This document shows positions 1 to 28,483 of a stretch of 28,483 nucleotides of DNA, piece by piece. The translations under genes were made by a program, and so were the position numbers. Source of the DNA: a virus; the IMG/VR virus record IMGVR_UViG_3300020055_001327, positions 1 through 28,483 of that record; one strand, 5' to 3'. Under the pieces are notes generated by a model. The model made no database searches. It was not told where the DNA came from and worked only from the letters and a program-made list of their open reading frames with translations. The number at the start of each line of letters is the position of its first letter. Positions within the stretch are counted from its first letter, which is position 1.

Positions 1-1
1 T

Positions 2-1210
2 GCGACTGATAAGATCCACTTCAATGGACAGTCTGCAACTCACTTAATACCAGATACAGATGTAACTCATGACTTAGGCACAGCTACATTACAATGGAAT
101 AATTTATATGTACAAAATGTAAACACCTCAAATAATGCTAGTATTACAGGAACGCTTGATGTTGATGGACAAACAACTTTAGCCAGTCTAAATGTTGAGG
201 ATCTAACTGCAACAAGAGTTGTATATGTTGGGACTAATGGTGAACTTGTTGATGATCCAGATATGACATTCAATGGCACAACACTGAGTGTCAATGGCAT
301 ATCTACAGCGGCAGCAACATCTGTAGGGAGTACGTTGTCAGTTGGCTCTAACGCAACTGTAGGTGGAACATTAGGAGTTACAGGAGCTACTACACTGAGC
401 TCAACTTTAGCCGTATCTAGTGCCACAACACTAAACAGTACCTTGACAGTAAAAGGATCAACTACACTAGGAGACAATGCTGGTGTAGATGCTGTATCAT
501 TTAATTCTAGAGTCAATACTACTGTAAATCCAAAAACTGATAATAGTTATGATTTAGGATCAGCTTCTTTACGCTGGCAAGATGTATATGCTATGACAGG
601 AAATTTTAGTGGTGACATTACAAATAATGCTGCTACTTCAAGATACAACTTTACAGGTGGTTATCTACAAGGAACATCAACTTCAACTGTATTAGCATTT
701 GGTAGCACGACATTGAATATGACTGCTAATACTATTACTCCAGGGACAGACAATACATATAGCCTAGGATCTTCTAGCTTTAAATGGAATACAGTATATG
801 CAACACTATTCAACGGAACTGCTTCTAAAGCATACTATGCTGACTTAGCTGAGAATTATGTAGCAGATAAAGAATATCCACCAGGAACTGTAATGATGTT
901 AGGTGGGGATAAAGAAGTAACTGCTGCCGTTGGGCCTGCTACTACAAAAGTTGTAGGTGTTGTATCAACTGCTCCTGCTTATCTAATGAACTCAGGACTA
1001 GAAGCAGGAACACCTATAGCACTAAAAGGACGGGTTCCGTGTTTAGTAGTAGGTAAGGTAAATAAGGGTGACTTGTTAGTAACAAGCCATATTGAAGGTG
1101 TGGCAACAGTTACAACACATTGGATTGGCGGAGCTGTTATTGGGAAGGCAATTGAGTCTAGTGATAACGCTGATGTAAAAATTATTGAAATCGCAGTAGG
1201 AGTATTATAA
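2..1210 (+). CDS. Tail fibre-like structural protein, 5'-truncated
   Basis: The frame is open from the first bases of the window, so the true start lies upstream; the first internal ATG at 263 is not the real start. The protein is rich in Thr, Ser, Ala, Gly and Asn, as in beta-helical fibres. It carries three copies of a motif of the form PxTDNxYxLGSxSxxWxxVYA (near nt 44-118, 522-600 and 733-815), known from phage tail fibre and appendage proteins. After the last copy comes a C-terminal domain starting ADLAENY, with PPGTVMMLGG, VVGVVST and KGDLLVTS, which I recognise from T4-like marine phage fibre proteins. It probably forms a trimeric host-contact fibre. Its stop overlaps the next start by one base (TAATG), implying co-translation with the following structural genes. 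Confidence 0.8.
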   Translation, partial: ATDKIHFNGQSATHLIPDTDVTHDLGTATLQWNNLYVQNVNTSNNASITGTLDVDGQTTLASLNVEDLTATRVVYVGTNGELVDDPDMTFNGTTLSVNGISTAAATSVGSTLSVGSNATVGGTLGVTGATTLSSTLAVSSATTLNSTLTVKGSTTLGDNAGVDAVSFNSRVNTTVNPKTDNSYDLGSASLRWQDVYAMTGNFSGDITNNAATSRYNFTGGYLQGTSTSTVLAFGSTTLNMTANTITPGTDNTYSLGSSSFKWNTVYATLFNGTASKAYYADLAENYVADKEYPPGTVMMLGGDKEVTAAVGPATTKVVGVVSTAPAYLMNSGLEAGTPIALKGRVPCLVVGKVNKGDLLVTSHIEGVATVTTHWIGGAVIGKAIESSDNADVKIIEIAVGVL

Positions 1211-1938
1211 TGGCGATACAAACCATTAATGTTGGCTACCTAGCTAACGATGGGACGGGTGACGACTTAAGGGAAGCATTTATCAAAGTTAATGAAAATT
1301 TTGGTGAGATGTCTGTACTTGTAGAAAATGCTATTACAACTGAGGCTGAAAATATTGGTACTGGGATTCCTTTACTAAAAGGAAAAGTAGGCAATATATT
1401 TGAATTCAAAACTCTAATAGATGGCTATGGAATACAACTTACTGAGAATGGCAACTCTGTTACACTAACAGGTGATCCAGGAATGGAAGAACTTCTTATT
1501 GTAACTGACAATGGTAGCATAATGTTAGGAGGAGGCAAGCCATTGCTTCCTATACAAAATGGGCAAAACATTGAAACTACTGTAGAGATGATTGCAGGGT
1601 TTCCAGCAAAGCTAAAAATAAATGTTGATGGCGAAGGACTAATAGAACTAGATAAACAGCCAAAACTAGGCGGTGACTTATTAGGCAATCAACACTCTAT
1701 ATATGATATGAATGTAGTCTCTGCTAGAACGTTCAATGGTAACCATGAAGGAACAGTTTGGGGTATAGATATTCGAGACTTAGAGAGTGCTATGACTAGC
1801 TATGATTTTGGACATATGAATGATAATACAGATTCATTGCTCGAGTTCTTTTTACGCACTACTGATATCGATCACGGATCATTTGCTGTACCACAACCGT
1901 TACTAATAGATGGTGGTCCTATTAGGAATTTGGTATAA
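1210..1938 (+). CDS. Virion structural protein with INVG...NENF N-terminal motif
   Basis: A 242-aa protein. It opens with a motif (TINVGYLANDGTGDDLREAF, then NENF) typical of tail and baseplate-associated proteins in T4-like marine phages. The rest is beta-rich with no catalytic signature, and around residue 170 it has a fibre-like ARTFNGNHEGTV stretch. It is coupled to the genes on both sides by one-base overlaps, so it belongs to the tail fibre operon. A related N-terminal motif recurs at 20673 and, more weakly, at 4485, suggesting a shared attachment module. The exact position in the virion cannot be told from sequence. Confidence 0.7.
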   Translation: MAIQTINVGYLANDGTGDDLREAFIKVNENFGEMSVLVENAITTEAENIGTGIPLLKGKVGNIFEFKTLIDGYGIQLTENGNSVTLTGDPGMEELLIVTDNGSIMLGGGKPLLPIQNGQNIETTVEMIAGFPAKLKINVDGEGLIELDKQPKLGGDLLGNQHSIYDMNVVSARTFNGNHEGTVWGIDIRDLESAMTSYDFGHMNDNTDSLLEFFLRTTDIDHGSFAVPQPLLIDGGPIRNLV

Positions 1939-4454
1939 TGGATTTTTGGTTAACACCATCAGGCAAAACTTTAGATGTTATTGAAGAACGTAAATCTAAA
2001 ACTATAGAGTTACCTCTAAAAAATAATCTTATTCCTGTTGCTGACAATAATGTAAATGTATCTATTATTAGTGGCAGTATTCCTAGAGGAATGAGATTAG
2101 AAGGACATTACTTGGTTGGAACTCCATTTGAAGTTCCTAGAGACACTCCTTACTCATTTGTAGTTAGAGCAGAACAATATGGATATTTCGACGATAGAAC
2201 TTACTCTGTTATGGTACAAGGACCTGATAATCCAGTCTGGGTTACTCCTGACGGAATTTTACCAGTTGGTCCAAATGATGTCTATTTTATACTCGATAGT
2301 GCTATAATAGATTTCCAACTTATTGCTTATGATCCTGACACTGTAGCAGGTGACAATTTAGAGTATTATATACAATCTGGTGAGGGAGAGTTGCCCCCAG
2401 GTATTACACTAACTCCAGAAGGACGACTACAAGGTATTACAGAACCTATTTTAGAAATAGAAGCAGTAGCAGGTAGTGGTAATTTTGATTCAAATAACTT
2501 TTCTACATACCCATACGACTTTGGTATTATAAATGATATTGGTTACGATCACTTTGAGTTTGATACTACTGAGTGGGATGAGGTATTTAAAAGTAAATTG
2601 CCAAATAAACTAAATCGTTTTTATGAGTTTATTGTAACTATCTCAGATGGTGACAGTATATCTAAACGAAAGTTTCAAATATATCTTGTAGGTGATGATT
2701 TCCTCAGAGCTGATAATACTATTATGCGAGTCAGCAATGGTGTATTTACTGCTGACAATAGCTATATTAGAACTCCAGTATGGCTAACTCCTGCGGACTT
2801 AGGCTACAAGAGAGCTAATAACTACATGACAATATTTTTAGATGTTATTGATTTGAATACACTAGTTGGTATCATTACATATGAATTACAGAAATATAAT
2901 CCTGACGGAACAGACAGTGTGTTACCGCCTGGACTAAAGTTAGATTATTATTCTGGTGAACTAGCAGGAAGAGTTCCATATCAAACTGCTGTAACAAGAG
3001 AATATACATTTACTATACGAGCCTTACGCAGAGTCCCAAATGATCCTGAGAAGACTCACAAAGATAAAACATTTACTATAAAGCTATTAGGTGAGATAGA
3101 CAGCTTTATCCAATGGATCACTCCTCCAGAACTAGGTACCATAAGCCCAAACTTCAATTCCAATCTGAGAGTAGATGCTGTAACTACTATGCCTAATACA
3201 CCTGTTCGCTACAATATTGTAGCAGGTGCCTTACCGCCTGGATTATCATTAAGTATCGAAGGCGACATTATTGGAAAGATAAAAAGTTTTGGAGCTAGCA
3301 ATAAGTTTGGCATTACTGTATTTGATAGCAATCGTACTACTTATGACAAAAACATAACTACAATTGACAGAGAGTACCGCTTTACAGTAAGAGCAAGAGA
3401 TAGAGCAGGTTATAGTGCAGTTGATAGAGAATTTATATTGAGGATTACAGATCCAAATAACAAACTGTATAGCAGTTTATATCTACAACCGCTATTAAAA
3501 GATACACAACGACAAGCATTTAAAGAACTAATAAATAATCACGATTATTTCCATAGCGAGTTTATATATCGTCCTTCTGATCCAAATTATGGCATACAAA
3601 AAAATATGCGAATGTTATTATATGCTGGAATTGAGACAAAGGAAGCAAGCTATTATGTATCGGCTATTGCTAAAAATAACAAACGCAAACGATATAGAAT
3701 GGGAGATATTAAAACTGCTGTAGCTAGATTAACAGGAACAAGGAAAATTGTATACGAAGTTGTCTATATAGATGTTATTGATCCAGCAGAAAATGGAAAT
3801 GGTTCTACAAGAAAATCTTTTGATGCTCGTAAAAAAGAAAATATAAAAGTAGATCAAACAATGTATGATTTGGATCGAGATAGCGTAGAACGTCCTGATC
3901 CTTATGGATTAGAGATTGGCGCACGTCACGGAGACATCCAACACAAGTTTGATCCTTACCTAATTGTTGAGGATCGGTTTGGGAGACAACTAATCGTAGA
4001 TTATGAGAACCTTTACGGCGTGGATTATAAAAGTGAGAGCTTTATCCAGAATCCAAATGAACCTTGGCGCTTCCGCCCCGATCCTGAGAACACTATCAAA
4101 GCAGACTATGATGGTATGACTATTGATGGCTTTGGAAAGAGACACAAATATATTTCTAATATTCATCACTCTAGAGATAATATTAGGAATATAGGGGAAA
4201 CTGAAATTGAATACTTGCCATTATGGATGAGAACTTCTCAAATAAATTCTATTGAGTCTCTTGGGTATGTAAAGGCTATTCCTTTATGTTTTTGTAAGCC
4301 AGGCACAAGTAAAGAAATATATACTACTTTGAAGCGGCACAATGTTACATTTAAAGATTTTGATTTTGATATAGATAGACTTATAATAGATAGCACTGAA
4401 GGATCATCCGATGAGCAATATCTAGTATTTCATAATTATAGTTACAACGTATGA
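1938..4454 (+). CDS. Large virion structural protein with putative Ig-like (He_PIG) repeats
   Basis: An 838-aa protein. Several beta-rich modules contain the pattern LPPG(I/L)xL...G.L.G (e.g. GELPPGITLTPEGRLQGI, VLPPGLKLDYYSGELAGRV, ALPPGLSLSIEGDIIGKI), which is the hallmark of the He_PIG/cadherin-like Ig fold. Each module ends in a (Y/F)xFxVRA-type strand (YSFVVRAEQYGY, YTFTIRALR, YRFTVRARDRAGY). A different, charged C-terminal part (about residues 510-838) has no repeats and may be the anchor. Known relatives in T4-like marine phages are annotated only as structural. A tail or fibre surface role is likely; the ligand is unknown. A one-base overlap with the preceding gene supports the start. 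Confidence 0.75.
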   Translation: MDFWLTPSGKTLDVIEERKSKTIELPLKNNLIPVADNNVNVSIISGSIPRGMRLEGHYLVGTPFEVPRDTPYSFVVRAEQYGYFDDRTYSVMVQGPDNPVWVTPDGILPVGPNDVYFILDSAIIDFQLIAYDPDTVAGDNLEYYIQSGEGELPPGITLTPEGRLQGITEPILEIEAVAGSGNFDSNNFSTYPYDFGIINDIGYDHFEFDTTEWDEVFKSKLPNKLNRFYEFIVTISDGDSISKRKFQIYLVGDDFLRADNTIMRVSNGVFTADNSYIRTPVWLTPADLGYKRANNYMTIFLDVIDLNTLVGIITYELQKYNPDGTDSVLPPGLKLDYYSGELAGRVPYQTAVTREYTFTIRALRRVPNDPEKTHKDKTFTIKLLGEIDSFIQWITPPELGTISPNFNSNLRVDAVTTMPNTPVRYNIVAGALPPGLSLSIEGDIIGKIKSFGASNKFGITVFDSNRTTYDKNITTIDREYRFTVRARDRAGYSAVDREFILRITDPNNKLYSSLYLQPLLKDTQRQAFKELINNHDYFHSEFIYRPSDPNYGIQKNMRMLLYAGIETKEASYYVSAIAKNNKRKRYRMGDIKTAVARLTGTRKIVYEVVYIDVIDPAENGNGSTRKSFDARKKENIKVDQTMYDLDRDSVERPDPYGLEIGARHGDIQHKFDPYLIVEDRFGRQLIVDYENLYGVDYKSESFIQNPNEPWRFRPDPENTIKADYDGMTIDGFGKRHKYISNIHHSRDNIRNIGETEIEYLPLWMRTSQINSIESLGYVKAIPLCFCKPGTSKEIYTTLKRHNVTFKDFDFDIDRLIIDSTEGSSDEQYLVFHNYSYNV

Positions 4455-4458
4455 CACT

Positions 4459-4466
4459 GATAAATA
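4459..4466 (+). promoter_or_regulatory. Putative T4-like late promoter (GATAAATA)
   Basis: The octamer GATAAATA fits the NATAAATA late-promoter consensus of T4-like marine phages (T4: TATAAATA). It lies just after the stop of the 838-aa structural gene and about 18 nt before the ATG at 4485, leaving room for a short leader with a CGGAG ribosome site at 4474-4478. No -35 element is expected for this class. Confidence 0.55.
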
Positions 4467-4484
4467 TATAAAACGGAGAAATGA

Positions 4485-5045
4485 ATGTCAGATATAGTTT
4501 CAATTGATATTGATGAAAAATTTCCAGTCGCTGGACAAGATAATGATAGCCAGGGATTCAGAGATAACTTCAGTATTATTAAAAATAGTTTAGCAACCGC
4601 AAAAGCCGAAGTATCTGAGCTTGAGGAAATTACTGCTAAGAAAAACCAAGACAACGATTTTAACAATAATGAGATACAAAGAGCTACCTTTATTCAAACT
4701 ACTGAGAAAGTAGTCTTACAAGCAACTGGTGTATCATTAACTATACATTGGACATATGGCGGCTATCAAGAGATAACAGTGACTAGCGATGTTAGTTTAA
4801 CTCTGAGCTCTTGGCCCGACGCAGGAGTATTAGGCAAAGTTAGAATAGCAGTTATATCTGATGGCAAGAATGATTATAATATTACTTGGGCAAGCACAAT
4901 GGGCAATGATATCCTTGCAGCCCCAGGCTTTGAAAATCCATTCACTGTTGGATCTGAAAAATGGGCCAAAATATTTGATTTTTGGACTACTGATGGAGGG
5001 GACACTGTATATGGACATTTCTTAGGCGAGTTTGCTCCAGCATGA
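4485..5045 (+). CDS. Putative virion structural protein
   Basis: A 186-aa protein starting at the second of two nearby ATGs (4481 is out of frame), with CGGAG as ribosome site. The N-terminus (FPVAGQDNDSQGFRDNFSII, then KNSL) is a diverged version of the G.xxDD..R..F..iN.NF module seen at 1210 and 20673. It is followed by a short coiled-coil-like segment (EVSELEEITAKK) and then a beta-rich half ending in a TVYGHFLGEFAPA tail. It resembles short structural proteins of T4-like cyanophages. It begins its own late unit, preceded by a late promoter motif, and overlaps the next gene by ATGA. Confidence 0.6.
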   Translation: MSDIVSIDIDEKFPVAGQDNDSQGFRDNFSIIKNSLATAKAEVSELEEITAKKNQDNDFNNNEIQRATFIQTTEKVVLQATGVSLTIHWTYGGYQEITVTSDVSLTLSSWPDAGVLGKVRIAVISDGKNDYNITWASTMGNDILAAPGFENPFTVGSEKWAKIFDFWTTDGGDTVYGHFLGEFAPA

Positions 5046-5272
5046 GCCATCCACTTGTATCAGGCTTGGAAGAGCTATCAGATGAGGCACTATCAGCTCG
5101 TCTCATGGATTTGACTAAAAAATACTATGGGACAGCTAATCCTCATGTACAGAATCAGATGATAATGATTATTGAGGATCTGCAAGAGGAACAACTTCGC
5201 AGATTCCATAAAAGGCAAACAGAACAAACAGAAGAGCAAGCAGAGCTTGACAAACTTATTAGAATCAGCTAA
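5042..5272 (+). CDS. Small helical protein of unknown function
   Basis: A 76-aa charged, mostly helical protein (LSARLMDLTKKYYGT..., then IEDLQEEQLRRFHKRQ) with a Gln/Glu-rich C-terminus. It has no membrane segment and no cysteine. The ATGA overlap with the preceding structural gene supports both the start and co-expression. I recall similar small proteins next to structural genes in T4-like marine phages, without an assigned function. It could be a small virion or assembly factor. Confidence 0.6.
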   Translation: MSHPLVSGLEELSDEALSARLMDLTKKYYGTANPHVQNQMIMIIEDLQEEQLRRFHKRQTEQTEEQAELDKLIRIS

Positions 5273-5284
5273 AATAAGAAGTAT

Positions 5285-5812
5285 ATGCAACCTATAATTG
5301 ACGACTTGGGAAATCCCCGCTTCAACTATAAATCTATCCGTGAGACTATCTACGCTGATAAGCTAGACATAGTTCATAATGTAGAGTTTGAAGCTGACGA
5401 GGATATAAATAAATTTGTTCATTACGCTGAGGAATTAGGGATTGATATGCCAAAACTTTATGAGGATTTGGATATGCCTGAAGCACAGTTCGATTGGTAT
5501 ATGAAAAGAAACTGGCTGATGCCTGAGAAGTACAAAGAGATGGATATTAGAAAATATATTCTTGAATACGATAATGGACATAATAAAGAAGGCTACTCCC
5601 GTGCTTCTATGGAACTAGCTGAGTTTGAAGCTCGAGGCTTACTTGATATGCTGCGCTATATGGTTTATCTTGTAGATGTAATGAGAGAAAATAATATAGT
5701 ATGGGGCGTGGGTAGAGGATCGAGTGTAGCAAGTTATGTGCTATACTTAATAGGAATAAATCGAATAAATCCAATGAAGTATGATTTGGATTGGCGTGAG
5801 TTTTTAAGATAA
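5285..5812 (+). CDS. DNA polymerase III alpha (DnaE/PolC)-like fragment protein, catalytically truncated
   Basis: A 175-aa protein. The C-terminal ~65 residues match the palm entry of bacterial replicative polymerase DnaE. A helix (ELAEFEARGLLDMLRYMVYL) is followed by NNIVWGVGRGSSVASYVLYL (GRGS at 143-146, corresponding to the DnaE GpGRGSaAGSlVaY motif), then IGINRINPMKYDLDWREFL (DnaE: lgIT.vdPl.ydLlFERFL). The protein stops directly after this, just before where DnaE has the catalytic PDIDxDF aspartates, so it cannot polymerise. The N-terminal ~105 residues are acidic and unrecognised. It may have been recruited as a nucleotide or host-replisome binding factor. The homology is by eye; the truncation is seen directly. 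Confidence 0.6.
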   Translation: MQPIIDDLGNPRFNYKSIRETIYADKLDIVHNVEFEADEDINKFVHYAEELGIDMPKLYEDLDMPEAQFDWYMKRNWLMPEKYKEMDIRKYILEYDNGHNKEGYSRASMELAEFEARGLLDMLRYMVYLVDVMRENNIVWGVGRGSSVASYVLYLIGINRINPMKYDLDWREFLR

Positions 5813-5822
5813 GGAGAATAGA

Positions 5823-6215
5823 ATGCCAATGAAACAAACTGGTAGAGTTTTACACACAACTCTACAAGGAAAACAAATTGATATGGATATGCTTCGTCAA
5901 AAGAACGAGCTAACTCCAGCAGTAGGAAATATCAAAGTAAATGCTCGAGGAGACGAACTAGGACCAGGTGGAAAAATTGTTCGTAAAAGAGAAGAAGTGC
6001 TCAAAGAGTATTACCAACAACAAGAAGGACTGCCTGATGAGGTAGCAGTTCGAAGGCAGCCAAATATTGTTGATGTAGAAGAGGAAATCAAAACAACTAC
6101 TAAACGAAAATCTGCTACTAAAAAAGAAGATCCCCTTGTAGTAGAAGCTCCAACTCCTTCAGGTGATGACTGGGTTGAGGATGGTGAAGGGAACTTTGTT
6201 CCAAAGGAAAAATAA
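5823..6215 (+). CDS. Conserved-looking hypothetical protein
   Basis: A 130-aa, highly charged, probably disordered protein beginning PMKQTGRVLHTTLQGKQIDM and containing AVGNIKVNARGDELGPGGKI. I recognise this N-terminal pattern from T4-like marine phages but not a function. The middle is Lys/Glu rich (KTTTKRKSATKKED) and the end is acidic (GDDWVEDGEGNFVPKEK). An AAGGAGAA ribosome site lies just upstream. A virion or head/neck-associated role is possible given structural neighbours, but unproven. Confidence 0.6.
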   Translation: MPMKQTGRVLHTTLQGKQIDMDMLRQKNELTPAVGNIKVNARGDELGPGGKIVRKREEVLKEYYQQQEGLPDEVAVRRQPNIVDVEEEIKTTTKRKSATKKEDPLVVEAPTPSGDDWVEDGEGNFVPKEK

Positions 6216-6220
6216 AATAA

Positions 6221-6454
6221 ATGATGATTGCTAAGAAGATCACTAACAACATAGTTTTAGAACTTGAGGCATTCAAATGGATGGCTAACCTATCTTGGTT
6301 TGTTTTCTATGAATGGAGTCTAAGTTTTAAATTTAAAGGTGATCACAAAGGCTTATATTGGAGTTGGTGGATATTAGGCTTAAAATTAGTTGAGTTCAAT
6401 ATCTACAGCACTGCACACGATAACAATACTTTCGATAAAGGAAACGATGTATAA
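6221..6454 (+). CDS. Small aromatic-rich hypothetical protein
   Basis: A 77-aa protein with many Trp, Phe and Tyr (WMANLSWFVFYEWSLSFKF..., GLYWSWWILGLKLVEFNIY), suggesting a compact beta structure rather than a true membrane helix. Two adjacent ATGs (6221, 6224) could start it; an AAAGGA-like site lies upstream near 6205. It ends 8 nt inside the GroES-like gene. No family recognised. Confidence 0.5.
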   Translation: MMIAKKITNNIVLELEAFKWMANLSWFVFYEWSLSFKFKGDHKGLYWSWWILGLKLVEFNIYSTAHDNNTFDKGNDV

Positions 6455-6785
6455 TGAAGTTAACAAAGACTTTCGCCCATATGGGGATAAAGTCTTTGTA
6501 AAAAATATGAATTTTGGTGAACAAATTAGTCCTGCTGGTATTATTATTACAAGTGATGATCTGAAAACACGAGGTGTTCATCCTCGCTGGGGACAGGTTC
6601 ATGCTAAAGGTCCAAAGAATGAAGATGATTATCAAGTAGGCGACTGGGTTCTTGTTGAGCATGGACGTTGGACTAGAGGCTTTGTTCTAGGTGACGAAGA
6701 GAAAACTATTGCTCGTATGATTGATAATGATTGTGTGCTTGCTTGGGATCACAATCCTCCAATGGATGTTATTGTAGGAGACTAA
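6447..6785 (+). CDS. GroES-like (gp31-type) co-chaperonin-like protein
   Basis: A 112-aa protein. It opens FRPYGDKVFVKNM, like the GroES beta-strand RPLxDRVIVK. A segment GIIITSDDLKTRGVHPRWGQ occupies the mobile-loop and GxV position, and YQVGDWVLVEHG matches the GroES KVGDxVlf segment, ending in a final strand with CVLAWD. Length fits GroES and T4 gp31 (~97-111 aa). It would cap host GroEL so that capsid proteins fold. I chose the ATG at 6447 (AAAGGA at 6437-6442) rather than an upstream ATG at 6390, because the extra residues lie inside the previous gene and precede the family's natural start. Assignment rests on remote similarity. Confidence 0.55.
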   Translation: MYNEVNKDFRPYGDKVFVKNMNFGEQISPAGIIITSDDLKTRGVHPRWGQVHAKGPKNEDDYQVGDWVLVEHGRWTRGFVLGDEEKTIARMIDNDCVLAWDHNPPMDVIVGD

Positions 6786-7192
6786 TGGACGTTAACCTTA
6801 ATAAATACAGAGACTTTGTAAAAGAAGTAACATCAGATGCCAGCAATGACACTGACTCGCTTTGTAAAAGGATGAACGATTTAGAAAGCGAAACAAATGT
6901 CAATATGGCTTTGTTATTAACAAGTGCTATTGGATTGGCTTCGGAAGGAGGCGAGTTTGCTGAGATTGTTAAGAAATGTATCTTCCAAGGCAAGCCATTG
7001 GATAAAGATACGCGATATCACATCAAACGAGAACTTGGCGACGTTATTTGGTATTGGATTAATGGGGCTCGCGCTCTTGGTATTGATCCAAACGCCATAA
7101 TTGACGAGAATGTCAATAAATTAAAAAGTAGGTACCCAGGAGGCGAATTTGATGTTTATTACAGCGAAAACCGCCAAGATGGAGATTTGTAG
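6785..7192 (+). CDS. MazG-like nucleotide pyrophosphohydrolase
   Basis: A 135-aa all-alpha protein. It has the MazG/dUTPase-like metal motif: E54-x-x-E57 (SEGGEFAE) and E83-x-x-D86 (RELGDVIWYW), ending with the family-like NVNKLKSRYPGGEF. Relatives hydrolyse nucleoside triphosphates to monophosphates plus pyrophosphate; phage versions are thought to tune host nucleotide or alarmone pools. Start: the ATG at 6785 overlaps the previous stop (TAATG), preferred over an upstream ATG at 6731 that falls inside the GroES-like gene. Its substrate cannot be told from sequence. Confidence 0.8.
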   Translation: MDVNLNKYRDFVKEVTSDASNDTDSLCKRMNDLESETNVNMALLLTSAIGLASEGGEFAEIVKKCIFQGKPLDKDTRYHIKRELGDVIWYWINGARALGIDPNAIIDENVNKLKSRYPGGEFDVYYSENRQDGDL

Positions 7193-7199
7193 ATAAATA
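7192..7199 (+). promoter_or_regulatory. Putative T4-like late promoter (GATAAATA)
   Basis: GATAAATA immediately follows the MazG-like stop codon, 14 nt ahead of the GTG start at 7214, with a strong AAGGAG ribosome site at 7202-7207. If used, the leader would be only a few bases, overlapping the ribosome site. Confidence 0.45.
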
Positions 7200-7213
7200 T
7201 TAAGGAGAACAAA

Positions 7214-7552
7214 GTGAAATATTTTATCGGGTTATGTTTAGCTCTGCTTGTCTTTGCTTGTAGTGCAGAACTTCCCGAAAGCGGACGAAGTGTCACAGAG
7301 AAAGAAGCACAACCACAAGACATTACAATTAATGTAAATAACATCAATCAAAATTATTTGTTCGATGATCCTGAAAAAGGATTTGTCGATAATTTAACTT
7401 TGACTGATAATGTGTCTATTTCTATTGTGAATAGTCCAACTAACACTAACACTAACACAAATAACAACTGTACTATTGTTGATAATTCTTCGGATAATGC
7501 TTCAGACAATGGTTCATGTACTGCTTTCGTACTCAGAGTTTTTAGGACATAA
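7214..7552 (+). CDS. Small lipoprotein
   Basis: A 112-aa protein starting at GTG with AAGGAG seven bases ahead, which decides the start. It has a short signal (MKYFIGLCLALLVFAC) with a lipobox LVFAC, so Cys16 would be lipidated after signal peptidase II cleavage. The mature part is Asn/Asp/Thr-rich and disordered. It includes a NTNTNTNN run encoded by a short (ACTAAC) tandem repeat near 7440-7470, and two late cysteines. No family recognised. Phage lipoproteins often act in the envelope, for example in superinfection exclusion; that is only a possibility here. Confidence 0.7.
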   Translation: MKYFIGLCLALLVFACSAELPESGRSVTEKEAQPQDITINVNNINQNYLFDDPEKGFVDNLTLTDNVSISIVNSPTNTNTNTNNNCTIVDNSSDNASDNGSCTAFVLRVFRT

Positions 7553-7554
7553 CA

Positions 7555-8244
7555 ATGCAAGTTCAACAGATGGAATTCGATTTCAGCCCTCAAGAGCAAG
7601 AAGGGTTTAGACAATTTATGCTCAGTATGTACAATCACACTGCAGGTGGCTTAGCTGTGAGCTTTGTTACCGCAATGTTTGTATGGAGTTCTGGATTGAT
7701 GTCCATACTGATGACTGGACCAATGTTATGGGTGACTATGTTGGCACCTCTAGGTATGATTTTCTATTACAGTTACAAAGGCGATGATTGGGATTTGAAA
7801 GCAGTAACTGCTTTCTACTATGCCTTTGTGGCTGTAATGGGCGTTGGGTTGAGTAGTGTTTTTGCTATCTTCTCTGCTAATAGCATTGTTGAAGCATTTT
7901 TAGTAACCTCACTGACATTTGGTGCTGCTAGCGCCTATGGATATATTACAAAGCGTGATTTATCTGGTATGGGTTCATTCCTAATGATTGGACTAATTGG
8001 AATTATTATTGCGTTTATTGTAAATATTTTTCTACAAAGCACGGCATTTGCATTAGCTATTAGTATAATTGGCATTGGAGTCTTTTTAGGACTGACTATG
8101 TGGGATACACAAATGGCTAAAACTATGTATGCCGAAACTGGCGATCCTCGATGGGGCGTTCGTTTTGCTCTATCACTTTATCTAAACTTTATAAATCTAT
8201 TCCAGTTGATCCTTTCTTTCACTGGTATGCGTGGCGAAGAATAA
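7555..8244 (+). CDS. Bax inhibitor-1 / YccA-family membrane protein
   Basis: A 229-aa protein, close to the usual length of the family, with about seven hydrophobic helices. Features recognised: an N-terminal cytoplasmic segment ending FRQFMLSMYNHTAGGLAVSF, a central TFGAASAYGYITKRDLSGMG (the family's G-rich third to fourth helix region), IGIGVFLGLTMWDTQMAKTM with the conserved Asp, and a C-terminal ALSLYLNFINLFQLIL helix. Family members are inner-membrane proteins with proposed ion-leak channel roles; E. coli YccA also binds FtsH and protects SecY from degradation. A phage copy could guard membranes or inhibit FtsH during infection. Ribosome site AGGA at 7544-7547. Confidence 0.85.
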   Translation: MQVQQMEFDFSPQEQEGFRQFMLSMYNHTAGGLAVSFVTAMFVWSSGLMSILMTGPMLWVTMLAPLGMIFYYSYKGDDWDLKAVTAFYYAFVAVMGVGLSSVFAIFSANSIVEAFLVTSLTFGAASAYGYITKRDLSGMGSFLMIGLIGIIIAFIVNIFLQSTAFALAISIIGIGVFLGLTMWDTQMAKTMYAETGDPRWGVRFALSLYLNFINLFQLILSFTGMRGEE

Positions 8245-8247
8245 ATA
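8240..8247 (+). promoter_or_regulatory. Possible late promoter motif (AATAAATA)
   Basis: AATAAATA matches NATAAATA and overlaps the stop of the Bax-inhibitor gene, 27 nt before the clamp-loader ATG. A late promoter for a replication gene would be unexpected, so the match may be chance in AT-rich sequence. Confidence 0.25.
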
Positions 8248-8274
8248 GTTTATAACCTCTAATCTAAACATAAA

Positions 8275-9189
8275 ATGAAACAACTGTGGGTTGAAGCCTA
8301 CCGTCCTAAAACTGTCTCGGAGTATGTGTTCCGAGACGAAGCTCAACGCAACACTGTCAATCAATGGATAAAGGACCGCAGCATTCCGCATCTTATTCTT
8401 AGCGGACATGCTGGCATTGGTAAAACAACACTAGCTAAAGTATTGCTCAATGAACTTGAGATTGATCCATTAGACATTATGGAAATCAATGCTAGTCGAG
8501 AACGTGGTATTGACGCAATGCGAGATAGAATTACAAACTTTATCTCTATGATTCCATTTGGTCCATTCAAAGTAGTATTGCTTGATGAGGCTGATTATTT
8601 GACACAAGATGCTCAAGCTAGTTTGCGTGGTATTATGGAAGAGTTCCATGAGACAGCAAGATTTATACTAACTTGTAATTTTCCAAACAAAATTTTGCCA
8701 CCCATCCATAGTCGCTGTCAATCATTCCATATGGAAAAAATTGACAAAACTGAATTTACTGCTAGGGTAGCACAAATACTTCTAGAAGAGAATATAAACT
8801 TTGATATTGATACACTAGATAATTTTGTATCTGTCACTTATCCTGACTTGAGAAAATGTATCAATGTCGTCCAACAAAATGTAGTAGAAAACAGTCTGCT
8901 ATCTCCACAAGAAGCTGACACGGGCGATTCTGAATGGCGCTACGAGATGGTTGAGCTATTCAAAGCTGGCGAGATTTCCAAAGCAAGAAAACTTGTATGT
9001 AAAACAATCCGCCCTGAGGAAATTGAAGGTATGTTTAGATGGCTATACGATAACATTGAACTGTTTGGTGATGACGAGAAACAGGACTCTGCTATCATTA
9101 TTATCAAACAAGGACTAGTGGATCACACACTTGTTGTTGATCCTGAGATTAATTTAGCAGCAGTAATGATTAAACTGGCACGTTTATGA
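8275..9189 (+). CDS. 44: Sliding clamp loader large subunit (gp44-like)
   Basis: A 304-aa AAA+ ATPase that loads the gp45 sliding clamp onto primer-template DNA. It starts LWVEAYRPKTVSEYV as in gp44 and RFC small subunits. Walker A is GHAGIGKT (44-51), Walker B is LLDEADYLT with D104/E105, sensor 1 is around TCNF (133-136), and the SRC arginine-finger motif sits at 146-148. A C-terminal collar domain follows (~220-304). Length fits T4 gp44 (319 aa). No clear Shine-Dalgarno is seen before the ATG, so translation may be weak or regulated; a perfect inverted repeat lies just inside the gene. The usual partner gene 62 is not obvious next to it. Confidence 0.92.
   Translation: MKQLWVEAYRPKTVSEYVFRDEAQRNTVNQWIKDRSIPHLILSGHAGIGKTTLAKVLLNELEIDPLDIMEINASRERGIDAMRDRITNFISMIPFGPFKVVLLDEADYLTQDAQASLRGIMEEFHETARFILTCNFPNKILPPIHSRCQSFHMEKIDKTEFTARVAQILLEENINFDIDTLDNFVSVTYPDLRKCINVVQQNVVENSLLSPQEADTGDSEWRYEMVELFKAGEISKARKLVCKTIRPEEIEGMFRWLYDNIELFGDDEKQDSAIIIIKQGLVDHTLVVDPEINLAAVMIKLARL
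8314..8337 (+). promoter_or_regulatory. Perfect 8-bp inverted repeat inside the start of gene 44
   Basis: GTCTCGGA at 8314-8321 and TCCGAGAC at 8330-8337 are perfect inverted complements around an 8-nt loop, within codons 14-21 of the clamp loader gene. The mRNA would form a stable hairpin about 40 nt after the start codon. In T4, gene 44 is translationally repressed by RegA; whether this hairpin is regulatory is inference. Confidence 0.4.
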
Positions 9190-9455
9190 GACCCATATAT
9201 AAACTAAATGATCCACCCGATTCATATGTAGTGAGAATGCCTGTGGGCAAAACTAACTACTTACAAATAATTGAATCTCTAACAACTATATTTGGTAACC
9301 CTATCAAAAATGGTTGGTATATATCTAATCGTAATGATCACGGTGCCTGGTGGGTAATACTGCTTCGTGGGAAGCCTGATAAAAAATTTACTAGACTTTG
9401 TTTAGAATATCCATGTGAAATAGTAGAAAGGGAAGATGACTTATATAGTAGATGA
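9186..9455 (+). CDS. Hypothetical protein downstream of clamp loader
   Basis: An 89-aa protein whose ATG overlaps the gp44 stop (ATGA) and whose end overlaps the ferredoxin gene by 20 nt, so it sits firmly in the operon. It is a small alpha/beta-looking protein ([39 protein letters not shown]) without recognised motifs. In T4, gene 62 (small clamp-loader subunit, ~187 aa) occupies this place, but this protein is less than half that size and I see no resemblance. Function unknown. Confidence 0.6.
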
Positions 9456-9786
9456 TAATTGTATAAAATGTAAATATATGGATTGTGTAGAAGTATGTCC
9501 TGTGGATTGCTTTTACGAAGGCGAAAATATGCTAGTCATCAGTCCTGCTGAATGTATTGACTGTGGCGTGTGCCAGCCTGAATGTCCAGCAAAAGCTATA
9601 CTACCTGAGAAAAAAGTAGATCAAAACGATAGACAATATTGGATTGACTTTAACGCAAAATATGCTGAGGTGTGGCCCAATATCACAAAGAGACGAAAAG
9701 ACGATGTTCCATCAGATGCTAAAGAATGGGATGGCGTAGAAAATAAAATAGAATACTTTAGCGAAGCCCCAGGTAAAGGAGATTAA
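9436..9786 (+). CDS. fdxA: FdxA-type 7Fe ferredoxin
   Basis: A 116-aa electron carrier. The cysteine pattern matches seven-iron ferredoxins such as Azotobacter FdI shifted by one residue: C9, C17 and C50 for the [3Fe-4S] cluster, C21, C40, C43 and C46 for the [4Fe-4S] cluster, plus the free C12 and C25. The N-terminus ([20 protein letters not shown]) and the C-terminal AEVWPNIT...[11 protein letters not shown]...GKGD segment resemble alphaproteobacterial FdxA over nearly the full length, so the protein is probably functional and relatively recently acquired. It is coupled to thyX by TAATG. Its redox partner is not evident in this window. Confidence in the family is high, in the physiological role low. 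Confidence 0.92.
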
Positions 9787-10496
9787 TGAAAGTAAAACTT
9801 ATTAGTTATACTCAGCCAACTGTTGAGATGAGTGAGCAAGATTTAAAGACAGCACAAGATTTGATTGCTTTTACTGCTAGAGTAAGCAACCCGGCAAATC
9901 AAATGAATACAGAAACTTCTGAGAAGCTGCTAAAATATTTGATGAAGCATCAACACTGGAGCCCATTTGAAATGGTATCCGCTTGTATTGAGATTGAAAC
10001 TACTAGAGATATCGCACATCAAATTGTAAGGCATCGTTCGTTCTCTTTTCAAGAGTTTTCACAACGATATGCTGAGCCAAGGCTATTAGGTGATGCTGAA
10101 ACGGATCAGTTTACTATTAGAGAAACTAGACTACAGGATACTAAAAATAGACAAAACTCTGTTGCGACAGACGATGATGAACTTGATGCTTGGTGGATTG
10201 AGCATCAGCGCAATGTTATTGACACTGCCCGTAGAGCATACGAATGGGCTATTGAGAATGGCATAGCTAAAGAGCAAGCACGAGTTGTATTGCCAGAAGG
10301 ACTTACTAAGACACGTTTATATATGAACGGGACGCTACGAAGTTGGATACACTACATAGAACTCCGTAGTGCTAATGGTACGCAAAAAGAACATATGGAT
10401 ATTGCTATTGCCTGTGGGCAAGTAATTGCGGAATTGATGCCCATGTTCAAAGTTACAGACAATCCAGATAATAGTAACATTGTGAATAGAATATGA
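9786..10496 (+). CDS. thyX: FAD-dependent thymidylate synthase ThyX
   Basis: A 236-aa flavin-dependent thymidylate synthase, making dTMP from dUMP with methylene-tetrahydrofolate and NAD(P)H. The signature RHRx7S is present as RHRSFSFQEFS (residues 82-92), followed by QRYAEPR. Other supports are HQHWSPFEMVSACIEIE near residue 55-71 and ARVVLPEGLTKTRLYMNGTLR in the C-terminal half, which carries the dUMP-binding arginines. Length is normal for the family. It overlaps the ferredoxin by one base and the dCMP deaminase by four, forming a dTMP-supply unit: deaminase makes dUMP, ThyX methylates it. Confidence 0.95.
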   Translation: MKVKLISYTQPTVEMSEQDLKTAQDLIAFTARVSNPANQMNTETSEKLLKYLMKHQHWSPFEMVSACIEIETTRDIAHQIVRHRSFSFQEFSQRYAEPRLLGDAETDQFTIRETRLQDTKNRQNSVATDDDELDAWWIEHQRNVIDTARRAYEWAIENGIAKEQARVVLPEGLTKTRLYMNGTLRSWIHYIELRSANGTQKEHMDIAIACGQVIAELMPMFKVTDNPDNSNIVNRI

Positions 10497-10915
10497 AAGA
10501 TAAATTTATCAGTGCGTATATGGATATAGCACTAAGAATTTCAGAATTATCAACTGCCAAACGGTTACAAGTAGGAGCTATTATTGTAAAAGATGATAGA
10601 ATTATTTCATTAGGGTATAATGGAACTCCATATGGTTGGGATAATAACTGTGAGCATATAGATACACATACTGGTGAGCTAGTTACAAAGGAAGAAGTAT
10701 TACACGCAGAAAGTAATGCTATTGCTAAACTTGCTAGAGGAAATGATTCTGGGTATTTTGCTACAATGTTTGTAACACATCAACCCTGTATGGATTGTGC
10801 CAAGTTAATATATCAAGCTGGTATAAAGGAAGTATGGTATGAATACCCTTATAGGAAAAAAGACGGAATAGAGTTTTTACAAAAAGCTGGTGTGACGGTT
10901 AGAAAGTTTCATTGA
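10493..10915 (+). CDS. Deoxycytidylate (dCMP) deaminase
   Basis: A 140-aa zinc-dependent deaminase converting dCMP to dUMP for ThyX. The zinc site is present: H71-A-E73 (HAESNAI, Glu73 as proton shuttle) and P98-C99-x-x-C102 (HQPCMDCAKLI). It also has the family's RLQVGAIIVKDDRIISLGYN and GTPYGWDNNCE segments near the N-terminus. Slightly shorter than T4 gpcd (193 aa) but typical of bacterial and marine phage enzymes. ATGA overlap with thyX; a hairpin begins at its stop codon. Confidence 0.93.
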   Translation: MKDKFISAYMDIALRISELSTAKRLQVGAIIVKDDRIISLGYNGTPYGWDNNCEHIDTHTGELVTKEEVLHAESNAIAKLARGNDSGYFATMFVTHQPCMDCAKLIYQAGIKEVWYEYPYRKKDGIEFLQKAGVTVRKFH

Positions 10916-10935
10916 GGGAGCCTTAACGACTCCCT
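10915..10935 (+). terminator. Putative transcription terminator hairpin between convergent genes
   Basis: AGGGAG (10915-10920) pairs perfectly with CTCCCT (10930-10935) around a 9-nt loop, followed by TTTCCTTTG on the plus strand. It begins at the last base of the dCMP deaminase stop and lies between that gene and the convergent phoH. The T-run is imperfect, and on the minus strand no T-tract follows, so it would mainly stop plus-strand transcription. Confidence 0.6.
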
Positions 10936-10950
10936 TTCCTTTGTAATGGG

Positions 10951-11676
10951 TTATAAGTCTCCGTATATCTTTAGCACTTCTTTTACTGCGTGATGTCGTT
11001 CAATGTCACGCATATAAAATCTTACTAAATCAATACAGGTTAAGTCTCGGTTGGAAAGTTCATCAATGAACGTTACCAGCCCGTTGTCGGACAAGCGATC
11101 CGCTTGAGCTAAGTCTCCTGTAACAACCATCTTAGAATTTTCACCAATCCGTGTAAGTAGCATCTTCATTTGGTTTGGTGTAGCATTCTGCATTTCGTCT
11201 GCTAGAATAAAGCTATTCTTAAATGTTCGTCCTCTCATATATGCTAACGGGCAAATCTCAATTATCCCTTCATCTATCATCATTGAGATCTCTTTTGATG
11301 TAAAATATTCCCGTAGCTCATCAAATATGGGACGTGTCCATGGAGCCATTTTTTGCTCTAGCGTTCCTGGTAAAAATCCTAAATCTTCATCTACGCTAAC
11401 TGCGGGTCGTGTAACAATTATTTTATCAACTGCTCCTTCCTTTATCAACTTCACAGCTACTTTTACAGCGATTAATGTTTTACCCGTTCCAGCCGGGCCT
11501 ATTCCAAAGACAATATCTTTTGAACTGTCTAACAATTTAAGTAAGTATGTCTCTTGATTTTTATTTCGTGGTAGGATTGTTACCTGTCGCTTCTTTCTAT
11601 AAGCCTCGAACTCTACAACATTATTGTTATTTTGTTCTTCGTATCTCGCTTTACGAGCGCTTTTTCGCATACCCAT
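10951..11676 (-). CDS. phoH: PhoH-family ATPase
   Basis: A 241-aa P-loop ATPase of the PhoH/PhoL family, common in marine phages. Walker A is GPAGTGKT (60-67), Walker B is FILADEMQNAT with D160/E161, and a sensor-like VVTGDLAQADR follows at ~184-194. Cellular relatives are linked to phosphate stress and RNA metabolism; the phage role is not established. It is the only minus-strand gene here. A strong AAGGAGG (complement of 11680-11686) lies three bases before the ATG, deciding the start. It is convergent with the nucleotide operon and divergent from the genes after 11818, with a structured leader upstream. Confidence 0.93.
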   Translation of the reverse strand: MGMRKSARKARYEEQNNNNVVEFEAYRKKRQVTILPRNKNQETYLLKLLDSSKDIVFGIGPAGTGKTLIAVKVAVKLIKEGAVDKIIVTRPAVSVDEDLGFLPGTLEQKMAPWTRPIFDELREYFTSKEISMMIDEGIIEICPLAYMRGRTFKNSFILADEMQNATPNQMKMLLTRIGENSKMVVTGDLAQADRLSDNGLVTFIDELSNRDLTCIDLVRFYMRDIERHHAVKEVLKIYGDL

Positions 11677-11699
11677 TGTCCTCCTTATGTTGGAAAAAT

Positions 11700-11733
11700 A
11701 GGGCTCAGCCTTGAAAGTAAGGCTGTCCGCCCT
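11700..11733 (-). promoter_or_regulatory. Long two-part hairpin with T-tract in the phoH leader
   Basis: Read on the minus strand, an outer stem AGGGC/GCCCT (5 bp) and an inner stem AGCCTT/AAGGCT (6 bp) with a 6-nt loop are separated by a small asymmetric internal loop. ATTTTTCC follows, then the phoH ribosome site. This has the form of an intrinsic terminator or attenuator in the phoH leader. If transcription starts at the late motif at 11748-11741, the hairpin would sit at the very 5' end of the mRNA and might instead protect it. Confidence 0.5.
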
Positions 11734-11740
11734 ACAACAA

Positions 11741-11748
11741 TATTTATC
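11741..11748 (-). promoter_or_regulatory. Putative late promoter for phoH (GATAAATA, minus strand)
   Basis: The complement of 11741-11748 reads GATAAATA, matching NATAAATA and pointing toward phoH. The expected start would be near 11735, directly in front of the hairpin. It is paired with a divergent GATAAATA at 11784-11791 on the plus strand. Confidence 0.45.
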
Positions 11749-11783
11749 GCACCCGCGGTTATATCTTATATGCTGTTATATTT

Positions 11784-11791
11784 GATAAATA
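11784..11791 (+). promoter_or_regulatory. Putative T4-like late promoter (GATAAATA)
   Basis: GATAAATA lies 26 nt before the ATG at 11818, with an AATAGGA ribosome-site-like stretch at 11804-11810. The 11677-11817 interval is the longest intergenic region in the window and separates two divergent transcription units, which supports a promoter. A TATAAT at 11794-11799 has no convincing -35 partner. Confidence 0.55.
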
Positions 11792-11817
11792 ACTATAATA
11801 AATAATAGGATTATCAT

Positions 11818-12414
11818 ATGCAAGACATTTATGATATCGTAAAAAATGTTGAGAAAATTTACGATACAAACACAGGCTTTGAAATACTAAAAGATTTTGA
11901 GCGAGTATTAGACGAACTTGATATCTATGTATATGACAACTGGGAAGACGGCGAATTGGCTGAAGGACCAATCATTGATAGACATTGGGTTACTTGTAAA
12001 TTCTTTTGGCCCAGAGCCAAAATGCCAGATCCAATGGGCGGGAAGAGATTACTACAGTACGATTGTAAAATCTCATATCAAAAAACACATATGGTTCGTC
12101 CACGTAAAATCCGCAAAAAAGATGACATACGCCCTGGCACTAAAAAAGGCAAGCTAGACAGACATCCTATATGGATTGTTACTGTTATGATGCCAAAGAA
12201 ATTGCTTGCTGATATCTACGGAGCATACAAAGACAAGTGGGATTGGATTACTGACCCAGCACAAGACGCAACACAAGGAGCACCTCCCCAAGGAGCTGAT
12301 ATGGCTGCTATGGGTGGAGACATGGGAATGGATCCTGGAATGGGTGGCGACATGGGCGGCGGCGCTGACATGGGCGGTGAACCACCACCAGCAGAAGGAG
12401 CACCAGTAGCATGA
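11818..12414 (+). CDS. Conserved-looking protein with Met/Gly-rich tail, function unknown
   Basis: A 198-aa protein. Residues 1-~145 look folded, alpha then beta (FEILKDFERVLDELDIYVYD, DRHWVTCKFFWPRAKMPDPM, RHPIWIVTVMMPKKLLADIY). The last ~50 residues are low complexity with many Gly, Met, Asp and Pro (GGDMGMDPGMGGDMGGG). I believe similar pairs with the following gene occur in T4-like marine phages as hypotheticals. It is first in a unit behind a late promoter motif and is coupled (ATGA) to the next unknown and then the endolysin, so a virion or late role is plausible. Confidence 0.65.
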   Translation: MQDIYDIVKNVEKIYDTNTGFEILKDFERVLDELDIYVYDNWEDGELAEGPIIDRHWVTCKFFWPRAKMPDPMGGKRLLQYDCKISYQKTHMVRPRKIRKKDDIRPGTKKGKLDRHPIWIVTVMMPKKLLADIYGAYKDKWDWITDPAQDATQGAPPQGADMAAMGGDMGMDPGMGGDMGGGADMGGEPPPAEGAPVA

Positions 12415-13115
12415 GCTTACGAAAAAACGATTTGAAATATATGATGTATGACATCTTTGAAGTAGATAACTACGGCTCAAAAATGGGCGCAGACTCAGAT
12501 GTTGTAACAGTAAATTTTAGCCTAAAAGAAAAAGATCCAGCAAAGGATTTGGTACACTTTTTAGAAGCTGGATATGATTTTATTCTCGATGCTGATGTAT
12601 CCCCAGGCGAGATGCCAGACGGAACATATAAAGTATTCGTAGAGTTTGAGCGAAACCGTCACGTAGCGGATAATATAAATGAAATGCTAGATGGTGTACG
12701 CAAAATATCTGGCGTCAATAATCTAAAATTTAGATATCACAAAAACTTTAAGAGTCGTGAAGCAACAATGGAAAATCTCTCAACTATTCCTACTGATGCT
12801 GAATCATATGAAATGGCTCGCTCACAAGTAACAATGGAAAACTTCAAGCACTTCTTTGCCGATAGTTATTCTGAAGTTGAAATGTTAGGTGAGACAATTA
12901 TTATTAAAAAGCCACATCATGACACACTGTATCTACATTTAGTTGAGATGGGCGATTCAGATAAAGTTACAATAAATGAAAAATTTAATTTAGAAGACTA
13001 TAGCGAAGTATTATACATCACAAAATATCTAAGCGGTTGCTGTACAGTTAACAAGTATGGTGAGAACATCGTTTTAGATAATAATAACAAAACTCTAATA
13101 ACAAAACGACTATGA
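12411..13115 (+). CDS. Conserved-looking hypothetical protein
   Basis: A 234-aa protein overlapping its neighbours on both sides by ATGA. It has an N-terminal helix (NDLKYMMYDIFEVDNY), then an alpha/beta region (DGTYKVFVEFERNRHVADNI, GVNNLKFRYHKNF). A C-terminal beta region carries HHDTLYLHLVEMGDSDKVTI and an isolated GCC pair. No catalytic motif recognised. It is probably a partner of the preceding Met/Gly-tailed protein, since the two are translationally coupled. Late expression is inferred from the shared upstream promoter motif. Confidence 0.6.
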   Translation: MSLRKNDLKYMMYDIFEVDNYGSKMGADSDVVTVNFSLKEKDPAKDLVHFLEAGYDFILDADVSPGEMPDGTYKVFVEFERNRHVADNINEMLDGVRKISGVNNLKFRYHKNFKSREATMENLSTIPTDAESYEMARSQVTMENFKHFFADSYSEVEMLGETIIIKKPHHDTLYLHLVEMGDSDKVTINEKFNLEDYSEVLYITKYLSGCCTVNKYGENIVLDNNNKTLITKRL

Positions 13116-13957
13116 ATTCTTTCAATTTTAGCTTTCGTTCTTCAGCAACTCAAGAGCTATTAGTAGATAATTGGGAATGGCAAGATTGGCACGTTACATT
13201 ATCTACTGAGCTACCTAAGTGGGATATAAACACTGTAGAACGTGTCTCTGGGTTTATGGCCCAATGTATGCACGAATCTGCATACTTCAAAAGATTTACA
13301 GAAAACCTAAACTACTCTGCCGCAGCATTGAATAGAGTATTCCCTAAGTATTTTATACGAGCAGGAAGAGATGCCAGTGAGTATCACAGGCAGCCAGAAA
13401 AGATAGCGAATATTGTATATGCGAATCGTATGGGCAACGGTGATGAGGCGAGTGGTGATGGTTGGAAATACAGAGGCGGTGGACTTATACAATTGACTGG
13501 TAAAGACAACTATCGTTCATTTGCTGCTGCCGTTGGAGTATCTATTGATAATGCTGTTGAATATGTTAGAACTAAGCGTGGAGCTATTGAAGCTGCTTGT
13601 TGGTTTTGGAAAGAAAACGACATAAATAGATACTGCGATAGCCTAGACATTATTGGTATGACAAAGCGTATCAATGGAGGAACACACGGGCTAGAAGAAA
13701 GAGATAGACATTTTCAACACGCACTAGATTTATTTGGTGGTGACGAACTATCTTACGATATAGATTATAATCAAATTTTACAAGTAGGATCACGAGGACC
13801 GCTTGTAGCTGACGTTCAAGAGAAGTTGGGGATAACTCCAGCAGATGGTATATACGGTCCACAAACAGTATTATACGTTCGAGAATGGCAAGACATTAAC
13901 GGATTAGTAGTAGATGGGATTATTGGACCGCAATCGTTAAAAGTATTATTAGGATAA
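13112..13957 (+). CDS. Endolysin: GH19-type chitinase/lysozyme domain plus peptidoglycan-binding domain
   Basis: A 281-aa lysis enzyme that cuts peptidoglycan glycan strands. The N-terminal GH19 fold (~1-210) has QCMHESAYF with candidate catalytic Glu55, and FTENLNYSA with Glu64. Further family segments are YANRMGNGD, KYRGGGLIQLTGKDNY and TKRINGGTHGLEER. Residues ~216-281 form a peptidoglycan_binding_1 domain (VGSRGPLVADVQEKL, then ADGIYGPQT and VDGIIGPQSLKVLL). It has no signal peptide, so release would need a holin; a two-helix candidate lies at 15351. It heads the lysis cassette, followed within three bases by the i-spanin. Confidence 0.9.
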   Translation: MNSFNFSFRSSATQELLVDNWEWQDWHVTLSTELPKWDINTVERVSGFMAQCMHESAYFKRFTENLNYSAAALNRVFPKYFIRAGRDASEYHRQPEKIANIVYANRMGNGDEASGDGWKYRGGGLIQLTGKDNYRSFAAAVGVSIDNAVEYVRTKRGAIEAACWFWKENDINRYCDSLDIIGMTKRINGGTHGLEERDRHFQHALDLFGGDELSYDIDYNQILQVGSRGPLVADVQEKLGITPADGIYGPQTVLYVREWQDINGLVVDGIIGPQSLKVLLG

Positions 13958-13960
13958 CTG

Positions 13961-14467
13961 ATGGATATTTTCAGTGGTATAAAATTTGTAGGTGCATCAA
14001 TAGTTATAGTTCTAGCTTTTTGGGCTTGGAATGAATATGACAAGTTGTCTGCTAGATTAGATGCTGCTGTAAAAAATCTAAATGTTTCTGAAGCTAATAA
14101 CGATAAACTTAAATTTACAATCGATCAACAACAAACAACTATCAAGAGGCAAATTGAGGATGCTAAAAAAGTCCAAGAAGCTAATTCTAGACTACAAGAA
14201 ACAAACAATACTTTACAAACAGAGTATAAGGATCTTGACAAACGATTCAACGAATCAGCAGGAAAGCAACGTGACATAACAGCACTTGCTATTAAGAAAA
14301 CTGCTGCCGTAGAACGTGTAATCAATAAAGCATCTGCAAATGCCTTTAGATGTGCGGAGATTGCAATGGGCTCTCCGTTAACACAAGAGGAAATAGATGC
14401 TACTAGAAAATCTCAAATCAATCCTGAATGTCCAGGTATTGCGAATCCAAACTATAATAACTATTAG
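13961..14467 (+). CDS. Inner-membrane spanin (i-spanin, Rz-like)
   Basis: A 168-aa protein with a single N-terminal membrane segment (about residues 7-24, IKFVGASIVIVLAFWAW) and a long periplasmic coiled coil (about 28-100, with heptad Leu/Ile and many Gln, Lys and Glu). A C-terminal tail contains two cysteines (FRCAEIAMG, NPECPGIAN). This is the topology of Rz-type i-spanins, which connect the inner membrane to the o-spanin and fuse the membranes at the end of lysis. Its place right after the endolysin and its overlap with a lipoprotein gene support the call. There is no sequence-level match to lambda Rz. Confidence 0.75.
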   Translation: MDIFSGIKFVGASIVIVLAFWAWNEYDKLSARLDAAVKNLNVSEANNDKLKFTIDQQQTTIKRQIEDAKKVQEANSRLQETNNTLQTEYKDLDKRFNESAGKQRDITALAIKKTAAVERVINKASANAFRCAEIAMGSPLTQEEIDATRKSQINPECPGIANPNYNNY

Positions 14468-14807
14468 TATAATATTTGTTATAGGATCTTGTACTGGAAC
14501 TTACATTGAGCCTCGCCCTATTGCGAAAGTAGAAACTGTAGTTCAAGAAGTATCTAAAACCCCTCTAAATCTACCTGACCCTAAAGTTGCTCCAATGGAA
14601 AAAGTGGAGTGGACTATTATTACGCCAGACAATCAAGAAGAAGTTTTTAAAAAACTACGAGAAAAAGGCATTGAGCCTGTAATATTTGGTTTAGCTGGTG
14701 AGAACTATGAAAATTTAGCAACAAACTTCTCACAAATTAGAGGTTACATGTTAAAACAAAGAGATATCATAACAGAATATAAAGTCTATTATGAGTATGA
14801 GGAATAA
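14397..14807 (+). CDS. Outer-membrane lipoprotein spanin (o-spanin, Rz1-like)
   Basis: A 136-aa protein starting inside the i-spanin gene in another frame (71-nt overlap), as is common for Rz/Rz1 pairs. AGAGGA at 14386-14391 sits five bases before the ATG at 14397, supporting this start. A signal sequence ends in IGSC, so Cys32 would be lipidated. The mature N-terminus is proline-rich (IEPRPIAKV, KTPLNLPDPKVAP). The rest (WTIITPDNQ, YENLATNFSQIRGYMLKQRD, TEYKVYYEYEE) resembles lipoprotein spanins I recall from T4-like marine phages. It is longer than lambda Rz1. Confidence 0.75.
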   Translation: MLLENLKSILNVQVLRIQTIITISIIFVIGSCTGTYIEPRPIAKVETVVQEVSKTPLNLPDPKVAPMEKVEWTIITPDNQEEVFKKLREKGIEPVIFGLAGENYENLATNFSQIRGYMLKQRDIITEYKVYYEYEE

Positions 14808-14810
14808 TAA

Positions 14811-15350
14811 ATGGACCCAACGAGCTTACCAGGCGCGAACCTAATTGTACAACAACAAGGACAAATGATGGACCCTTTTGATTCATTTGCTGCTCACACT
14901 ACTGATCTCATCGTTCCTTGGATAACTATTCTTATTTCTGTAATGGCAGCATTATGGCTAAAAGATTTTGCTGCTAACTTTTTAGCAGGAATTGCTTTTA
15001 GATATACATCACCATTTCAAGAAGGCGATCACGTTATTATTGATGGAGACGATGCTATGATCATCAAAGTGGGCATCAGCCAAACTGTATTTGGACGATA
15101 TAGTGATAATGGTTATACATGGAGGTATATTCCCAATGATCAGATCCACAGCGTAAAAATAGAAAAACTTGTAAGACAAGATTTACATTTGGATACTGAC
15201 ATTGAGAAAGGACAACGTATTGTAGAACTAGTTGCTAAAGCCAACGAAGCGTATGCTAAGAGAGCTTTAGAAAATAATTCAGCTTTAGCACCGCCTAAAA
15301 GGCGAGCAACTGATAGAAATGCCGACGGCAGTGAAAATGTAGGATTATAA
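14811..15350 (+). CDS. Mini MscS-like mechanosensitive channel protein
   Basis: A 179-aa protein. It has a single transmembrane helix (~33-52, LIVPWITILISVMAALWL) leading into KDFAANFLAGIAFRYTSPFQ. This corresponds to the pore-lining TM3 helix and beta-domain entry of MscS (N..AG....P...GD). Next come EGDHVIIDGDDAMIIKVGIS and YIPNDQIHS, the MscS IPNs motif. The first two MscS helices and most of the C-terminal alpha/beta domain are missing; the tail is charged and disordered. It lies within the lysis cassette. It could form a small osmotic valve, a modified lysis pore or a host-channel interactor; the fold is clear, the role is inference. Confidence 0.8.
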   Translation: MDPTSLPGANLIVQQQGQMMDPFDSFAAHTTDLIVPWITILISVMAALWLKDFAANFLAGIAFRYTSPFQEGDHVIIDGDDAMIIKVGISQTVFGRYSDNGYTWRYIPNDQIHSVKIEKLVRQDLHLDTDIEKGQRIVELVAKANEAYAKRALENNSALAPPKRRATDRNADGSENVGL

Positions 15351-15731
15351 ATGGAAACACCAAAGAAAGAAAGTATAGCACCTAGACAAGGAATTGGTAT
15401 TGAACCTTCATATGATGCCAAAGTAACCGTGCCTGCTCCAGAACAAAGTTCAAGAGGAACAAAACGAGTAAAACTAGATTTAGAAGTAGATGCTGCTGCT
15501 GTAGATGTAGGAGTTAATCCATATATAAATTGGATTCATGCTGCTCGTGCTGTAGATAGCTGGCGCATCTTCCCACGAATATTTATTACGACATACATTG
15601 TATTATTATACAAATGTGTGATTTGGTATATGGAATTACCTGAGCCATCACTTGAGCAGTCTGGATTAATCAGCATCGTTGTTGGCGCTGGTGCTGCTTG
15701 GTTTGGACTCTACTTAGGAAGCAAAAAATGA
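15351..15731 (+). CDS. Small two-helix membrane protein, holin candidate
   Basis: A 126-aa protein with a charged, disordered N-terminal half and two C-terminal hydrophobic helices (PRIFITTYIVLLYKCVIWYM and GLISIVVGAGAAWFGLYLG), ending in SKK. A small-residue-rich second helix (GAGAAWFGLYLG) and a short Lys tail fit class II-like holins or similar pore formers. I recall related proteins in marine myoviruses with the same NWIHAARAVDSWR...FPR lead-in. It follows the endolysin, spanin and MscS-like genes directly, and no other holin candidate is in the cassette. The functional assignment is moderate. Confidence 0.6.
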   Translation: METPKKESIAPRQGIGIEPSYDAKVTVPAPEQSSRGTKRVKLDLEVDAAAVDVGVNPYINWIHAARAVDSWRIFPRIFITTYIVLLYKCVIWYMELPEPSLEQSGLISIVVGAGAAWFGLYLGSKK

Positions 15732-16201
15732 TACCATCTGATTTATTAATGGCTGAACGATATGAGCTTTATCAATATAAAGTTGTTATTCGAGAAGTAA
15801 TTGATGGCGATACAGTTGATGTTGATATAGATTTAGGCTTTGGAATTATATTACGAGATCAGAGGGTTCGTATCCAAGGAATAGATACTCCAGAATGTAG
15901 AACTAAAGATTTAGAAGAAAAAATGTTTGGTAGGGCAGCAAAACATTTTGTTCAAGGATTATTGCCAGAAAATAGCACACAAGTTATAAAAACAATTTTA
16001 GATAAAGATGGCGATGTTACTAAAGGAAAATTTGGTAGAATACTTGCCGATTTTTATATTAGTGATGGAAAAATGCTGAGCGATGCTATTATGGATGCAC
16101 ACCACGGAGTTCCATATGAAGGCGGGGATAAAAGCCTACTCGAAGCTATGCATCAAGCAAATAGAGATATCTTAAAAGCATCTGGAGAAGTTAGAGTATA
16201 A
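15728..16201 (+). CDS. Thermonuclease (SNase)-like nuclease
   Basis: A 157-aa staphylococcal-nuclease-fold enzyme cleaving DNA or RNA with Ca2+. VIDGDT (D29, equivalent to SNase D21), RVRIQGIDTPE (R48, D53, T54, E56, equivalent to R35, D40, T41, E43) and GKFGRILADFY (R104, equivalent to R87) keep all the catalytic residues. It has no signal peptide, so it would act in the cytoplasm or virion. The start at 15728 forms an ATGA overlap with the preceding stop; an upstream ATG at 15698 lies inside that gene and is rejected. It could degrade host DNA for nucleotides or be packaged. Confidence 0.85.
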   Translation: MIPSDLLMAERYELYQYKVVIREVIDGDTVDVDIDLGFGIILRDQRVRIQGIDTPECRTKDLEEKMFGRAAKHFVQGLLPENSTQVIKTILDKDGDVTKGKFGRILADFYISDGKMLSDAIMDAHHGVPYEGGDKSLLEAMHQANRDILKASGEVRV

Positions 16202-16211
16202 TAAGTAAAGT

Positions 16212-17102
16212 ATGGACTATTACAAAATACTTGAAGTAGATAAATCTATTGATCCTGAGGGATTGAAGAAAGCATACAAAAAGAAAGCTATGAAACACCA
16301 TCCTGACAAGGGTGGTGACGAAGCTACATTCAAACAAATAAACGAAGCGTATCAAGTATTGTCTGATCCTGAGAAAAAGACAATGTATGATAACTACGGC
16401 ACAGCAGATCCTCAAGAGTTTCACCAACGTCGATATAATAACGGCGGTGCCGAGAACATCTTCGGAGGAATGAGATTCCATCGAACAAATGATGGTGACA
16501 TTAACTTTGATGACATTCTGAGAAACTTTTCAACTTTTGGGGCAGGTTTTAGGCAGCACCAAAGAATGCGCCCACAGAACAGAGATGTAAGAGTAAGAAT
16601 AGATATTACTCTAAAAGATTCAATATTAGGTAAAGTTGATGAAGTAACATTCAAGTTACCTAGTGGACAAATTGAGATTATACAAGTAAATATTCCTGCA
16701 GGGGTTACATCTGGGGATAAAATAAAATATACAGGAAAAGGTGAGACTACAGTACCAGATGCACCACCAGGTGATATGTATGTAGTAATAAATGTCATGG
16801 AGCAAGCTGAGTATCAAGTACAAGGGCGTGACATCCATACAAGATTATTTGTAGATATATTTGATTTTATTCTCGGATCTAAACAATTAATAACAACTCC
16901 CGACGGCACCTCTATAAATATAAGTATACCACAAGGCACAAATCCAGGAACAACTCTCAGTGTCAATGAGCACGGGATTCCTGGATTGCATGGCGAAAGG
17001 CGTGGAAAACTATTTGTAGAACTACGGTGTAAAATTCCTAGCTACAATAACAAAGAGCTAGAGCAAATTCGCAAGCTCAAAGAAAAATTAAAAAAAGATT
17101 GA
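16212..17102 (+). CDS. DnaJ-family co-chaperone (class II, CbpA-like)
   Basis: A 296-aa J-domain protein. The J domain (1-~65) has the HPD tripeptide at 30-32 ([13 protein letters not shown]) and the [15 protein letters not shown] helix. A G/F/R linker (~75-115) and two C-terminal substrate-binding beta domains follow ([20 protein letters not shown], then [20 protein letters not shown]-type segments, [20 protein letters not shown]). It has no CxxCxGxG zinc repeats, so it is class II like CbpA. It would stimulate host DnaK ATPase to aid folding of phage proteins. Its stop overlaps the -35 element of the clpA promoter. Confidence 0.9.
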
Positions 17103-17128
17103 CTAAACTGTTGATTTCATGCTATAAT
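17099..17128 (+). promoter_or_regulatory. Strong sigma70-like promoter upstream of clpA
   Basis: TTGACT at 17099-17104 and TATAAT at 17123-17128 are separated by 18 nt, near-consensus for host sigma70-type RNA polymerase. The start would lie near 17135, giving a leader of roughly 38 nt with AGAGGA (17163-17168) before the ATG at 17173. It is the only clear sigma70-type promoter I found, which suggests early expression of clpA and perhaps the following gene. Confidence 0.75.
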
Positions 17129-17172
17129 GAAAGTATGAGTAACTTTTTATCAATTACAATCTAGAGGATATT

Positions 17173-19440
17173 ATGGTAGAACCCAGTGAGGAACTAAAAC
17201 AGGTATTCGATCGAAGTGTAAAGGATGCTCGCGCCCTTGGACACGAGTATGTAACACTTGAACACTTGTTGAACAGTATTATTATGAGCGACACTATGAG
17301 CGCTCAACTTGAGGAGTATGGCGCAGATGTTGAATATATTCGCAACAGTCTAACAACTTATCTAGCAAATGAGCTGACAGACATTCAGGTTGAGAATTCT
17401 AAAATCAAGCCAAAGAAGACACAAACTGTAGAGCGAGTGCTGAACAGAGCATTTACGCAGACACTGTTTAGCGGACGTGGCACTATTGACTTGGCTGATG
17501 TTATTTTGAGCATCCTTGCTGAGAAGAAATCTCAAGCTAACTATATACTTGAGATGAGTGGCATTGAGAAAGATTCTCTAAACGAATATCTGCACGAAGA
17601 GGTAGATGAGGATGAAGAGACAGAAGAAAATGCCAACCAAGCACAGCGAGCGCTGAAGTCATTTACAACACTGCTCAATCGTGAGGCACAAAAGAATCGT
17701 ATTGATCCAGTTATTGGACGACAGGAAGAGATTGAAGCTATCGCACTAGCATTAGGCAGACGCTCTAAAAATAATGTTATTATGGTAGGCGATCCTGGCG
17801 TAGGTAAGACTGCTATTATTGAAGGCTTGGCTTGGAAGATTGTGAATAACCAAGTACCTGAGTTCCTCAAGGAATATACTGTATATAGCTTAGACATTCC
17901 TGGTTTGCTTGCTGGCACAAAATACAGAGGTGACTTTGAAGAGCGCCTCAAACTTATCCTACAAGGACTAAAGAGCAAAGGCAAAACTATTTTGTTCATC
18001 GACGAAGCACATATGATTAATGGTGCTGGTGGCGGTGGCGGGCGTGATACAAACGATCTCGCTAATATGCTAAAGCCTGCACTGAGCAAAGGCAATATTA
18101 AAGTTGTAGCTTCTACTACTTGGGAAGAGTATCGCAAAGCATTTGAGAAGGATCGTGCGTTGATGCGACGCTTCCAACGTGTAGTAGTTGATGAGCCATC
18201 AGCAGAAGTGACACTGGACATCCTCAAAGGTATCAAGAAATACTATGAGGAATTTCATAACACTGTTATTACAAACGAAGCTCTTGCTGCCGCTGTAAAG
18301 CTGAGTGTAAAATATCAAAATGATAAGAAGCTGCCAGACAAAGCTATTGATTTGATTGATCTGGCTTGCTCACGCTTCAACTTGCTAGAAGAAGTACCTG
18401 AAGTCAAAACTGTTACAGAAGATTCTATCTTCCACGAGCTGTCATTGCTAGTAAATATTCCTGAGGAGCAAGTAGCTGAGAAAGAGAACGAAACACTTGC
18501 TAACCTTGAGAAAAATCTCAAAGGCTCAGTATATGGACAGGATGAAGCTATTGACTCTATTGTAGATAAAATTATTATTGCTCGTGCTGGACTGAAGGAT
18601 GAGAATAAGCCTATTGGTAGTTTTATCTTTATGGGCCCAACTGGCACAGGTAAAACTGAAACAGCAAAGCAATTGGCTGAGCATCTGCATATCAATATGG
18701 TTCGCTTAGATATGTCAGAGTATCAAGAAAAGCATTCTGTAGCTAAATTACTTGGTCCTCCCCCAGGTTATGTTGGGTTTGAGGAAACTCCAGGCTTGCT
18801 AATCAACAAGCTACAAGAAAATCCTCATTGTGTGTTGCTGCTAGATGAGATTGAAAAAGCACACCCAGATGTTTCACAGATTTTGTTACAGTTGATGGAT
18901 AATGGTATTGTAACAGGATCAGATGGTAAGGAAGCCGACGCTCGCAATGTTATTCTTATTCTCACAACTAACTTAGGTGCTAGCGATGCTGAACGCAACG
19001 GCATTGGCTTTACTAACGAGTTTGAGTATAGCTACAGTGACGAGGAACTAAAACGATTCTTTGCTCCAGAGTTCCGTAACAGACTTGATGGTGTTATCCA
19101 GTTTGGAAGGCTGACTAAGGAAGTAATGATGAAAATTGTTGGCAAGTTCTTGTTCCAGTTGCGTGAGAAAGTAAAAGATAAGAACATTACTGTTTCTATT
19201 GATGATGCTGCTCTTGATTGGCTTGTAGCTGAAGGCTATGATGAGAAGATGGGCGCTCGTCCTCTACAACGTGTCATTGATAAAGAAATTAAGCGTTCTC
19301 TGAGTCGTGAAATGTTATTTGGCGGATTGAAGCACGGAGGCAAATGTAAAATTGTTCTAAAGAACGGAGCATTGGCAATTCGTATTACGCAATCCTTTAA
19401 ACCCAAAACGGAGGAAAAAGTTGAGGCGAATAGCAACTAA
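17173..19440 (+). CDS. clpA: ClpA-like AAA+ unfoldase with ClpP-docking IGF loop
   Basis: A 755-aa hexameric unfoldase, the same size as E. coli ClpA (758 aa). It has a Clp N-domain (HEYVTLEHLLNSI near residue 24-36) and D1 with Walker A GDPGVGKT (206-213) and Walker B ILFIDEAHMI. D2 has Walker A GPTGTGKT (488-495), Walker B VLLLDEIEKAHPD, and the conserved PEFRNRLD and GYDEKMGARPLQRVI sensor 2. There is no ClpB-type middle coiled coil. IGF at 611-613 lies where ClpA and ClpX carry the IG(F/L) tripeptide that docks ClpP, so it could direct host ClpP. No clpP is seen here. Preceded by its own sigma70-like promoter. Confidence 0.92.
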   Translation: MVEPSEELKQVFDRSVKDARALGHEYVTLEHLLNSIIMSDTMSAQLEEYGADVEYIRNSLTTYLANELTDIQVENSKIKPKKTQTVERVLNRAFTQTLFSGRGTIDLADVILSILAEKKSQANYILEMSGIEKDSLNEYLHEEVDEDEETEENANQAQRALKSFTTLLNREAQKNRIDPVIGRQEEIEAIALALGRRSKNNVIMVGDPGVGKTAIIEGLAWKIVNNQVPEFLKEYTVYSLDIPGLLAGTKYRGDFEERLKLILQGLKSKGKTILFIDEAHMINGAGGGGGRDTNDLANMLKPALSKGNIKVVASTTWEEYRKAFEKDRALMRRFQRVVVDEPSAEVTLDILKGIKKYYEEFHNTVITNEALAAAVKLSVKYQNDKKLPDKAIDLIDLACSRFNLLEEVPEVKTVTEDSIFHELSLLVNIPEEQVAEKENETLANLEKNLKGSVYGQDEAIDSIVDKIIIARAGLKDENKPIGSFIFMGPTGTGKTETAKQLAEHLHINMVRLDMSEYQEKHSVAKLLGPPPGYVGFEETPGLLINKLQENPHCVLLLDEIEKAHPDVSQILLQLMDNGIVTGSDGKEADARNVILILTTNLGASDAERNGIGFTNEFEYSYSDEELKRFFAPEFRNRLDGVIQFGRLTKEVMMKIVGKFLFQLREKVKDKNITVSIDDAALDWLVAEGYDEKMGARPLQRVIDKEIKRSLSREMLFGGLKHGGKCKIVLKNGALAIRITQSFKPKTEEKVEANSN

Positions 19441-20179
19441 TAAACTGTTTTATAACAAGTATAAGTATAGTCTCACCGCACTTCTTGGACTGTCTGGCAT
19501 TTTCCGCAACAAAAACTTAGAGTATGTTCGGAGAACGCTGGACTTAGTCAATCTACACTTGGAAGGGCCTAGCACCACGTCCCTTCCTATGTGGATCAGA
19601 GAAGGTATACGGAAAGGCAAAGGGGAACCTCCTCCTGCTGATGAAATTCCATTTTGGCGAAATACCATTGAGGAATCTACCCCTACCTTTAAGCTAAAGG
19701 ATCATAAAGAAGCACTGCTAGTATATCAAGCACTTGTAGCAAATGAAGATGCTACAGTTAGAGTTGAATATCCTAATCGTTTAGGACTATACTCTAATGA
19801 TAAAGATTGGTTACTGGATTTATCTAAAAAGATTGTATCTTTAGAGTTTGCTGAGCCTAGTGAAAAATTTAGCGAGCTTCTCGATGATCATCCTAATGTA
19901 ATACTTACATCACAAAAAAATTACAAATACAAAATATTATTTAAAGGAACTTTTCCCCCTAAAGACACTTATAAAGCATTTGCCAAATGGTGTAAGACTA
20001 ACGATGATAAAATTCGTATTACCGATCAATCTGTAGAGCGTTTAGAAAAGAATTACAGTATGGAAGGTAGATATTTCTTTATCAAAGATGACAAAACTCT
20101 TACACTAGTTAATCTAATGATAGGGCCTCACCTAGGCAGAGTATATCGTTTGATTAACAAAGCAGAAATAGATAAATAA
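19421..20179 (+). CDS. Unknown protein with TTG start
   Basis: A 252-aa protein overlapping the end of clpA by 20 nt. The TTG start at 19421 is supported by a strong GGAGGA at 19410-19415. It begins KLFYNKYKYSLTALLGLSGI, then FRNKNLEYVRRTLDLVNLHLE. The middle has KDWLLDLSKKIVSLEFAEPS and the C-terminal half KILFKGTFPPKDTYKAFAKW, ending in a beta-rich part (YFFIKDDKTLTLVNLMIG). No family recognised. The mixed alpha/beta, basic N-terminus could suggest nucleic-acid binding, but this is weak. It ends in GATAAATAA, which also contains a late-promoter-like octamer. Confidence 0.65.
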   Translation: MRRIATNKLFYNKYKYSLTALLGLSGIFRNKNLEYVRRTLDLVNLHLEGPSTTSLPMWIREGIRKGKGEPPPADEIPFWRNTIEESTPTFKLKDHKEALLVYQALVANEDATVRVEYPNRLGLYSNDKDWLLDLSKKIVSLEFAEPSEKFSELLDDHPNVILTSQKNYKYKILFKGTFPPKDTYKAFAKWCKTNDDKIRITDQSVERLEKNYSMEGRYFFIKDDKTLTLVNLMIGPHLGRVYRLINKAEIDK

Positions 20180-20183
20180 TATT

Positions 20184-20663
20184 ATGGCAGCTAATAGTGA
20201 AACATTTGAGTTTATTTTAGATTCAACAGCAGAAGCACAACTTGTTCATCCTGACGACAGCGTACCTGAAGTGGTATATTCTGAGCCCTTGAAGGGTGAT
20301 GGATACTATGGACGAGCAGATGGGCTTCACACTGTTCAATTTCATGTAACAGACTTTGTTGGACGCTTGGGCATACAAGGTACGCTCGAGATGTATCCTT
20401 CAGAGGATGACTGGTTTACAGTTGATGTCGTCAGCCCAGACTCAGTAGAGAGCAAGTATGTTGTAGACACCACAGGTTTAGTAAAGAAGATAGAAGAAGT
20501 AGTTATCGAAGCAATAAGCCCTGACGACTCAACTGTAATGACAGACTCAACACCTAGGCAAGTAGTAAAAACATTCAACTTCCAAGGCAACTATGTTTGG
20601 ATTCGTGTAAAAATCTCAGAATGGATCACTGGAGCAGTAAATAGTATTAGATTAAACCACTGA
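20184..20663 (+). CDS. Putative virion structural protein
   Basis: A 159-aa beta-rich protein. It contains GDGYYGRADGLHTVQFHVTD, then GRLGIQGTLEMYPSEDDWF and a C-terminal VKTFNFQGNYVWIRVKISEW. I associate these with small structural proteins of T4-like marine phages (beta-sandwich, perhaps fibre or head decoration). No clear ribosome site precedes the ATG (only AT-rich bases). It is followed nine bases later by the small INxG-motif gene, implying a small structural unit. Role in the virion not determined. Confidence 0.65.
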   Translation: MAANSETFEFILDSTAEAQLVHPDDSVPEVVYSEPLKGDGYYGRADGLHTVQFHVTDFVGRLGIQGTLEMYPSEDDWFTVDVVSPDSVESKYVVDTTGLVKKIEEVVIEAISPDDSTVMTDSTPRQVVKTFNFQGNYVWIRVKISEWITGAVNSIRLNH

Positions 20664-20672
20664 GGATTTTAA

Positions 20673-20924
20673 ATGGCCCAAGAGATAGTTAACATTGGTA
20701 CTGGCGAGCTAACTGGTGATGGTGAGAGTCTTCGCACCGCATTCGAAAAAATAAACACAAATTTCACTGAGCTATTCGAGATAACTGCTACAGACGAAGA
20801 TTTGTCATCCCAATATACTCCATCCGATCCTATTTATTGGAAAGATCCTCCTCCCGCTACACTACACGAAGCAGTAGATAGACTAGCGAGATTTGTGTTT
20901 GAACAACACAATAAGCAGGCATAA
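20673..20924 (+). CDS. Small structural protein with INxG...NTNF motif
   Basis: An 83-aa protein almost entirely made of the N-terminal module seen at 1210: VNIGTGELTGDGESLRTAFE followed by KINTNFTELFEIT, then a helix (LHEAVDRLARFVFEQHNKQA). The module without any downstream domain suggests that it is itself the functional attachment or adaptor unit. The start is supported by GAGGAT seven bases upstream. It lies between other likely virion genes. Confidence 0.65.
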   Translation: MAQEIVNIGTGELTGDGESLRTAFEKINTNFTELFEITATDEDLSSQYTPSDPIYWKDPPPATLHEAVDRLARFVFEQHNKQA

Positions 20925-20935
20925 GGATATGGATA

Positions 20936-21529
20936 ATGGAGCATTACGCAAGAGTCATCTTTGATGGACCCTTCAAACAACAGTTAAACGAAGGACTGAA
21001 CGAGTCTGTCTTCCCAAAGTATGAATTATTGGAAGCTACTAATGGCAAAACCGTAATTCATATTCCCCTCCCCAAAATGTTAAATCCTGCTCAAGCTGAT
21101 GAGTTTGCTGAGTCCCTTGGCAAATACATGGTAGGGCAAGGACTACACGAATTTGATATTGACATCTCTACTGATATTCCGTATAATCCTAAAGAAATGT
21201 TGGAAGAAACATTATTAGGTAATTCGTTTTATGAAAAATACGGATGGATTCATGAAGACTGTCCACATGAAATAAACGAAGCAAAAGATTGTGATGGAAA
21301 CACTGTTACACTAAACAAGCCAATTAGAAGCGACAACGGTCCTGGCAAGTTTCATGTATTTGTAAAATGTGGCAATTCTGATTGTGCTAAAAAGATTAAT
21401 TTTGGTGATCCAAATATGAAAATTAGAAAGTCAAATCCTGGAGCTAGAAAAAATTTCAATGCTAGGCACAACTGTAAAGCTAAAAAAGATAAATGTACAG
21501 CAGGATATTGGTCCTGCAAGAACTGGTGA
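20936..21529 (+). CDS. Unknown protein with phage LNKP...RxNCKxKxDKxTxGYWxCKxW domain
   Basis: A 197-aa protein. The N-terminal ~110 residues are alpha/beta. The C-terminal ~85 contain TVTLNKPIRSDNGPGKFHVF, KINFGDPNMKIRKSNPGARK and ARHNCKAKKDKCTAGYWSCK, ending NW. This is a cysteine- and lysine-rich module I recall from many marine myophage proteins, of unknown function. INE|A (in HEINEAKD) occurs just before this module and LNE|G in the N-terminal part; these resemble [ILV]xE prohead-protease sites and recur in the neighbouring giant protein. It may be a capsid-internal protein. AAGGA lies about nine bases before the ATG. Confidence 0.65.
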   Translation: MEHYARVIFDGPFKQQLNEGLNESVFPKYELLEATNGKTVIHIPLPKMLNPAQADEFAESLGKYMVGQGLHEFDIDISTDIPYNPKEMLEETLLGNSFYEKYGWIHEDCPHEINEAKDCDGNTVTLNKPIRSDNGPGKFHVFVKCGNSDCAKKINFGDPNMKIRKSNPGARKNFNARHNCKAKKDKCTAGYWSCKNW

Positions 21530-21533
21530 TATT

Positions 21534-21869
21534 ATGAGATTATTTGAAGTAGATGCAGAACTATCTAAAAAGATTCCTTGGGATCTAGTAGAAGATACAC
21601 TTATATACATGCGTAACGAACCTATGTTTTATCGCAGGGAATATTATCCTGTTATGACTCAGCTTGCTGATTCTCATAGAGCAAAAAGTTCTAGCAATGT
21701 TCGAGAAATGATTATGCCTCTTATCAATAAAGGTATAAATGCTTACTGTAAAAAATACAATCTAGCTGCCATGCCTGACGATGTTTTTGGTGAGGATACT
21801 CGTAACAAGCTATTTGATAAAATTTATAACGAAGAGATTGAGCAAATTAAGAAAGGCGAATATCAGTGA
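21534..21869 (+). CDS. Small helical hypothetical protein
   Basis: A 111-aa protein beginning MRLFEVDAELSKKIPWDLVE, then YMRNEPMFYRREYYPVMTQL and a helical C-terminus. The start at 21534, five bases after the previous stop, is preferred over an ATG at 21459 inside the preceding gene. Its MRLFEV opening resembles the LFE(A) and ELF segments at the domain starts of the next gene. The GTGA overlap with the giant gene means the two are translationally coupled. No function recognised. Confidence 0.6.
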   Translation: MRLFEVDAELSKKIPWDLVEDTLIYMRNEPMFYRREYYPVMTQLADSHRAKSSSNVREMIMPLINKGINAYCKKYNLAAMPDDVFGEDTRNKLFDKIYNEEIEQIKKGEYQ

Positions 21870-23575
21870 TACTCCGTGAGCTTTTTGACAAACCTGCAAA
21901 ATGGGTAGAAGTCGATAATGACATGGGCTTTGCCTATCAGTTTCAAACTAAAGATGGCAAAGGATACGAAGTTACACTAGATGTAGATGACGACTTTGTA
22001 TATGAAGTTATATTTGCAGATGAGGCTGGACGAATTGATTTGACTGGAGCTGGCAATGCTGCTGAAGTAATAGGCACAGTAATAGCTATTCTTAAGGCCC
22101 ACGTCAAAGAACACAATTTGCCTGATCTTTCTTTTTCTGCAGAAGCAAAAGAACCTTCCCGAGTAAGGTTATACACTACATTAGTAAACAAGCTATCTGG
22201 CGATATGGGCTATGAAGTAGAAGCTATCAACCATATGGGTATGAAAAGTTGGAAGCTCACTAAGAAACAAAACGAAAACATAAACGAACTTTTCAATAAG
22301 CCTCTCAAATGGTGGACGGACAAAGAGCAAATGGACTCAGCCCGTTATGGCTTTACTACAACAGATGACAGAAACTTTTCAGTAGAATTTGATCAGGAGC
22401 CAAACGGCGAATGGGAATTCGTATTCATGGATGCTAATGGGCGAATGGACCTTACTGGAGGCGGAGGCGCTGTAGAAATATTTGCTACAGTAAAAGAAGT
22501 TGCTCTACACTTCTTCAAAAAATACAAACCAAAAGATCCTGTATACTTCCAAGCTGACACTGGCGAGCCTAGTCGTGTAAAAATGTACCAAAGAGCAGCC
22601 AAAATGATTAGCAGTGAGTTGCCTGCTTATAAAGTTATAACAAATAAACAACACAATGCATATTCTTTTTTGATTGTGCCAGCAGATTCTGATGAATGGG
22701 ATTGGCAACAAAGCGAAAGCATACAAGTAAATGAACTACTGGATCAGCCACTGCCATACCAAATACGTGACGACGATGACGATTGGAAAGCATATAATTT
22801 CAAAACTTCTGATGGTAGAAAATTTACAGTAGTAATGGATCTGCTCCCTCAAGATTACTGGGACATAGCATTTACAGATAACAACATGAGCTCTTCCAAA
22901 ACTGGTAGAGGTAGTGCTGTAGAAATATTTGCTACAGTTGGCGCTATCATAAAAGAATTTATTAAGAAAACTGATCCACGAATGATAAAGTTTTCTGCTA
23001 TAGATAACGAGCCATCTCGAGTAAAGCTATACAAACGTCTAGCGGCGATGGGAGCAAAGACATTCCCACAATACAATTTAGATGTTCGCCAAGCAGCAGG
23101 CGGAGCTGACTTTATACTCAAGAAAGAAGAACAACAAGAAGAAAATCTAAACGAACTATTCAATCAGCCACTGAAATACAATAAAGTAGTGCCGAGAGCA
23201 TCTGACTCAGGCAGAAAAATTATGTGGAGATTTGACACCCCTAAAGGTAACAGAATACAAGTAGAAGCATATAAGTCGCAAAATTATAATAAATGGGAAT
23301 TTGGATTCTACGATTTTGAAGATGACAATCCGCATATAACTGGCAAAGGCGATGCTGCTCAGGTATTTGCTACTGTTATAGCGATCGGTGAAGAGTTTGT
23401 AAAAGATGTAAAGCCTGACATGGTTGAATGGTTTGCTGATAATGACGAACCAAGCCGTGTAAGCCTTTACGATAGAATGGTTAAGACACTCGCTAGACGT
23501 ATGCCAAACTATGAAATAAAATCGCAAGATACTGGCGGGTCGTTTCAACGCTATGTAATGATTAGAAAAGATGCT
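21866..23575 (+). repeat. Four tandem ~140-codon repeats within the giant gene
   Basis: Repeat units correspond to nt 21866-22288, 22289-22735, 22736-23155 and 23156-~23575. Each begins ELFDKP-like (RELFDKPAKW, NELFNKPLKW, NELLDQPLPY, NELFNQPLKY), then an aromatic/acidic beta part, then the TGxGxA...TV helix and the EPSRVxxY segment. The copies are strongly diverged at both DNA and protein level, so the duplications are old and maintained by selection rather than recent slippage. Confidence 0.8.
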
Positions 23576-26500
23576 GAGGAAGAATCTATGTATGAAAGCA
23601 TTGAACGAGACTTAGAAGAATTTATTTCGCAAAATCAACTAGGTGAGATTGAGCGAGGGCTTGACGGCATATTTAAGAAAAATAATATTGATGTACAATT
23701 TACTCGACACTTTTTTGATAGACTAAATGATGAAAGAAATGTTAGAATTGGTGGTTCTGAAATTACAAGCGGGGAACTAGTAAGGCTATTTAAACAAGAA
23801 CAAAAACGATGGGGCAAGTCATTACAGGCTTTACCTGATAATGAAGAAGGGGTAATGAAAGATAAAAAAACAAATATAAATGTTCCGTTTATCAAAAAAA
23901 ATACACCAGATTCACAACCAGACAAAGTTATTACAAAAACTATTATGAAAAAGCCTAACTTCAAAAGTGATACTCCGTTCTATCCTGTAGAAAGTAAGCA
24001 AAGATTAACACTAAGAAGTTTATTTGAAGCTCCTAGCAAAACTGCTGCCTTTGCGTTTGGTAGATTAAATCCTGCTACAAACGGACACGAACTATTAGTA
24101 AATGAAATTGTCGCACAAGATGCTGATTCATTTCTTTATTTGTCTGACAGGCCGGCAGCTCTTCCAAAGGATCCGCTTGAGCCGAAAGAAAAACAAGCAT
24201 GGGCACAAGCATCTTTTCCACAAATTCAAGTAAAACTTGCTAACAATGCTTTACTTGCCGCAGACGAGTTATATAAGATGGGTTATACAAATCTTATATA
24301 TCTAGAAGGCGAACCTAAAATGGGCAAAGTTATACAAAAGTATAACGGACAAGAAACTGCAAAGCATTTCTTTAATTTTGACAATGTAAACCTTGTTCAG
24401 CTTACACGTGATCCTGATGCTGAAGGAGCTACTGGTATGAGTGCTACAAAGCTACGACAAACGGTGATTGACGATGACTTTGAAGCATTTACGCAAGGTA
24501 TCACAAAACCAGCACAGCGGGTGGCTAAGGAGATGTTTGAGAAGCTAAGAGGAATTCTTACACAAGATGAATCTGTTGAGGAAGCGCACGGCAATTCCTC
24601 TATCTATGATAAATGCTGGAAAGGCTATCATAAAAAATTAGGAGCAACTAGAGGATCAAAAGGCTCTTGTGTAAAAAATGAATCAGCAGCAGGACCACCG
24701 TCGGGTGATTATGCTGCCTATAAAAAGTCCATAGGAGCATCTTCAGCAGCAGGTCCATCGGCTAGTAAGGACGAACCAAAAGAACCAGATGTAAAATGGA
24801 CAAGAGGTTTATTCGATCACATATTTACAGATGAGAAGCCTGGTAATCCATTCATTGATCCATCTTCCCGCAAAGCATTTATTCCAATGGTAGCATCTAC
24901 TATCAATATTTTGTCAGGCGAGAATAAAAGAACAATGTATGGCGCTCATGTGCTTGGAATAAAAGATATTCCAAAGCTAATAGCATTACAAGGTAAAAAA
25001 GGCAAACAAATATCTGCTTTTACTACAGACGAGTACGGTGATTTAGAAACAGGACTATGGACAGAAGGCGGTATTATAGCTATCATAAAAGGCGTAGCTA
25101 TGTCAGGCGGTCCTGGTGATATTATGTCTAAAGTAGATAAACAAGGACGTAGAGTTGTAGATTTTGGACCTAGATCCCCTGCTATGAATAACATTGGCAA
25201 AGTGGCAGATTCTAAAGCATTCCAAACAGCAATACAAGAAATAATAAATGCTAGAGTATCAATCGCTAAAGAGTTACAATCTAAATTTTCTAACTATAGT
25301 GAAATAGATGGTAAGACTAAGCACGAAGCAATTAAAAAATATATGGATGCTGTAAATGCTACGCTAACAAACAATAAAAAAGTTATGCAAAAAGCTATGA
25401 CAGCTTGGGCAGAGAATCAGGGTAAAAAATGGAGTAATAATACTGAGTACGGCGAATATGATGAAATTGTAATGGGTAACTTCAAAATAATAAAATTATT
25501 TGTAAAACCTAACGGCAATGATAATATGCAACAAACTTATCAGTTTAGAGACTACTTTGAAAATAATGATTTTCCATTTCCTGTTGAATATGTAAGAGAT
25601 ACTAACAAACAACATTTAAAAAGATTCTTGGATCAAAATGTTGAAGAAAGTTTAGAAGAATTTAAAATTGTAAAACCAGATTCTAAAGATACTATGGGCA
25701 TTACAAGAGATAAAATGCCACAAATTAAAAAAGAGAACTATGCCGAACTTATTAACTTTCTAAAAGAAAATGGAGCAACATACAGTAAAAAGTCAGTTCC
25801 AGCAAAGCAGTTGAAGCCTATACAAAAAGAATTTTCAGATGCTGGGGTAGAAAAATCAATAGAAAAACGTAAAATTAAAAAACCTATTATTGCTGCACAA
25901 GATGGTTATATTATTGACGGACATCATCGTTGGTTAGCGGCACTTAATTTAAATTCTAAAGTTGATATTTTAGAGTTTAATACATCTGGTAAAGAATTAT
26001 TACAACTTGTATTAGACTTTCCTAAAACATATTTTAAACCTATTCACGAATTTGATAAAAAGAAAAAGCCAGCTATCAAAGAAAACGATGACGATTTTGA
26101 TGATGACGGTAACAGAATACCTATAGGAGCAGACGAAGCACCTAAATGGACAAGAAGTTTATTCGATCATTTGTTTATAAAGAAAGGCAATAAGTACGAT
26201 CCTGAGAGACCATATACAAAAGGAGATAAAGAAGTCTTTATCCCACTTGTACCTGCTATGATTGATAAACTAGTTGGTGGTCCTACAGAATTGTATGGAG
26301 CGCATTCAACTGGCACACAAAACTTGGATCGTCTAATACAAATGCAAAACAAAAAGGGCAAGCAAATATCCGTATTTACTACTGACAGAGAAGGACAACT
26401 ATCTGATGGTGTATGGGGCGGGGGTGGCGTTGTAGCTATCCTACGTGGCAATGCGTATGCTTCTAGCACTGGCGATATTATGTCTGTAGTAGATAAGCAA

Positions 26501-27295
26501 GGGCGTAGAGTATTAGACATTGGTCCTAGTGGAGACTTGATGAATCTCGAGGACAATGAAGATTTCCTATACGGAGATGATTATCCAAATATGTATAAGG
26601 AAATCCGAAACTTACAAAGATCCATTACTGCTAAAATAGAAGACATAATTGACGAGCGTGGAGATGTAGAAGGCAAAGAAAAAGCAGCCTTTATCAAAGA
26701 ATATATTGATGGTTTATATGCAGTTATACCTAAGTATAGAAAAACATTCTCAAAACTAATGGTAGGATGGGCACAATCACAAAATAAAAAATGGCAAGAG
26801 GTACACGGAACATATGACGAAGTTGTAATGGGTAACTACAAAATTGTTCATATATTTTTAGTAGGTAAAGATAGACAAAAAGTAAGTCAATTAGAAGACT
26901 TTATGCGTGAAAAGGCTATGGGCTATGTACGAAAGCCTGGCGAAGGTATGGTAGAGGATCCTGCTGTCAAAAATCCATTCTTAGAACAGCTATATAAAGC
27001 AGGCAAGCTCAAGCTAATTGATAAAACTGAAGAAGATTTCCCATATCAAGTTTTAGATACATATATGAAACGAAATAAAGAAATGGGAGAGTCATTAGAC
27101 TATGCTAGAAATTATTCACTAGGTAAGTTACTAGAAACAGCATCAGGCGGAACATCATCAGCTGGCAATATTGCCACTGTAGTCAATCCTCCAAAAGGCA
27201 AAAAGAAATCTAAAACACATAACCCAGACGGCACTATTAAGAATGCACTTGATAGCGATGACAATCTTATGGGCGGTACACTAATACGACGATAA
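21866..27295 (+). CDS. Giant mosaic protein: 4 tandem repeats, nucleotidyltransferase, ParB-like and duplicated unknown domain; candidate head polyprotein
   Basis: A 1,809-aa protein starting at GTG (GTGA overlap). Layout: four ~140-aa repeats (1-141, 142-290, 291-430, 431-~570), each with TGxGxA..(I/V)(I/F)xTV and EPSRVxxY; an FTRHFFDR(L)N domain (~570-710, motif at 612-619); a HIGH-type nucleotidyltransferase (~713-905; FGRLNPATNGH ending His741, TGMSATKLR 856-864); a small YDKCWKGY module (~914); an unknown domain A (~976-1250) with WTRGLFDH, KKGKQIS and VDKQGRRV; a ParB/Srx-like domain (~1265-1400, IIDGHHRW at 1349-1356); unknown domain B, a diverged copy of A (~1426-1690); and a Lys-rich tail ending LMGGTLIRR. 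INE, VNE and LNE (139-141, 288-290, 428-430) sit exactly at the repeat joints, resembling prohead-protease sites. Function inferred, not shown. Confidence 0.8.
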   Translation: MILRELFDKPAKWVEVDNDMGFAYQFQTKDGKGYEVTLDVDDDFVYEVIFADEAGRIDLTGAGNAAEVIGTVIAILKAHVKEHNLPDLSFSAEAKEPSRVRLYTTLVNKLSGDMGYEVEAINHMGMKSWKLTKKQNENINELFNKPLKWWTDKEQMDSARYGFTTTDDRNFSVEFDQEPNGEWEFVFMDANGRMDLTGGGGAVEIFATVKEVALHFFKKYKPKDPVYFQADTGEPSRVKMYQRAAKMISSELPAYKVITNKQHNAYSFLIVPADSDEWDWQQSESIQVNELLDQPLPYQIRDDDDDWKAYNFKTSDGRKFTVVMDLLPQDYWDIAFTDNNMSSSKTGRGSAVEIFATVGAIIKEFIKKTDPRMIKFSAIDNEPSRVKLYKRLAAMGAKTFPQYNLDVRQAAGGADFILKKEEQQEENLNELFNQPLKYNKVVPRASDSGRKIMWRFDTPKGNRIQVEAYKSQNYNKWEFGFYDFEDDNPHITGKGDAAQVFATVIAIGEEFVKDVKPDMVEWFADNDEPSRVSLYDRMVKTLARRMPNYEIKSQDTGGSFQRYVMIRKDAEEESMYESIERDLEEFISQNQLGEIERGLDGIFKKNNIDVQFTRHFFDRLNDERNVRIGGSEITSGELVRLFKQEQKRWGKSLQALPDNEEGVMKDKKTNINVPFIKKNTPDSQPDKVITKTIMKKPNFKSDTPFYPVESKQRLTLRSLFEAPSKTAAFAFGRLNPATNGHELLVNEIVAQDADSFLYLSDRPAALPKDPLEPKEKQAWAQASFPQIQVKLANNALLAADELYKMGYTNLIYLEGEPKMGKVIQKYNGQETAKHFFNFDNVNLVQLTRDPDAEGATGMSATKLRQTVIDDDFEAFTQGITKPAQRVAKEMFEKLRGILTQDESVEEAHGNSSIYDKCWKGYHKKLGATRGSKGSCVKNESAAGPPSGDYAAYKKSIGASSAAGPSASKDEPKEPDVKWTRGLFDHIFTDEKPGNPFIDPSSRKAFIPMVASTINILSGENKRTMYGAHVLGIKDIPKLIALQGKKGKQISAFTTDEYGDLETGLWTEGGIIAIIKGVAMSGGPGDIMSKVDKQGRRVVDFGPRSPAMNNIGKVADSKAFQTAIQEIINARVSIAKELQSKFSNYSEIDGKTKHEAIKKYMDAVNATLTNNKKVMQKAMTAWAENQGKKWSNNTEYGEYDEIVMGNFKIIKLFVKPNGNDNMQQTYQFRDYFENNDFPFPVEYVRDTNKQHLKRFLDQNVEESLEEFKIVKPDSKDTMGITRDKMPQIKKENYAELINFLKENGATYSKKSVPAKQLKPIQKEFSDAGVEKSIEKRKIKKPIIAAQDGYIIDGHHRWLAALNLNSKVDILEFNTSGKELLQLVLDFPKTYFKPIHEFDKKKKPAIKENDDDFDDDGNRIPIGADEAPKWTRSLFDHLFIKKGNKYDPERPYTKGDKEVFIPLVPAMIDKLVGGPTELYGAHSTGTQNLDRLIQMQNKKGKQISVFTTDREGQLSDGVWGGGGVVAILRGNAYASSTGDIMSVVDKQGRRVLDIGPSGDLMNLEDNEDFLYGDDYPNMYKEIRNLQRSITAKIEDIIDERGDVEGKEKAAFIKEYIDGLYAVIPKYRKTFSKLMVGWAQSQNKKWQEVHGTYDEVVMGNYKIVHIFLVGKDRQKVSQLEDFMREKAMGYVRKPGEGMVEDPAVKNPFLEQLYKAGKLKLIDKTEEDFPYQVLDTYMKRNKEMGESLDYARNYSLGKLLETASGGTSSAGNIATVVNPPKGKKKSKTHNPDGTIKNALDSDDNLMGGTLIRR
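24791..26935 (+). repeat. Duplicated unknown domain flanking the ParB-like domain
   Basis: Copy A spans about 24791-25615 and copy B about 26141-26935. Shared landmarks in order: KWTRxLFDHxF, VFIPLV/AFIPMV, YGAH, KKGKQIS(A/V)FTTD, GGxVAIL/GGIIAII, GDIMSxVDKQGRRV(L/V)D, MxxWAxxQxKKW and YDE(I/V)VMGN(F/Y)KI. The ParB-like domain is inserted between the copies. The arrangement implies domain duplication followed by insertion, or modular assembly. Confidence 0.75.
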
Positions 27296-27298
27296 ATA
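27291..27298 (+). promoter_or_regulatory. Putative T4-like late promoter (GATAAATA)
   Basis: GATAAATA overlaps the stop of the giant gene and lies 20 nt ahead of the ATG at 27319, with a GAGGAT ribosome site at 27308-27313. The predicted leader is about 14 nt. A second, weaker TATAAATG follows at 27301. Confidence 0.55.
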
Positions 27299-27318
27299 AG
27301 TATAAATGAGGATTTATA

Positions 27319-28483
27319 ATGAGAAGACAAGTATTTGAAAATTTAGGTGATATGGCTCATTCAGTTGAGTTAGATCACGAAGTTCAGTTGGCAAGATCCG
27401 AACTGTATAAGCTGGCAAAGTATGCTATCAAGTTACACAATATGATGAAAGATGCTGATCCTGAACAAGGACTTGAAGGTTGGGTACAAGCTGATATTAG
27501 CAAGTCTGCTGAAGCTATTAGCAAAGTATATCATAGTTTAGAATATGAAATGAAAGTGTCTAATAATACATCAGATTTAGGTTCTTCACACGGTGGCGGA
27601 GAGCCAGAAGGTGCTCTTCCATTTGAATCTGTTAGTAGAAGAAGACGAAATACTTATAAAGAATCTTTAGGACGCCGCCTCCAAAAAAAAACGGTAAATG
27701 AAGCTGCACCTAAAATTGGTGATATAAGAACTTTTAAGACTAAAGACGGAATTAGAAAATCCAAATATGTAAAAAAACTTTTTGGTAGAGGCGGACAATG
27801 GAAACCGTATTGGGATGATGAGACTGGTCCAGATCCAGCAATGGAAATTTATGCACAGGCAGTAGCACAAGAAATGCTGAAGATGGCAGAAAAAGATCCA
27901 TCTATACAATTGCAGAACAAAGCGGAGTTAAAAACAATAGCTAATCAAGCAACAGCGAAAGTAGCTAAAGATAAAGGTGTTCCAAAAGCAGAAATGCCTA
28001 AAATAAATAACGCAACAGTTAAAGATCTGGAAAAAAGAGTTGTTAGCGCACAAAAAGGTGGCGCTCAGCAATCTCAGGCGAATGCTCCAGCACCACCTCC
28101 AGCACCGCAGGGTGGTGCAGCAGCACCTGAAGAACCGCAGGGTGGTGGTGGACTTGACTGGGCAGCAATGGCAGCTCGAAAAGATTCAAGAACTCAACGA
28201 CAGCAACAGGGTGGAGGAACAACTCCGGGTGCGCCTGCATATCCAGATCCATCAGATACTAGAAATCAAGACGCTAATATACAAGCGCCTCCACCGCCTA
28301 AACGTTACAGCGATTCAGCTCCAAAGTTTCCAAATTCTGGAGGAGCTAACACAGCATCACCAGTTCAACAACAGCAAGGTGGAGGACAAGCACCTACAGG
28401 ACTTAAAACAGCACCACTAACACAAGGTGTTCGTGTAAGTAAATCAGCTGCTAAAATTTTGTATAATAGAAAAGCCTATAACT
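27319..28483 (+). CDS. Partial, Gln/Pro/Gly-rich protein with VNE processing-like site; runs off the window
   Basis: The frame is open for 388 codons from the ATG at 27319 to the window end, with no stop. GAGGAT six bases before the ATG supports the start. Residues 1-~75 are helical (DHEVQLARSELYKLAKYAIK..., GLEGWVQADISKSAEAISKV), a pattern I recall from T4-like marine phages. Next come an Arg-rich stretch and TVNE|AAPKIGDIRTFKTKDG, with a VNE site like those in the giant protein, then a folded segment (KKLFGRGGQWKPYWDDE). The last ~140 residues are disordered, rich in Gln, Pro, Gly and Ala. Probably a companion virion or head-internal protein. Confidence 0.75.
   Translation, partial: MRRQVFENLGDMAHSVELDHEVQLARSELYKLAKYAIKLHNMMKDADPEQGLEGWVQADISKSAEAISKVYHSLEYEMKVSNNTSDLGSSHGGGEPEGALPFESVSRRRRNTYKESLGRRLQKKTVNEAAPKIGDIRTFKTKDGIRKSKYVKKLFGRGGQWKPYWDDETGPDPAMEIYAQAVAQEMLKMAEKDPSIQLQNKAELKTIANQATAKVAKDKGVPKAEMPKINNATVKDLEKRVVSAQKGGAQQSQANAPAPPPAPQGGAAAPEEPQGGGGLDWAAMAARKDSRTQRQQQGGGTTPGAPAYPDPSDTRNQDANIQAPPPPKRYSDSAPKFPNSGGANTASPVQQQQGGGQAPTGLKTAPLTQGVRVSKSAAKILYNRKAYN

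Follow-up and report, generated by a model that had tools for sequence, protein, structure and literature searches.

The clpA gene of this virus probably supplies the ATPase/unfoldase for a ClpAP(S) protease that the phage itself encodes. ClpA, a ring motor, unfolds proteins and passes them on to ClpP for degradation. What can be read from the sequences is that the motor is intact and the docking motif invariant, that the dnaJ-clpA neighbourhood is conserved, that relatives of the phage encode ClpP and ClpS, and that phage ClpA forms a clade separate from the bacterial proteins. The window, by which we mean the whole stretch of DNA analysed, is an entire IMG/VR record of 28,483 b, and that record is a fragment of a large tailed phage. 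The gene and its parts lie as follows.

17173..19440, plus strand: clpA, 755 aa, ATG start; N-domain and two AAA+ rings (D1, D2)
17173..17598, plus strand: N-domain, approximately residues 1-142; Clp_N (PF02861), one repeat over cut-off
17788..17811, plus strand: D1 Walker A GDPGVGKT, residues 206-213
17920..17931, plus strand: D1 pore-1 loop KYRG, residues 250-253
17989..18006, plus strand: D1 Walker B ILFIDE, residues 273-278
18634..18657, plus strand: D2 Walker A GPTGTGKT, residues 488-495
18766..18777, plus strand: D2 pore-1 loop GYVG, residues 532-535
18835..18849, plus strand: D2 Walker B LLLDE, residues 555-559
19003..19011, plus strand: putative ClpP-docking tripeptide IGF, residues 611-613, in a predicted flexible loop (609-620)

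An earlier note on this DNA had described a full-length ClpA with both Walker sets intact, and this description is borne out by profile searches. The 755-aa product matches the NCBIfam ClpA profile TIGR02639 over residues 5-727 (866 bits) and PHROG 4871, ‘ATP-dependent protease’, over residues 5-740 (822 bits), a full-length match to that family profile. Because the TIGR02639 score falls under the curated equivalog cut-off of 993 bits, the window protein is regarded as a divergent relative and is not filed as a bacterial ClpA equivalog. Its best solved relatives are the E. coli ClpA structures 1ksf and 1r6b (660 bits), and an AlphaFold model (mean pLDDT 82, pTM 0.53) finds ClpA/ClpC structures, including 1r6b, 6w24 and 7uiy, as its top Foldseek matches. 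The Walker A and B motifs of D1 and D2, the pore loops, the arginine fingers and sensor 2 are all present and near-invariant among relatives, while the N-domain varies more than D1/D2 (1.15 vs ~0.6 bits per column). Like E. coli ClpA (1ksf, 1r6b; ClpAPS 7uiv-7uj0), the window protein shows the N-D1-D2 order, the pore loops and a flexible IG(L/F) loop at the same column, at nearly the same length (755 vs 758 aa); it differs in having IGF rather than IGL and a divergent N-domain, and E. coli ClpA falls outside the phage clade described below. ClpB and ClpC are likewise Hsp100 two-ring ATPases, but they possess a middle domain and score lower: the window protein is co-linear with ClpA over 5-727, while its ClpB/ClpC matches are split, the middle domain being absent. 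To our knowledge, ClpB carries no docking motif.

The IGF at 611-613 does lie in the D2 docking loop, as had been claimed. In the alignment, ERNGIGFTNEF of the window protein stands opposite ERKSIGLIHQD of E. coli ClpA, placing IGF on the docking tripeptide IGL. The model has pLDDT <50 across 609-620, a predicted flexible segment that resembles the flexible IGL loop of E. coli ClpAPS, residues 610-628 (PMC9663308). Across the window protein and 80 IMG/VR relatives (62-74% identical), IGF is kept in 81/81, while loop positions 604-605, 610, 614-617 and 619-620 reach entropies of 1.9-2.8 bits in the same sequences and the IGF codons vary freely across the clade (3 Ile, 4 Gly and 2 Phe codons). 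An invariant tripeptide with variable flanks and varied codons argues that conservation acts at the protein level; as judged from these alignments, the motif is under purifying selection in the window clade, and the window ClpA very likely docks some ClpP. The expected conservation of IGF among related phage ClpAs thus holds inside the window clade but does not extend across all phage ClpAs. Among isolates, Phosso, Atu_ph07 and PA5oct have IGF and Salicola phage SCTP-2 has IGY, while Vibrio 2.275, RaK2, 121Q, GAP32, XbC2 and Kaldavass show IGV, IGM, LGM or MGM, and a 735-kb phage (L089, LR756501) has QGM.

It is on the identity of the ClpP partner that we part from the earlier note, which reasoned that, with no clpP nearby, the protein looks able to commandeer host ClpP. 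The premise is true of the window, since clpP was not found anywhere in the 28,483-b record, including the 17 kb upstream of clpA. The conclusion does not follow, because the record is a 28-kb fragment, which probably accounts for the missing gene, and in large relatives ClpP and ClpS are both phage-encoded, at other places in the genome. Own ClpP (PF00574) is present in 10/11 large ClpA-bearing phage genomes (9/10 of an initial set, plus SCTP-2), and own ClpS likewise in 10/11 (again 9/10 plus SCTP-2), the single exception being the 735-kb phage, which is without both. The clpA and clpP genes are not neighbours. Among 20 mostly partial window-clade IMG/VR contigs, ClpP-family matches occur in eight (including a weak one of 94 bits) and ClpS in four; the sole window-clade record >300 kb carries both. 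ClpP was not found in three relatives of 85-156 kb, which are probably fragments; the 156-kb one appears to belong to the same phage as a contig of 357 kb having both ClpP and ClpS.

As a control, 11 further jumbo phages were picked by hand, with strong ClpP defined as >100 bits. One of them, SCTP-2, proved to have ClpA, ClpP and ClpS. In the ten without ClpA, ClpS was found in none (0/10) and strong ClpP in one (1/10), phage G, where it adjoins that phage’s ClpX. Counted by lineage, ClpS occurs in 8/9 with ClpA vs 0/9 without (Fisher p 0.0004) and strong ClpP in 8/9 vs 1/9 (Fisher p 0.003), figures that are rough, as the lineages are not independent and the panel is small and hand-picked. SCTP-2 was chosen because it was already listed with ClpP; dropping it gives 7/8 vs 0/9 for ClpS and 7/8 vs 1/9 for ClpP. 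A leucyl/phenylalanyl transferase (Aat), which would make N-degrons, was found in none of 16 records.

The phage ClpPs themselves retain the Ser-His-Asp triad in 16/16 sequences compared. With docking-pocket positions numbered from what we take to be the E. coli ClpP numbering, the window-clade ClpPs (G002, G008, G012, G014, G017, G018 and G019) are bacterial-like at these positions, as for instance in VLFSYYFIMKLV of G008 vs VLFAYYFIMFLL of E. coli. In the RaK2/GAP32/Vibrio lineage, on the other hand, the pocket is changed (V44K/N, F49W/Y, L114G/T), and the phages with a drifted ClpP pocket are those with a drifted ClpA tripeptide. Such co-drift of loop and pocket fits the docking of phage ClpA on phage ClpP, though it counts as approximately one evolutionary event, the drifted phages being essentially one lineage. 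In E. coli ClpX, the F270L substitution severely weakens ClpP binding (PMC7112951), yet E. coli ClpA itself has IGL, so the effect of this residue is context-dependent. In E. coli, ClpX docking depends critically on ClpP Arg192 (PMC7112951), but this residue varies among bacteria too and was therefore dropped as a docking marker. In the handle region, PA5oct (L107) and three window-clade ClpPs (L119, L120, L121) share an insertion of ~10 residues after the catalytic histidine. For ClpS, presumably N34, D35, T38, M40 and H66 are the N-degron sites of the E. coli protein and E79 and K84 its ClpA contacts; at these positions, window-clade ClpS proteins largely keep the N-degron residues, and likewise E79 and K84.

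These comparisons bear directly on whether the phage ClpA might instead dock host ClpP, with or without phage ClpP mixed in, and so redirect the host barrel to new substrates. IGF is canonical, bacterial ClpP pockets are very similar to those of the window-clade phages, and the 28-kb record is without clpP, all of which would suit such an arrangement. We nonetheless consider it unlikely, given that nearly all large ClpA phages have a ClpP of their own and that, in the phages of E. coli, Klebsiella and Cronobacter, the tripeptide has drifted to IGM, IGV or LGM along with the phage ClpP pocket, which is unexpected if canonical host ClpP were the partner.

The surroundings of clpA also bear on its function, and the window genes and signal concerned are these.

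6390: GroES-like gene
8275: clamp loader gene
10951, minus strand: phoH
16212..17102, plus strand: dnaJ-type co-chaperone gene; J domain and DnaJ_C, without a zinc-finger match; conserved upstream neighbour of clpA
17099..17128, plus strand: putative sigma70-like promoter TTGACT-18-TATAAT, a consensus match only, in the dnaJ-clpA gap, 44 b before the clpA ATG
17173: clpA

This order repeats that of the Pseudomonas jumbo phage PA5oct, and the window clamp loader shares 53% identity with its counterpart in the PA5oct group. The sigma70-like promoter that had been proposed, as an early one, before clpA is found as a consensus match (11/12 positions, with TG preceding the second hexamer), and a scan for such promoters found sequences agreeing with the consensus at 11-12 of 12 positions upstream of clpA in 14/81 loci. 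A peptide deformylase gene stands between dnaJ and clpA in 35/80 relative loci (L004, L005, L009 and 32 others) and in phage Phosso, suggesting a possible link from N-terminal processing to ClpS-type N-degron proteolysis; it is absent between the window’s dnaJ and clpA.

In 72/72 relatives with at least 1 kb of upstream sequence, dnaJ lies a short way upstream of clpA on the same strand. An Hsp70 search in 15 records found one in the 735-kb phage only, and host DnaK is therefore assumed to be the partner of the phage DnaJ. A DnaJ close by at every such locus, together with tail and virion genes nearby, could point to a ClpA that works mainly without a protease, as a chaperone that joins DnaJ and host DnaK in unfolding or disaggregating, for instance, virion proteins, and a role of this kind has been suggested for jumbo-phage ClpA (PMC7824862). 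The 735-kb phage would suit it best, combining a QGM ClpA with its own full-length Hsp70 and neither ClpP nor ClpS; its ClpA is perhaps a protease-free disaggregase. For the window protein we find this account improbable, since strict conservation of IGF in its clade makes most sense with ClpP docking and since it lacks the middle domain through which ClpB contacts DnaK.

Docking on a phage-encoded ClpP is also in keeping with descent. In the ClpA tree, a quick search whose starred supports count for less, 17 window-clade rows group at 100 (starred), and these together with nine isolate phages form one phage clade of 26 rows at 99 (starred), apart from 18 bacterial ClpAs; the long-branched row of the 735-kb phage is the only phage row outside it. 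The ClpP tree separates the two kinds more weakly: a branch of moderate support (81/92) has the 16 phage rows to one side. Both trees fit long residence in phages and shared inheritance. That clpA is instead a recent, functionless capture from a host is barely credible. Its apparent support was the top match in a phage collection, at 46% identity, which is an Acinetobacter ClpA in a bacterial contig misfiled as phage; the single phage clade and the invariant catalytic columns rule such a capture out. The entry concerned, ‘Acinetobacter phage MD-2021a’ (L083, CAKLQF020000008), was accordingly rejected as closest relative, being bacterial chromosome (rpiA, argC, clpS-clpA, aroF).

Phage ClpA is already known in RaK2-like and other jumbo phages, and the parts of the system are known one by one. 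Agrobacterium phage Atu_ph07 has been reported with ClpA, ClpP, ClpS, ClpX and a DnaJ (PMC6102473); its ClpA (gp292) shares IGF with the window protein and is directly preceded by dnaJ (gp293), as in the window, but the two ClpAs are 39% identical and Atu_ph07 has its own ClpP and ClpS, and also ClpX. PA5oct ClpA (EST35_0298) shares IGF and the GroES-like, clamp loader, phoH (minus strand), dnaJ, clpA order at 41% identity, and differs in that ClpX is present and that ClpP and ClpS lie 13 kb and 21 kb upstream; the PA5oct paper (PMC6950013) contains nothing on Clp. RaK2, 121Q and GAP32, which have their own ClpP and a weak ClpS match, resemble the window in having a full-length ClpA and depart from it in their IGV/IGM/LGM/MGM tripeptides, drifted ClpP pocket and clpA without an adjoining dnaJ. 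A jumbo-phage survey suggests that ClpA may serve in translocation or assembly and lists ClpP or, ‘instead’, ClpS in others (PMC7824862), while Clp is unmentioned in the main text of the huge-phage survey (PMC7162821). New here, at the level of sequence comparison, are that ClpP and ClpS go together with ClpA, that phage ClpAs form a clade of their own, and that loop and pocket vary in step.

Several other features of the window merit record. A lysis-like cassette at 13112-15731 comprises an endolysin, a TM plus coiled-coil i-spanin-like ORF, a lipobox-bearing small ORF, an MscS-type beta-domain protein (PF00924, 22.8 bits, just above cut-off; a mechanosensitive-channel fragment is unusual there) and a small membrane ORF; in SCTP-2 (L259), too, a spanin-like pair (TM plus coiled coil; lipoprotein-like ORF) adjoins clpA. 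At 7555-8244 lies a Bax1-I/YccA-like membrane protein (PF01027, 171 bits); as E. coli YccA is a modulator of FtsH, this may be a second proteolysis-related gene. A ferredoxin with two 4Fe-4S motifs and DUF3470 is encoded at 9436-9786. In the 1809-aa ORF at 21866-27295 a 410-450-b unit occurs four times at the 5' end; the ORF also has a second repeat pair 1356 b apart and a DUF6934 match, and looks like fused repeat modules. A free-standing piece of DNA polymerase III alpha (PF07733) at 5285-5812 parallels group 2.2 jumbo phages, in which Pol III alpha is split (PMC7824862).

The mechanism we propose for the phage-encoded protease is that six ClpA copies would form a two-ring motor whose KYRG and GYVG pore loops grip substrates and whose IGF loop joins it to a barrel of ClpP. 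As a rule that barrel would most likely be made by the phage, from a gene in another part of a genome several hundred kb long, and a phage ClpS adaptor would select N-degron substrates; the adjacent DnaJ probably cooperates with host DnaK, the two acting on these same clients in unfolded or aggregated form. The carriage of clpP and clpS by this particular phage is presumed, as are the assembly of the proteins, their substrates and the timing. More broadly, a large environmental jumbo-phage clade may co-inherit an entire N-degron protease (ClpA, ClpP and ClpS) that is distinct from bacterial Clp, with co-evolving loop and pocket and linked to a dnaJ-(peptide deformylase)-clpA block, a proposition that we advance tentatively and judge slightly less likely than not.

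Such a system raises the directly testable question of whether these motors use their own barrel, the host barrel or both, and the docking loops offer a natural series of variants, from IGF through IGM/LGM to QGM. Inhibition or borrowing of host proteases by phages is known; a phage with motor, barrel and adaptor would have an independent regulated protease in the infected cell, one reserved to the phage that could work regardless of what happens to host ClpP.
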